Origin: Oceanospirillaceae bacterium
GTDB lineage: Bacteria > Pseudomonadota > Gammaproteobacteria > Pseudomonadales > Balneatricaceae
NCBI GenBank assembly: GCA_018647765.1
Contig: JABGSN010000023.1
Location: 1 to 64,000, forward strand
DNA: 64,000 bases
Direction of reading: 5' to 3'
The notes under the pieces are model-generated. The model was not told the DNA's origin. It ran no database searches and saw only the letters and a program-made list of their open reading frames with translations. Positions 1-64,000 of the stretch are shown here, piece by piece. The stretch's first letter is position 1. Every line of letters begins with the position of its first letter. The position numbers and the translations under genes were made by a program.

Positions 1-28
1 GGCCTAAAATCCATCGAATTGCTTTCAT
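1..28 (-). CDS. 5' end of a CDS running off the window (MKAIRWILG...), product unknown
   Basis: ATG on the minus strand at 28 preceded by GGAGG-like RBS (ttggaggaactaactcATG); only 9 codons visible. Confidence 0.4.
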
Positions 29-81
29 GAGTTAGTTCCTCCAAAATGGGTAAATTAAAATACGTATTTAGTTACAGACAC

Positions 82-118
82 AAAAAAGCCGGTCAAACTA
101 TAAAGCTTATAACCGGCT
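82..118 (-). terminator. Rho-independent terminator downstream of tRNA-Ala
   Basis: Stem agccggt/accggct followed by T6 on the minus strand. Confidence 0.7.
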
Positions 119-135
119 GATTTATAACAAATAAT

Positions 136-211
136 TGGTGGAGCCTAGCGGGATCGAACCGCTGACCTCAACACTGCCAGTGTTGCGCTCTCCCAGCTGA
201 GCTAAGGCCCC
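136..211 (-). tRNA. tRNA-Ala(GGC), CCA encoded
   Basis: 76-nt cloverleaf on the minus strand; GGGGCCT/AGGCTCC acceptor stem, anticodon loop CTGGCAG, TTCGATC T-loop, 3' ACCA. Confidence 0.95.
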
Positions 212-264
212 ACACGAGGGTAATCAAGTCACTGGGGTGTTCTGTTGCGACTTGATGGAGGCGT

Positions 265-292
265 ATTATAGGCACCTGAGCATGGATTGCAA
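265..292 (-). promoter_or_regulatory. sigma70-type promoter for tRNA-Ala
   Basis: Minus strand TTGCAA-N16-TATAAT upstream of the tRNA. Confidence 0.55.
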
Positions 293-366
293 GCCGTTAT
301 GCCAAACTTATTTAATCTTTTTCCTGCACTGTCAGTTTAGGCTTAACATACTACCCTTTCCTTGAC

Positions 367-1497
367 CTAGCCCCATATATTCAAGTCGAGCGTCTGCTCC
401 GTGCCTGGGAATACAATCTGCCTAATATTTTTCTTAGAAATGTTAAATGCATGATGAATCACGTCGCCATAGACGTCTCTAGCATCGATTGTTTGGCGCA
501 AATCACGCCGTTCAAACAACTCTTTTTTGCCGAGCCCAGGCCAGTCGGTAATCACCTGCGCCGACTTGATTAAGCCACCCGCAAGAAATATGGCAGAGCC
601 GACCCCGTGGTCTGTGCCTTTGGTGCCATTTTCCTTGGCTGTACGACCAAACTCAGTCACCGTAATCACAATCGAATTGTCCCATACGTCCGCCGAATAG
701 GACGCGAAGGCATTGATGACGCGGTCCAATTTTTTAAGGTGTTTGGCGTGATCACCATGTTCTCCGCCTTGCCTTGAATGCGTGTCAAAACCAGAGTATT
801 CGACAAATCCAACCTTTGGTCCCTTGGGTTGCGCCATTTGTTTGGCCACTTCTTTGGCCAGTCGTTCAGGGTCTTGACCTCTGGATATGCGCTCGTTGGT
901 CATTGCGGTACTGGCACCGTATTTAGACAAGGTAGCATCTTCTGCCCACAAGTTTGCTAACAACTGATTGGTATCTTGATACGATTGTTTAGCAATATTT
1001 GAGGGAAACAAACTATTGGTGACGGCGGAGGACCTACAAATTAGCGGCGTAGGTAAGGTAACCGCAAGGCTAGATCGGTTAGCTAATTCCATAGCCCGCC
1101 CTAACCAACCGGTATTGGTTGAGTAAGCCGACGCCCCGCCGCCTTCCATAATGTTTTGGCCTTCAAAATGAGACCGGCCATAATAATTGAAGCCGGTAGC
1201 ATGAACCACACTTGCATTACTGTTGCGCCAATGCTTTTCAAAGCCTTTCATAGCGGGGTGTAATCCAAACTGATCGTCTAACGGCAAGGTATTTTCTACC
1301 AAGCAGGTGCTTCTAAGGTTAGCTAAATTTTTGTCGTGCTTTGGCTGGACCGCCGCTAAGCCATCCATACCACCACGCAACAGAATCACCAATATATTAC
1401 TGGTATTGGTTTCTGCGGCCGCCGATACCACACTGTGCCCCATAGTGTAGGCCACCGCAGACATTGAGGTGGCCTTGATAAACGCTCTTCTTTTCAT
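367..1497 (-). CDS. DUF1501 family protein with twin-arginine-like leader (start moved to MKRRAFIK)
   Basis: MKRRAFIKATSMSAVAYTMG leader, NILVILLRGGMDGLAAVQP, GFDTHSRQGGEHGDH, VTEFGRTAKENGTKGTDHG motifs. Confidence 0.85.
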   Translation of the reverse strand: MKRRAFIKATSMSAVAYTMGHSVVSAAAETNTSNILVILLRGGMDGLAAVQPKHDKNLANLRSTCLVENTLPLDDQFGLHPAMKGFEKHWRNSNASVVHATGFNYYGRSHFEGQNIMEGGGASAYSTNTGWLGRAMELANRSSLAVTLPTPLICRSSAVTNSLFPSNIAKQSYQDTNQLLANLWAEDATLSKYGASTAMTNERISRGQDPERLAKEVAKQMAQPKGPKVGFVEYSGFDTHSRQGGEHGDHAKHLKKLDRVINAFASYSADVWDNSIVITVTEFGRTAKENGTKGTDHGVGSAIFLAGGLIKSAQVITDWPGLGKKELFERRDLRQTIDARDVYGDVIHHAFNISKKNIRQIVFPGTEQTLDLNIWG

Positions 1498-1499
1498 AG

Positions 1500-2957
1500 T
1501 CAGCTCCTTAAAAACCCGGGTGAACATAGCAAGGCGGCAATCTGTTGAATCGGTTGTTGCGAACCGAGAATGACGTTTTGAGTATGGGGCGATAAATTAA
1601 ACCGTTGTAGCTGTTCAACATCCAAGCCGTGATTCTTAACCGCTTCAGTGGTCACTGAGGTGTAGCTATAGTTTCGCCCAATAATTGACGCTAACCTCAA
1701 ACGACGATCTAAATACTCATTTGATAGCCAGCTTTGTTCAACTTCTGGCCAGCCGTTAGGCTGCTGTGCTTCGCCATGGAGCAAGCCAAGCTCTCGTAAA
1801 ATACTTGCAATGCCATTGGGGTTAAAATTCCAGTTGCGTGGCACACCATTTGGCACATCAATATCAAATGTCTTTAACGTATGGTAGAGCCAAACTTCTG
1901 GGTTGAGAAACTTGTCGCCTGTTTGCTCTAGCTCTTCTAGTATATCGAGTAAGCCTAGGTATACCGGCGCCAACTGACCTTTATTTTTTCTATATATTGT
2001 GGCCAATTGATTAACATGATCTGGCTCTGGATGGTCGGCGATAAAATGTTGGCACAAGCGAAACGCCAAATGCTTTGCCGTGTCTTGCATAGAGGTTAAA
2101 TCCCGTAGCACACGTTTGAGCTGGCCCTTACCAGTGGAGCTATTATATTTTTTACCAAGCACGGTTTGAGTGCCCGGCTCATGATAGTCTTTTTCGAACC
2201 GCAGTTCGTTGATATTATCCCAATCCACCAATTTCCATCCGGTGAGAATGTTCGTCATGCCATTAACATCATCTTGGCTATAGCCATTACTTGGCGTCAC
2301 CGTATACAGCTCTAATGTCTCACGCGCCAAATTTTCATTGGTACCATTGTCGGTCCACTTTTCCTTACTGGCCCTTGAGTTTTCACCTGTGTTATCTTGG
2401 TTATCTAAGTATAAGATCATGGCAGGGTGAGTCACCACCTTAAACACCAGATCCGACATGGCACCAAACATATTGGTTCTTACCATTTCTTGGAAGTTAG
2501 GTAAGCACGGCAAGTTGTTCATTGACTCTGAAACGGTGAAATAGTTTAGCCAAAAAAGCCACAAGCGATTGGCAAAATCAGCCTCAGTATTAACGCAAAA
2601 ATCTGCCCTGCGGTAGGTGGATAACCAAACAGGTCGGATCGATTTGTCGATCATTAGCTGTTGCAGGTTTTTATTTTCTTGTAGCAGGCGCTTTTCTTCT
2701 CGCCATAGCTGTGCGCGATGAACAATACCCGCTTTGAGGCCCAACGTTATACCCGAATAGGTTTTTTTTTCCGCCTCACTAAGACCCTTCCCAGCGGACT
2801 CTAGCAAAGGTTTAATACGATGATTAGACGTGTAGCTGCGTGGTTTAGAAATGGACTGCCGCGCCCTGGTAAACCATTGGGATTGTGAAATAGGATCGTC
2901 GCTGAGGCTAAACCCAAAGCCTGCTCGTCGGCTAATCCAGTCTGCGGTTTTTGTCAT
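1500..2957 (-). CDS. DUF1800 family protein
   Basis: Motifs RLWLFWLNYFTVS, ENLARETLELYTV, YSQDDVNGMTNILTGW, LAFRLCQHFIADHP; adjacent to DUF1501 partner. Confidence 0.85.
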   Translation of the reverse strand: MTKTADWISRRAGFGFSLSDDPISQSQWFTRARQSISKPRSYTSNHRIKPLLESAGKGLSEAEKKTYSGITLGLKAGIVHRAQLWREEKRLLQENKNLQQLMIDKSIRPVWLSTYRRADFCVNTEADFANRLWLFWLNYFTVSESMNNLPCLPNFQEMVRTNMFGAMSDLVFKVVTHPAMILYLDNQDNTGENSRASKEKWTDNGTNENLARETLELYTVTPSNGYSQDDVNGMTNILTGWKLVDWDNINELRFEKDYHEPGTQTVLGKKYNSSTGKGQLKRVLRDLTSMQDTAKHLAFRLCQHFIADHPEPDHVNQLATIYRKNKGQLAPVYLGLLDILEELEQTGDKFLNPEVWLYHTLKTFDIDVPNGVPRNWNFNPNGIASILRELGLLHGEAQQPNGWPEVEQSWLSNEYLDRRLRLASIIGRNYSYTSVTTEAVKNHGLDVEQLQRFNLSPHTQNVILGSQQPIQQIAALLCSPGFLRS

Positions 2958-3084
2958 CTTTCAGCCACACTAAGGTGTTTATTAAAGACTGACAGTAACA
3001 CATAAACTAGCTTTAATTAGTAGAAAGACTTTATTGCCCACGAGCGTTGGCCAACCCCGTGAGCAATGAGTAGCCAGGTTATGC

Positions 3085-4569
3085 TTATGCCAAGCGTTGG
3101 TACTCTTTATCCCAACGCTTGGCTTCCTTCTTCGAAAGCCCACCCAGCACATCTACCGCATGACGAATACGTGCGCGACTCATGTCTGGGCCAAGAATCT
3201 GCATGGCATCAAATACCGACACGGAATTGGCGGCACCGGTAATCACCACAAATAAAACTGCAAACAGGTCTTTAGACTTAATTTCTAGTGTTTGAGCCAT
3301 ATCCTTACAAATAGCGAAGATATCGTCCTTTTGCCAGTGACGTAATGTTTCTAAACGCCACAAGGTAAACTGCAATGCTTTACGTACTTGTTCTGGCTCC
3401 AGTTTTTTACTGGCCAGATCGTCCTGTGTAAGCTCCAGCATGCCGCTTAGGAAGAAACCTGCCAAAGGCAGCACGTCACTAAACTTATCCACCCGGGGTT
3501 TAATCAGGGGCACAATAGGCGCTAAGAATTCGCTATTAATCGCCCACGTTTGCATACGCTGCATAAACTCCGTGTCGCTTAAGTCTTCACGCAACCATAA
3601 TCCGTTAAGCCAGGAGAGTTTTTCTTGATCAAAAATCGGCCCTCCTAGAGACACTCGGCTGACGTCAAAGTGTTCTACCATTTCTTGTAAATTAAATTTT
3701 TCACGCTCATCAGGCATAGACCATCCCATACGGCCCAAATAATTGAGCATGGCTTCTGGCAAATAACCCATACGCTGGTAATACATAATACTGGTTGGGT
3801 TTTTACGTTTGGATAACTTACTTTTATCTGGGTTACGCAACAAAGGTAAGTGGCACAGCTCAGGCATATCCCAGCCAAAATATTGGTACAGCAGCTGGTG
3901 CTTGGGTGCAGAGTTAATCCATTCTTCACCACGCAAAACGTGCGTGATACCCATCAGATGATCATCGACGACGTTAGCTAAATGATAGGTGGGCATACCG
4001 TCTGCTTTTAGCAGCACTTGCATGTCTACTTGAGACCATTCGATTTCGATGATGCCACGCAACATGTCTTGGAACACACACGTGCCTTCGCGTGGAATTT
4101 TCATACGCACAACGTAAGGTATACCATCGTCTAGGCATTGCTGAATTTCTGTTGGTGATAGGCTTAAACCACGACCATCGTAGCCGATAGGCAGCTTGTT
4201 TTCGGTTTGATGACGACGCAGTTCATTGAGTTCTTCGCTAGTAGCAAAGCAATAGAAGGCATAGCCGTCCTGTACCAGCTGGTCGGCGTAGTCTTTATAG
4301 ATACTACCCCGCTCGCTTTGGCGGTACGGGCCATGTGGGCCACCCACGTCTGGGCCTTCGCTCCACTCAATGCCTAACCAACGCAAGGAATCTAGAATAG
4401 CTTTTTCGGATTCTGGCGTACTACGTTCTTGGTCTGTGTCTTCGATACGTAAAATGAATTCGCCGCCGTGTTGGCGGGCAAATGCCAAATTAAATAGGGC
4501 AATGTAGGCCGTGCCTAGGTGTGGGTCGCCAGTGGGTGATGGCGCAATGCGGGTACGAATAGCAGTCAT
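3085..4569 (-). CDS. gltX: Glutamate--tRNA ligase
   Basis: [32 protein letters not shown] motif, class I aaRS length 494 aa. Confidence 0.97.
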
Positions 4570-4711
4570 GGTTTTGGTCTAACAGTGGGTGAAAAAATCC
4601 GCTGTATTATACCTGAAACTAAGCTTGAGTGTACTGCTGGAGATTGCTTCACTGCGTTCGCAAAGACGGGGGCTAGGTTCGCATGATGGGTGTTATGCGT
4701 TTTTAGCAGCC

Positions 4712-4760
4712 AAAAAAAACTGGGCTGGCAATGACATTCTATTTGTCATTGTCAGCCCAG
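4712..4760 (-). terminator. Rho-independent terminator of xsc
   Basis: 17-bp stem with one mismatch (ctgggctggcaatgaca / tgtcattgtcagcccag) followed by T8 on the minus strand, just after the xsc stop. Confidence 0.85.
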
Positions 4761-4782
4761 CTTTAACAACTAATCGAGTTGA

Positions 4783-6561
4783 TTAGGCGCCTTTTTGTGG
4801 GCGCATATCGTCGCGGCTGATGCCAGCAACTTGTACTGGGTTCTTCATCGCGTCGCGGCGGAACGGCTCGCCTAGCTCTTGGTTGATTAGGACTTCAATC
4901 AAAGTGGTCTTGCCCGCTGCTTGATCTACCAATGCCTGACTTATAGATGCGCTAACTTCGTCCATAGTACGAGCTTGAACGCCTTTAAGGCCACAGGCTT
5001 GCGCAATACCAGCGTAGTTAACGTTTTCGTCTAGCTCTGTGCCTACGAAGTTGTCGTCAAACCATAGGGTGGAGTTACGCTTCTCAGCGCCCCATTGGTA
5101 GTTACGCAATACGATCATAGTCACTGCTGGCCACTCTTCACGGCCAATGGCAGTAAGCTCTGTAACTGCAATACCAAATGCGCCGTCACCTGAGAAACCA
5201 ACAACAGGAACATCTGGGCAACCAATCTTGGCGCCAACTACTGCTGGCAAACCATAACCACAAGGGCCAAACAAACCAGGGGCCAGGTACTTACGGCCTT
5301 CTTCAAAAGTTGGGTAAGCGTTACCAATGGCACAGTTGTTACCAATGTCAGAAGAAATGATCGCTTCTTTTGGCAATACAGCAGAGATAGCGCGCCATGC
5401 CATACGTGGACTTAACCATTGTGGCTTGGCTTCACGAGCACGTTCGTTCCAAGTGGTACCTGGATCGTCGTCTTCATGAGTCATAGCTTCTAACTCAACG
5501 TCCCATGCAGCCTTAGTGGACGCAATGTGCGCTTTACGGTTTGCACGATCAGCGTCGCCAGCTGTTGCAGACAGTTGACCAATAATGCCGTTAGCTACTT
5601 TAGCAGCGTCGCCAACAATACCCACTGTTACAGCCTTGGTTAAACCAATACGCTCAGGCTTTAAGTCGACTTGGATGATTTTGGCATCTTTAGGCCAGTA
5701 ATCCATGCCGTAACCAGGCAATGTAGAGAATGGGTTAAGGCGTGTGCCCAAGGCCAACACTACGTCTGCGTCTTTAATCAACTGCATGCCGGCCTTAGAG
5801 CCGTTGTAGCCTAGTGGACCAGCGAATAATGGGTGTGAACCTGGGAAAGCGTCGTTGTGCTGGTAGCCACAAACAACCGGCGCGTCTAAACGCTCGGCCA
5901 ACGCCATAGAAGCAGCAATGCCGCCATCAGCTAATACCACACCTGCGCCGTTTAAGATCACTGGAGACTTAGCGCCAGACAACAACTTTGCAGCTTCAGC
6001 GACGGCCATCTCGCCACCGGAAGGCAATTCAAAGTCGATCATTGTAGGTAGGTTAATATCTACAATTTGAGTAAACATGTCACGCGGCACGTTGATTTGT
6101 GCAGGTGCGGAAAAACGATGTGCGTTAGCAATAACACGATCAAGAACTTCAGCAATACGTGAAGGGTCACGTACTTCTTCTTGGTAACAAACCATGTCTT
6201 TAAATAGCGCCATTTGCTCTACTTCTTGGAAACCACCTTGGCCAATCGTTTTGTTAGCCGCTTGTGGGGTAACCAACAATAGAGGGGTGTGGTTCCAGTA
6301 ACCCGTTTTAACAGCTGTTACAAAGTTAGTAATGCCTGGGCCGTTTTGAGCGATCATCATGCTCATCTTGCCAGTGGCACGGGTGTAACCGTCGGCCATC
6401 ATGCCGCCAGAACCTTCATGGGCACAATCCCAAAAGCTAATGCCGGCTTTTTCAAACAGGTCGGAGATAGGCATCATGGCTGAGCCAATGATACCAAAAG
6501 CGTGTTCAATACCGTGCATTTGTAGGGTTTTTACAAACGCTTCTTCTGTAGTCATTTTCAT
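4783..6561 (-). CDS. xsc: Sulfoacetaldehyde acetyltransferase (ThDP-dependent)
   Basis: 592 aa; MTTEEAFVKTLQMHGIEHAFGIIGSAMMPISDLFEKAGI, FWDCAHEGSGGMMADGYTRATGKMSM, ThDP motif GDGAFGIAVTELTAIGREEWPAVTMIVLRN. Confidence 0.93.
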   Translation of the reverse strand: MKMTTEEAFVKTLQMHGIEHAFGIIGSAMMPISDLFEKAGISFWDCAHEGSGGMMADGYTRATGKMSMMIAQNGPGITNFVTAVKTGYWNHTPLLLVTPQAANKTIGQGGFQEVEQMALFKDMVCYQEEVRDPSRIAEVLDRVIANAHRFSAPAQINVPRDMFTQIVDINLPTMIDFELPSGGEMAVAEAAKLLSGAKSPVILNGAGVVLADGGIAASMALAERLDAPVVCGYQHNDAFPGSHPLFAGPLGYNGSKAGMQLIKDADVVLALGTRLNPFSTLPGYGMDYWPKDAKIIQVDLKPERIGLTKAVTVGIVGDAAKVANGIIGQLSATAGDADRANRKAHIASTKAAWDVELEAMTHEDDDPGTTWNERAREAKPQWLSPRMAWRAISAVLPKEAIISSDIGNNCAIGNAYPTFEEGRKYLAPGLFGPCGYGLPAVVGAKIGCPDVPVVGFSGDGAFGIAVTELTAIGREEWPAVTMIVLRNYQWGAEKRNSTLWFDDNFVGTELDENVNYAGIAQACGLKGVQARTMDEVSASISQALVDQAAGKTTLIEVLINQELGEPFRRDAMKNPVQVAGISRDDMRPQKGA

Positions 6562-6862
6562 AATCGGTTACACCTAAATTGGGTTGAAAGTGAGTTTAAT
6601 AAATAGAAAGAATTTAGAATTCTTAGGTTATGGATAGAGGATACTCAACTATTGACTAATAGCTTAGATCCACATTAGTTATTTCGATTAGCCCAGTTAA
6701 GCCAATCAAAAAAAACGCCTTACCCACACAGACAAAAATGTCTTGAGTGAGAAAAGCGCAAACTGTCCACTAAGACAGGCTAGGAAATTACTGGTTGTAT
6801 AAATAGTCTGAGAACCAAGGGGCAATTTGAGGGAATTTAAATACTCATAACGATCCAATGGA

Positions 6863-6898
6863 CCACACCGCGCATGAATTTAATGACAGGCGGTGTGG
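6863..6898. terminator. Terminator-like inverted repeat between xsc and the TRAP genes
   Basis: 9-bp perfect arms ccacaccgc/gcggtgtgg with 18-nt loop; T-rich only on the + side. Confidence 0.35.
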
Positions 6899-6952
6899 CT
6901 GTTTATTTTTACCAATTTTTTGGTGCTAGCTTAATTCTCACTGAGATAGTTG

Positions 6953-9286
6953 CTACCAATAGTTAGGTAACCACAATGCAATTTGTGGGATGAATATAAT
7001 TAACAGTAAACCGATTAACTGAATTACCATGAACTGCATCATACCTAAGTAAATATCCTTTAAGTCCCATTCTGGCACCACCCCTTTGAGGAAATAGGCA
7101 GACAAAGCCACTGGCGGGCTAAGCCAGGCAGTTTGGAGATTTACCGCCACAAGTATGGCAAACCAAATTAACAAGTCTGCTGAATTTAAGCCAAAGTCTA
7201 GAGTTTCTACCACAGGCAATAGAATAGGCACAATAATCAATACAATGGGCACCCACTCTAGCGGCCATCCCAACACGAAAATTAATGCCAATATGAAAAA
7301 CAACATTGCCCAAGACGACATGTCAAAGGACAAGAGTAATTCAGTCAACATCTGGGGTGTGCCAAGGTTTGAGAATACCGCGCCAAAGAAGTTGGATGCA
7401 GCCACCAAAAACATAATTAGAACCGTAATTTCTAGGGTCTTAATTAATGCCTCATAAGTAACCACAATACTAAATTTTCGGTAACCAATAGATAGAATTA
7501 ACGAACCAAAAGCACCACACGCTGCTGCTTCTGCTGGCGTTGCAAGTCCTGCCACAATAGAACCTAAAGAGAAGGCAATGAGCACCGTGGGCGGCACCAG
7601 ACCCATAAAGAACTCATACCATAAGTCAGAAAAATAAAAACCCTTGGGTTTAGCTTCCCGCGTCCATTTAAACGCCCTGAACATTAGGACCAACCATAAT
7701 AATGGAATCACCAGTCCTGCAAGTGGGAATAATGCCAAGCTACCTTTGGTTGCCAAAACACATAAGAATACGAACATGCCCAAGCCGGACATCACTAATA
7801 TTACTTCTAGGCCGTAATAAGGTGATGTTTCGGGCTGTTCTTCTTTAGGCAAAATAGGCCCAAGGTCAGGGTTAATCATGCAACGGCCAATAGTATATAT
7901 CATATACAAACTAGCCAATAACACCCCAGGAAACACTGCTGCACGGAATAAGTCCGTCACAGGCACTTCCAGAACAGGCCCCATAACAATCAACATAATG
8001 GAAGGAGGTATTAATATGCCTAAGGTTCCACCCGCCGTAATAGCACCTGCCGATAGGCGCACATCATATTTAGAGCGATTCATGGTTTTAGCCGCCATAA
8101 TGCCCAAAATAGTGACCGATGCGCCAACAATACCCGTAGCGGCTGCAAAAATCATTGAGACAAACAACACGGCAATAAACAAGGCACCCCGAGTGCGTGA
8201 CATCATCATTTGTACGGCATTAAACAGGCGCTCCATGAGCCCTGCTTGTTCCATCATAATGCCCATAAAAATAAACAAAGGCACGGCTACAAGCTGGTCA
8301 TTCAACATCGTGGAATTGACTTGAAGGGTCAGCAGGAAGAAGGCTAACTTACTGCTACCCGCTATCGAAGCAAATACAAAGCCAAGAAATATCAATGTAA
8401 AGGAAATAGGAAATCCGATGAAAATAGAAAACAACATGGCCGCTAACATGAGCATACCAATCATCGGTTTTGAAATATTAACGTCACCTAGCAGACTTGA
8501 TAACCAATCCCCTAAAGGCAACACATCTGGGTAGAACACAGATACAAAAACACATGCCAGACCGATTAAATAGAAAGGAAAAATCTTTAAAAATTTTCCT
8601 TCTCTTTCTTTGCCCATCTGGTGAAAAGCACGGAATAACTCAGGGAAACCCTGTAAAAACAGTAATCCAGCACCAATAGGCATAAAAATGCGGGCAGGCC
8701 ATAAGTAAGGTGCCCATGTGGAATCAGCACTCGCGTCTTCCCAGATACCCCATTTTTCACCCCAACCATTAAAGCCTAAAGAATCACCAGTAAAGCCTAC
8801 TGCACTCCAAAAGAACAGAATCATAGCGGGGAAATAGAACAGTAGGTATAAGGTGGCGTCAACAGTAGCTTGGGTTCTCTCATGCCAATTACGATAGATG
8901 AAATCTGCCCGAATATGCACACCGCGCATTAAGGCATAGCCTGATGCGGCCATAAATATCACCCCTCCAAGCATTCGACTAACGTCATAGACCCAAACGG
9001 TGGGCCCCAAGTTTACCGCACGTGCCAAGTCACCCAAATCATAAGAAATTAGTAAAGCAAACATGCCTCGGGAAAATACTTCGATCACCATCACAGCCAC
9101 TAAAGGGATAATGGCCAAGCAAATGATGCGCCCCATCCATAAATTCAGCACATCAATAAAAGCAGTAATGGGACGCTGCCAAGGCGTCATGTCCTCTGGT
9201 GTTTGTCCCGGTTTTTCGGCGCGACGCTCTGCGATTAATTCATCGGTGATTTCGAGTTCGCCAATGTCTGTTACTTGTGTCGCCAT
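6953..9286 (-). CDS. TRAP transporter, fused DctQ-DctM permease
   Basis: 777 aa; N-terminal small-subunit region plus C-terminal large subunit (VPLFIFMGIMMEQAGLMERLF, AAATGIVGASVTILGIMA, GGTLGILIPPSIMLIVMG). Confidence 0.92.
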   Translation of the reverse strand: MATQVTDIGELEITDELIAERRAEKPGQTPEDMTPWQRPITAFIDVLNLWMGRIICLAIIPLVAVMVIEVFSRGMFALLISYDLGDLARAVNLGPTVWVYDVSRMLGGVIFMAASGYALMRGVHIRADFIYRNWHERTQATVDATLYLLFYFPAMILFFWSAVGFTGDSLGFNGWGEKWGIWEDASADSTWAPYLWPARIFMPIGAGLLFLQGFPELFRAFHQMGKEREGKFLKIFPFYLIGLACVFVSVFYPDVLPLGDWLSSLLGDVNISKPMIGMLMLAAMLFSIFIGFPISFTLIFLGFVFASIAGSSKLAFFLLTLQVNSTMLNDQLVAVPLFIFMGIMMEQAGLMERLFNAVQMMMSRTRGALFIAVLFVSMIFAAATGIVGASVTILGIMAAKTMNRSKYDVRLSAGAITAGGTLGILIPPSIMLIVMGPVLEVPVTDLFRAAVFPGVLLASLYMIYTIGRCMINPDLGPILPKEEQPETSPYYGLEVILVMSGLGMFVFLCVLATKGSLALFPLAGLVIPLLWLVLMFRAFKWTREAKPKGFYFSDLWYEFFMGLVPPTVLIAFSLGSIVAGLATPAEAAACGAFGSLILSIGYRKFSIVVTYEALIKTLEITVLIMFLVAASNFFGAVFSNLGTPQMLTELLLSFDMSSWAMLFFILALIFVLGWPLEWVPIVLIIVPILLPVVETLDFGLNSADLLIWFAILVAVNLQTAWLSPPVALSAYFLKGVVPEWDLKDIYLGMMQFMVIQLIGLLLIIFIPQIALWLPNYW

Positions 9287-9476
9287 GTCGGCTTCCTCAT
9301 ATTATTGTCAGCAATTATTACGCCTTGTCTTCAGAAAGACTGGCCTAAAGTTACTGTAACTAGCTGTTACAAAGTGAAAAATCTATCATAGGTTTCTGTA
9401 TGAAAAGTGCGAGAAGACTATGATAAACTTCTTACCATCGTATAAGTTTACAACCTTAATTATTGCGCTGCGATAA

Positions 9477-9505
9477 ATTGACCTAGCACTCAGTACTAGG
9501 TCAAT
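9477..9505 (-). promoter_or_regulatory. Intra-operon hairpin between dctP and fused TRAP permease
   Basis: Perfect 10-bp arms attgacctag/ctaggtcaat, 9-nt loop, no strong U-tract. Confidence 0.5.
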
Positions 9506-9524
9506 ATCAAGTCAATGCAAACTA

Positions 9525-10628
9525 TTACTTGATGCTATCAGCAAAGGCCTTACCTAAACTAGCATTAGATGCCTGTGCACCAGCCCAGAAAGGCACTGCG
9601 ATTGCAGCGAAATCTTTTTGCGACTGCCAAACTTCTGCAAAGAATTCATTCTCATCAGAAGATTTTTGAAGCAGCGCGTTTGCCGCATTCATATACGCAG
9701 GGAAATAATCTGCTGGCGTATCATGTAATTGCACACCATGATTCTCGGTTAAGTCTTTCAAAGCCTTACCGTTCTCATAGATACGGTAAGAAATAGATTT
9801 TGACAAAGATGCATTAGCAGCTACTTCTATAGCTTTCTTTTGCATAGTGGTTAGAGAGTCATAAACATCGCCGTTTAAGTACATGTCCGCATTTACGACC
9901 ACTTGGTGAAGACCTTGTAGGTAATAATGCTTTAATACTTTTTGGAAACCAAACACACTATCAGGTTTTGGACAACACCATTCGGCGGAGTCAATTGTGC
10001 CTTTTTCAAGTGCGGGTAGGATGTCACCACCGCCCATAGCAACAGAGGCCACGCCAATGTCTTTGTAAGCTTGACCTACCATGCCTGGAGGAGCGCGGAA
10101 ACGGAGCTTACGAAAGTCATCCATGGACTCAATAGGCTCAGGGAACCATCCCAAAGCTTCTGGGCCAACAGGCTGCAACATAAAGCCTTTAACGTTAACG
10201 CCCATTTCGCCCCAAAGACGATCATAAAGTTCTTTACCACCACCGTATTGGAACCAAGAAAGGAACGCAATATTATCAAGGCCTACACCTGCACCTGCGA
10301 TAGGAGCACCAAATAGGTTAGCGGCAGGATGTTTACCACCCCAATAATGAGTCCACGCAAAACCACCGTCTAGCAAACCAGCATCAATAGCATCGATAAT
10401 GTCAGTGTTACCAACAACCGACCCCCCTGGCAATATTTCAATATTGACAGAACCGTCGGTCAATTCACGCACATCCTTAGCAAATTCATTCAACATGTGC
10501 ACTTCATCAGATTTAGTGCCAAGCACTGACTGAACACGAAGAGTAACATCTTTAGCATAAACTGCAGTGGTGCTCATAATCAGCGCACCAGCTATAGCAG
10601 CCAACTTCATTTTGTTTAAAACGGACAT
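9525..10628 (-). CDS. TRAP transporter substrate-binding protein (DctP family)
   Basis: Signal peptide; TLRVQSVLG...FAKDVRELTDGSVNIEILPGGSVVGNTDIIDAIDAGLLDG; FRAPPGMVGQAYKDIG. Confidence 0.92.
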   Translation of the reverse strand: MSVLNKMKLAAIAGALIMSTTAVYAKDVTLRVQSVLGTKSDEVHMLNEFAKDVRELTDGSVNIEILPGGSVVGNTDIIDAIDAGLLDGGFAWTHYWGGKHPAANLFGAPIAGAGVGLDNIAFLSWFQYGGGKELYDRLWGEMGVNVKGFMLQPVGPEALGWFPEPIESMDDFRKLRFRAPPGMVGQAYKDIGVASVAMGGGDILPALEKGTIDSAEWCCPKPDSVFGFQKVLKHYYLQGLHQVVVNADMYLNGDVYDSLTTMQKKAIEVAANASLSKSISYRIYENGKALKDLTENHGVQLHDTPADYFPAYMNAANALLQKSSDENEFFAEVWQSQKDFAAIAVPFWAGAQASNASLGKAFADSIK

Positions 10629-10752
10629 AATTGCCCTCCATTATTATTGTAATGCCTTCAGTCGGCTGCTGCTAATTTGTATGGAAGGCGTCACACAAAG
10701 CCCCATAATTGGGAGCAACAGTAAAATTATTTAAATAAAACTCATTACTAAG

Positions 10753-11340
10753 CTAAAAATAGGTAACTAGATCCAACCATCCGTCGTACAACATCTTTGT
10801 TGTTAAATACACTAAAAACACCAAGCCCACATAAGCAATGGCTGGGAATTTCAACATCACACGCATGATTAAGGAAGCAAAAAAGGCCATCAATACAATC
10901 GCTAATACCAAACCAATCACTAACAACTGGGTGTTATCTCGAGCAATGGCCGCTACGGCCAACACATTATCTAAGGACATGGAGATGTCTGCTATAGCAA
11001 TGGTCACCAGGGCGCTTCCCATGGTGACCTTACCTTTAGCCGGGCTAGTATCATCCGCTGGGGGTGCTGCAAAGTCTTTGATGTCACCATAGAAACGCCA
11101 GCACACCCAAGCTAACAAGACACCACCTAGCAACAAAATCCCTGGCACCCCAATAATAGTGCTGGCCACTACGGCAAACAAAATACGGAATAAGGCGGCC
11201 AATGCCATGCCAGCAAGAATTACCTTACGTCGTTGATGAGCAGCCAAACCTGCAGCTGCCATACCTATCACTAAGGCGTTGTCGCCAGACAAAATTAGAT
11301 CAGCAAATACAATCTGACCAATATCTAACCAATTAAACAT
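10753..11340 (-). CDS. TerC/YjbE-family integral membrane protein
   Basis: 195 aa; ADLILSGDNALVIGMAAAGL and IADISMSLDNVLAVAAIA repeats typical of TerC; overlaps the upstream GMC gene end by 8 bp. Confidence 0.88.
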   Translation of the reverse strand: MFNWLDIGQIVFADLILSGDNALVIGMAAAGLAAHQRRKVILAGMALAALFRILFAVVASTIIGVPGILLLGGVLLAWVCWRFYGDIKDFAAPPADDTSPAKGKVTMGSALVTIAIADISMSLDNVLAVAAIARDNTQLLVIGLVLAIVLMAFFASLIMRVMLKFPAIAYVGLVFLVYLTTKMLYDGWLDLVTYF

Positions 11341-12934
11341 TAGCTATCTCCTGCAAAATCATAGCGGCGGCTTTTTCACCAATCATAATCACTGGCGCAT
11401 TGGTATTGCCCGAAGTAATGATGGGCATGATAGACGCGTCAGCTACGCGTAAACCTTCAATCCCATGCACCTTAAGTTGAGCATTCACTACCGCCATATC
11501 ATCGTGTCCCATTTTGCAGGTGCCAGTGGGATGGTAGATGGTGCTTGCAGTGTCTCTGGCCCAGTTAAGAATATCGGCATCTACTGAGGCTCCAACACTA
11601 ATACCTGGGCTATATTCTTCTGTTATTAATGACTTTAAGGGCTCTTGCTGAGCAATAAGCTGGGTGATTTTTATACCCGCAAGAAGGGTCTGTTGGTCCA
11701 ACTCGGTGGCCAGGTAGTTGGGGTGAATATCGGGGTGATCTGCAAAACGATTAGACACTAAGCTTAAGTGGCCTGTACTTTCAGGGCGCATTTGCAATAC
11801 TGATGCGGTAAATGCATTAAACTTATGCGGGCCTTCGGCAGGTGAGTCTGCACTAAAAGGCTGTATATGGAATTGGATGTCAGGCCGGTCTGGGCTTAAA
11901 TGTGTTTTAACAAAACCTGTGCCCAAACTGGCTGCCATAGTCATTGGTCCAGTGCGCTTTAATAGGTATTCTAGGCCAATTAGCCCCTGCTTAAACCAAC
12001 TATTTATTTCAGTGTTAATAGTGCTAGAGGCACATTTAAATACCGGTCTAGCTTGTAAATGGTCTTGTAAATTTTGCCCCACACCTGGTAATTCTTTTAC
12101 CATTTTTATCTTGTGAGGGGTTAACTGCTCTGCAGCACCAATGCCAGACACCATAAGTAATTGTGGTGACCCTATAGCACCAGCGCTCAAGATAACTTCT
12201 TTATTAGCTTTTAAATCGCCACTGGCTAATCGCACTCCAGTAACACGGTTGCCTTCAAATAAAAGTTTTTCCACGCAAGAACCTGTGAGTATAGTAAGGT
12301 TGGCGCGGCTGCGGGCAGGATTAAGATAGGCAACAGCTGTACTGCAGCGCCGCCCTTTTTTAGCAGTGAGTTGAAACAAGCCCACACCTTCTTGATCTTC
12401 GCCGTTGTAGTCCTTGTTAGCGGGATAACCAAAATTTTGGGCAGCTTCTAACCAAGCATCAACAACAGGTCGGCTTAAGCGTGTTTCGGATACCGTTAAC
12501 TGCCCCCCTTGACCACGCAAGTCATTGGCCGCGCCCTGCCAGTCTTCAGAACGTTTAAAGTAGGGTAACACTTGGTCCCATTGCCACCCTTCGTTACCTA
12601 AGTTAGCCCAGTCGTCGAAGTCTTGCGCTTGGCCACGAACATACAAAAGCCCATTAATAGAGCTACTGCCACCCAGCACTTTGCCTCTAGGCCAAGGAAT
12701 AGAACGCCCATTAAGCCCAGCACAGGGTTTAGATTTGTAACACCAATCTGTCAGTGGATTGCCCATGGTCTTGAAGTAACCAACGGGCACATGAATCCAT
12801 GGATACCAATCGCGCCCACCGGCTTCTAGAAGCGCCACCTGATAGCGGCCACATTCAGACAAACGATTGGCAAGAACACAACCTGCTGAACCGGCACCAA
12901 CGACGATGTAATCGAACTGCTTTGACATGTACAA
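11333..12934 (-). CDS. GMC-family FAD oxidoreductase (choline dehydrogenase-like); candidate isethionate dehydrogenase by context
   Basis: FDYIVVGAGSAGCVLANRLSE, PWPRGKVLGGSSSINGLLYVRG, STIYHPTGTCKMG, ASIMPIITSGNTNAPVIMIGEKAA. Confidence 0.9.
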   Translation of the reverse strand: MYMSKQFDYIVVGAGSAGCVLANRLSECGRYQVALLEAGGRDWYPWIHVPVGYFKTMGNPLTDWCYKSKPCAGLNGRSIPWPRGKVLGGSSSINGLLYVRGQAQDFDDWANLGNEGWQWDQVLPYFKRSEDWQGAANDLRGQGGQLTVSETRLSRPVVDAWLEAAQNFGYPANKDYNGEDQEGVGLFQLTAKKGRRCSTAVAYLNPARSRANLTILTGSCVEKLLFEGNRVTGVRLASGDLKANKEVILSAGAIGSPQLLMVSGIGAAEQLTPHKIKMVKELPGVGQNLQDHLQARPVFKCASSTINTEINSWFKQGLIGLEYLLKRTGPMTMAASLGTGFVKTHLSPDRPDIQFHIQPFSADSPAEGPHKFNAFTASVLQMRPESTGHLSLVSNRFADHPDIHPNYLATELDQQTLLAGIKITQLIAQQEPLKSLITEEYSPGISVGASVDADILNWARDTASTIYHPTGTCKMGHDDMAVVNAQLKVHGIEGLRVADASIMPIITSGNTNAPVIMIGEKAAAMILQEIANV

Positions 12935-12955
12935 GCCTTGTTTTATTATAAAAAA

Positions 12956-12988
12956 GCAAATATTGAGACTTTTTTACTCATAATTTGC
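12956..12988. promoter_or_regulatory. Imperfect inverted repeat, candidate IclR operator
   Basis: gcaaatattgag / ctcataatttgc (10 of 12 positions matching) in the GMC/IclR divergent intergenic region. Confidence 0.35.
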
Positions 12989-13105
12989 TAACATTATGCA
13001 TAAAACCACATTGCAAGAAAGTTTTCAAGATTTTTTTATACAAACACAGTATTCTTGACCACCATTATTTTCATTGACTCAGGCTACGAAGGAACTCTCA
13101 AAGTC

Positions 13106-13867
13106 ATGACCGAAACCACTCGTATCGCCACCAATATGCGCCTTTTTTATATTTTAGATGTGCTTGGCGAAAACCAACGACCCATGACGCCATCCGAAAT
13201 TAATGCTGAATTAAACTGGCCCAAACAAACGGTTCACCGCTTATGCAAGTCTATGGTCGAGGAAGGCTTTCTAGTTTACGACGCGGCGGGAAAAAAACTC
13301 CTGCCTAGTACCAACCTACGTAGCATTGCTAGCGGAATAGTTGCCAGTGACTGGTGTAGCACAGCTATTCACCAAGTATTGGAAAGCCTCAGTACCAAAG
13401 TACAAGAAACTGTGAACTTTGTGGTACCTGAACAACCGGGTATGATTTATAAAGACCGTGTGCAAACCAACTGGGCCTTTCAAGTACATTTGCCCGTAGG
13501 CTCCCACGTACCCTTTTATTGCACAGCTAGCGGCAAAACCTATTTAGCAAGTCTGCCTGCCAAAGCTCGCGCTCTACTAGTAGAATCCCTTGATCTAAAA
13601 CCGCTAACCAAAAATACTATTAGCCAAAAATCAGCTTTATTAGAAGAACTAAAAAAAGTCAAGAAACAAGGCTATGCTATTGATAAAGAAGAATTTTTTG
13701 AAGGAATGGTGGCTATTTCTGTACCCGTTCTGGATCCCAAAGGCAGATACCATGGAGCCCTTGCTTTTCATGGACCCACAATGCGCTTGGACGTCACAAC
13801 TATTGTCCAACACTACGCCTGTTTACGCGACTCAGCCGACCAGCTAAGCCATATTCTATTTAACTAG
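13106..13867 (+). CDS. IclR-family transcriptional regulator (start chosen at MTETTRIATNMRLF)
   Basis: N-terminal wHTH (LDVLGENQRPMTPSEINAELNWPKQTVHRLCKSMVEEGFL) and C-terminal effector domain. Confidence 0.9.
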   Translation: MTETTRIATNMRLFYILDVLGENQRPMTPSEINAELNWPKQTVHRLCKSMVEEGFLVYDAAGKKLLPSTNLRSIASGIVASDWCSTAIHQVLESLSTKVQETVNFVVPEQPGMIYKDRVQTNWAFQVHLPVGSHVPFYCTASGKTYLASLPAKARALLVESLDLKPLTKNTISQKSALLEELKKVKKQGYAIDKEEFFEGMVAISVPVLDPKGRYHGALAFHGPTMRLDVTTIVQHYACLRDSADQLSHILFN

Positions 13868-15016
13868 GTGCCCAACCAAACTGGTAGGGTTAGCACAGTG
13901 CAATTGTGACATCACCTGCCCCAACTCTAGGCGTAATAGCTCAATAGCATGATCAGCACCAGCCTGACCATGAGCCGCAACACCATACAAAAACATGCGC
14001 CCAGCAAATACTGCCTTGGCACCTAAAGCCATATAACGAGCCACATCCACGCCAGATTCCACACCACTGTCTACCATCACTTCACATTGGTTGCCTACGG
14101 CCGCGACAATTTCCGGCAATACTTGTACTGGAGATTGGGCCGCATCTAACTGGCGACCTCCATGATTGGAGACGATAATAGCATCAGCCCCTAATGCCAC
14201 TGCACGCTGGGCATCTGTAACACTTAGTACACCTTTAACAATCAGCTTTCCTGACCACTGCGCACGTATGCGTTGCAAGCTTGCTGCGTCCACGACATCG
14301 CGTAATTTCGTGCGGATAAATTCAGCAGCATCGTCCATGGACATGGTTTGTTGGTCCATATAGGGCGTTAAATTGGCAAACTGCGGCAACCCTTCGCGCA
14401 AGGTCGCTATGCTCCATAGTGGCCGCATAGTCGACTGTATTACACTAGAAAGCGTAATTTTTGGCGGTACGCTCAGGCCACTCTTGATAGCCTTTAAGCG
14501 CCGGCTCGGGGTCGGCACATCTAGCGTCACCACCAAATTTTCACAACCGCAAGCCTTAAGCCTAGCCAACAAATCGTCTTGAATCCCCAGGTCACTGGGA
14601 GAATAGAGCTGGAACCAAAAATTTTGTTGGGCATGCTTAGCCGCCTCTTCAAGTGCTAAGGTCGACACAGTACTTAACACAAAGGGAATATTTGCCGTTC
14701 TAGCAGCTTTGGCATGCATGACCGACGCTTGTGGCCACACCAAACCCGTTAACCCCAAAGGCGCTATACCATAAGGGGCACTATATTCACGCCCCAGTAT
14801 ATGCGTTGTTAAGTTTGGTGCCTGATAGGCCTCTAGATAATGAGGTTCTAAGCGAAGACTATCCAACATTTTGCGATTATGCTGGACAGCCACACCAGTA
14901 TTACAGCCTTCTTCGATATAATCAAAAGCAAATTTAGGCACTCTCTTTTTAGCCCGACATTTTAAATCGGCCATCGATACGGACTGTGAGAGTGAATTCA
15001 TCATACTGTTGCTCAT
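13856..15016 (-). CDS. FMN-dependent alpha-hydroxy-acid dehydrogenase (LldD/glycolate oxidase family); candidate sulfolactate dehydrogenase by context
   Basis: YGIAPLGLTGLVWPQA, KLIVKGVLSVTDAQRAVALGADAIIVSNHGGRQLD, VMVDSGVESGVDVARYMALGAKAVFAGRMFLYG. Confidence 0.9.
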   Translation of the reverse strand: MSNSMMNSLSQSVSMADLKCRAKKRVPKFAFDYIEEGCNTGVAVQHNRKMLDSLRLEPHYLEAYQAPNLTTHILGREYSAPYGIAPLGLTGLVWPQASVMHAKAARTANIPFVLSTVSTLALEEAAKHAQQNFWFQLYSPSDLGIQDDLLARLKACGCENLVVTLDVPTPSRRLKAIKSGLSVPPKITLSSVIQSTMRPLWSIATLREGLPQFANLTPYMDQQTMSMDDAAEFIRTKLRDVVDAASLQRIRAQWSGKLIVKGVLSVTDAQRAVALGADAIIVSNHGGRQLDAAQSPVQVLPEIVAAVGNQCEVMVDSGVESGVDVARYMALGAKAVFAGRMFLYGVAAHGQAGADHAIELLRLELGQVMSQLHCANPTSLVGHLVK

Positions 15017-15037
15017 TGTTAAATTTAACGTCCTTAC

Positions 15038-16156
15038 CTAGGTGACGGCATTCATAAAACGCTGCTTAATAGCGACAGCTTTCAAGGGAATTTCAGCACC
15101 CACCTTATCATTGCCAGCTTCAATAAAGTAATGCATAAAACGCACTTTGCCTTGCAAACCTTTATGCAGCTCATCTACTTGATCGGTCATAGCCGTTGAC
15201 TCAATAGCTGCTGATTGAGCAAAAGCCGTCAAGTTATAGCCTTTTGAACTTAATGTAGGCTGGTTACCCGTGGAGCCCCAGCTACCATTATCTAAACAAA
15301 CCAACGTAAAGTTACTGGGGTTAAATGAGGCAATATCATACATTTGGTTAGGGTTAAAAAACATGGATCCATCACCGTCAATAACATACACATGGCGCTC
15401 TGGCTGCGCCATAGCCAAACCTAAACCCACAGCCACGGCAGAGCCTAAAGCACCTAACATATAAAAGTTGGTCTCCCGGTCTTTGGTGTTATAGAGTTCT
15501 TTAGATGGGAAGCCAATTTGCGACAAGACAATATCATGATCCTCCACTACATCCATAATTTGACCAATTGCGCCAAGGCGAGTGACACTAGGCTGGCCAC
15601 TATAGGCAGGCGCTTCAGCTTGCACGGCATTAATACGTGGCGCCCCAAAATTATGATAATCAGCACTGTTCTGTTCCCACAATTCAGGAGACATAAGGAA
15701 CACTTTGACTTTGTTATCCGCAAAGCAACTAGCTACTTCAGCATTGATATTATCAAGGTCTTCCATATTGGATAAGATTTGGTATTCCACATCAATGGCA
15801 TTTAACAAGTCTTCTACCTTACTACCAAATATAATCTGCGCTTCAATCGGCTCTTGATAATAACCACGCCAAGACACAAAAATTGGCAAACCTACCTCAT
15901 ACAGCTTTTGCATGGTGTAAAGTTCGGTGATCAAGTTACCCAAACCTGTATTTTGAATCATCATAGCCGAACGTTTATGGCCCAAGCTACGCCCAAAACA
16001 TAAACCTAAACCACCAGATTCTTTAGTTATATCCAATACCGTCATTTCAGCTGGCTTGTGGCTCATCAGCGCATTCATTTTATTACACGGCAGATAGGTA
16101 ACAGCATCCACATCATTGGTTTGTAAGGCAGACCATATACGCTGGCTATTATTCAT
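15038..16156 (-). CDS. Fused ComD-ComE-like sulfopyruvate decarboxylase (phosphonopyruvate decarboxylase relative)
   Basis: N-terminal ComD-like half and C-terminal ThDP half (GLAMAQPERHVYVIDGDGSMFFNPNQMYDIASFNPSNFTLVCLDNGSWGSTGNQPT). Confidence 0.8.
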   Translation of the reverse strand: MNNSQRIWSALQTNDVDAVTYLPCNKMNALMSHKPAEMTVLDITKESGGLGLCFGRSLGHKRSAMMIQNTGLGNLITELYTMQKLYEVGLPIFVSWRGYYQEPIEAQIIFGSKVEDLLNAIDVEYQILSNMEDLDNINAEVASCFADNKVKVFLMSPELWEQNSADYHNFGAPRINAVQAEAPAYSGQPSVTRLGAIGQIMDVVEDHDIVLSQIGFPSKELYNTKDRETNFYMLGALGSAVAVGLGLAMAQPERHVYVIDGDGSMFFNPNQMYDIASFNPSNFTLVCLDNGSWGSTGNQPTLSSKGYNLTAFAQSAAIESTAMTDQVDELHKGLQGKVRFMHYFIEAGNDKVGAEIPLKAVAIKQRFMNAVT

Positions 16157-16176
16157 AAGCTATCTCTCAATATTTA

Positions 16177-17181
16177 TTAAATTAAATGATCCGGTTGTAG
16201 CACAATTTTTGCTGCCGCAACTCGACCATGATGTAAATCGGAAAAGGCCTTAGCTCCTTCGCTTAAAGGCCGCTGTTCAACCCACTGCAATGAGCCCAAT
16301 TGGCCATGGGCTAACATTGTTAGGGCGGCACTCATATCCGCAGGGGTATAGCAGTAATTGCCTAGCACGCTCACCTCCTGCAAAGTGATTTTGCGCATAT
16401 CCAAACCATCGTCGTTATTTTGTAAACCAACGTGAGAAATAATGCCACCAGGCGCTACCTGCTCACTAGCCATGGCACGAGTTACACCAGCGCCAACACA
16501 GTCCAACACCACGTCATACTGACCAGCATGGGGTGCTATTTGACTCATAGGATCAAAACTTTGCGCCACCTGCTCTCGATCTACCGTAGCCCGACGTAAG
16601 TCATTGGTTTCGGCCAAATCAATGCTACGACAACCCTTCGCTGCCAAGACTAAAGCAGTTAACAAGCCAATTGCCCCGCCACCAATAACGAGGCAGCGTT
16701 GTTCAGATATGGGTCTATAGCTCACCCGCTCCACCAAACTCACAGCATGAAGGGCGGTGGCGGTAGGTTCCGTCAGGGATGCCGTAACCGCATCGACAGC
16801 CGCCGGGACTGATAGCAGGCTGGTTTGCTTCATCACTAGATAATCAGCATAGGCGCCAGCCAAATACATTCCGATAAGCTCTCGCTTGGTACATAAATTA
16901 CTGCGACCAGCAAGGCAGTGCTGGCAATAGCCGCAACTCATGAGTGGATTAACCACCACGCGTTGACCATCTAGCTCCCCTCCCGTTACCGTACCGCAAA
17001 CCTCGTGGCCTAAAATTAGCGGCGGTACTCGACGCTCATCATGGCCATGATAGGCATGCATGTCAGAACCACATATTGCCGTGGCTTCCACTTGCAACAG
17101 CACCTGCCCAGCACCTGCAACGGGTGTTGGCTCATCGCGATAAACCACCTCTTGAGTGGCTGTGTAAACTAAGGCTTTCAT
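16177..17181 (-). CDS. Zn-dependent medium-chain alcohol dehydrogenase; candidate DHPS 2-dehydrogenase
   Basis: ATAICGSDMHAYHGHDERRVPPLILGHEVCGTV, CGYCQHCLAGRSNLC zinc-site cysteines, VIGGGAIGLL Rossmann motif. Confidence 0.88.
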   Translation of the reverse strand: MKALVYTATQEVVYRDEPTPVAGAGQVLLQVEATAICGSDMHAYHGHDERRVPPLILGHEVCGTVTGGELDGQRVVVNPLMSCGYCQHCLAGRSNLCTKRELIGMYLAGAYADYLVMKQTSLLSVPAAVDAVTASLTEPTATALHAVSLVERVSYRPISEQRCLVIGGGAIGLLTALVLAAKGCRSIDLAETNDLRRATVDREQVAQSFDPMSQIAPHAGQYDVVLDCVGAGVTRAMASEQVAPGGIISHVGLQNNDDGLDMRKITLQEVSVLGNYCYTPADMSAALTMLAHGQLGSLQWVEQRPLSEGAKAFSDLHHGRVAAAKIVLQPDHLI

Positions 17182-17199
17182 AAATACCTCTCCCGCACT

Positions 17200-17967
17200 T
17201 TATAAGGCCGTAAAGCCGCCATCAACAGCAATCACTTGTCCGGTAATATAAGCAGATGCTTCACTAGCTAGAAATACACAAATGCCATCCAAATCAGCCA
17301 ACTTGCCGTTACGGCCAATGGCAGTTTTTTGCGCCAACTGATGTGCTGTATCACCATCTTCAAACACGGGCTGGGTTAATTCCGTTGGAAAAAATCCTGG
17401 CGCGATAGCATTGCAATTCACCCCTTGAGCCGACCAAGCTTGCGCCATGGCACGAGTTAACTGGCTTATAGCACCTTTAGAAGCACCGTAGGCAATACCA
17501 TTAGCAAAGGCTCTGCTCGACTGCAAAGAAGCGACATTAATGATGCGCCCCCAGCCTCTTTTTTGCATACCAGGAACTAACAATTGTGCCAACATAAAGG
17601 GGGCTTTCACATTCAAGGTTTGGGTTATATCCCAGCTTTGGCTAGTCACATCTTCTGCCGCTTGGCGCAAATTCACACCTGCAGTGTTGCAAATAATATC
17701 CACCTGGCCATAACAGGTTTCGGCAAAATCAGCCACTAGTTGCCAACTGGACTGCTCATTTAAGTCAGCAACAAAAAATGTGGCTTCAATACCACTTTGT
17801 TGCAGTGACTCCACTAATGCTTGCAGTGCTTCCATACGCCTTGCTACTAACACAAGCCTTGCACCCGCGGCACCTAGAGCATGAGCTTGTTGAGCACCAA
17901 TACCCGATGAAGCGCCAGTGATTAGCGCCACCTTACCGGCAAGGCTAAACATCGATTCTTGTAACAT
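17200..17967 (-). CDS. Short-chain dehydrogenase/reductase; candidate DHPS 2-dehydrogenase
   Basis: ALITGASSGIGAQQAHALG, INVASLQSS, YGASKGAISQLTRAMA, YITGQVIAVDGGF. Confidence 0.9.
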   Translation of the reverse strand: MLQESMFSLAGKVALITGASSGIGAQQAHALGAAGARLVLVARRMEALQALVESLQQSGIEATFFVADLNEQSSWQLVADFAETCYGQVDIICNTAGVNLRQAAEDVTSQSWDITQTLNVKAPFMLAQLLVPGMQKRGWGRIINVASLQSSRAFANGIAYGASKGAISQLTRAMAQAWSAQGVNCNAIAPGFFPTELTQPVFEDGDTAHQLAQKTAIGRNGKLADLDGICVFLASEASAYITGQVIAVDGGFTAL

Positions 17968-17968
17968 C

Positions 17969-19273
17969 TTAGGAGCGACCTAAATCAAACTGCTCGTTAG
18001 GGAAGTATTTATGCAAACGATCATCACCGGCACGAGCATGACCTTCCATACCTTCTAAACGTGAGATACGTGCCGCAGCCGCACCTACTTCTCGGTTGGC
18101 TTCTTGAGTCATACGCTGAGTGGTCACGGTTTTAATAAACTTACCCACGGATAAACCGCCCGTATAACGCGCCGCACCTTTGGTCGGCAAGATGTGGTTG
18201 GTGCCAGAGCACTTATCTCCATATGTTACCGTCGTTTCTTCGCCAACAAACAAAGACCCATAGTTAGTCAGGTTCTCTACCCACCAATCTAGATCTTCAC
18301 AATGGATTTCTAAATGCTCGGCGGCGTATTCATCGCTCACTTGCACCGCTTCTTCACGGGTGTCACAGACAACCACCTCAGCATAATCTGCCCAAGCAGA
18401 ACGTGCTGCCGAGCGTGATGGTTCAGGCATATCTTCAATAAGGCCTGGTACTAATTCAATGGCTTTACGTGCTACCTCTGCATCCAGGCTGATCAACCAC
18501 ATGGGGGAATCTGGACCATGTTCGCCTTGACCAACTAAGTCACCAGCAACGATACGCGGATCGGCACTTGAGTCTGCAATTACTGCAATTTCCGTAGGTC
18601 CGGCAAACATATCGATACCCACACGTCCGTATAACATACGTTTTGCTTCGGCCACAAAGCGATTGCCAGGGCCAGCAAGAATGTCGGCTTTTTTTCCGGT
18701 AAACAAACCAAATGCCATGGCAGCAATAGCCTGCACACCACCTAAGGCTAAAATTGTATCAGCGCCACTATAGTCCGCCGTGTACAAGATTGCATCATTC
18801 ACCCCAGCACCGGGCTTAGGCGGTGAGCAAGCAATAACGTGATTAACACCGGCGGCTTTCGCCGTAGCCACAGACATAATGGCCGAGGCAACATGAGAAT
18901 AACGACCACCAGGCACATAACAACCTGCAGTTTGCATAGCAATTTGGCGCTGGCCAGCCCACAAACCAGGTGACAACTCCACTTCAAAATCAATTAACGC
19001 ATTACGCTGGTGCTGGGCAAATTTACTGACTCGCTCGTGAGCAAAGCGAATATCGTCTTTTACTCGTTGCGTTAAACGTGAACTTGCCGCCTCGATTTCG
19101 TCACGTGTCACCACAATGTTGCCGGTAAACTGATCTAACTGCTGGGCATATTCTGCACAACGTTGTTCACCACCTTGTTCAATGTTTGCCAACATCTCCG
19201 ATACAATCAAGCGTGTGTTGTCTTCGCCTGTGGCAGGCGATTTGTCTGCACGCTTCATATAAGTAATAGTCAT
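17969..19273 (-). CDS. hpsN: HpsN-like sulfopropanediol 3-dehydrogenase (histidinol dehydrogenase family)
   Basis: HisD-fold motifs (GCYVPGGRYSHVASAIMSVATAKAAGV, ALGGVQAIAAMAFGLF, AGPGNRFVAEAKR, FAGPTEIAVIAD, TYGDKCSGTNHILPT) outside any his operon and inside a sulfonate locus. Confidence 0.82.
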   Translation of the reverse strand: MTITYMKRADKSPATGEDNTRLIVSEMLANIEQGGEQRCAEYAQQLDQFTGNIVVTRDEIEAASSRLTQRVKDDIRFAHERVSKFAQHQRNALIDFEVELSPGLWAGQRQIAMQTAGCYVPGGRYSHVASAIMSVATAKAAGVNHVIACSPPKPGAGVNDAILYTADYSGADTILALGGVQAIAAMAFGLFTGKKADILAGPGNRFVAEAKRMLYGRVGIDMFAGPTEIAVIADSSADPRIVAGDLVGQGEHGPDSPMWLISLDAEVARKAIELVPGLIEDMPEPSRSAARSAWADYAEVVVCDTREEAVQVSDEYAAEHLEIHCEDLDWWVENLTNYGSLFVGEETTVTYGDKCSGTNHILPTKGAARYTGGLSVGKFIKTVTTQRMTQEANREVGAAAARISRLEGMEGHARAGDDRLHKYFPNEQFDLGRS

Positions 19274-19313
19274 TGCCTTGCACCTGTTGTCTTAATAGTT
19301 AAACGCGCATTTT

Positions 19314-19327
19314 TGTATGCGCTTACA
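19314..19327. promoter_or_regulatory. LacI-family operator O1
   Basis: TGTATGCGCTTACA, near-palindrome with central CG, in hpsN/LacI divergent intergenic region. Confidence 0.75.
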
Positions 19328-19379
19328 TTTTTAATACTAAAACAATAATTCAACATGCACAAGACAGTTTTGAAAAAAA

Positions 19380-19393
19380 TGTATGCGCATACA
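19380..19393. promoter_or_regulatory. LacI-family operator O2
   Basis: TGTATGCGCATACA, perfect 14-bp palindrome with central CG, centre 66 bp from O1. Confidence 0.8.
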
Positions 19394-19487
19394 CTATTAT
19401 TTTGTTACAATCGGCACCAAGCTATAGAACAAACATAAACAACCGTATTAATAACCGAACCGACCACACTCTTTTTATCGTTATTAT

Positions 19488-20504
19488 ATGACTAAAGCAG
19501 CAACTCAAAGTGACGTAGCCAAGGCGGCAAAAGTATCTACGGCAACTGTATCCCGTGTACTTAACCAACCTGACAGCGTAAAACCTGCGGTTCGCAAACG
19601 CGTACAACAAGTAATGAGAGAGCTAAACTATGTTGCCGATGCCGCTGCGAGAGCTTTGGCTAGTAAACGCTCGCAATGTATCGGTGCAGTAATACCCACC
19701 ATTGCTCACTCCATATTTGCCGAGGGCCTAGACGCCTTTGAAGCCACCTTAAACCAAGCCAATTATGGCTTGATGCTCACCAATTCAGGCTATGACGAAG
19801 ACCAAGAGTGGGCCCAGATACGCACTTTAATCGAACGGGGTGTAGACGCTATTATGCTGGTCGGCTACAACCACAAACCGCAGGTTTATGAGTTACTTCA
19901 ACAGCGCAACATACCCTATGTGTTAACCTGGGCTTTTCGTCAACATAGCCATCACCCCTGTGTTGGTTTTGATAACTTTATCAGCGCCCAACACATTCCT
20001 GAGCATTTATTGAAGCTAGGCCACCGTCGGTTTGGACTTATCACTGGCCTTCCGCAACACAACGATCGCGTGATAGACCGCTTGCAAGGCGTTCAACTTG
20101 CACTTGCAAGCCACGGTATTGAACTGGCAGACAATGCCATTGTGCAATGCAGTTACGATATGAGTGCTGGACGCAGAGCGTGCCATGACCTAATGAGTTT
20201 GGAACCACCACCCACAGCCATCATGTGCAGTAATGATGTATTGGCCATTGGTGCCTTACTCGAGTGCCAAGCCAACGGTATTGCTGTGCCTCAGACCGTG
20301 TCTATTGCAGGCTTTGACGATCTGGCGATTAGCCAAAACTTTACCCCCAGCCTAACCACTATGCATGTTCCTGCTAAGCTGATGGGGAAAAAGGCGGCAC
20401 AGTATTTAGTGGCGTCGCTAGCAGGCGAACAGACTCCCCAACACACGCTGGTTGATGTCTCACTGGTTGAGAGAAATTCGTGTGCTGCCCCACCATTGCG
20501 ATAA
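19488..20504 (+). CDS. LacI-family transcriptional regulator
   Basis: TQSDVAKAAKVSTATVSRVLNQPDSVKPAVRKRVQQVMRELNYVADAAARALAS; periplasmic-binding-like domain. Confidence 0.95.
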   Translation: MTKAATQSDVAKAAKVSTATVSRVLNQPDSVKPAVRKRVQQVMRELNYVADAAARALASKRSQCIGAVIPTIAHSIFAEGLDAFEATLNQANYGLMLTNSGYDEDQEWAQIRTLIERGVDAIMLVGYNHKPQVYELLQQRNIPYVLTWAFRQHSHHPCVGFDNFISAQHIPEHLLKLGHRRFGLITGLPQHNDRVIDRLQGVQLALASHGIELADNAIVQCSYDMSAGRRACHDLMSLEPPPTAIMCSNDVLAIGALLECQANGIAVPQTVSIAGFDDLAISQNFTPSLTTMHVPAKLMGKKAAQYLVASLAGEQTPQHTLVDVSLVERNSCAAPPLR

Positions 20505-20561
20505 CCTGACGTCCCCACTCCATGACATCCACGGCATTCCGGCATTCCTTTTATCCTGAAC

Positions 20562-20599
20562 AAAAAAATCCCGCTAAGCAAAACCTAGCGGGATTTTTT
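20562..20599. terminator. Bidirectional Rho-independent terminator between the LacI gene and fhs
   Basis: aaaaaaatcccgcta ... tagcgggatttttt. Confidence 0.9.
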
Positions 20600-20613
20600 A
20601 ATCAGCGGTTAGC

Positions 20614-22296
20614 TTAGAACAAGCCAACGATGTCGCCGTTTTCGTTGATATCGATGACTTCAGCAGCAGGCTTCTTAGGAAGACCAGGCATGGTCATAAC
20701 GTCACCAGCAAGCACTACGATGAAACCAGCACCGGCAGACAAACGCACTTCACGAAGTGGAATATCAAAACCAGTTGGACGACCCTTAAGCGCAGGATCA
20801 GTAGAGAAAGAGTACTGAGTCTTAGCCATACAGATTGGCAAGTTGCCGTAGCCCGCTTCTTCTAAAGCAGTAAAACGGTCACGTAGCTTCTGGTCGCCTT
20901 GAATGTCGTCAGCGCCGTAGATCTTCTGAGCTACAGTCTTAACTTTGTCCCAAAGAGGCATGTCATCTTCGTACAAGTAGTGGAAGTCGTTTTCGTGATT
21001 TTCTACCAATTCAACAACCGCTTCAGCTAGCTCAGTAGCGCCTTTGCCGCCGTCTGCCCAGTGGTTAGCTTCAATGACTTGAACGCCTAGGTAATCACAC
21101 TTAGCTTGTACTTGCTTCACTTCTTCGTCAGTGTCGGTAACAAACTTGTTAACGGCAACAACTACTGGAAGACCAAACTGGTGGATGTTTTCGATGTGTT
21201 TTTTAAGGTTTTCAACACCTTTAGCAACCGCTTCTAGATTTTCGTTGTTAACGTCCTTAAGAGGAACGCCACCGTGTAGCTTAAGTGCACGGATAGTAGC
21301 AACGATTACAACAGCGTTTGGCGTGATGCCAGCCTTACGACATTTGATGTCTAGGAACTTCTCAGCACCCAAGTCTGCACCAAAACCAGCTTCAGTTACT
21401 GTGTACTCACTTAGCTTCATAGACAAACGAGTAGCAACGACTGAGTTACAACCGTGAGCGATGTTAGCGAATGGGCCACCGTGTACGAATGCTGGCGTGT
21501 GCTCAAGCGTCTGTACAAGGTTAGGGCTGAATGCGTCTTTCAACAATACAGTCATTGCGCCGTGAACCTTAAGGTCACGTGCAGTAACAGGCTTCTGGTC
21601 GTATGTGTAACCAACTACTGCGTCACCCAACTTCTCTTTCAATTCAGCAAGAGTATTAGCAAGGCAGAAGATCGCCATAACTTCAGAAGCTACAGTGATG
21701 TCGAATCCAGTTTCACGAGGAACACCGTGAGCTGGGCCGCCACGACCGATGGTTACGTTACGTAGGGCACGATCGTTCATGTCCATAACGCGCTTCCAAG
21801 CGATGCGACGTGGGTCTAGGTTCAATTCGTTACCTTGCTGAAGGTGGTTGTCGATTGCAGCAGATAACAAGTTGTGTGCAAGGCCAATGGCATGGAAGTC
21901 GCCAGTGAAGTGCAAGTTAATGTCTTCCATGGGTACTACCTGAGCGTAACCGCCGCCGGCTGCACCACCCTTAACACCAAAACATGGGCCAAGAGAAGGT
22001 TCACGCAAACATACAGATGCTTGCTTACCAATTTGATTCAAGGCATCGCCCAAACCGATGGTCGTCGTCGTCTTACCTTCGCCAGCAGGTGTTGGGTTAA
22101 TGGCTGTCACTAGGATCAGTTTGCCATCTTTACGATCGGATACGCTTTTGATGAACTCAGGGCTGATTTTAGCCTTAATTTTGCCGTACATTTCTAAATC
22201 ATCAACATTGATGTTTAGCTTTGTAGCAACTTCAGCGATAGGACGTTTCTCGGCAGCGCGAGCAATATCAATGTCGGACAAGTAAGTCTTAGCCAT
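20614..22296 (-). CDS. fhs: Formate--tetrahydrofolate ligase
   Basis: [63 protein letters not shown]; 560 aa. Confidence 0.97.
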
Positions 22297-22767
22297 GATT
22301 TTACCTTGGTATTAAAATTGAGCTGGTTTAAGCATCAATTTGTGGTTATTTGACCCGTCTGCGAAGGTGCAAAACGAGTCACTTGAATATTGGTGGGAAA
22401 TAATACTCTCCCGTAAATTAACTACATATCCAAAAGCGACCCATGACTATCCACCAGACCGAAACTTACGGGCAACACAGGAAACTCAAGTCAACCCCCT
22501 TTCCAAAAGGAAATTTAGCACCACAATGAGCACCAATTTGTAATTTTTTTTAACCCTGTTCACACACCATTGACAGGCGCGACCGTGTGCACAATCGACA
22601 CTCTAACCTGCTGTAAAATATTCGTTATTACCTAAAAAAACATCGCTTTTCGTCAAGTCAGTTCCATTATTCTAGGGCATAGTAGCGTTTTTGATTGTTG
22701 GCCTGCAGCACCCTCTGGCCGCTGCTTTATACCCAAACCGCCTGATAGAGAATAGAGAATAGAGATC

Positions 22768-23928
22768 ATGGATTTTAGCCTTACCGACGAACAACAAATG
22801 ATCATCGCCACCTTAAAGGCGTTTGTAGAGCAAGAGTTGTACCCCCACGAAGCTGAAGTGGAAAAAACCAACACCATCCGCCCAGAAATCTATGCAGACA
22901 TTAAACAAAAAGCCATTGAGCTGGGCCTCTACGCGGCCAACATGCCAGAACAACACGGTGGCGCTGGTCTAGATAGCCTCACTTTGTGTTTAATGGAGCG
23001 CGAACTAGGCCGCGCCAACTTTGGTTTACAGTACATTGTGGGTCGACCCAGCAACATTCTACTGGCGTGTAAGGGTAAACAAATTGAAAACTACTTGCAT
23101 GCCAGTATTCGCGGCGACAAGGTAGATTGTTTAGCCTTGACCGAACCCAATGCAGGTTCCGACGTACGCTCTATGCAGTGCCGCGCCGAGCGCGATGGTG
23201 ATGACTTCATAATCAACGGTACCAAGCACTTTATTAGCCATGCAGACGTCGCGGATTTTGTCATTCTATTCGCCGCCAGCGGCGTGGAACAAACAGTTCG
23301 TGGCCCAAAGAAAAAAATCACCAGCTTTCTGGTCGACATGGGCACCCCCGGATTCACCGTAGAACCGGGCTACAACAGTGTATCCCACCGCGGATACCAC
23401 AACAGCATCCTTAACTTTGACAACTGTAGAGTACACAAATCCCAAGTTTTAGGCGTAGAAGACCATGGTTTTGATGTGGCTAACGAATGGCTCGGCGCAA
23501 CCCGCTTATCTGTTGCCGCCATGTGCTTAGGGCGCGCCGAACGGGCCTTAGAAATAGCCACCGAGTGGGCCTCCACCCGCAAACAATTTGGCCAAAGCGT
23601 GGGGAAGTTTCAAGGGGTGTCGTTTAAGCTCGCCGACATGGCCACCGAATTAAAAGCTGCGGAACTACTCACCATGTACGCCGCTTGGAAAGACTCCAGA
23701 GGTGAAATGACCGACGCCGACGCTGCAATGGCTAAACTAAAAGCCACAGAAATGCTGGCCATGGTGTCGGATGAGGCCATACAAATTTTAGGCGGCATGG
23801 GCTTAATGGACGAATTGCCATTAGAGCGCATCTGGCGTGACCACCGCGTAGAACGTATTTGGGATGGCACCAGCGAAATCCAACGCCATATTATTTCTCG
23901 ATCTATGTTACGGCCGCTAGAAGGGTAA
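22768..23928 (+). CDS. Acyl-CoA dehydrogenase
   Basis: MDFSLTDEQQMIIATLKAFVEQELYPHE, ALTEPNAGSDVRSMQCRA, QILGGMGLMDELPLERIWRDHRVERIWDGTSEIQRHII. Confidence 0.95.
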   Translation: MDFSLTDEQQMIIATLKAFVEQELYPHEAEVEKTNTIRPEIYADIKQKAIELGLYAANMPEQHGGAGLDSLTLCLMERELGRANFGLQYIVGRPSNILLACKGKQIENYLHASIRGDKVDCLALTEPNAGSDVRSMQCRAERDGDDFIINGTKHFISHADVADFVILFAASGVEQTVRGPKKKITSFLVDMGTPGFTVEPGYNSVSHRGYHNSILNFDNCRVHKSQVLGVEDHGFDVANEWLGATRLSVAAMCLGRAERALEIATEWASTRKQFGQSVGKFQGVSFKLADMATELKAAELLTMYAAWKDSRGEMTDADAAMAKLKATEMLAMVSDEAIQILGGMGLMDELPLERIWRDHRVERIWDGTSEIQRHIISRSMLRPLEG

Positions 23929-23929
23929 G

Positions 23930-25987
23930 TTGGCAATGATCAACAAACAACGATTACGACGCCTCCTAGCGCCTCAATCCATCGCCGTATTTGGCAGCCG
24001 TGGCGCCGACTTCGCCATTCGCGAAAGTCAGGCCATGGGGTTTACTGGCCCCATATGGTCGGTACACCCTAAACGTAGCGCGCTGGAAGGCATTAGCTGC
24101 CTAAAAACCGCCCAAGATCTACCTCAAGCACCCGATGCAGCTTACGTTGCCGTTAATGCCGAAAGCGCCATTGAAACCGTGGCTGCGCTCAACAAAATGG
24201 GCGCCGGTGGGGCGTTACTTTACGCCTCTGGGTTCAGTGAATTAGGACCCATAGGTATCGATAGACAGACACGCTTACTGGCTGCGGCTGGCGATATGCC
24301 TATCATCGGACCCAACTGTTATGGCGTGATCAACGCCTTGGACAAAGCCGTGTTATGGCCCGACCAACATGGCTGCCAACCCGTAGACAAAGGTGTGGGC
24401 ATCATCACCCAAAGTGGCAACATTGGCCTCAACATGACCATGCAACAGGTGGGCTTACCTATTGCCTATATGTTTACCATGGGTAATCAAGCCCAAGTGG
24501 ATATCGCAACGGTGATGGACGCCATGCTGGATGACCCTCGTGTCACCGCTATCGGACTGCACATTGAGGGCATCAACAACTTGGCGGCGTTTGATCAAGC
24601 GGCCCGTCGTGCCCTAAAATTAAACATCCCCATTGTGGCTATTAAAACCGGGCGTACCGCCGCTGCAGCCAAAATCGCCCTCTCTCACACCAGTTCTCTC
24701 ACGGGGGCAGACAGCTTATTTGATGCCTTATTCAAACGTTTGGGTATTGCTCGAGTGGACACCGTGCCGGAGTTTTTGGAATGCCTTAAACTGCTGTCTG
24801 TCATCGGCCATTTAAGCCATAAATACATTGCCTCCATGAGCTGTTCTGGCGGCGAAGCCGGCATGATGGCAGACTTAATAGACGGCCGCGAGATTGAATT
24901 TGGACCCCTAACACAAGCCCAAAAAGACACCACCCTAGCCACTTTCAAAAACGGCGAGCAAGTCGACAACCCGCTGGACTATCAAACTTACATTTGGGGC
25001 CATCGCGAGCAGTTGGCAGCCACCTATGGTGCCCATATGGCTGCCAACTTTAGCGCCACCGTGTTAATCCTAGACTGGCCCAACACGGCAACCGCTAATC
25101 CTTCAGAATGGGATGCCGCCATGCTGGCCTTAGCCGACGCCGCCCAAGCCGGTGGCCACAAGGCCATCGTGCTGGCATCCATGGCCGAGTGCATGCCTGC
25201 ACACGCCATTAACACCTGTATTAAACACGGCATGGCCCCCATGATTGGTATGGACGAGTGTTTAACTGCCCTCAACCATGCATACCGCATTGGCCAGGCC
25301 TTTAAGGCCAATGTGCCACCTGCATTACACATTGGTATAGTACAAGCTGATGGCAGCGCACCCTTGTCGGAAGCGGACAGCAAGCAACGTTTAGCCCTAC
25401 ACGGCTTGCCCATTCCTAATGGCCACACAACCACTAACCTAGACCAAATCATACAGGTGGTAGCCAACTTGGGTTACCCCATTACCTTAAAAGCCGTGGG
25501 GACCGAGTTGGCCCATAAAACGGAATTAGGCGCGGTTAAGCTCAACTTAAAAAACTCAACACAGGTTGCTCAAGCAGCCACCGACTTATTTGCCCTTAGC
25601 GATACCGTGTTAGTGGAACAGATGGTGCAAGGTGTTGTTGCAGAACTCATCATAGGCATTAATTCGGACCCATTGTTCGGCCAATATTTAGTCTTAGGTG
25701 CCGGTGGCATTTTGGTAGAATTACTACAAGATGCACAAAGCTTACTGCTGCCGCTCGATAGAACACAAATCGAACAGGCTTTGTCCAGCCTCAAATGCGC
25801 CCCCATACTCGCGGGTTATCGTGGTAACAGTAGAGCGAATATTGAGGCTATTATTGATGCGGTTATGGCGGTACTCGATTACAGTCAACACGCCCCAGTT
25901 TACGAACTCGACATCAATCCGTTACTCGCCTTAGAGCAAGGCGCCGTGGCGGTTGATGCGTTGGTTCAACTCGGCCAACGAGGCTAA
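23930..25987 (+). CDS. ADP/NDP-forming acyl-CoA synthetase, fused alpha-beta subunits
   Basis: CoA-binding domain LLAPQSIAVFGSRGAD, GIITQSGNIG, ATP-grasp C-terminus (YPITLKAVGTELAHKTELGAVKLNL, VVAELIIGINSDPLFGQYLVLGAGGILVELL). Confidence 0.9.
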   Translation: MAMINKQRLRRLLAPQSIAVFGSRGADFAIRESQAMGFTGPIWSVHPKRSALEGISCLKTAQDLPQAPDAAYVAVNAESAIETVAALNKMGAGGALLYASGFSELGPIGIDRQTRLLAAAGDMPIIGPNCYGVINALDKAVLWPDQHGCQPVDKGVGIITQSGNIGLNMTMQQVGLPIAYMFTMGNQAQVDIATVMDAMLDDPRVTAIGLHIEGINNLAAFDQAARRALKLNIPIVAIKTGRTAAAAKIALSHTSSLTGADSLFDALFKRLGIARVDTVPEFLECLKLLSVIGHLSHKYIASMSCSGGEAGMMADLIDGREIEFGPLTQAQKDTTLATFKNGEQVDNPLDYQTYIWGHREQLAATYGAHMAANFSATVLILDWPNTATANPSEWDAAMLALADAAQAGGHKAIVLASMAECMPAHAINTCIKHGMAPMIGMDECLTALNHAYRIGQAFKANVPPALHIGIVQADGSAPLSEADSKQRLALHGLPIPNGHTTTNLDQIIQVVANLGYPITLKAVGTELAHKTELGAVKLNLKNSTQVAQAATDLFALSDTVLVEQMVQGVVAELIIGINSDPLFGQYLVLGAGGILVELLQDAQSLLLPLDRTQIEQALSSLKCAPILAGYRGNSRANIEAIIDAVMAVLDYSQHAPVYELDINPLLALEQGAVAVDALVQLGQRG

Positions 25988-26961
25988 GCACGGCGTAGTT
26001 GTTGATGTCGATCTTGACTCGGGGCGATGTTAAAAAACTGCCGGTAGGCACGGGAAAAATGAGCTGCAGACCCAAACCCACTAGCTATGGCAATATCGAC
26101 CACTTGCCGGTCTGTTTGTTGTAATAACGCTCGCGCTCGCTGTAACCGTTTGGCCCGATAATAACGCCCCGGTGGCTGTTGTAAATGACGACTAAACAGG
26201 CGCTCTAGTTCACGCTCTGACACACTCACAAGACTGGCGAGTTGCGGTATGCTTAGCGGCTCCTCTAAGTGGTTTTCCATAGCGGCAATAACGGTGAGCA
26301 ACTTGCGATTATTGGTACCTAAGCGCAATGCACTGGTCATGCGTTGCGGTGCCTTGCCTTCTCGCATATGACTATAAATTAGTTCATCCGACACGGTTAA
26401 TGACAATTCATGCCCATGCTGACACTGAATCAGATAGAGCATCATATCTAGGCCAGCTAAGCCACCAGAACAAGTAAAACGGCGGCCATCAATTTCATAC
26501 AACTCGTCGACCACGTCCACACACCTAAATACTTCCTTAAAGGCCATCAGGTTTTCCCAATGGATGGTCGCCCGAGTGCCATTTAACAACCCACTTTTGG
26601 CTAATAAATAACTCCCTGTGTCTTGGCTTCCCAGCCACACGCCTCTGCGACTGTGTTGCTGTAACCAATGCTGCAAATTTTTGTTGTAGCCTTTTTCTGG
26701 CCTAAAACCGGCGCACAATACCAACATATCGAGCCTGAACTCGCGGCCTAAGGCGCAATCAGCAACCAGGCTCATGCCATTACTCGCCGCCACGGGGCCG
26801 CCAGCAGCACTAATCACTTGCCATTGGTATAAACGTTGACCCGATTGGCTATTGGCCTGACGCAAGGGATCGACTAAGGCGGAAAACCCGATCATAGAGA
26901 ACTCGGGCACGAGATAGAAGGCAATGTTAATGGTCTTGCTAGGATTTTGAGGCGCAAACAT
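25984..26961 (-). CDS. GlxA/CdhR-type AraC-family regulator (DJ-1/PfpI-like N-domain)
   Basis: N-terminal amidotransferase-like domain; C-terminal AraC HTH (LAKSGLLNGTRATIHWENL; ELERLFSRHLQQPPGRYYRAKRLQRARALLQQTDRQVVDIAIASGFGSAAHFSRAYRQFF). Confidence 0.93.
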   Translation of the reverse strand: MFAPQNPSKTINIAFYLVPEFSMIGFSALVDPLRQANSQSGQRLYQWQVISAAGGPVAASNGMSLVADCALGREFRLDMLVLCAGFRPEKGYNKNLQHWLQQHSRRGVWLGSQDTGSYLLAKSGLLNGTRATIHWENLMAFKEVFRCVDVVDELYEIDGRRFTCSGGLAGLDMMLYLIQCQHGHELSLTVSDELIYSHMREGKAPQRMTSALRLGTNNRKLLTVIAAMENHLEEPLSIPQLASLVSVSERELERLFSRHLQQPPGRYYRAKRLQRARALLQQTDRQVVDIAIASGFGSAAHFSRAYRQFFNIAPSQDRHQQLRRA

Positions 26962-27081
26962 GGTTACTTAACCCGCTGTCGTTTATGTGCAACAATAGTG
27001 CGATATTAATCATTCTTTGCACCACTTGCAACGACTAATCTATGGGCCTTAAGTAGCCACAATCATAGACACGGAAACCGT

Positions 27082-27555
27082 ATGAATCACGCTTTAAATA
27101 CCCTTAGCACACCGATTATAAAAGATTGGATTGACTATAATGGCCACCTAAACGACGCCTATTATTTAGTTATCTTTACACAGGCGACCGACACCCTACA
27201 GAACCACCTTGGTTTAACGCTGGAACACATCCAAGCCACGGGCGAAACGCTTTTTACGGTAGCTACCCATCTCGCTTACATACAAGAAATTGGTTTGGGG
27301 GAAGTGGTTACGGTAACCACGCAACTGTTAGAAACAGACAACAAACGCATGCGTATTTTTCACCGCATGTTTAACGCCCAACAAGAGTTATTGGCCACCG
27401 TAGAGATGCTGTTTTTGAGTTATAACTTAAAAGCCAAAAAGGTCAGTAATTTTGGCGACATGATGCAGGGAAGTTTGGCGCAGCTTGAACAACAACACGC
27501 TGACATGCCTTGGCCAGACAGTGCTGGCAAAGGCATCACGCTGAAGAGATCTTAA
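27082..27555 (+). CDS. Hot-dog thioesterase (betainyl-CoA thioesterase-like by context)
   Basis: DWIDYNGHLNDAYYLVIFTQATD hot-dog motif; between GlxA-type regulator and betaine methyltransferase genes. Confidence 0.82.
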   Translation: MNHALNTLSTPIIKDWIDYNGHLNDAYYLVIFTQATDTLQNHLGLTLEHIQATGETLFTVATHLAYIQEIGLGEVVTVTTQLLETDNKRMRIFHRMFNAQQELLATVEMLFLSYNLKAKKVSNFGDMMQGSLAQLEQQHADMPWPDSAGKGITLKRS

Positions 27556-27558
27556 CCT

Positions 27559-28605
27559 CTAACGGCGGCGTGAACGACGGCTGGTAGCGGCGCCGTCTGC
27601 GGCGCCACCCGCCACACTCAAGTCGCCGGCAAACTGTGCCTTACCGCCTTTAGACACTTCACCCAGAGCAGATTCGATTTGCTCCACTGTGGGTGCATCA
27701 CCTTTGGTATGGCCATCCAGGGCTTTACGCATCGCCGCCACGTGTTCTGGCGACGTGCCACAACAGCCACCAATAATATTAGCGCCGGCATCCATGGCCA
27801 TAGTGGCATATTGAGCCATAATTTCTGGTGTACCATTATAATGAATCGCACCATTGAGGTATTCCGGAATACCACAGTTGGCCTTCGCCACCAATATGGC
27901 TTTGTCACCACCAGGGGCATTACGCATATTACGAATCGCCATCACCAGCTCCGACGCGCCCACACCGCAGTTAGAACCACACGCATAAGCTGTGTGGTCT
28001 TCGTGGGCACAAGATTGCACCATGTCCGAGGGTGTCACACCCATCATTGAACGACCATTGGTATCAAAACTGTAGGTACAAATTACCGGTAAACCAGTAG
28101 TATTGGCGCCCTCTATTGCCGCTTCCGATTCTTGTGTTGAGGACATGGTCTCCACCCACAATACGTCAGCGCCACCTGCCTTTAAGGCCGCCGCTTGTTC
28201 GGTAAAGGCGGCTACGGCATCGGCATGACTTAAACTGCCCATAGGTTCTGGAATCTCGCCCGTCGGCCCAATAGAGCCAGCCACAATAACCAGCCGCCCT
28301 GCTTTGGCTGCCACTTGCTTACCAATTTTAACCCCCGCCACATTGAGCTCGTGAACCCGATCTTGGGCGTTGTGCAACTTCATACGGTAATGCGTGCCAC
28401 CAAAGGTGTTGGTTAAAATAATGTCTGAACCGGCATCAACAAAACTCTGGTAGTTAGCGGCAATACGATCCGGATGGTCCACATTCCACAGCTCAGGCGC
28501 ATCACCTGTTTCTAGGCCCATGGCAAATAAGTTAGTGCCGGTGGCACCGTCTGCTAATAATACGCCGCGTTTTTCTAAAAGATCCTGTAAAACATTGTTG
28601 CTCAT
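27559..28605 (-). CDS. Betaine--homocysteine S-methyltransferase-like protein
   Basis: LLADGATGTNLFAMGLETGDAPELWN, GSIGPTGEIPEPMG, zinc ligand GGCCGTSPEHVAAM; Arg-rich C-terminal tail SRRSRRR. Confidence 0.88.
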   Translation of the reverse strand: MSNNVLQDLLEKRGVLLADGATGTNLFAMGLETGDAPELWNVDHPDRIAANYQSFVDAGSDIILTNTFGGTHYRMKLHNAQDRVHELNVAGVKIGKQVAAKAGRLVIVAGSIGPTGEIPEPMGSLSHADAVAAFTEQAAALKAGGADVLWVETMSSTQESEAAIEGANTTGLPVICTYSFDTNGRSMMGVTPSDMVQSCAHEDHTAYACGSNCGVGASELVMAIRNMRNAPGGDKAILVAKANCGIPEYLNGAIHYNGTPEIMAQYATMAMDAGANIIGGCCGTSPEHVAAMRKALDGHTKGDAPTVEQIESALGEVSKGGKAQFAGDLSVAGGAADGAATSRRSRRR

Positions 28606-28770
28606 GTGTGCTTCTCAAAAGATACCAATAATGTGGCTATGCTACCTTTGTCTGGGATTGTTAGCTAGGTTACCCTGCATGTTCCGATAGGCTGAGGTTG
28701 AGTTTTTCTCACATAAACATGAATTTTATTCATCTGAATAGACTCAAGTAAAGCCATCTCGCCGATAATT

Positions 28771-28809
28771 AAAAAAGTGGCGCTTAAACACAACAAGCAG
28801 TCGCCACTT
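28771..28809 (-). terminator. Terminator/attenuator-like hairpin in the BHMT leader
   Basis: aagtggcg/cgccactt stem followed by T-run on the minus strand, about 170 nt upstream of the BHMT-like start codon. Confidence 0.5.
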
Positions 28810-28885
28810 AGTCAGCATACAAACCTCAACAACTGCAAAATTTGTCCCAGATTAAACCTGCCCCATTGTACTGAGGAGTATTTCC

Positions 28886-30433
28886 ATGAGTGAAGCCCGC
28901 GGACGCCGCAAAAGCGGTGGTGGTCGTAGTGCACGTCAAGCATCACGTGCCGCAGACACTGTAACAGCACCGGCCTTTATTACTCGCCAACTAAATCCAT
29001 TTGAAGTGTTGGATGAAGCTGGCCTAGAGCTAATAGAGCGCAATGCCGACATTATCTTAGCTGAAACTGGCATTGAATTTCGTGACGACCCAGAAGCGCT
29101 AGCAGTACTTAAGGCTGCGGGCGCCAGTGTCGATGGCGAGCGTGTACGTTTTCCTCACGGGATGTGTCGCCAGATCATCCAAGCCTCTGCACCTTCAACT
29201 TACACTCAACACGCACGCAACAGTGAGCGTAACTTAGACATCGGCGGCAAAAACACCATCTTTGCGCCAGGTTATGGCTGCCCATTTGTACGCGATTTAG
29301 ACAACGGCCGTCGATACGCCACTATCAATGATTTCCAAAACTTCGTTAAGCTGGCTTACATGTCGCCTTACATGCACCACTCTGGTGGTACTGTATGTGA
29401 ACCCGTAGACGTACCCGTAACCACTCGCCACCTAGACATGCTTTACAGCCACATTAAGTACAGCGACAAAGCCTTTATGGGGTCTGTGACTGCACCATCT
29501 CGAGCGCAAGATACCGTGAACATGGCAAAGATTGTATTTGGTGAAGAGTTTGTCAAAAACAATACCGTGACCACTAGCTTAATCAACGCTAACTCACCTA
29601 TGACCTTTGACGACACCATGCTGGGTGCGGCCAAAATTTACGCCGAAAACAAGCAAGCTTGTGTAGTTACACCATTTATTCTTGCTGGTGCTATGTCGCC
29701 AGTAACCGTTGCCGGAACATTGGCACAGGTGTTGGCGGAAGTGTTAGCCGGCATTACCTTTATTCAGCTGTACCGCCCTGGCACGCCGTGTATCTTCGGC
29801 ACCTTTGCTAGCTCCATCTCGATGCAGTCTGGCGCACCCACCTTCGGTACACCCGAGCCAGCGTTAGTACTTTACGGTGCTGCGCAATTGGCTCGTCGCT
29901 TAGGTGTGCCGTTCCGTAGTGGTGGTTCGTTACCGGGCTCCAAAATTGCCGACGCTCAGGCGGCTTACGAAAGTGCCAACACCCTCATGCCAACCATTAT
30001 GGCTGGAGTTAACTTTGCCCTTCACTCTGCCGGTTGGTTAGAAGGTGGCCTGTCTATGGGTTATGAAAAGTTCGTTATGGACTGTGACCAACTGGGCATG
30101 GCGCATACCTTCTGCAAGGGTGTAGATTTATCTGAAAATGGCCAAGCCATGGACGCTATCCGTGAAGTTGGCCCAGGCAACCATTTCTTAGGCTGCACAC
30201 ACACACAGGCTAACTTCAAAGACGCCTTTTATATGTCTAATCTTGCTGACAACAACAGCTTTGAGCAGTGGGAAGAAGACGGCAGCCAAGACATTCAAGT
30301 GCGGGCTAACAAGTTGTGGAAGAAGATGCTCAACGACTACCAAGCCCCAGCTTTGGACCAGAGCATTGATGACGGCTTGAACGACTTTATGGCCAAGCGT
30401 AGAGAAGAACTAGCTGGCACTGGCGACTTCTAA
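28886..30433 (+). CDS. MttB/MtgB-superfamily (non-pyrrolysine) methylamine methyltransferase
   Basis: LIERNADIILAETGIEFRDDPEALAVLKAAGASVDG.RVRFP, FAPGYGCPFVRDLDNGRRYAT; no in-frame TAG. Confidence 0.9.
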   Translation: MSEARGRRKSGGGRSARQASRAADTVTAPAFITRQLNPFEVLDEAGLELIERNADIILAETGIEFRDDPEALAVLKAAGASVDGERVRFPHGMCRQIIQASAPSTYTQHARNSERNLDIGGKNTIFAPGYGCPFVRDLDNGRRYATINDFQNFVKLAYMSPYMHHSGGTVCEPVDVPVTTRHLDMLYSHIKYSDKAFMGSVTAPSRAQDTVNMAKIVFGEEFVKNNTVTTSLINANSPMTFDDTMLGAAKIYAENKQACVVTPFILAGAMSPVTVAGTLAQVLAEVLAGITFIQLYRPGTPCIFGTFASSISMQSGAPTFGTPEPALVLYGAAQLARRLGVPFRSGGSLPGSKIADAQAAYESANTLMPTIMAGVNFALHSAGWLEGGLSMGYEKFVMDCDQLGMAHTFCKGVDLSENGQAMDAIREVGPGNHFLGCTHTQANFKDAFYMSNLADNNSFEQWEEDGSQDIQVRANKLWKKMLNDYQAPALDQSIDDGLNDFMAKRREELAGTGDF

Positions 30434-30460
30434 AGTTTAACCACCTGTGCAATAGCCATT

Positions 30461-30495
30461 AAAGCCTCCGTTGTTATGCATCAGGAGGCTTTTTT
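30461..30495 (+). terminator. Rho-independent terminator after the MttB-family gene
   Basis: aaagcctcc...ggaggctttttt. Confidence 0.85.
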
Positions 30496-30514
30496 ATGTG
30501 CGCAGTTTTAGTGC

Positions 30515-30823
30515 TTAACTGCCACCCATACACGGTGCCGTAGGAGGCATCTTCGCTTGACGCGCCTGCCACTGATCAGGTGTGTAACAGTGTAGAGCTA
30601 AGGCATGAATCGGGTTGCTCATCAGTGCGCCCACTAAGGCGTACACCTGCTGGTGCCGCTTCACCAACCCTAAGCCTTCAAACTCCTGGGATACTAATAC
30701 CAAATTGTAATGGCTATCGGTGGCCGAGCCACTGTGCTTGTGGCTGTCATTGTCAAGTTGGTGGTGTATTACTTTGAGTGGCAACAACACCGACTCCAGC
30801 AGTTTTTGTGCAGTGGTGTCCAC
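30515..30823 (-). CDS. BolA family protein
   Basis: DNDSHKHSGSATDSHYNLVLVSQEFEGLGLVKRHQQVYALVGALMSNPIHALALHCYTPDQW. Confidence 0.88.
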   Translation of the reverse strand: MDTTAQKLLESVLLPLKVIHHQLDNDSHKHSGSATDSHYNLVLVSQEFEGLGLVKRHQQVYALVGALMSNPIHALALHCYTPDQWQARQAKMPPTAPCMGGS

Positions 30824-31000
30824 AGCAATTCCTCAGTTTTGTGTAATACCGCATGGTAGCACGAAAGCCCCTCTCGACCTTGCTTAAGGGCCATAATAAA
30901 TAACACCAAAAAAACCCATTCAAATTTTATATTTATTCATTTTTATTATATTTACCTTATCCCAGCTGAATTCGCCAGATTATAGGTTTAGGAAATAGAA

Positions 31001-32552
31001 ATGAAATTATGTATGCGCCGCAGGCACCATGCCAAGTTTGGCATGAGCCTTTTATACGAAATATTGCTGAGCGCGTGGAGCCAAACCCCACCCACTACAC
31101 CGCTCCAAAGTGCGCCTACAACACCGGCAAACATCAGTTTTGCCCTAAGTAAAGCCTATACCCTAGCCCAAACGGTGGCGCCCACTGCAGCCACTCCGAT
31201 CAAGGCGTCTCTGTATGGGTTTCATCATATTCAAACTCAGCTACAGCCCCAAAACACACTTTTTTACACGGCTCAAAATAACGCCCTAGCGTTAGTAGAA
31301 ACCTACTGGGAACTGGCCATAATTCACTATGCCTTACAGCGTGTATGGCTGGTTCAAAAACTGCTGATGCCGCCTGTAGCATCACAAGGCACAAGCAACA
31401 CCGACGCCGTGTAGCCAGCTGGACACATTAAGCGCATTGGCAGGCACCGAGCGTCAGTTGTCACACCATCAAACACAAGTCGGTCGTCGGCTATCACAAC
31501 TCACAGGCCTCGCGCAGACCCACTTTTCTTTACATCACTTACCTTTATCGCAACTGCACGTACAGCTGCCCAACCCTAGTCATCTGGACCTTGACCAATT
31601 TACAAAACGCTTACTCAAACAGAGTTACAGCGCTATTTACGCTAACTTAAGAAATAACTTCCCAAGCCTAAAAATACTGCAATACCGTCGATTATATGAA
31701 GACTCCATGCTGGGAAAATGCGTGTGGTCACAAATATCCAGCGCGCTACTGACTAAAGCCCACCAACGTGAACCCGCAACCGCATCGCCCACCCTGTCCA
31801 AAGAGACCCATTTGGCCCAGCTCAACTTGGCATTGGTTAATTACCATTACCAGTATCAAAAAATGCAGAGTTTAAAGGCGCAATACCAAACCTCAGAAAG
31901 TCATTTTCGGCTCAGCTGAAATAGGCAGCTCAATAACACAGTAAGCCCACAGTCCATGTATTCCCTTAGTGTTGAGGCCATGGCGATACACCTAATCTAC
32001 CTGCAGTCGACACTCGACACAGTGCAAGCCTACGCCAAAATTTTGTCCAGTTCTCACCTTGCACTCGGTTCGTGGCAACAGCCGCTTGAGCAATTATCCT
32101 TGGCTCGCTCCAACCAGAACAAGTTATCTGACATTGTCGACTTGGCACCTGCCAGTAGCGAACAATCGGGCTCACTCAATAGCGATGACTTGGTAAGCAT
32201 TATGTCCTACAACGACGCCCAAAACCACTCAGCCAATGACATAAATAACCTAGCACTAGAGGCCCATTATAAAAGGAGTGGAGAAGGCGCCATCATTAGC
32301 GCAGCCGTAGAGCCCTATTTATGGCAAATCAACATGGGTGCCAACACGGCCAAAACCAAGGCTCAAGCTTACGATTACGCGCCGATGCTAAACCATCAAC
32401 TGTATAGCGAACACACCGTTGAGCAAACATCCAGCGGGGTGAAAACAAGTAGGATAAAGACCAAGGGCCTTGGGCATGATCGAGCGAGGCAACTATGCAT
32501 AAAACTCAAAAGCGTGGGCCAACAGTGTTGGGTGATACAAAGCGAACTGTAA
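31001..32552 (+). pseudogene. Fragmented TolC-like outer-membrane factor, possibly with C-terminal SPOR-like segment
   Basis: Three consecutive + strand ORFs (31001-31414 frame 2; 31437-31919 and 31956-32552 both frame 0). Fragment 1 ends ALALVETYWELAIIHYALQRVWLVQKLL; fragment 2 frame reads QLDTLSALAGTERQLSHHQTQVGRRLSQLTGL, as in TolC helical hairpins; fragment 3 ends DRARQLCIKLKSVGQQCWVIQSEL. Confidence 0.5.
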
Positions 32553-33187
32553 TTAACCTTTTAACGATTTGAGGGCACCTTGGTAAAGCCACCACTGACT
32601 TTCATTGAGGGCATAAATGGGTTTGAGGCTCGGTAATTGAACATCGACTTTAATGCGACTCGTGCGGTTATCGAGAATATAGAATTGGCCATCTAAATGA
32701 ACTGACAGCACTGCGTGATACTCGTCGATTTTGCTGTCTTTAGAAATAATCAACCGCATGTCTTGGGTTGCAAAACCGAGCTCACGTAGAGCAAAGTACT
32801 TAGCGATGCTGTAATCCTCGCAGTCGCCCTTACCATTAGCAAAAAAAATTCAGCCGGTGAAGCCTAATAGTCATTGGTGCCATACTGTCGTTTGTCGCTA
32901 GTGTAGCGCACTCGATTGACCAACTTGTTAACACTGTTTAATTGTTCCATCTGATTGGCACCTTTAAGCTTATACAGACGATCTAACACATCACTGGGTA
33001 AACAACCATTGGATTCACCGGCACAGGATGCCGCTTTAGTGGACCCATGACGATCCAGCATAGTGCGCCATTATTCAAACATCGTAGCTGGCGATTGGTG
33101 GGTCTGAGACACTTCACCTAAGGGTGCACTCATGGCACTGGTATAGGCCGAAAGGGTTAAACACATCAACAACATTAAATATTTCAT
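32553..33187 (-). pseudogene. lapG: LapG-type transglutaminase-like cysteine protease, decayed
   Basis: Joined reading MKYLMLLMCLTLSAYTSAMSAPLGEVSQTHQSPATMFE*WRTMLDRHGST...NSVNKLVNRVRYTSDKRQYGTNDY*ASPAEF/ANGKGDCEDYSIAKYFALRELGFATQDMRLIISKDSKIDEYHAVLSVHLDGQFYILDNRT; two in-frame stops plus a frameshift at an A8/T8 run. Confidence 0.85.
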
Positions 33188-33433
33188 GTCGCGTTTCCAT
33201 GTAGATTTTGCTTAACGCCAATCTAGCACTGGGCTGCGTATTTATTGTTTAAGAGTTGTTGAGAAGAAATAGGCTTTACGTCTTTTTTTTGTAAGCTGGC
33301 CAAGCTTACCAATCAGTAAACCCTAATTATGTAACTCAACTGTAAATGGTGGCTAAAATAGGTTAATTATGTTGCACATACCTACAGCCACCGATAAAGG
33401 TTTAAGCTATTCAAATAAAGTGCTTTTTTACCC

Positions 33434-33462
33434 TTGACTCAGGGCCAATAGATCATTAATAT
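33434..33462 (+). promoter_or_regulatory. sigma70 promoter for the tRNA-Asn pair
   Basis: TTGACT-N17-TAATAT with GC-rich discriminator, just upstream of tRNA-Asn 1. Confidence 0.8.
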
Positions 33463-33483
33463 TCGCGCCTCGCATTGAGTGAT

Positions 33484-33559
33484 TCCTCGATAGCTCAGTT
33501 GGTAGAGCAGTAGACTGTTAATCTATTGGTCCCAGGTTCAAGTCCTGGTCGAGGAGCCA
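33484..33559 (+). tRNA. tRNA-Asn(GTT), copy 1
   Basis: 76-nt cloverleaf, anticodon loop CTGTTAA, GGTTCAAGTCC T-arm, CCA encoded. Confidence 0.95.
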
Positions 33560-33582
33560 ACCTCAACGCGAAACCCCGTGAT

Positions 33583-33658
33583 TCCTCGATAGCTCAGTTG
33601 GTAGAGCAGTAGACTGTTAATCTATTGGTCCCAGGTTCAAGTCCTGGTCGAGGAGCCA
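33583..33658 (+). tRNA. tRNA-Asn(GTT), copy 2 (identical to copy 1)
   Basis: Same 76-nt sequence repeated 99 bp downstream. Confidence 0.95.
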
Positions 33659-33668
33659 CTCTAAATTT

Positions 33669-33696
33669 AAAAAAGCCGCTTAATTGCGGCTTTTTT
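33669..33696 (+). terminator. Rho-independent terminator of the tRNA-Asn pair
   Basis: aaaaaagccgc ttaatt gcggctttttt. Confidence 0.9.
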
Positions 33697-33758
33697 GTGC
33701 CTAAAGAAAGCCAGGCCTACTCCGACGTAACGAACAGCTAGCAACAGAGACTATTTGT

Positions 33759-34751
33759 ATGTGGTTTAAAAATATCCGTATTTACCGTTTTACCAAACCT
33801 TTCACGTTAACCGCAGAGGAACTAGATCAAGCACTATCCGCCGCGCCTTTCGTACCCTGCGCTAGTCAAGACCAAAAACGTATAGGTTGGGTCTCCCCTA
33901 TTACCGGCCATGTTGAACAAAGCGGTTTTGCTCACGCCAGCCAAAGCTACATTATGGTTTGCGCCAAACGCCAAGAAAAGGTTTTACCTGCAGCCGTTGT
34001 AAATGAGCTTTTAGCCGAAAAGGTTGGCACCATCGAAGATGCCGAAGCCCGCAAGGTTGGCCGAAAGCAGCGCTTACAGTTGAAAGACGAAGTAATGATG
34101 GACCTATTGCCTAGGGCTTTCACACGCTCTCAATTGCAATACGCTTACATTGACCCTGAGCAAGGTTATCTGATTGTCGATACTGCATCAGCCACGAGAG
34201 CTGAAGAGCTAATTAACACCTTGCGCGACACCTTAGGTACGATGGCTGTGGTACCACTATCCACCCTACAAGCGCCTGTTAATGCCATGACAAGCTGGGT
34301 CACCTCTACCTTAGCGCCTGAAAACACCGTGCTTGGTGAAGAGTGTGAACTGGCTGATGCCAAAGAAGCCGGCAGCGTTATTCGCTGTAAACAACAAGAC
34401 TTGTCATCTACCGAAATTGCCAACCTGTTAGCGTCTGGCATGCTGGTCACCAAATTAGCTTTACATTGGATGGAAGGCATCAATTTCATGCTGGATGACC
34501 AACTATCCATCAAACGTTTACGCTTTGAGGACAAGGTGCACGAGAAAACCGACACTACAGAAGCACAGTCCGTAGTGGAACAATTTGATATCGAATTCTC
34601 TGTCATGACTATTGAACTAGAAGCCCTAATCAGTAATCTATTAAAGGCATTGGGAGGGGTAAATACAAAAACTGCATCGGTGGAAGAAATTGTTGCCAAG
34701 GCCAGCCGTGATGAGGCAAATAACACCAAGGTTGAAGAGGTTAGCTTCTAG
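33759..34751 (+). CDS. rdgC: Recombination-associated protein RdgC
   Basis: MWFKNIRIYRFTKPFTL, IGWVSPITGH, QEKVLPAAVVNELLAEKV; 330 aa. Confidence 0.95.
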   Translation: MWFKNIRIYRFTKPFTLTAEELDQALSAAPFVPCASQDQKRIGWVSPITGHVEQSGFAHASQSYIMVCAKRQEKVLPAAVVNELLAEKVGTIEDAEARKVGRKQRLQLKDEVMMDLLPRAFTRSQLQYAYIDPEQGYLIVDTASATRAEELINTLRDTLGTMAVVPLSTLQAPVNAMTSWVTSTLAPENTVLGEECELADAKEAGSVIRCKQQDLSSTEIANLLASGMLVTKLALHWMEGINFMLDDQLSIKRLRFEDKVHEKTDTTEAQSVVEQFDIEFSVMTIELEALISNLLKALGGVNTKTASVEEIVAKASRDEANNTKVEEVSF

Positions 34752-34759
34752 GGACGGTA

Positions 34760-35215
34760 CTAAATTGGCAGCCCGTGGCGTTTAACCTCTTTTAAAATCA
34801 CATTAGTAAGCACGTTTTCCACGCAAGTCACCTTAAACAAAAAGCGATCCAGAAAATCGTTGTAGGCCTGTATATCCTCACACACCACTAGCATGCTGTA
34901 ATCCTCACGCCCAGTGGTGGCATAACACTCCACCACCAAATCACAATTGGCCATGGACTGTTCAAACTTGGCGCCATTTTCTGGATCATGGCGCGATAAA
35001 CTAACGTCGACCATGGCACGAAAATTCATACCCAGTTTAGCTTCATCAATCACCACACCATAACGACGAATGATGCCAGCCTCTTCCAAGGCCTTGACCC
35101 GACGCCAGCAAGCCGAAGGTGACATACCCACCTGTTCGGCCATTTCCACATTGCTACGCCTACAGTCTTGATACAAGAGTTCAATGAGCTGTCGATCCTG
35201 ATTGCTAATATGCAT
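34760..35215 (-). CDS. Lrp/AsnC family transcriptional regulator
   Basis: LLYQDCRRSNVEMAEQVGMSPSACWRRVKALEEAGIIRRYGVVID. Confidence 0.93.
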   Translation of the reverse strand: MHISNQDRQLIELLYQDCRRSNVEMAEQVGMSPSACWRRVKALEEAGIIRRYGVVIDEAKLGMNFRAMVDVSLSRHDPENGAKFEQSMANCDLVVECYATTGREDYSMLVVCEDIQAYNDFLDRFLFKVTCVENVLTNVILKEVKRHGLPI

Positions 35216-35362
35216 ATGGAATTATTACCCTAAAAATTACACAAATGTGGAAATAATACCCATATTATACGCATATTAATGCACAAATAAACAACATTTT
35301 CCAGCATATATGAATATCATTACCTAGAGCTATTAACCTCAATTACTGTTTGGAATTCAGCT

Positions 35363-36997
35363 ATGTCTCAGGCAAACTCAAAAAGCTATATCTATCAATC
35401 CATCGCTCAATCGATGGTAGACCACGACATAGACACCATGTTTGGCCTAATGGGTGATGCCAACCTGTTTATGGTGGATCATTTCGTACGCCACTGCGGC
35501 GGTACCTTTATTCCTGCAGCCATTGAAGGTAGTTCTGTATTAATGGCTTTAGCCTACGCTAAGGTGTCGGGCAAAGTCGGTATAGCCACCGTGACCCATG
35601 GCCCGGCGCTGACCAATTGCACCACAGCACTCGTAGAAGGGGTTAGAGCGCGTATGCCTATGGTGTTGCTGGCAGGTGATACACCCGCAGCTAATCCGCA
35701 AAACTTGCAGAACATCGACCAAAGAGAACTCATCAAAACCACCGGTGCCGGCTTTACCCAACTGCGCGCGCCTGAAACTGTCACCCAAGATATCGCCCAG
35801 GCTATTTACCGCACACAAACAGAAAATCGCCCCATCGTGGTCAACATGCCCGCCGATTTCATGTGGCAAGAGTTAGCTCACAAAAGTGTTAAATTACCGG
35901 TATTTAATACCCCAAATTTGGTGCCCAAAGGCGATGATTTCGACAACGCCATTGGTATGATCGCCTCGGCTAAACGCCCAGTAATTCTCGCCGGTAGTGG
36001 TGCTATAAATGCCAAAGACAACCTAGTACAACTGGCCGATCGCCTAGAGGCCCCGTTAGCCACAACCTTGAAAGCCAAAGGTTTATTTAGCGATCAACCC
36101 TATAATATGGACATTTTTGGCACCTTAAGCACTAATGCGGCCTACGACTTAATCGCCAAGTCAGATTGTATTATTTGTTTTGGCACCAGCCTACATCACT
36201 TCACCACCGACAAAGGCAAACTGGTTGATGGCAAACGTGTAATCCAAATTAATAACGAACCCACCGAAATCGGCAAAAATCATCACCCAACAGTGGGTCT
36301 CACAGCCGATGCTCGCCTGACGGCAGAGAACATCATTTATTGGTTAAACGAAGCTGAAGTGCCTGCTAGTGGATTTACCTTGGATCTTGAACCATTTAGC
36401 TTGCATCGCCATGCTCCCGCTAAAAGACAAATGGCCTCCGCTAGCCATGTAGACTATATCTACGCCTTAGAACGACTGGAGGAGAGCTTACCCAAGCAAC
36501 GCATCCTTACCAGTGACGGAGGGCGTTTTATGACTGAAGTGTGGTGTAGAGTGTCTGTGCCATGCCCACGCTATTTTCTAAATACCGCTCACTTTGGGTC
36601 TATTGGTTTGGGCCTCCAAGAAGCCATTGGCGCCAGCTTTGCCAATACTGATTTACCCGTAGTGATGTTCACCGGTGATGGTGGCTTTATGATGGGCGGC
36701 ATCAACGAGTTTAATACCGCCGTGCGTATGAACAGTGACCTGATTGTTATTGTTGCCAATGACTCGGCCTACGGTGCCGAACATATTCAATTCATCGATC
36801 GTCAAATGGACCCAAGCCTTGCTATGTTCTCCTGGCCCTCTTTTGCCGAAGTGGCTACGACCCTTGGCGGTGAAGGTATCGAGGTGGCTTCTGTAGATGA
36901 CCTTGAAATAGCCATGACGGCCATCCAAAAACGATCCAAACCATTGCTCATTGAACTAAAGCTAGACCCCAATGACGTGCCAAGAATGCGTTTGTAG
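35363..36997 (+). CDS. ThDP-dependent enzyme, acetolactate synthase-like, substrate unknown
   Basis: IEGSSVLMALAYAKVSGKVGIATVTHGPALTN; ThDP motif GDGGFMMGGINEFNTAVRMNSDLIVIVAND. Confidence 0.9.
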   Translation: MSQANSKSYIYQSIAQSMVDHDIDTMFGLMGDANLFMVDHFVRHCGGTFIPAAIEGSSVLMALAYAKVSGKVGIATVTHGPALTNCTTALVEGVRARMPMVLLAGDTPAANPQNLQNIDQRELIKTTGAGFTQLRAPETVTQDIAQAIYRTQTENRPIVVNMPADFMWQELAHKSVKLPVFNTPNLVPKGDDFDNAIGMIASAKRPVILAGSGAINAKDNLVQLADRLEAPLATTLKAKGLFSDQPYNMDIFGTLSTNAAYDLIAKSDCIICFGTSLHHFTTDKGKLVDGKRVIQINNEPTEIGKNHHPTVGLTADARLTAENIIYWLNEAEVPASGFTLDLEPFSLHRHAPAKRQMASASHVDYIYALERLEESLPKQRILTSDGGRFMTEVWCRVSVPCPRYFLNTAHFGSIGLGLQEAIGASFANTDLPVVMFTGDGGFMMGGINEFNTAVRMNSDLIVIVANDSAYGAEHIQFIDRQMDPSLAMFSWPSFAEVATTLGGEGIEVASVDDLEIAMTAIQKRSKPLLIELKLDPNDVPRMRL

Positions 36998-37021
36998 ATT
37001 CGTTACCTGTGTTAACTCAAA

Positions 37022-38242
37022 TCAAACCACCAAACCCGCGCTGTAACCAGAAGACCAAGCCCACTGAAAATTGTAGCCGCCAAGGTGACCGGTGACGTCC
37101 AATACTTCGCCAATAAAAAACAATCCTGGTTGTTGTTTGGCTTCCATGGTTTTGGAGCTGATGCCGTCGGTATCCACTCCGCCTAAAGTCACTTCTGCTG
37201 TACGGTAGCCTTCGGTAGCAGAAGGCTTGATGCGCCAATGACTGATTTGTTGGGCGATGAACACAAGTTTCTTATCACTAAAGTCACTCAGTGGTGCTGT
37301 GGCTAGCTCTGGCCACCATAGGTTTTGTATTTCACTAACCAAAGACTTAGCCATCTTTTGGCTAAGTAGGGTTTTTAACAAGCTTTTGCCTTGTTGCTGC
37401 TTGGCATTGAGTAACCACTGGGCCACATCATCGTCGGGCAAAAGGTTAATGATGACTTCGTCTCCTGGTGACCAGTAGTTCGAAATTTGCAAAATAACAG
37501 GGCCACTCAGGCCGCGGTGGGTAAACAGCAAGTTCTCTTTAAAACTCTGTTGCTTGCAGGTCACGCCTACTTCTAAGGCTAAGCCAGACAAACGCTCACA
37601 GATTGACTTGAGATTACCGCTAAACATAAATGGTACCAACCCGGCCTTTCGCTCAACCAGCGCTACATCAAACTGCTGAGCAATGTCATAACCAATACCA
37701 CTGCCTCCTAGCGTGGGAATAGACAAGGCCCCCGTGGCCACCACTAGCGTTTCACACACCAAACTAAGGGGTTGGTTGTTTTGGCTAAAACTAAGCTGAT
37801 AACGGCTTGCCGTGGCCTGTACAGCCTTTACTTCATCAAGTTGGCAGCGTGTTTTTATTTCCACACCCACTTGTTCACATTCGTGCAGCAGCATATTCAA
37901 GATATCTTTGGCTGAATGCTGGCAAAATAGCTGCCCGTGCTTACGCTCTTCAAATTCAATACCATGTTGCTCGACCATGGCAATGAAGTCCCATTGGCTA
38001 TATCGAGTTAGTGCGGCTTTACAGAAGTGAGGGTTAGCAGAAATAAAGTGATCAGGCTCAACATAATAGTTGATGAAATTACAGCGTCCCCCGCCCGACA
38101 TCAAAATCTTTTTACCTACTTTATTGGATTTCTCTAGCACCAGCACTTTTCTGCCACGGCGCGCAGCCGTAAAGGCGCATAGCAATCCAGAGGCACCTGC
38201 GCCGAGAATAATCACATCGTAATGGTTGGAGGCGTGTTTCAC
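37022..38242 (-). CDS. HI0933/YhiN-family flavoprotein (NAD(P)/FAD-dependent oxidoreductase)
   Basis: YDVIILGAGASGLLCAFTAARRGRKVLVLEKSNKVGKKILMSGGGRCNFIN; C-terminal VTGHLGGYNFQWAWSSG. Confidence 0.92.
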   Translation of the reverse strand: MKHASNHYDVIILGAGASGLLCAFTAARRGRKVLVLEKSNKVGKKILMSGGGRCNFINYYVEPDHFISANPHFCKAALTRYSQWDFIAMVEQHGIEFEERKHGQLFCQHSAKDILNMLLHECEQVGVEIKTRCQLDEVKAVQATASRYQLSFSQNNQPLSLVCETLVVATGALSIPTLGGSGIGYDIAQQFDVALVERKAGLVPFMFSGNLKSICERLSGLALEVGVTCKQQSFKENLLFTHRGLSGPVILQISNYWSPGDEVIINLLPDDDVAQWLLNAKQQQGKSLLKTLLSQKMAKSLVSEIQNLWWPELATAPLSDFSDKKLVFIAQQISHWRIKPSATEGYRTAEVTLGGVDTDGISSKTMEAKQQPGLFFIGEVLDVTGHLGGYNFQWAWSSGYSAGLVV

Positions 38243-38368
38243 TATGTTGATATCAGTATAAATAAGGGGGCCGTGATTTTAGCTGTTTCTGGCGTGCAGG
38301 GATACGCCTTTGATTTTAGGCGGTCGACCACGTATGGTAGAGTTTCATTCATAATCTACCGAGATTCC

Positions 38369-38755
38369 ATGCCTAACACCCAACCAGACACTTCTGCCCT
38401 TTTTCTAAGTACTCGTATTATCAACGCCCGTGAGGCCAGCGGCTTTTCCCAAGCCCAACTAGCCCTTCGAATGGGCATTAAAAAAAGCACTGTTTCTAAC
38501 TGGGAGTCTAGCCGCACTAGCCCCCGCGCCAACAAACTCATAGAACTTTCTGGCATCCTAAACGTACCCGTTTTGTGGTTAATCGCTGGCGCCGAATCGC
38601 CCGCCGAAGTGACCGTACCCGAGCTAAGTGAAACCTTAATGCTCGAACAAAAACTGGATAAAGCCGACCTTCTTGTGAACGAACTATCAGCCATCATTTC
38701 AGACCTTCGTGGCCATACACGTCGGGTCCAGCGGGATATTGACGAGAGCCATTAA
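38369..38755 (+). CDS. XRE-family HTH regulator (start chosen at MPNTQPDTS)
   Basis: INAREASGFSQAQLALRMGIKKSTVSNWESSRTSPRANKLIELSGILNV. Confidence 0.85.
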   Translation: MPNTQPDTSALFLSTRIINAREASGFSQAQLALRMGIKKSTVSNWESSRTSPRANKLIELSGILNVPVLWLIAGAESPAEVTVPELSETLMLEQKLDKADLLVNELSAIISDLRGHTRRVQRDIDESH

Positions 38756-38797
38756 AGGCCGGTTCAGCCAAGCCTAGCCAATTCTAGATGACCATGG

Positions 38798-39241
38798 TTA
38801 GTTACAATAACCTATGGCCACGCAGGTGCCTCCATGCCCGTAGCTCAGCTGCCCTGCACTATTGATACTAGGTGTGAGTACAAAAGTGTAGCCCCCCGCC
38901 GCTGCGGTAGCGGTGCCGGTAATAACACCCGTTGTGGCAGCCACAGTAAGACTTTGGGTATTATCGCTGGCCGGGGGAGCCGGGTACGCCAATTCAGTAA
39001 AGGTGTCGCAAGCCGCTAGGTTCTCGCCTGCTTGCAACAAACAGGCCGACTGAGCTATACGCACCCCATGGCTTTGCTGCACCACTTCCATAAAACGAGT
39101 TTTTTGCAAATAACTTTGGTAGGTAGGTACCGCAAAAGCAGCTAATATGCCGATCAAGGCCACTACTAACAATAATTCAAGTAATGAAAAGCCTTGAATG
39201 TACCAATAGCAAAGGGATTGATTGTCCTTAGAATCCAACAT
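38798..39241 (-). CDS. Type IV pilin (PilA-like)
   Basis: Prepilin motif G|FSLLELLLVVALIGILAAFAVPTYQSYLQKTR; two pairs of Cys. Confidence 0.88.
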   Translation of the reverse strand: MLDSKDNQSLCYWYIQGFSLLELLLVVALIGILAAFAVPTYQSYLQKTRFMEVVQQSHGVRIAQSACLLQAGENLAACDTFTELAYPAPPASDNTQSLTVAATTGVITGTATAAAGGYTFVLTPSINSAGQLSYGHGGTCVAIGYCN

Positions 39242-39312
39242 GTCACGCTCCTGTGAAAAATTTTTGTGTCCTAAATTGTAGGCCAATTATATAAAACTGC
39301 CCGATCCCTGTA

Positions 39313-39534
39313 TTAATCCTGTTGATCAGCAGAACCCAGCAAGGCGCTAGAAAAGTCATTTTCCAGCTCGTCTCCGGCAATGGCGTAATCACCACTGGCC
39401 CATGCACCTAGGTCAATTTGTTTGCAACGTTCGCTGCAAAATGGTCGATCTGGATTTTCGGGGTTCCAAGTCAAGGTTTTTTGGCACTGTGGGCAAGGGT
39501 ATTGGCTCATGTAGAGGTTTCCGTAAGCTGGCAA
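39313..39534 (-). CDS. yacG: DNA gyrase inhibitor YacG (zinc protein)
   Basis: [41 protein letters not shown]. Confidence 0.94.
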
Positions 39535-40106
39535 AGGTGTTGATGTAATTGCGCCACTTGCTGCTTCAAGTGACTCAAGTCCTGCTGATTGTCTAACACC
39601 CAGTGGGCACGGTCTAGACGTTGTTGGCGTTGCATTTGGCTGGCCATGATCGCTCGTATTTGTTGGGTAGAATTATGATCCCTAAGACTGGCACGCTGTA
39701 GTTGCTGGGCTTCGCTCGCATCCACCACCACAATAAAATCAACTTTGGTATGTTGTTGGGTTTCCAGCAACAAGGGTGATTCCAGTACGGCATACGGCCC
39801 ACAGGCAACCGCTAATTGGGTATCAATAGAGGCCCCTATAAGAGGGTGCAACAACGCTTCTAACCAGTCTTTTTGGGCTTTATTAGAAAATATATTTTGG
39901 CGTAATGCGGCGCGATCTAAGTTGCCATCTGGCAACAACACTTGCTCGCCAAAGTGGGTCGCTATGGTGGCCAGCGCTGGGCTACCAGCCACTACCACTT
40001 CGCGAGCCACTTTATCTGCATCCACCAAGGTAACGCCTAACTGCTTTAGGAAACCACTGGCTGCACTTTTTCCGCTACCGATTCCGCCTGTAAGGCCGAC
40101 GATCAT
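39507..40106 (-). CDS. coaE: Dephospho-CoA kinase
   Basis: [38 protein letters not shown]. Confidence 0.96.
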
Positions 40107-40162
40107 ACCTGTTTCCTATTAAATCAGACTAGGCCTATCATTATAGCAGCCACAACGCCAGC

Positions 40163-41359
40163 TCACATCACCTGACCCATCTGCAATAGAGGTAAATAAA
40201 GCGCCACAAGAATGCCACCCACAAACACCGACACCAGGAGCAGCAGAACAGGTTCAATAAGCTGTTCTAACCACAAACTATGGCTTTGAGCTTGCTGTAG
40301 ATAATAACCTTGTAGTTGGTTAAAACTAGTGCCTAAATGACCGCTGGCCTCGCCCATACGAATCATTTGCACGGCATGTTGCGGCACACCAACACTTGCA
40401 AATACTTGGCTTAACCGTTGCCCTTGCTTCAGTTTGACCGTAGCAACGTCTAAGTCGCGACTGATGCAGCGCCAAGAGCTCGCATTGCCAGCCAGAGCAA
40501 TGGCCTCTAATAACGAAACACCCGCATTAAATGTTAAATTCAACAATAAATACAGCTCAGCTTGCCCATGTAAGTGCATTAATGGACCCACACCTGGCAG
40601 CCGCCACAAGCCCATTTCCATACACAACCTAGCTCTAGGTAGTGACCACAAGGCCATTACAACAACACTAAACAGCGTTGTCAAAACCAACAGAACCCAA
40701 CCCTTGTGCCGAAGAAACTCGGCCACTAGCAGCAACCATTGGGTCATTCTTGGCAAACCATAGTTCGCCGAAGCGTACAAATTAGCCACCTGTGGCACAA
40801 CCCAATAAACGATGAGCAAACTCACCAAAACACCGCTAAACAAGGTGATGCCTGGCATGATCATGGTGCGTAAAAAGCGTCGTTTTAGGTCGTTATTGGC
40901 CATCAACTGACAATGTGTTTGAGCCAATAGTTGGGGTAACTCGCCGCTCGCTTCTCCTGCGGCGATGAGATGTTCCAAGGCCGAACTAAACAACCCACTA
41001 AGGGCAATGGCGTCAGCAAAACTAGCCCCCCTTAGCAAGCTTTGCTGTATGTTCACCAATTCGATTTTGATGCGCATAGGTGCCTTAGCAACCTGCGTGA
41101 GCTGTAAACACATTAACAGCGGCAGGCCCGCAGCCATCAGTTGCGACCACTGCTGTAGAAGTTGCTGTAAATGTTGCGCGGCGATGCGTTTAGGCCAACG
41201 TCTGTGCCAGAACCAAACGCGTTGGCTATTTATTAAGTCTATACCTTGTTGTGACAGTTGTAATTGTAACAGTAAGCGGTTGTCGCACTGTTTCAAACCC
41301 TGACACTCTTGCCCCTGGCCATCGACACCGCGCCACAACCAATAGGCCGCCATCACCAA
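40163..41359 (-). CDS. pilC: Type II secretion/type IV pilus inner-membrane protein (PilC/GspF/HofC family)
   Basis: LLQQWSQLMAAGLPLLMCLQ, EHLIAAGEASGELPQLL, VQMIRMGEASGHLGTSFNQL repeats. Confidence 0.88.
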   Translation of the reverse strand: MVMAAYWLWRGVDGQGQECQGLKQCDNRLLLQLQLSQQGIDLINSQRVWFWHRRWPKRIAAQHLQQLLQQWSQLMAAGLPLLMCLQLTQVAKAPMRIKIELVNIQQSLLRGASFADAIALSGLFSSALEHLIAAGEASGELPQLLAQTHCQLMANNDLKRRFLRTMIMPGITLFSGVLVSLLIVYWVVPQVANLYASANYGLPRMTQWLLLVAEFLRHKGWVLLVLTTLFSVVVMALWSLPRARLCMEMGLWRLPGVGPLMHLHGQAELYLLLNLTFNAGVSLLEAIALAGNASSWRCISRDLDVATVKLKQGQRLSQVFASVGVPQHAVQMIRMGEASGHLGTSFNQLQGYYLQQAQSHSLWLEQLIEPVLLLLVSVFVGGILVALYLPLLQMGQVM

Positions 41360-42549
41360 GTCACCCTGTTAACTTCTTCCATGGTGGTATGCCCCGACAT
41401 GATTCTCCAAAGCCCTTGCCGCCGGACGCCTGCCACCGAGTCGAACCGATCAAGTCTCCGCTCTACCACTAATTCGCGGGTCAACTGATCCATAACAAGA
41501 ATATCAAATAGCCCAAATCGTCCTCGATAACCCTCATTACAATTTACGCAACCCACAGCAATACAGGGCTTAAATTCGCCGTAGCAACCGTCGTAATCCG
41601 CCTGCGCCCTTTGCCACATATGGCTCGAAAGCTGTTCTAATGCGGCCCGGCTCATGGGTTGCTTACACAGGTCACACAAACGTCGCACGAGCCGCTGGTT
41701 AATGATTAAACTCAAACAATAGCTTAAGGCCAACATATCAACACCTAACCCGTGACATCGGTGCATGGCTTCGCCTATGCTACTGGTGTGCATAGAGGTG
41801 AGCAACAAATGACCCGTTTGAGCCGCTTTTAGAGCCACGTCAGCGCTATCTGCATCGCGCAATTCACCAAGCATGATCACGTCTGGGTCTTGGCGTAATA
41901 AAGCCCTTAAAATATGGCTATAGGTTAATCCAATATCGGCATTCACCGCCACTTGATGAACATCAGGCAAGGCAATTTCCACCGGATCTTCGGAACTAAC
42001 TAAGTTTAGGTGCGGCGCTTGTAGTTGCTTTAAACAACTGTAAAGCAACATGGATTTACCACTACCCGTGGGCCCGGTAACTAAAATAAGCCCCTGAGGT
42101 TTGATCAGTTGCGCCGTGACTTGGGACAATTGAGTGGGCGCTAAGCCCTGTTGATCGAGCTGAGTATTTTGTTGTTGCCACTGCAGTCGCAACACCAGCT
42201 TTTCGCCCCAATGGCCAGCCAAGCTGCTACTACGAATATCTACTTTTCGAGATTGTAATTGCCATTGAAAGCTGCCATCTTGGGGTCTTCTGCGCTCACC
42301 AATATCCATGTTGGACAACAGCTTAAAACGCACCACCAATGCATCAGCAGCGCTGACAGGAAGGTTGTCAAAGGGGGCTTGCAGCAAACGCATTAAACCA
42401 TCCACCCGCATCCGTACCCGCATACTTTTGGGCTGGGGTTCTAAGTGCAGATCTGAGGCGCCTGCGGTAGCTGCCGTTTCTAAGACTAAGTCTGCTAAAG
42501 CAATAGCATCATTTAAAGACACAGCGCTGTATAGAGGGATATCGTGCAT
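41353..42549 (-). CDS. pilB: PilB/GspE/HofB-family ATPase, lacking the usual long N-terminal domain
   Basis: ASDLHLEPQPKSMRVRMRVDG, Walker A GPTGSGKS, RQDPDVIMLGELRDADSADVALKAAQTGHLLLTSMHT, CDLC...CVNCNEGYRGR zinc site; 398 aa. Confidence 0.88.
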   Translation of the reverse strand: MHDIPLYSAVSLNDAIALADLVLETAATAGASDLHLEPQPKSMRVRMRVDGLMRLLQAPFDNLPVSAADALVVRFKLLSNMDIGERRRPQDGSFQWQLQSRKVDIRSSSLAGHWGEKLVLRLQWQQQNTQLDQQGLAPTQLSQVTAQLIKPQGLILVTGPTGSGKSMLLYSCLKQLQAPHLNLVSSEDPVEIALPDVHQVAVNADIGLTYSHILRALLRQDPDVIMLGELRDADSADVALKAAQTGHLLLTSMHTSSIGEAMHRCHGLGVDMLALSYCLSLIINQRLVRRLCDLCKQPMSRAALEQLSSHMWQRAQADYDGCYGEFKPCIAVGCVNCNEGYRGRFGLFDILVMDQLTRELVVERRLDRFDSVAGVRRQGLWRIMSGHTTMEEVNRVTW

Positions 42550-42613
42550 CTAAGCATCCATGCACTAAGAATTGATACCTTAAGGTTAGTCGATATTTTT
42601 AACAGCGTGGTAA

Positions 42614-43960
42614 CTAATTCATTTCACCACTGAGCTGGCGCGCAAGATCAACTGCATAGTTGTCGGTCATGCCACCAATAAAGTCCATAGTGGAACACAG
42701 GGCTTGATAGGCACTGTTGTCTTGTGTAGGCCGGTGGGTGCCCATTAAAGCGAGGTGTTTTTGGGCTTTAAACGATAAGGGGGCATCGTTAGTAGCAGTT
42801 TTGACCACAGCCAATGCAGCCGGCACAAAGCCATCGAGCAGTTTTTCTAATACCGAATAAGCCGCCAATTCCGTGCGATGGCGTTCAGGGGCCAAAAAAA
42901 TACGATTTTTGGCCAAAGCTTTGGCATCACCAATAATTTTTTGCGTCACTGGGTCACAATGGGCAATTAAGTCACCTTCTAGCTCGCCTGTCAGTAAGCG
43001 AGGCACTTGCTGTATAAACGTATGCGCGGCCGACTGAACTAAGTAATCAATGACCTTGCCTCTCAACAAGGCCAAACGACGAGTGGAATAATAGGCATCT
43101 ATCATGGGCGTCCGCTCAGGCACGGCCAACGGCCCAGTGATCGGGGCCAGTAATTCGAGCACATCCTGTTCATCAATAATGCCTAGCTCAACGCCGTCTT
43201 CTAAGTCGATAATGGCATAACAAATGTCATCGGCGGCTTCCATTAAGTACACCAATGGGTGCCGGCACCACTGATAATCCCCTTGTTGGATTAACCCCAA
43301 ACGGCCAGCAATATCAGCTAAAATATGTTTTTCAGATTGTAACGCACCAAACTTAGACTTGCGTTCACATTGTGCCGAATCAGCCAACCAAGGGTATTTA
43401 ACAAAGCTGCCCAAAGTTGCGTAAGTCAGGCGCATACCGCCTTTAAACTGGTGGTACTCCAGCTGAGTAAGCGTACGCAAGCCCTGAGCATTACCCTCAA
43501 AATTGAGCAAATCAGCTTGCTCTGCGCTACTCAGTTGTTGCAAACCATCGCTGGCGGCGAAGCTTTCAAACCAATGCCGAATAGAGCTCTCGCCAAAATG
43601 ACCAAAAGGTGGGTTACCAATATCATGAGCTAAACAGGCCGACTGCACGATAGCCCCTAAGTCGTGGGGCTCAATCCACTCGGGCCAATGCGCTTGATGT
43701 TGTAATTGATGACCAACCTGAATCCCCAAACTACGGCCTACACTGGCTACCTCTAAGCTATGAGTCAGGCGATTGTGTACGTGGTCGTTATGGGATAAAG
43801 AATGCACCTGTGTTTTGTGTCCCATGCGTCGAAACGCACTGGAAAAAATAAGGCGATCATAATCTTTGTGAAACGGGGTACGGCCTTGCTGGTGCTGTTC
43901 TGTGTAGGGTTTGCCAAAACGCTGATCAGCCAGCAACCCTTGCCATGTCATGGCCATCAT
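42614..43960 (-). CDS. dgt: Deoxyguanosinetriphosphate triphosphohydrolase-like protein
   Basis: FHKDYDRLIFSSAFRRMGHKTQVHSLSHNDHVHNRLTHSLEVASVGRSLG, CLAHDIGNPPFGHFGE. Confidence 0.94.
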   Translation of the reverse strand: MMAMTWQGLLADQRFGKPYTEQHQQGRTPFHKDYDRLIFSSAFRRMGHKTQVHSLSHNDHVHNRLTHSLEVASVGRSLGIQVGHQLQHQAHWPEWIEPHDLGAIVQSACLAHDIGNPPFGHFGESSIRHWFESFAASDGLQQLSSAEQADLLNFEGNAQGLRTLTQLEYHQFKGGMRLTYATLGSFVKYPWLADSAQCERKSKFGALQSEKHILADIAGRLGLIQQGDYQWCRHPLVYLMEAADDICYAIIDLEDGVELGIIDEQDVLELLAPITGPLAVPERTPMIDAYYSTRRLALLRGKVIDYLVQSAAHTFIQQVPRLLTGELEGDLIAHCDPVTQKIIGDAKALAKNRIFLAPERHRTELAAYSVLEKLLDGFVPAALAVVKTATNDAPLSFKAQKHLALMGTHRPTQDNSAYQALCSTMDFIGGMTDNYAVDLARQLSGEMN

Positions 43961-44022
43961 TGAAATCCTTGAGCTGCTAACGGGTATGCACGGCATACCC
44001 GTATGTAGTGTATTAATCTACC

Positions 44023-44301
44023 TTACTCTAGCACGATTAAAGGGCGAATGCGTTCTAGCGTTGCTGCCCCTATGCCGCTCACATTGAGCAATTGATCGAC
44101 ACTGGTAAAACCACCCATTTGGTCACGCAATAACACAATAGCGGCCGCCCTAATCTCACCCACACCATCAAGTGCTTCGGCTATTTGTGGCGCGGTTGCG
44201 GTATTAATATTAACGGGTAAGGCATCGGCAGCGCGGGTTATCGGTGAAAAAGCTAATGTAGTGGCAAACAAAAGCACTAATAATCGACGATAAGTTTTCA
44301 T
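44023..44301 (-). CDS. ComEA-like helix-hairpin-helix protein
   Basis: Signal peptide; VNINTATAPQIAEALDGVGEIRAAAIVLLRDQMGGFTSVDQLLNVSGIGAATLERIRPLI. Confidence 0.9.
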   Translation of the reverse strand: MKTYRRLLVLLFATTLAFSPITRAADALPVNINTATAPQIAEALDGVGEIRAAAIVLLRDQMGGFTSVDQLLNVSGIGAATLERIRPLIVLE

Positions 44302-44320
44302 AATCTACTCCTTGATTAAG

Positions 44321-44353
44321 TTAATCTGTCTTCAAATCTTGAAGACAGATTAA
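44321..44353. repeat. Perfect 15-bp stem / 3-nt loop inverted repeat
   Basis: TTAATCTGTCTTCAA ATC TTGAAGACAGATTAA, between pyrF and the comEA-like gene. Confidence 0.95.
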
Positions 44354-44379
44354 GCCTAGCACAAAGTGATTATTTTGCT

Positions 44380-45090
44380 TTAACCCAGCTCTTCCTCAAT
44401 CATTTCTAAAGCCTGCATCGGCTCTTTAGCTTGAGTGATTGGTCGACCTATAACTAGGTAATCACTGCCCGTTTGTATGGCTTGTGCAGGTGTCATTATG
44501 CGTTTTTGGTCGCCAGCCACGGCGAATGAAGGTCGTATACCCGGTGTCACCAGCTTAAACTCAGCACCTAACTCGGCTTTTAAGAGTGCTGATTCTTGGG
44601 CCGAACAGACCACACCATCAAAACCAGATTGTTGGCTAAGATGCGCTAGGGAAAGAACCCGCTGTGCCGGTGTTTGATCGATGCCGGTGGCTTTTAGTCC
44701 TGCAGCATCCATGCTCGTCAGCACCGTCACGGCTATGAGTAAGGGCTGATGGCCACCTTTGGCTTTTAATGCAGCTTGTGTAGTTTGCATCATTTCTGCA
44801 CCACCACTGGCGTGAACATTAACCATCCACACGCCCATACGCGCCGCCGCCAATACTGCTTTGGCGACGGTATTAGGTATGTCGTGAAACTTAAGGTCTA
44901 AAAATATCTCAAAACCTTGTTGCTGTAGCTGCTCAACTAACTGCGGCCCTGCAGCGGTAAAAAGCTCTTTACCCACCTTTAAACGACAGCGCTGGGGATC
45001 CAACTGTGAAGCCATGGCCAGCGCTTGGAACGATGATTCATAATCCAAGGCCACCACTATGGGCGACCCTTGTGTTAAGTTGTAGTCCAA
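44380..45090 (-). CDS. pyrF: Orotidine 5'-phosphate decarboxylase
   Basis: [58 protein letters not shown]. Confidence 0.96.
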
Positions 45091-45091
45091 C

Positions 45092-46255
45092 CTACTCTCC
45101 TTCTAATCCATAAATCGGTTTGGTGCTGCCCCATTGATGACAGCTTGGGCATTGCCAATGCATTGAGTTGCCAGCAAAACCACATTGTCTACAGCGGTAA
45201 TGTGGTTTGCTTCGTTGTAAGGCTACGGTTAACCCTTTAAGCACTTGCAAGCTGTCTTTGGCATTGGCAGAAGCCCATTGCATGTGTAAATCGATTAAGT
45301 AGTTAAAGCCTTTCACAGACGGCCGTTGCCTCAATTGCTCGGTTACATAGGCCGCCGCATCAGAATCATTGTCTTGACTTAATTCTTTGGCTTGAGCTAA
45401 CACTAAACTCGTACTGGGGTGTAGGCTCATGGCTTGGCTTAGCCAGGCACGCCAGCCAGCGATATCGTCTAACTGAGCAAAACACTGCTTTAAGGGCTGT
45501 ATAATTTCCGGCATCAGCTGCACATCTTGTTGAGCCATAACCAACATATGCCGTTTTGCATCTGTATAGTGGTGTTGCTGCATACTGAGTTTGGCGCGTA
45601 AAAAACTCACCCTAGGGTTGTCTGCATTATGGCGCTTAGCTTGTTTTAAATACAACAAACACGGCTTTTCTTCACCCTTACCTAATGACTCTTCCGCAAG
45701 TTCACAACAAAAATGTGACAACCTTTGTGCCAACTCCACACTGGCAGACACATTCGCTGCGGCGCCGACTTCTAGGGCTTTATGCCAATCTTGCTCGCGC
45801 TGATAGACGTCCACAAGTAATTCAGTTGCTTTGGCTTTTTGCTGGTTCGGTTGCTGCGCCACATCGAGTAGTAATTCTTCAGCACGATCTAACAAACCCG
45901 CCTTAATAAAGTCGTGCGCTAATTCTAGCTCTGCTAACATCAGCTGCTCTTGACCTAGACCTTTACCCGCTAATAAATTTTGGTGGATTTGAATGGCTTT
46001 ATCAACTTCACCACGGCGCCGAAAAAGGCTACCTAGGGCCAAGTGAGTATCCACGGTTTGGGGGTTTACATCGAGGGCATGAATGAACAGCTCAAGCGCT
46101 TCGTCCGTCTGTTGATTTAACAGGTAATTAAGACCGCGGTAATAATCAGCCTGCAATCCCATTTCCTTATGGCGTTTTTGACTACGCTCGCGTTGCCCTA
46201 ACCACCAGCCGATACCTAATGCTGCAAGCAATACCAACAGTAAGGATAAATCCAT
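45092..46255 (-). CDS. lapB: LPS assembly protein LapB (YciM)
   Basis: N-terminal TM anchor, TPR repeats, C-terminal rubredoxin-like [25 protein letters not shown]. Confidence 0.94.
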
Positions 46256-46257
46256 TG

Positions 46258-46548
46258 TCAGACGGTGACCTTAGGGTCTTTACTGGTGCTAGAAATCAAG
46301 CTTAAACGGCGTTCAAGACGAGTATTTTGACGCTTCAATTTAAGCAATACAACACTATAAATAAAGGCTGACAAGCACATCCCTAACGCCAAACTCAAGA
46401 GTAACCAAATAGCAATGCTCATCGAGTGGGACTGAAAAAAGATAAGGTCTAAGGAGAAGGCCTGACTGTTGCGTGTGCTAAACAGCACACCCATTACCAA
46501 GGCCACAATAACGGTAATGGCGAAGAGTAAAGTCTTAATGAGTTTCAC
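46258..46548 (-). CDS. lapA: LapA (YciS)-domain membrane protein
   Basis: Two TM segments, GVLFSTRNSQAFSLDLIFFQSHSMSIAIWLLLSLALGM; adjacent to lapB. Confidence 0.88.
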   Translation of the reverse strand: MKLIKTLLFAITVIVALVMGVLFSTRNSQAFSLDLIFFQSHSMSIAIWLLLSLALGMCLSAFIYSVVLLKLKRQNTRLERRLSLISSTSKDPKVTV

Positions 46549-46594
46549 GGGTTGCTACCTAATCAGCGGCGTCGAGTCAAAGCACTCGATGTCA

Positions 46595-46627
46595 GTAAAC
46601 GATAGTCTATTATAGACTATCGTTTAC
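46595..46627. repeat. Perfect 15-bp stem / 3-nt loop inverted repeat straddling the ihfB stop codon
   Basis: GTAAACGATAGTCTA TTA TAGACTATCGTTTAC; on the minus strand the loop is the TAA stop of ihfB. Confidence 0.95.
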
Positions 46628-46894
46628 CTGATCGCGTAACTCTTTACCGGGTTTAAAGTGAGGCACATACTTTTCTGCCAATTCCACCGAGTCACCAGTT
46701 TTTGGGTTACGCCCAGTCCGTGGTGCTCGATAATGCAGACAAAAACTGCCAAATCCTCTAATTTCAATTCGATCTCCCGCTGCCAAAGCATCTGCCATAT
46801 GTTCAATAATGGCTTTTACCGATTGCTCAACACTTTTTACAGGTATGCCCTGAAAGCGGTCAATTAAATTTTCAATGAGCTCAGACTTACGCAT
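46610..46894 (-). CDS. ihfB: Integration host factor subunit beta
   Basis: [44 protein letters not shown]. Confidence 0.96.
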
Positions 46895-46910
46895 AGCGTG
46901 CCCCTCTTTT

Positions 46911-48575
46911 TTATTTTTTGAGCTGTTCCTTAATCAGGTCACCAATGGTCGTAGGGCCTTCTAAGTCAATGGATTGGGTATTCAATTCTTTCATCTGTGC
47001 ACGTTGCTGAGCGGCTTCTTGTGCACGAATCGCTAACGCAATAGAACGCGCCTTACGATCCACACTAGCAACAAAACTGGTCAAGCTTTGGCCTTCACTA
47101 AAGTCGGATAAGTCCTGGCCTTGAGCTAATTCACCACGTTTAAGGAAACCCTGCACACCTTCAGCCAGGTTAACCAACAAACCACCCGGCGTCACCTCGG
47201 CAATGATACCCGTCACTTCCGAACCTTTGCCATTAGCGCCGGCAAAGTCAGAGAATGGGTCGCCTGCCATTTGCTTAATACCTAATGCAACACGCTGTCG
47301 CTCGCTGTCGATGGATAAGATCACGGCTTCAACCTGCTGACCTTTTTGGTATTCTTCCAGCAAACTTTCGTCGCTCTTGTTCCAGTCGACATCAGACACG
47401 TGGACTAAACCGTCAATGCCATCTTCAAGCCCAATAAACAAACCAAAATCAGTTTTTGAGTTAAGTTTACCGGTAACTTTATCGCCTTCTGAATACTGTT
47501 TAGCAAAGGCTACCCATGGGCTTTCACTACATTGTTTCATACCTAACGACAATCGGCGCTTCTCGGAATTGATATCCAAGATCATAATCTCAATTTCGTC
47601 ACCCACGGCGACCATCTTGGATGGGTGTAAGTTACGCTTCATCCAGCTCATTTCAGACGCATGCACTAAACCTTCAATACCATCTGAGACCCGAGCGAAG
47701 CACCCGTAATCGGTGACGGTAGTGACGGTGGCAGGCAAACGACTGCCCACTGGGTAAGTGTCGGTAAAGCTCGTCCAAGGGTCTTGTTGTAACTGCTTTA
47801 AGCCTAAGGATACGCGTTGTTTTTCGGCATCAAATTTAAGTACTTTAACTTCAATGTCGGCACCGGCCGTTAGCATCTCGCTGGGGTGTTTGATACGGCG
47901 CCAGGCGATATCGGTAATGTGTAATAAGCCGTCTAGGCCACCTAAGTCGATGAAGGCGCCATAGTCGGTAAGGTTCTTCACAAAGCCTTTAACCACCGCA
48001 CCCTCTTCTAAGGTCGACAACACTTGTTCACGCTGGGCTTTATTGGCTTCATCCATCAATGCACGACGGGAAACAACCACGTTATTACGTAGGATATCGA
48101 GTTTGATGATCTTAAAGTCGAGGTCAATACCCTCAAGGTGGGAGATATCTTGTAAGGGCCGGGTATCAATGAGTGAGCCCGGTAAGAAGGCACGGATGCC
48201 GCCTAATTCTACGTTAAAGCCGCCCTTCACACGGGCGCTGATAACACCAGTAACAGTTTCATCAGCCGTTTGGATCTTCTCGAGTTGTTGCCAACGTTCC
48301 ATTTCGCGAGCACGTTCACGGGAGATTTGAGTGGCACCTAGGCCATCTTCAATTTCTTGCAAGGCAACTAATACATCATCGCCTACAGCTACTTCAAGTT
48401 CGCCTGCCGCATTAAGAAATTCAGAGAGCGAAACCACGCCTTCTGATTTCAGTCCCACGTTAATGGTGACGACTTCACTATCAATAGCAATGACTACACC
48501 GGTAATCAAAGAACCTTTCTTCATCTCTACCTGTTGAAGACTTTCTTCAAACAGGTCTGCGAAACTTTCGCCCAT
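46911..48575 (-). CDS. rpsA: 30S ribosomal protein S1
   Basis: Six S1 repeats; [28 protein letters not shown]; 554 aa; between cmk and ihfB. Confidence 0.97.
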
Positions 48576-48596
48576 AGCTATACTCGCTGGGGATGA

Positions 48597-48634
48597 CGAT
48601 ACGCTCGGAACTGCCTAGCAGTGCGGGCGTATCG
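48597..48634 (-). promoter_or_regulatory. Nested hairpin in the rpsA 5' leader
   Basis: Outer stem cgatacgc/gcgtatcg, inner stem actgc-cta-gcagt. Confidence 0.5.
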
Positions 48635-48670
48635 AGACACCTCTTAGTTAGTTAATAATTAACAAAAGCC

Positions 48671-49348
48671 TTATAGAATGCCTTTGCTATGAATAAATGT
48701 AAGGATCTTTTGTTCCACATCTGTAATCGTCATTTGCGTACAATCGATCACCAATGCATCGTCAGCAGGCTTCAAGGGGGCGATGCTACGGTTTTCGTCG
48801 CGCTCGTCCCGCTGTTGAATATCCATCAGTATGTCTGACAGGCTAGCATTCAAACCTTTATTTTTCAACTGTTTATAGCGTCGATCTGCCCGCTCTTGCG
48901 CGCTGGCAGTTAAGAATACTTTCACCTGCGCTTCCTTAAAGATCACCGTACCCATGTCGCGACCATCGGCCACTAGGCCCGGTAGTTCGGTAAATGCCCG
49001 CTGGCGCTCTTGTAGCGCCTTGCGCACCAAGGTTAGGCTAGCCACTTTAGAGGCATTCATGCCGCAGGCTTCGGTGCGAATAGCTAAGCTGACGTCTTCG
49101 CCTTCTAGTACCACTTGAATATCATCACCCTTGGTTTTGAACTGCACGTCTAAGCAGCCTGCAATATCAGCGACGGCCAATTCGTTTTCTGGACTCACAC
49201 CATGGTGTTCGGCGGCTAAAGCCACTAACCTATATAGCGCGCCACTATCTAATAAGTTATAACCCAAACGCTCTGCTAGCAACTTACATAACGTGCCCTT
49301 ACCAGAACCGCTAGGGCCATCAATGGTAATAATAGGAACAGTTTTCAC
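48671..49348 (-). CDS. cmk: Cytidylate kinase
   Basis: [50 protein letters not shown]. Confidence 0.96.
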
Positions 49349-51576
49349 GATTGAAATTCCTCATCAAGCGTCATACCTACGGTACGCGCTAATTCGACAA
49401 AATTAGGGAACGATGTAGCCACATGGGCGCAATCTAGAATTTTGACATTTGCATCGGCGCGCAGCCCGGCAATGGTAAAAGCCATGGCGATACGGTGATC
49501 ATGGTGGGTCACCACTTGGGCACTGGAAAAGTGCTGATTTGGTCCCATGCCTTGGATGATAGCACCGTCTGCCGTACCTTCTATGGTCACACCCATCGCC
49601 TTTAAACCATCAACCATCGCTTGAATACGGTCACTTTCTTTAACCCGCAGTTCTTCGGCACCAGTGATCGTGGTAGTGCCACTGGCACAGGCTGCCGCCA
49701 CCATCAGGGCTGGAAATTCATCAATTGCCAACGGCACTTGATCTTCCGGCACATGAATACCACTCAGAGGCGCGTATTTAACATGTAAATCGGCCACCGG
49801 CTCGCCACCGACTTCACGCTCATTAAGCACTGTTAAATTGGCACCCATTAAACGTAAAATATTAATGACGCCAACCCGAGTTGGGTTCATACCCACATGC
49901 TCAACCACTAAATCTGAGGTTGGACAAATAGCCGCCGCTACTAAAAAGAAGGTAGCCGAAGAAATGTCTGACGGCACGTCAATATCCGTAGCGAGCAACT
50001 CACCCTGGCCGACAATGGCACAGGTGTCAGAGGTTCGCTCAACGGCATAACCAAAGCCCTTGAGCATGCGCTCTGTATGGTCGCGGGTTGGGGCCGGCTC
50101 GGTCACACTGGTACGCCCGTGGGCATACAAACCTGCCAATACGACACAGGATTTAACTTGTGCACTGGCCATGGGTAAATCGTAATGAATGCCCTGTAGC
50201 GCTTGGCCACCCTTAATGCGCATAGGTGGGCAACCGCCTTCTGCCGTGTCAACCACAGCCCCCATAAGCCGCAAGGGTTTCGCCACACGCTCCATCGGCC
50301 GCTTGTTAAGAGAAACGTCGCCGCTCAACTCCACATCAAACTTTTGACCGGCCATTAACCCCGCCATCAGGCGGATAGTCGTGCCAGAATTGCCCACATA
50401 AAGCGGTCCCGGTGGTGGTTGCAGACCGTGCAAACCAACGCCATGCACAACCACCTTGCCATCATCAGGGCCTTCAATCACCACGCCCATATCACGGAAG
50501 GCTTGTAAGGTGGCCATGGCGTCTTCGCCTTCTAAAAAACCACTAATATGAGTGGTACCTTGAGCCAACGCACCTAACATAATCGAACGGTGCGACACCG
50601 ACTTGTCACCCGGCACGCGAATGCGACCTTTGACTTGACCACCTGGGTGGACATTAAAATGTTTTGTATTTGTCATAGTTCCAGTATAGGCAGTGCCTGC
50701 CAATATTTTTTCAAAATGATGTCGCGCACTGCGGGCGCGAGTAAAGATGCCCATCATGGTTTGGCTGTCGCCATTGGCCACTGCCGTACGCAACTGAGCC
50801 AAACCATGGGTAAAGGCATCCAATGTTTTTAAGCAGGCATCGCGGTTAGCCACAAACACGTCGTGCCACATCGTCGGATCACTACCTGCAATACGAGTAA
50901 AATCCCGAAAACCACCTGCTGCGTAGCGAAATATATCTTTATTGTCGCTATCTGAGGCCAACGTGTCGACCAAAGAAAAGGCCAACAAGTGTGGCAAATG
51001 GCTGGTTGCAGCCAACACTTCGTCGTGTCGCTCAACCTCCATGGTAAGGATTTCACAGCCAATGCCAGACCACAAATCAGCCAATACGGCAATCGCCTGT
51101 GGATGACTGCTCGGCAATGGGGTGATGATGAACTTATGATCAACAAATAAATCGATATTCACCGCGTTGATGCCACTGCGCTCAGACCCAGCAATAGGAT
51201 GACCGGGTACAAAACCCGCTGGGGGAATAGTGAAAATATCATAAGCCGCGGCAATAATACTGCCCTTGACACTGCCCACGTCCGTGAGCAAGGTGTTGGC
51301 GCCAATATGCGGCGCCACCATAGCCATCACCTTTTCCATGGCTTTCACAGGCACCGCCAATACCACCACATCCATGTGTGACAGAGTGGCCACTAAGTCC
51401 ACGACTTGATGGTCAATAACGGCCTGGTCTTGCGCTTGCTGCATGCTCGAGGCATCAAGATCGTAGCCCCAAACCTGGTGTTTTTGTGTGCGCCTTAAGG
51501 CCGCAGCCAAGGAGCCTCCAATTAACCCAAGGCCTAACACCAGCACCTTGTTATGGCAAAAGGTCGTTTGGGTCAC
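49345..51576 (-). CDS. tyrA-aroA: Fused prephenate dehydrogenase / 5-enolpyruvylshikimate-3-phosphate synthase
   Basis: N-terminal [21 protein letters not shown]-terminal [34 protein letters not shown]; 743 aa. Confidence 0.95.
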
Positions 51577-52700
51577 TAGAGTACCGCCTGAGGGTAGGAG
51601 CCCAGTATGCGCACTTCTACGGCATCTTGATCTAAATCCTGCAGAACTTGCTGTACCTTTTCATCTTCGTGGTGACCTTCAAAATCGATGTAAAATACAT
51701 AGCCCCACGCGCCCTGACCCGAAGGCCGAGACTCAATACTGGTCATGCTCACGTTGTGACGGTGAAAGGGTTCTAAGATATGGTACAACGCACCTGGTTT
51801 ATTACGCGCCAGCACCAATAACGAGGTTTTGTCTTGGCCAGATGCAGGCACCGATGCATGACCAATAATTAAAAATCGCGTGGTATTGTCGGGCTGATCT
51901 TCAATGTTTTCGTGGGGCAACTGCAAGCCGTATAGCTCGGCCGCCATGGTGCCAGCAATGGCAGCCACCTTGCCCACATCATCGTGCGTTTGAGTGGCCA
52001 CTCGGCGTGCGGCTTCGGCATTGCTGCTGACCGCAAAACGTTCTGCGTAGGGCATGTGGTTATCTAACCAAGACCGGCACTGAGCTAATGACTGAGAGTG
52101 AGAATAAATACGTTCGACTTGTGACAGGTCCGTGCCTTCTGCTACCAATAAATTCTGGTGAATACGCATTTCCACTTCGCCAGAAATCACCAGCGCCGAA
52201 TGGCGAAAACTATCCAAGGTATTATTAATCATACCCTCGGATGAGTTTTCGATGGGCACCACACCATAATGTGCACTCTTAGCTTCCACTTCGCGAAACA
52301 CTTCGTCAATGGAGCCGAGTGGTGCACTGATGACTGAGTGACCAAAATGTTTTAATGCCGCCGCTTGGGTAAAGGTACCCTCGGGACCCAAAAAGGCAAT
52401 CCGCATGGGTTGTTCGTGAGCGAGGCAGGCCGACATTAGCTCTCGAAACAGACGCGCCATTTCTTCATCGTCTAACGGCCCTTGGTTGCGCGCCATGACT
52501 TTACGTAATACTTGAGCTTCGCGCTCAGGGCGATAAAACACGGCGTCTTTAACACCTTGATGAGATTCCTTCACCTCGGCAACGCGCTGCGCACAGCTAG
52601 CACGCTGATTAATTAGCTGCTGGATTTGTTGATCTATGTGATCGATATCTTGGCGCAATTGACCGAGTTGTTGTTCTTGTGTCAGTTCTGGCTTGCTCAT
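51576..52700 (-). CDS. pheA: Bifunctional chorismate mutase/prephenate dehydratase (start chosen at MSKPELTQEQ)
   Basis: LRQDIDHIDQQIQQLINQRASCAQRV; IAFLGPEGTFTQAAALKHFG; ESRPSGQGAWGYVFYIDFEGH. Confidence 0.95.
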   Translation of the reverse strand: MSKPELTQEQQLGQLRQDIDHIDQQIQQLINQRASCAQRVAEVKESHQGVKDAVFYRPEREAQVLRKVMARNQGPLDDEEMARLFRELMSACLAHEQPMRIAFLGPEGTFTQAAALKHFGHSVISAPLGSIDEVFREVEAKSAHYGVVPIENSSEGMINNTLDSFRHSALVISGEVEMRIHQNLLVAEGTDLSQVERIYSHSQSLAQCRSWLDNHMPYAERFAVSSNAEAARRVATQTHDDVGKVAAIAGTMAAELYGLQLPHENIEDQPDNTTRFLIIGHASVPASGQDKTSLLVLARNKPGALYHILEPFHRHNVSMTSIESRPSGQGAWGYVFYIDFEGHHEDEKVQQVLQDLDQDAVEVRILGSYPQAVL

Positions 52701-52707
52701 AGTATCT

Positions 52708-53796
52708 CTAAGCCCAATGGCGTTGTTCGAAATCCTGCATAAAGGCAACTAACGCAGTAATGGCCTCCAGAGGGACTGCATTGTATATACTTGCACGCAT
52801 GCCACCCACGCTGCGGTGGCCCTTTAAGTTTAACAAGCCGCAAGCCTCGGACTCAGACAAAAACTGAGCATTCAGGGCAGCATCGGCCAAGCTAAAGGTG
52901 ACGTTCATTTTGGAACGGTTAGCCACCGCAATGTTATTGCTATACAGGCGGCTACTGTCAATGGCCTGATACAGGGTTTGAGCCTTAGCCTGGTTTAGTT
53001 GCGCCATCGCACTCACACCACCCTGCGCTAACAACCAGTCAAACACCAAACCTGCCAGATACCAGCTATAGGTGGGTGGCGTATTAAGCATGGAATCGTT
53101 ATCCGCCTGCAAGGCATAGTTAAACGGCCTTGGTGTATCGTCACGTGCCTGGCCTAATAAATCCTCACGTACAATCACTAAGGTTAGGCCTGCGGGGCCA
53201 ATGTTCTTTTGCGCGCCCGCATAAATCACACCAAATTGGCTGACATCGATCGGTTCTGACAAAATGGTGGATGACATATCCGCCACTAGTGGAACACTGC
53301 CTGTTTTGGGCACATAGTCAAAGGCTAAACCGCCTATGGTCTCGTTGGGACAATAATGTACGAAGGCCGCATCAGCATTGAGCTCAAGCTGCGTTTGCGA
53401 AGGTACTTGTAGGTGGTTTTTAGACTGGCTTGACGCCACCACCTTAGCTTCAGCAAAAGGTGCCATGGCGTCTATTGCCTTAGCTGACCAAATGCCCGTA
53501 TCAATATAGTCAGCCGATGTTTTTTGGCCCAATAAGTTCAGCGGTAGCAAGGCAAATTGCGCGGTTGCACCGCCTTGCAAAAACAACACCTTGTAGTTTG
53601 CAGGAATGTCCATGAGCTGACGTAATTTTGCTTCAGCATCGGCTACCATCGCCATGTAGGCAGGGTGTCGATGACTCATTTCCATCACCGACACACCACG
53701 GCCTTGCCAATCTAGTAGCTCAGCCTGAGCCAGCTCGAGCACTGCCGTCGGTAATGCAGCAGGACCTGCGCAAAAATTAAACTGGCGCTTACTCAT
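52708..53796 (-). CDS. serC: Phosphoserine aminotransferase
   Basis: FNFCAGPAALPTAVLELAQAELLDW, VIYAGAQKNIGPAGLTLVIVREDL. Confidence 0.96.
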   Translation of the reverse strand: MSKRQFNFCAGPAALPTAVLELAQAELLDWQGRGVSVMEMSHRHPAYMAMVADAEAKLRQLMDIPANYKVLFLQGGATAQFALLPLNLLGQKTSADYIDTGIWSAKAIDAMAPFAEAKVVASSQSKNHLQVPSQTQLELNADAAFVHYCPNETIGGLAFDYVPKTGSVPLVADMSSTILSEPIDVSQFGVIYAGAQKNIGPAGLTLVIVREDLLGQARDDTPRPFNYALQADNDSMLNTPPTYSWYLAGLVFDWLLAQGGVSAMAQLNQAKAQTLYQAIDSSRLYSNNIAVANRSKMNVTFSLADAALNAQFLSESEACGLLNLKGHRSVGGMRASIYNAVPLEAITALVAFMQDFEQRHWA

Positions 53797-53801
53797 ACAG
53801 G

Positions 53802-56399
53802 TTACTCTTGCTCTGTGGCGTCAAGGTTAGTTTCCGCATTGTCGTCAGCGCCTTCTTCGTCTTCCATGGTTTCCGCAACACGGGCCACCTGAACGAGTTT
53901 TTCGCCTTCCTGCACCTTAATCAAGGTCACACCCTGAGTATTACGACCCAGAACAGATACCTCGCTAGTGCGGGTGCGCACTAACGTTCCTTGATCGCTA
54001 ATCAAAATCACTTCATCGCTGTCAAACACCTGCACCGCACCAATAAGGGCACCATTTCGGTCTGACATTTGAATCGCAATAACACCCTTACCACCACGAC
54101 CACGCACCGGGTAATCTTCGTTACGGCTTTGTTTGCCAAAGCCGTTTTCACTGGCCGTTAAGATACGTCCACCGTCTTGTGGCATGATCAAGCTGATCAC
54201 ATGAGCATCTTCTGCCAAACGGATACCACGTACACCACGAGCCGTCCGGCCCATAGCGCGCACGTCGCCTTCATCAAAACGTACCGCCAGGCCATTATTG
54301 GCAAACAACATAATTTGCTGCTCGCCATCAGTAACTGTGGCGCCAATAAGGGTATCACCATCATCCAAACCAAGAGCAATCAAACCACTGGTTCTAGGCC
54401 GCGCAAAGGCAGTCAGAGGCGTCTTCTTAACGGTACCACTGGCCGTTGCCATAAAGATAAAGTGGCCTTCTTGATAACCGCCTTCTGGCAATGGCAAAAT
54501 AGTGGTAACACGCTCGCCCTCGTCCAACGGTAAGATGTTTACTATGGGGCGACCACGGGCCGTTCTGCTGGCCTGCGGAATTTCAAACACCCGCAACCAA
54601 TACACTTTACCGAGGTTACTAAAACACAAGATTGTGTCGTGGGACGAGGTGACTAATAAATGTTCTACAAAGTCTTCTTCTTTCACTGCTGTCGCGGCTT
54701 TACCACGGCCACCACGACGCTGGGCCTGATAATCACTTACTGGCTGAGTCTTGGCATAACCGCCATGAGAAATGGTCACCACCATGTCTTCTTCTGGGAT
54801 TAAATCGGCTACCGTAAGGTCTTGGCGCGAAGCAATGATTTCTGAGCGGCGCTTGTCGCCATAGGCTTCAAGTACTTCGGATAATTCTTCGCGGATCACT
54901 TCCATCAAACGCTCGGCAGATGCAAGAATTTCCAACAGCTCAGCAATGCGTTCCAACAGCACCTGGTATTCAGCCACCAGCTTGTCTTGCTCTAAACCGG
55001 TTAACCGGTGCAAACGCAAATCCAAAATCGCCTGTGCTTGTACGTCAGACAACTGATAGACGTCACCGTGTAGACCAAACTCAGGACCCAAGGCATCTGG
55101 CTTACAGGCATCTTCGCCCGCTCGCTCTAACATCACCACAACCTGACCCGCAGGCCAACTTTGCGCCACTAATTTTTCGCGGGCTTCGGCGGCGTTAGGC
55201 GAGGTTTTAATGAGCTCTATAACCGGGTCAATATTAGCTAAGGCAACGGTTAAACCTTCTAACACATGGCCGCGATCTCGGGCTTTATGTAATTCAAACA
55301 AGGTACGGCGTGTCACTACTTCACGACGGTGGCGCACAAAGGCTTCTAACATTTGCTTAAGATTTAAGGTACGCGGTTGACCGTCGACTAAGGCCACCAC
55401 GTTAATACCAAACACATTTTCCATTTGCGTTTGGGTATAAAGGTTATTAATGATAACTTCGGGCACTTCGCCACGACGCAACTCTATCACCATGCGCATG
55501 CCATCTTTGTCAGACTCGTCGCGCAGCTCGGTAATGCCTTCAAGCTTTTTGTCTTTAACCAATTCGGCAATTTTTTCAATCAAACGCGCCTTGTTCACCT
55601 GATACGGCAACTCGGTGACGACAATTGACGGCTTTTGGTTTTTCTCGTTGATTTCTACGTGGTAGCGAGCCCGCACATAAATGCGGCCACGACCAGTGCG
55701 GTAGGCTTGCACAATGCCCGCACGGCCATTGATGATACCCGCCGTAGGAAAATCCGGACCTGGGATGTGTTGCATTAACTCATCCACTTCAATATCAGGA
55801 TTTTCGATTAACGCCAAGCAACCACTAATCACTTCGTTGATGTTGTGAGGCGGAATATTAGTGGCCATACCAACGGCAATACCGGAGGAGCCGTTCACCA
55901 ACAGGTTAGGCAACCGTGTCGGCAGCACATCAGGAATCATTTCTGTGCCGTCATAGTTAGGCACAAAATCAACCGTATCTTTGTCTAAATCGGCCAACAG
56001 GTCATGGGCCATTTTCTTCATACGGATTTCGGTATAACGCATGGCGGCTGCAGAGTCGCCGTCTACCGAACCAAAGTTACCCTGACCGTCCACCAACACA
56101 TAACGCATAGAAAACGGCTGCGCCATACGTACAATGGTGTCATACACTGCCGTATCACCATGGGGGTGATACTTACCAATAACATCACCCACCACACGGG
56201 CAGACTTTTTATAAGGCTTGTTCCAATCGTTACTCAGCTCATTCATGGCGAACAACACACGCCTGTGTACGGGTTTTAAACCATCACGTACATCGGGCAA
56301 TGCGCGCCCAACAATAACACTCATGGCGTAATCCAAATACGACTGCTTGAGTTCGTCTTCAATATTAATGGGCGATATTTCTTTAGCCATTTCAGACAT
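53802..56399 (-). CDS. gyrA: DNA gyrase subunit A
   Basis: [59 protein letters not shown], GyrA-box QRRGGRG. Confidence 0.98.
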
Positions 56400-56640
56400 A
56401 ATTAAGCCAATTTCCTTGTGCGACTAACGCTACGAGCTCGCCTTGTGGAGCCCCTGTGGACAACGCCCTAAATGGACGTCACAAAAACCATAATTCTAGC
56501 ACGAAAAGAGGCTGATTAGCCACCAGCAAAGCACCTATCACACATCCAACAACATAACCCTAAGCCACAAGTTTACGGATGCAGACCAAGCATTTACACG
56601 CTATAATGGCAGAAATTTTTCATCGAACTGAAACTCAACC

Positions 56641-57369
56641 GTGACCCTAAACGTAGATCCTGAAGAAATCGCCAAATTTGAAGCCCTCGCCGCCCGCTGG
56701 TGGGACTTAGACAGCGAATTCAAACCCTTGCATGCCATCAACCCATTACGTATTGGTTGGATTGATGAGCGAGCCCATTTGCACGGAAAAAAAGTAGCGG
56801 ACATCGGTTGCGGTGGTGGTATTGTTGCCGAAGCCATGGCCTTAAGAGGTGCCACAGTCACCGGTATCGACATGGGTGAAGCGCCACTCAAAGTAGCTCA
56901 ATTACACAGCTTAGAAAGCGGCGTGGCAGTGGACTATCGACAAATGACCGCAGAGCAACTGGCCGATCAAGAAGCCGGTACCTATGATGTCGTCACCTGC
57001 TTAGAAATGCTGGAACACGTGCCCGACCCCAGCGCCGTCATCGCCGCCTGTGCCAAATTGCTAAAACCCGGTGGCCAAGCTTTTTTCTCTACTATCAATC
57101 GCAATCCCAAGTCCTACTTGTTTGCCATTGTGGGCGCAGAATACCTGCTTAAAATGTTGCCTAAAGGCACCCATGACCACAAAAAGTTTATTAAGCCTTC
57201 TGAATTACACGATTACATGCGCCAAGCAGACCTCTATGGCGAAGACATGACCGGCATGACCTACAACCCGCTAACACAAACTTACGCCTTAAAAGCTCGA
57301 GATGTGGATGTTAATTACCTTGTCTATGCCAGCAAAGCTCAAGATGCACCTCAACCGGTCGATAGTTAA
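56641..57369 (+). CDS. ubiG: Ubiquinone biosynthesis O-methyltransferase (GTG start)
   Basis: [55 protein letters not shown]. Confidence 0.95.
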
Positions 57370-57412
57370 CCATTAGTCCTAATGACTATTTTTATGCACA
57401 ACAGGAATCTTC

Positions 57413-58189
57413 ATGTTTGATTACACGGCGCCAGACAACCTACTAGCAAATCGCGTGATCTTAGTCACTGGCGCAGGCGATGGCATCGGCCGCGCTGCAG
57501 CCATCGAATACGCTCGCCTAGGCGCTACGGTTATTCTATTGGGCCGCACAGTTGAAAAACTTGAAACGGTTTATGACGAAATAGAAGCCGCAGGCCACAG
57601 CCAGCCAGCCATATATCCGCTCGATTTACGCGCAGCGAAAGACGAAGACTATCTTGAACTAGCGGAAATACTTGAAGGCGAGTTTGGCCGTTTAGACGGC
57701 CTCCTCCACAACGCCTCGGTATTGGGCCAACGCACCCCCTTATCAAACTATGAGTCCCGCACCTGGCGTTTGGTGATGCACGTAAACGTGACCGCGCCAT
57801 TCATGATGACTCAAGCGCTAATGCCTCTTCTAGAAGCGTCTGCCGACGCATCGGTGGTTCTCACCAGCTCCAGTGTTGGCACCCAAGGCAAGGCCTACTG
57901 GGGCGCTTACGGCGTATCTAAATTTGCCACCGAAGGCATGGCGCAAATTTTGGCAGAAGAAACTGAAAACACCAGCAACATCCGCGTTAACATCATTAAT
58001 CCCGGCGCCACCCGAACCAACATGCGCGCGCAGGCTTACCCAGGCGAAGACCCTGCCCTCAACCTTACGCCAGAAGACATTATGCCGGTGTATCAATTCC
58101 TAATGGGCACCGACAGCAAGGGCACGACGGGGCAGCGCTTTAATGCGCAAGAAATGCGCAAGCCAGAGCCGTTACCAAGCGACAGCTAA
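57413..58189 (+). CDS. yciK: YciK-like short-chain dehydrogenase
   Basis: NRVILVTGAGDGIGRAAAIEYARLGATVILLGRT, YGVSKFATEGMAQILAEE; adjacent to ubiG. Confidence 0.88.
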   Translation: MFDYTAPDNLLANRVILVTGAGDGIGRAAAIEYARLGATVILLGRTVEKLETVYDEIEAAGHSQPAIYPLDLRAAKDEDYLELAEILEGEFGRLDGLLHNASVLGQRTPLSNYESRTWRLVMHVNVTAPFMMTQALMPLLEASADASVVLTSSSVGTQGKAYWGAYGVSKFATEGMAQILAEETENTSNIRVNIINPGATRTNMRAQAYPGEDPALNLTPEDIMPVYQFLMGTDSKGTTGQRFNAQEMRKPEPLPSDS

Positions 58190-58194
58190 CCCGC

Positions 58195-58464
58195 TTAACA
58201 GACTTCAATCAAGGCGAGTTTTTGGCTACGCGTTAATTTTTTAATGGCAGCCTCGCGCTGACTAGCGGTGGAGCGATTTTTTTGCGGCTCACGGTAGACC
58301 ATAGCCCACGCAGGATCACTACGAAAAAATCGCGCGCCTAGCTTACCGCCCGCACAGTGCTCCTTAAAACGTCGCTCTGGGTCCGTAGTAATACCGGTAT
58401 ATAAGCGTCCACCTTGGGTTTGCACCATATACACCCACCAAGGCTTCGAATCCGCTTGCGCCAC
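58195..58464 (-). CDS. GIY-YIG nuclease-domain protein
   Basis: WWVYMVQTQGGRLYTGITTDPERRFKEH...FFRSDPAWAMVYREPQKNRSTASQREAAIKKLTRSQKLALI. Confidence 0.93.
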   Translation of the reverse strand: MAQADSKPWWVYMVQTQGGRLYTGITTDPERRFKEHCAGGKLGARFFRSDPAWAMVYREPQKNRSTASQREAAIKKLTRSQKLALIEVC

Positions 58465-58529
58465 TAAACCATACCTCTTGGGTCTGCTATAATGCGGCCC
58501 ATCTTAACCTACAGCGTTGATCACACCAA

Positions 58530-59561
58530 ATGCAAGCCATCGAATCTTTATCGGACCTCTTCAAACAACTTCAAGGCCAGTATCGCATCTATGACATGGG
58601 TTGTCGTTTAAGAAAGCTCTCTAGCGCCGACTTTCAAGCCTTTGAAGCCGGTCAAAAGGCCTATCCACTGCCTTGGTTACGTCACGCCTGGGTGGGAATT
58701 TTGTTGTGGCCACAACAAAAACAACAGACCCAAGCTACCCCCACCATTTGGTTCTTAAAATTCCCATTAGACGAACGCGGCCAATTGATTCAGGCCTCAC
58801 GAGATGAGTTTTTAAATCAGCTATTAGAAACCATAGGCACCAATATGTTGGACCAGCAAGCATCAAGCGAATGGGCCGAGCAACTCAAACATAGTAACCT
58901 TGCCTTTACACCGGAACAGGCACGTATGGCAGCCTTTCATGCCCATGCTAGCTTGGTGCTAGAACAGCCCGCATCTTCATACTACACCGCCGTAAACCAA
59001 TACATGAGGTCGAATCAGCTAGATAAAAACTGGCAAAACCTAGGTTTACAGGGTTTCGCAGACTATGCCGCCCGCTTGGAAACACACGCCGACTGGAGTC
59101 AGCAAGTGGCGCAACTACCCGCCCCAGTATTGGACACCCTGGCTGTACAGTTAGAAAACCAACCTCTCAACCACAAGCTAGCCAAAGCCTTTATCGAGCG
59201 CGGCCAGTTGAGCAACGTAGAAGGGGAAAAAGTGACCTGTTTACGTGCCGTTAGCCAAACTCCAGATGCGGGTTCACGCCAACAGTGGCTAACCCAGCTC
59301 ATGGCGTCAGACGTTATTACTGGGGTGGAAGTGCTGGCCACCATTACTAGCAAATGCAGCAATGACTTACTCGACCAACACTTAATGGGGCTATTTTTAC
59401 ATCAATGCGCTCATGACCAAGGCATCTTCAACGGCTTGGTGCAGGAGTTGATGTACCGGCCTAAGCTGCGTAGCGTGGTATTAGCCGCCTTCCGAGCGCC
59501 TGAGCGAAACCCACAGCTGATACAAGCCATAGGCTCGCTCATGGGGCAGAGCCAAAGCTAG
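58530..59561 (+). CDS. DUF3549 family protein
   Basis: 343 aa; SLSDLFKQLQGQYRIYDMGCRLRKLSSADFQAFEAGQKAYPLPWLRHAWVGILLW. Confidence 0.75.
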   Translation: MQAIESLSDLFKQLQGQYRIYDMGCRLRKLSSADFQAFEAGQKAYPLPWLRHAWVGILLWPQQKQQTQATPTIWFLKFPLDERGQLIQASRDEFLNQLLETIGTNMLDQQASSEWAEQLKHSNLAFTPEQARMAAFHAHASLVLEQPASSYYTAVNQYMRSNQLDKNWQNLGLQGFADYAARLETHADWSQQVAQLPAPVLDTLAVQLENQPLNHKLAKAFIERGQLSNVEGEKVTCLRAVSQTPDAGSRQQWLTQLMASDVITGVEVLATITSKCSNDLLDQHLMGLFLHQCAHDQGIFNGLVQELMYRPKLRSVVLAAFRAPERNPQLIQAIGSLMGQSQS

Positions 59562-60271
59562 TCTGGGCCAGCACCCATACGCGAGGCTTCGGTTTCGGGC
59601 ACCAAGGAGGCATGCATCATTTGTTTTAGACGGGCCAGTACGCTGGCATCCACATGCACACCTTGATCCAAACAACGTTCCCGCCACCCTAACAAATCGG
59701 CACCGTCGGTGATCATCACCCCATCGATGTCGGCCTGGCCCATCGATAACATCAACTCATTCTCTCCTACCAACAGCTCACGCGGCTGGTATAAACCTAG
59801 GGGTTGGCCGTCTGCAGCAATCAATACACACCGCTGTGCGCCACTTCGATGGGTAAAATACAAGGCATAACATTGCTGCGCTTGAGGCTGATTCAAAGGT
59901 TGAGATAACCAATTCATCATACACGGCACAGCAAAGGCTGGGGCAACTAAATTCCTCACCCGCACCTGCGGTGAACAGTGAGCCAAGCCTAGACCTAGAG
60001 CCAGCTCAACCTGCACTAACGCAGACTGACCATGGGCATCAAATACTAATTCTTGGTCACTAGAAAGAATCAGCTCGGGCGCTTTAATACGACTACTCAA
60101 CGCATCCAATGCCTGACTCAACAAGCCACTGTTAGCCAGGCCAAGCTGAAATGCGCTGGCGGCCTTGATGCCTGCACTCAGTTGATCACCAGGTGCAAAA
60201 CCTAAGCCTTCCACACTACGTTTAACCAAAAATTTAAGCTCGTTAGCCGACAGTTGTATTAATTCAGACAT
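59558..60271 (-). CDS. DUF3726-like protein (start chosen at MSELIQLSANE)
   Basis: LSANELKFLVKRSVEGLGFAPGDQLSAGIKAASAFQLGLANSG resembles the DUF3726 N-terminus as I recall it. Confidence 0.55.
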   Translation of the reverse strand: MSELIQLSANELKFLVKRSVEGLGFAPGDQLSAGIKAASAFQLGLANSGLLSQALDALSSRIKAPELILSSDQELVFDAHGQSALVQVELALGLGLAHCSPQVRVRNLVAPAFAVPCMMNWLSQPLNQPQAQQCYALYFTHRSGAQRCVLIAADGQPLGLYQPRELLVGENELMLSMGQADIDGVMITDGADLLGWRERCLDQGVHVDASVLARLKQMMHASLVPETEASRMGAGPD

Positions 60272-60275
60272 GCAC

Positions 60276-61982
60276 CTACTCCTGCTCTTCAACTTGCGGG
60301 TTTGTAGGCAATACTGGCGCTACAGGGAAGTACCAGTCGTCGTTAAACTCAGCCTTAAGATCGGCCACCACTGGCGCACCTTGGAACATGGTATTGCGTA
60401 CCCAAAGAGCTGATTTAGGGTCAAATTTGCTAACCCCAAAAAACGCCAGCTTGCAGCGTAACAGGTGCATAGGCAAAACACCTTTGTGCAGCAGGTTCGC
60501 TCTGATTTCGCCGTACTGAGTTTGCGCCATAGTTGCAATGCGCGACACAATACCTAAATGGGCCGGTTTATGTAACAAAAACTCCGCCACACTGGCATCA
60601 GGCGACTGTTCGATCAAGGCCAACAGGTCATTGTGACACTCTTGCACTGCTTTGGCGATGCCTAAAAACATTTGTAATTCAGCACCGTCATCAACCCCCG
60701 TTTTACCTAAACGTGGTTCGATTTTTTGTTGCGAATAATACCAAAAGGTTTGATGCTCATCGGCCTGACTAAAATCATAGTCAAACACCCAATCATAACT
60801 GTCTTGAATATTGTCGGTTAAGCCTTGCGCCCGCTGTGTAGGGTCATAACTCAGGCTTTCGTTAATCGCCAGAGCATCTTCTTTAACATTGACGATGTCT
60901 GGAAATAATTCCATCAACAAACTTACCAACAACTCTTGGGCTTCCAAACTATAGTGCTGCTCGGACCATTCATGCAGTTGTCGCCAATCGGACACTTGCT
61001 CGGCATGGCCTGCCAGCCAGTCCGCTAGGTCTTGCGTGTCGAGCAATAACTGAGCGTTATTCTGAATCTGCCACTCATCAAAGGTACTCACCTCTCGCAC
61101 GTGTTGCATGGCTTGCTTAAGAATATTTTGTAGCTGCAGCAACTTAGCAGCATCCACCGGAGCGGCTAATACTTCGGCATAGGCTTGTTCACGCTGACCA
61201 ATCCACTGGCTCATGAGCAACGGATGGTTGATCAGATAAGGCGCCATGCCCAGGCCGGTAGAGTTGCCTATACCCAAATAACGCTGCAAGTTAATGTCTA
61301 AATCTACCGCATCCGGGTAGGAAGGTTGATGCACTAAGTGATGCAACTGATCCAAACTAAATTGGCGCAACAAATAACAAACCAGCATTTCGGCGGCAAA
61401 AGGTCGCGCCAAGTCGGGATGATGACGGGCAATTTTATCCCAGTCACAGGCACCAAATTTACCCGACCCATAGACTGCGGTGGTGCGATACAAATAGCCT
61501 ACTTCGGCCAATTTCTTAGCATCAGGCTGCTGCCCACTGCGCAACTGCGCCAACAGCGAATCAAATACGCGTGCGCTACGGTTACCGCGAGCTAGAGATA
61601 AACTGCGCGCGTCAATACGCCCCGCTTCTTGGAGCGGTACGTTGGCAGCTAAACGCTCAAGCCACACGTCGTCCATTTCGCCTTCTACCAGCGTCATGGT
61701 CAGGTCCCATTTTTCAGCAATAACACGATCATTACGCTCTTCGGGGGCCAAGTATTGTGAAAACACCACAAAACTAAGTTGGCTATGGGGCATTTTAATA
61801 TCAAACACTGCATGACCATAACCATCTTGATCAAGCTCAAACTGGCTATAGCTAATGGCCCACTGGTCCTGCACCATGTGCCGAACCAAGGTTCGCATAA
61901 AACTCAAACGGCTCGCAAAACCCGCGCCCAAACGCTCTAAGTCCATTGCCTGTGCAGGCGGACGCAAGATAATTTGACTCAT
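60276..61982 (-). CDS. Hypothetical 568-aa soluble protein
   Basis: Long ORF in operon context; no domain recognised. Confidence 0.8.
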   Translation of the reverse strand: MSQIILRPPAQAMDLERLGAGFASRLSFMRTLVRHMVQDQWAISYSQFELDQDGYGHAVFDIKMPHSQLSFVVFSQYLAPEERNDRVIAEKWDLTMTLVEGEMDDVWLERLAANVPLQEAGRIDARSLSLARGNRSARVFDSLLAQLRSGQQPDAKKLAEVGYLYRTTAVYGSGKFGACDWDKIARHHPDLARPFAAEMLVCYLLRQFSLDQLHHLVHQPSYPDAVDLDINLQRYLGIGNSTGLGMAPYLINHPLLMSQWIGQREQAYAEVLAAPVDAAKLLQLQNILKQAMQHVREVSTFDEWQIQNNAQLLLDTQDLADWLAGHAEQVSDWRQLHEWSEQHYSLEAQELLVSLLMELFPDIVNVKEDALAINESLSYDPTQRAQGLTDNIQDSYDWVFDYDFSQADEHQTFWYYSQQKIEPRLGKTGVDDGAELQMFLGIAKAVQECHNDLLALIEQSPDASVAEFLLHKPAHLGIVSRIATMAQTQYGEIRANLLHKGVLPMHLLRCKLAFFGVSKFDPKSALWVRNTMFQGAPVVADLKAEFNDDWYFPVAPVLPTNPQVEEQE

Positions 61983-62041
61983 ACTTATACCTCAAAACAA
62001 GCCTAGTGGCGGGCGCTAATCTTTGTTAAACAACATCTATA

Positions 62042-63025
62042 CTACTGAGGGCCAAAACCCACAGCACAAAAATCGAGCCAGTTACGGCCCATGATTTTTT
62101 CGATTTCCACTTCGTTAAAACCTTTATCACGCAGACCCACTACAATATTGGGAAAATCAGCGCTAGTTTCAAACCAAGACAAAGACTCAGGCCAAGCCGC
62201 ATTGCTAGCCGAACCCTCACCATAGTCCATTTGTTTAGTCCAACGCCCATTCCGCATCCACTCCAACACTTCAAGCGGTTGATCGAGGCACAAGTCACTG
62301 CCCATGCCCACTCGATCAATGCCCATAAGGTCGACGGTTTCTGCCACCATGGTGCAAAACTCGTCTAACCCACACTGGGGACCATTTTTTAGGTGAAACG
62401 GATACATACTAAAACCGAGCAAACCTTCACTTTCTGCCAAGGCAGACAGGACTTTATTAGACTTGTTACGCTTAGCCGGCTCAAAAAATGTGGGATTAGC
62501 GTGACTAATAACGATCGGACGCTGCGATATTTCGATGGCCTGCAAGGTGCTTTCTTCTGCACTGTGGGACATATCAACAACCATACCCACGCGGTTCATT
62601 TCTTTAATCACCACCTTACCAAAACGGGAAATACCCGCATCGGTAGCTTCATAACAACCGGCACCTAACAGGCTTTGATTATTATAGGTAAGCTGCATAA
62701 TCTTTACGCCGAGCTGGTTAAATATCGCCACCAGATCAATGTCGTCTTCTATTGGAGAGCAGTTTTGGAAACCAAAGATGATGCCCACTTTATTCTGCGC
62801 ATGGGCGGCTTCAATATCGGCAGCAGTATGCACAGGCACAATCAGGTCGCTGTGCATTTCAAACATGCGATTCCAGTGACCAATGTTGTACAAAGTTTCA
62901 CGACAAACTTCGTGATAAGCGATGGTGACGTGCACCGCACTTAACCCACCGTCGCGCATTTGTTCAAAAACTTTACGGCTCCAATGGCTGTACTGCAAAC
63001 CATCGATCATCATCATTTTAGACAT
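62042..63025 (-). CDS. M19 (renal dipeptidase-like) family metallohydrolase
   Basis: FGFQNCSPIEDDIDLVAIFNQLGVKIMQLTYNNQS, MVVDMSHSAEESTLQAIEISQRPIVISHANPTFF, IDRVGMGSDLCLDQ, IEKIMGRNWLDFC. Confidence 0.9.
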   Translation of the reverse strand: MSKMMMIDGLQYSHWSRKVFEQMRDGGLSAVHVTIAYHEVCRETLYNIGHWNRMFEMHSDLIVPVHTAADIEAAHAQNKVGIIFGFQNCSPIEDDIDLVAIFNQLGVKIMQLTYNNQSLLGAGCYEATDAGISRFGKVVIKEMNRVGMVVDMSHSAEESTLQAIEISQRPIVISHANPTFFEPAKRNKSNKVLSALAESEGLLGFSMYPFHLKNGPQCGLDEFCTMVAETVDLMGIDRVGMGSDLCLDQPLEVLEWMRNGRWTKQMDYGEGSASNAAWPESLSWFETSADFPNIVVGLRDKGFNEVEIEKIMGRNWLDFCAVGFGPQ

Positions 63026-63101
63026 ATTCTGCTCTCTTTTTAGGTATTACTAGGGTTGCTTCACGGCGAAGCGTTCAGCAACCTGGCCCTCTGAAAAGGC
63101 A

Positions 63102-64000
63102 TTAAGCCTTCATGTAAGTGGTTTTAACTTCGGTGTAAAACTCTTCCGCGTACTTGCCTTGCTCACGCGAACCAAAGCTAGAGTTTTTACGGCCACCAAA
63201 TGGCACATGGTAATCGGTGCCTGCAGTTGGCAAGTTAATCATGGCACAACCGGTTTTAGCGTTACGCTTAAAGTGAGTGGCATACTTCAAAGATGTGGTG
63301 CAAATACCGCCGGTTAAGCCATATTGAGTATCATTTAAGGTAGCCAAGGCTTCTTCGTAGTCGGCAACCTTAATCACACACGCCAATGGAGCAAAGGCTT
63401 CGTCGCGGTTAATACGCATGTCGTTGGTGGTGTTAGTGAACAGCGCTGGGGTCATAAAGTAACCCGTACTGTCATCAAATTCGCCACCACAAACCAAGGT
63501 TGCGCCTTCGTCTTGAGCCAACTGGAAGTATTCTTTGTTTTGCGCAAATTGCTTTGCATCTGCAGCCGGCCCAATGGTCACGCCATCTTCCAACGCGCCG
63601 CCCACTTTTAGCTTAGCCATACGTTCTTGTACTTTAGCTACAAATTCGTCATGCACACCTGCAGTAACGATTAAACGAGAAGACGCAGTACATTTTTGGC
63701 CAGTGCCACCAAAGGCTCCGCCCACTGCACAATCTGCGGCGTTGTCTAGGTCGGCGTCATCTAATACGATCAAGGCATTCTTACTGCCCATTTCCAATTG
63801 AAACTTAACTAAGTTAGTCGCCGCTGCAACTGCAACACGCTTGCCAACAGCCAAAGAACCAGTAAAGGTAATGGCATCAATCTCTGGGGACGTAATAAGC
63901 TTCTCGCCTACACTAGCGCCAGATCCCATGACTAGATTAAATAAACCGGCTGGAATGTCTTGCTTGGCAATAATTTCCGCCAACAACACAGCACTGGCTG
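63102..64000 (-). CDS. NAD(P)-dependent aldehyde dehydrogenase, N-terminus outside the window
   Basis: ITFTGSLAVGKRVAVAAATNLVKFQLEMGSKNALIVLDDADLD, GTGQKCTASSRLIV, FGGRKNSSFGSREQGKYAEEFYTEVKTTYM. Confidence 0.9.
   Translation of the reverse strand, partial: ASAVLLAEIIAKQDIPAGLFNLVMGSGASVGEKLITSPEIDAITFTGSLAVGKRVAVAAATNLVKFQLEMGSKNALIVLDDADLDNAADCAVGGAFGGTGQKCTASSRLIVTAGVHDEFVAKVQERMAKLKVGGALEDGVTIGPAADAKQFAQNKEYFQLAQDEGATLVCGGEFDDSTGYFMTPALFTNTTNDMRINRDEAFAPLACVIKVADYEEALATLNDTQYGLTGGICTTSLKYATHFKRNAKTGCAMINLPTAGTDYHVPFGGRKNSSFGSREQGKYAEEFYTEVKTTYMKA

Follow-up and report, generated by a model that had tools for sequence, protein, structure and literature searches.

Gene content of the hpsN locus

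The 64-kb stretch of DNA analysed in this work (the window) contains a pair of divergently transcribed genes, hpsN and a LacI-type regulator gene, which are separated by a 214-bp intergenic region bounded by the hpsN ATG at 19273 on the minus strand and the start of the regulator gene at 19488 on the plus strand. Two palindromic sites, O1 and O2, are located in this divergent region (Table 1). The identity of hpsN given in the preliminary description is upheld by a phmmer comparison, in which HpsN matched the solved DHPS-3-dehydrogenase 8v35 with 570 bits (E=2.8e-170), whereas the best-matching histidinol dehydrogenase chain reached E=4e-69. The hpsN operon continues with genes for two further dehydrogenases, a fused sulfopyruvate decarboxylase and an SlcD-like enzyme; the role names of both dehydrogenases and of SlcD follow PMC11131964 and are putative. 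Further along there are genes for a TRAP transporter, together with xsc, which scores above its curated cut-off. Taken together, this gene set is predicted to encode a route from DHPS through sulfoacetaldehyde to acetyl-phosphate.

Table 1. Genes, candidate operators and predicted promoter elements of the hpsN locus
Feature	Position	Strand	Basis
SlcD-like FMN-dependent 2-hydroxyacid dehydrogenase	13856..15016	-	PF01070; last gene of the hpsN operon; putative role
Fused sulfopyruvate decarboxylase (ComDE)	15038..16156	-	TIGR03845 and TIGR03846 in one chain, each somewhat below cut-off
HpsP-like Zn-dependent dehydrogenase	16177..17181	-	PF08240/PF00107; synteny
HpsO-like SDR dehydrogenase	17200..17967	-	PF13561/PF00106; follows hpsN in relatives; putative role after PMC11131964
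hpsN, (R)-DHPS 3-dehydrogenase	17969..19273	-	phmmer to 8v35
O1, hpsN-proximal operator, TGTATGCGCTTACA	19314..19327	.	Best PWM score in 64 kb; conservation in congeners
Predicted hpsN -10, TAGTAT (minus strand)	19334..19339	-	TACTAT/TAGTAT kept in nine aligned regions; weak by score alone
Predicted hpsN -35, TTGTGC	19357..19362	-	17-bp spacer; TTGTTT in most congeners; putative, from alignment
O2, regulator-proximal operator, TGTATGCGCATACA	19380..19393	.	Second PWM score in 64 kb; position kept in congeners
Predicted regulator -10, TACAAT	19406..19411	+	12 bp past O2; TATAAT in G974, G975 and G963; putative
HpsR-type LacI-family regulator, 338 aa	19488..20504	+	PF00356, PF13377, PF00532; orthologues by hpsN/TRAP genes; tree

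A gene for an IclR-type regulator (13055-13867, plus strand) separates the hpsN operon from the TRAP-xsc genes (4783-10628, minus strand). The scan with the operator matrix described below found no HpsR-type site above 10 bits upstream of the window's TRAP transporter genes or its xsc, and these genes may therefore be controlled by the IclR-type protein as a second regulator. Locus L095 has comparable gene content, again with an IclR-type gene adjoining the TRAP genes. Elsewhere in the window, a 515-aa protein (28886-30433, plus strand) resembles trimethylamine-methyltransferases of the MttB type, and its gene adjoins one for a homocysteine S-methyltransferase-like protein (27559-28605), both recognised by eye only.

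The regulator and its relatives

The regulator has the architecture typical of the LacI family, with a LacI helix-turn-helix at the N-terminus and a periplasmic-binding-protein-like effector domain after it, and all three of its domains score above their cut-offs (PF00356, 63.8 bits; PF13377, 122.4 bits; PF00532, 108.7 bits). Other families of the class and of the phylum contain relatives with about 37-47% identity to it, many of which are encoded next to hpsN, SDR, ADH, comDE or TRAP genes. Some of these genomes appear to be Alpha- or Betaproteobacteria, an assignment made from gene order only. In a phylogenetic tree, all 18 hpsN-linked regulators fall into one clade of 30 proteins (100/99) that is distinct from the outgroups, with the window regulator placed at an open fork within it. 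The gene neighbourhoods associate this clade, across Proteobacteria, with hpsN and the transport of DHPS. The wide contig scan yielded only proteins of about 30% identity, nearly all from Acidobacteriota, which served as outgroups only; a search of viral contigs returned nothing.

Two published loci provide the name. In Ruegeria pomeroyi DSS-3, the LacI-family protein annotated as HpsR (SPO0590) adjoins hpsKLM and hpsNOP (PMC4334477), and in Cupriavidus pinatubonensis HpsR belongs to the hpsRNOUPsuyAB cluster (PMC11382572). The window regulator is likewise a LacI-type protein encoded beside hpsN and genes of DHPS catabolism and transport, in agreement with the synteny expected of HpsR (adjacent hpsN, hpsO/P or DHPS TRAP genes), and it is about 40% identical to HpsR members of other families. 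Based on the tree, the synteny and these two parallels, we assign it as a probable HpsR-type regulator; given the open fork, its membership of the clade stops short of making it a strict one-to-one orthologue of the R. pomeroyi protein.

The window genome (G000; 2,487,997 bases) encodes only one other LacI-type regulator, on contig C51, in which the recognition helix reads SQSAVSR versus STATVSR in the window protein. The same contig encodes a second HpsN-like protein (44% identical; locus L167, G000:C51:5000-14000), which is accompanied by an SDR and by this LacI-type regulator, and similar trios of HpsN-like, SDR and LacI-type genes were found across the order. LacI-type genes located beside HisD-like proteins in the order (about 26% identity) were set aside as a different group.

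Sequence and uniqueness of the candidate operator pair

The centres of the two sites are separated by 66 bp. All 14 bp of O2 form a perfect palindrome, and O1 has one mismatched pair, with one canonical half-site (TGTAAGC) and one variant (TGTATGC). Both are even-length palindromes with a central CG in an intergenic position, which are the features used to recognise LacI-family operators (PMC4052901). The TGTA-N6-TACA pattern occurs nowhere else in the 64-kb window; when the 214-bp region was shuffled 5,000 times with its dinucleotide content preserved, one such word appeared in 1.6% of the shuffles and two appeared in none. Within the entire genome G000, O1 and O2 are the only matches to TGTATGCGCWTACA with zero or one mismatch. 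Matches with two mismatches are as frequent as those to a reversed-pattern control, and the candidates among them (L003-L013, at most 10.9 bits) were accordingly rejected as further sites.

The coordinates and the assignment to LacI-family operators in a divergent promoter region thus agree with the preliminary description, which had also expected the motif to define a genome-wide regulon. The latter expectation is not supported, since the genome has exactly one operator pair, at the hpsN/lacI divergon. A multi-locus regulon was rejected on the same grounds: there is no further site with zero or one mismatch in 2.49 Mb, and no exact site outside the hpsN regions of 15 same-genus genomes. The predicted target of the regulator is a single divergon, as for an ordinary local switch.

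Candidate operators of hpsN-linked regulators in other lineages

Upstream of the related regulators we found palindromes close to the consensus ATGTAAGCGCTTACAT, usually two of them at a distance of 21-23 bp, with wider pairs of 32, 56, 65 and 108 bp in some taxa. At least one operator-type site precedes the regulator gene in all 18 hpsN-linked LacI loci, the window included; in length-matched control stretches taken from these loci, one site occurred in 0.55% and two in 0.03%. A positional weight matrix (PWM) was built from sites of other taxa only, leaving the window out; its seed sites were chosen by similarity to the consensus seen in those loci. In the scan of the 64 kb with this matrix, O1 scored highest (20.3 bits), followed by O2 (14.5 bits) and then by a match of 9.1 bits; a matrix restricted to hpsN-linked loci gave 18.4, 12.6 and 10.0 bits, respectively. 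The operator motif is thus common to the window and other hpsN-linked regulators, and it is O1, not the perfect palindrome O2, that is nearer to the family consensus. The motif proposed in the preliminary description is in this way borne out by sites from other taxa, as it is by conservation within the genus (see below).

Loci with gene orders of the R. pomeroyi or C. pinatubonensis type carry the same operator class as the window. However, the window sites are 66 bp apart, whereas HpsR loci of other families have the 22-bp tandem, and the window TRAP and xsc genes lack such a site. Tandem operators were also described for RafR, ScrR and other LacI-family regulators by Ravcheev et al. 2014 (PMC4052901). 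The hpsN-linked loci resemble the RafR and ScrR systems in the even palindrome with central CG, the intergenic position and the local divergon with predicted autoregulation, as well as in the recurrence of 22- and 32-bp site spacings; the spacing of 66-77 bp in the window and its genus lies outside the 13-, 22- and 32-bp peaks reported in that study. In the freely accessible literature searched, we found no published HpsR operator or mechanism. HpsR was already named as the LacI-type regulator of DHPS metabolism, to which the present analysis adds a well-supported candidate operator motif and its placement relative to the predicted promoters.

The motif ATGYAAGCGCTTRCAT (TGTAWGCGCWTACA in this genus) allows candidate DHPS-responsive promoters to be recognised directly across marine proteobacteria and offers a route to building a DHPS reporter. 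The biology is apparently that of an ordinary substrate-induced local switch. DHPS is a major organosulfur currency passing from phytoplankton to bacteria.

Conservation within the genus

The same-genus set comprised 15 genomes, the window genome and 14 others. Among these others, HpsN is 82-89% identical in 11 and the regulator 56-65% identical in nine. Exact TGTAWGCGCWTACA sites number 22 over the 15 genomes, all of them paired upstream of hpsN, in 11 genomes, and none occurs in the three genomes that lack this hpsN. In G964 the hpsN match begins at a contig edge and the upstream region is absent from the assembly. The pair is therefore kept in every related genome in which the promoter region is assembled. 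In an alignment of nine intergenic regions, both operators stand out as the most conserved blocks while the surrounding sequence has diverged. A distance of 330 bp between the sites in G967 was discarded, as it spans an assembly gap of Ns.

The TGTATGC half-site, in one or both arms, is frequent in the genus, versus TGTAAGC in other taxa. The recognition helix VSTATVSR is identical in the window regulator and in relatives with TGTAAGC sites, which rejects a change in this helix as the cause. Hinge helices of LacI-family proteins read the minor groove near the operator centre. The substitution lies three positions from the centre, probably where these helices read, and A-T and T-A pairs look alike in the minor groove.

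The genome G966 retains the O1/O2 pair 70 bp apart (L217:11959-13150), flanking the hpsN promoter, but its divergent gene encodes an EamA-type transporter, not hpsR. This pair may possibly have been taken over by a second HpsR-like regulator.

Some congeners (L207:14597-15568, L215:3052-4035, L216:5437-6420 and L213:3125-4102) encode such a second HpsR-like protein, with about 40% identity to the window regulator; the window genome lacks it. The genes next to it are of the slcD, xsc or TRAP type, and TGTAAnCGCTTACA sites are present, forming a 22-bp tandem in G972.

Predicted promoter architecture

A scan with the sigma-70 consensus alone was uninformative, and the alignment of congeners was needed; the promoter geometry is derived from the nine aligned intergenic regions, and the start points are predicted. 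Several of the hexamers are weak by sequence, notably the window hpsN -35 and the regulator -35. The plus-strand TACAAT/TATAAT element past O2 stands out in the window and in G974, G975 and G963; an alternative regulator promoter would consist of TTGAAA (19370) and TATTAT (19395) with a 19-bp spacer. Under either prediction, O2 overlaps the regulator -35 or spacer. The distance from the hpsN -10 to the beginning of O1 is 6 bp in the window, compared with about 16 bp in congeners. The predicted hpsN start point thus falls at or immediately before O1, and O2 is predicted to cover the regulator -35 region. This arrangement, with one operator per promoter, favours the independent control of the two promoters that the preliminary description had considered alongside a DNA loop.

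Proposed mechanism and alternatives

O1 and O2 are almost certainly the binding sites of the divergently encoded HpsR-type regulator, which is predicted to switch both promoters. In the explanation that we consider highly probable, a regulator dimer on O1 would cover the start region of the hpsN-hpsO-hpsP-comDE-slcD operon and another on O2 the -35 and spacer of the promoter that drives the regulator gene, keeping both repressed when the substrate is lacking. DHPS or a breakdown product (such as sulfolactate or sulfolactaldehyde) would then bind the periplasmic-binding-protein-like domain, the ligand-bound dimers would leave the DNA, and both genes would be induced. We infer the binding, the repression rather than activation, the identity of the inducer and any cooperation between O1 and O2. 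The weak hexamers, the open fork in the clade and the retention of the sites in G966 despite the lack of a divergent hpsR count against this explanation.

An elaboration that seems possible but rather doubtful is that two contacting HpsR dimers hold a loop of 66 bp (75-77 bp in congeners) with the hpsN promoter trapped between the sites. Operator loops formed by two operators around a promoter are known from the Lac and Gal systems of E. coli. The spacing in the window differs from the 75-77 bp of eight fully readable congeners by a deletion of about 10 bp between O1 and the hpsN -10, as seen in the alignment; this is about one helical turn, so the helical phase is nearly unchanged. A similar phase is seen in another family, two genomes of which have pairs of 56 and 65 bp (L158 and L159, in G827 and G895); with the 22-bp tandems included, the spacings cluster in phase (R=0.90; P about 0.008 by simulation against uniform spacing, with five lineages that are not fully independent). 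Retention of the upstream site in G966 at 70 bp from O1, without a divergent hpsR, also fits a loop, but that pair is out of phase. Since the lineages are not independent and G966 does not fit, the clustering is only suggestive of cooperation. Further against a loop, the independent spacings are few, most relatives outside the genus have 21-23 bp tandems that are too short for it, and the protein lacks a lac-type tetramerisation tail: it has 338 residues, its periplasmic-binding-protein domain ends at residue 332 and its C-terminus reads RNSCAAPPLR, whereas E. coli LacI has 360 residues with an extra C-terminal tetramerisation segment. The likeness to Lac and Gal is thus limited to the two operators around a promoter, looping itself being hypothetical. 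Slightly more doubtful still is the specific scenario in which a phase-locked loop of 66-77 bp, formed by dimeric HpsR, evolved in this genus from a 22-bp tandem, with indels of one turn tolerated and those of half a turn not.

We regard it as unlikely that the sites bind the regulator mainly to activate hpsN or to act as roadblocks rather than as promoter-occluding operators. The location of O1, on the predicted start or slightly past it, fits a roadblock, but the overlap of O2 with the -35/spacer of the regulator promoter is the usual place for self-repression, and LacI-family regulators are mostly repressors. Recognition of O1 and O2 by the C51 regulator or another factor is very improbable: that regulator is encoded near an HpsN-like paralogue and the general LacI-family consensus is similar, but its recognition helix is different, no such palindrome was found at its own locus, and the sites travel with this hpsN across the same-genus genomes. 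Short AT-rich intergenic regions favour TGTA and TACA words, yet a chance origin of the palindromes can practically be dismissed, as no shuffled sequence contained two and the pair is conserved in 11 genomes.
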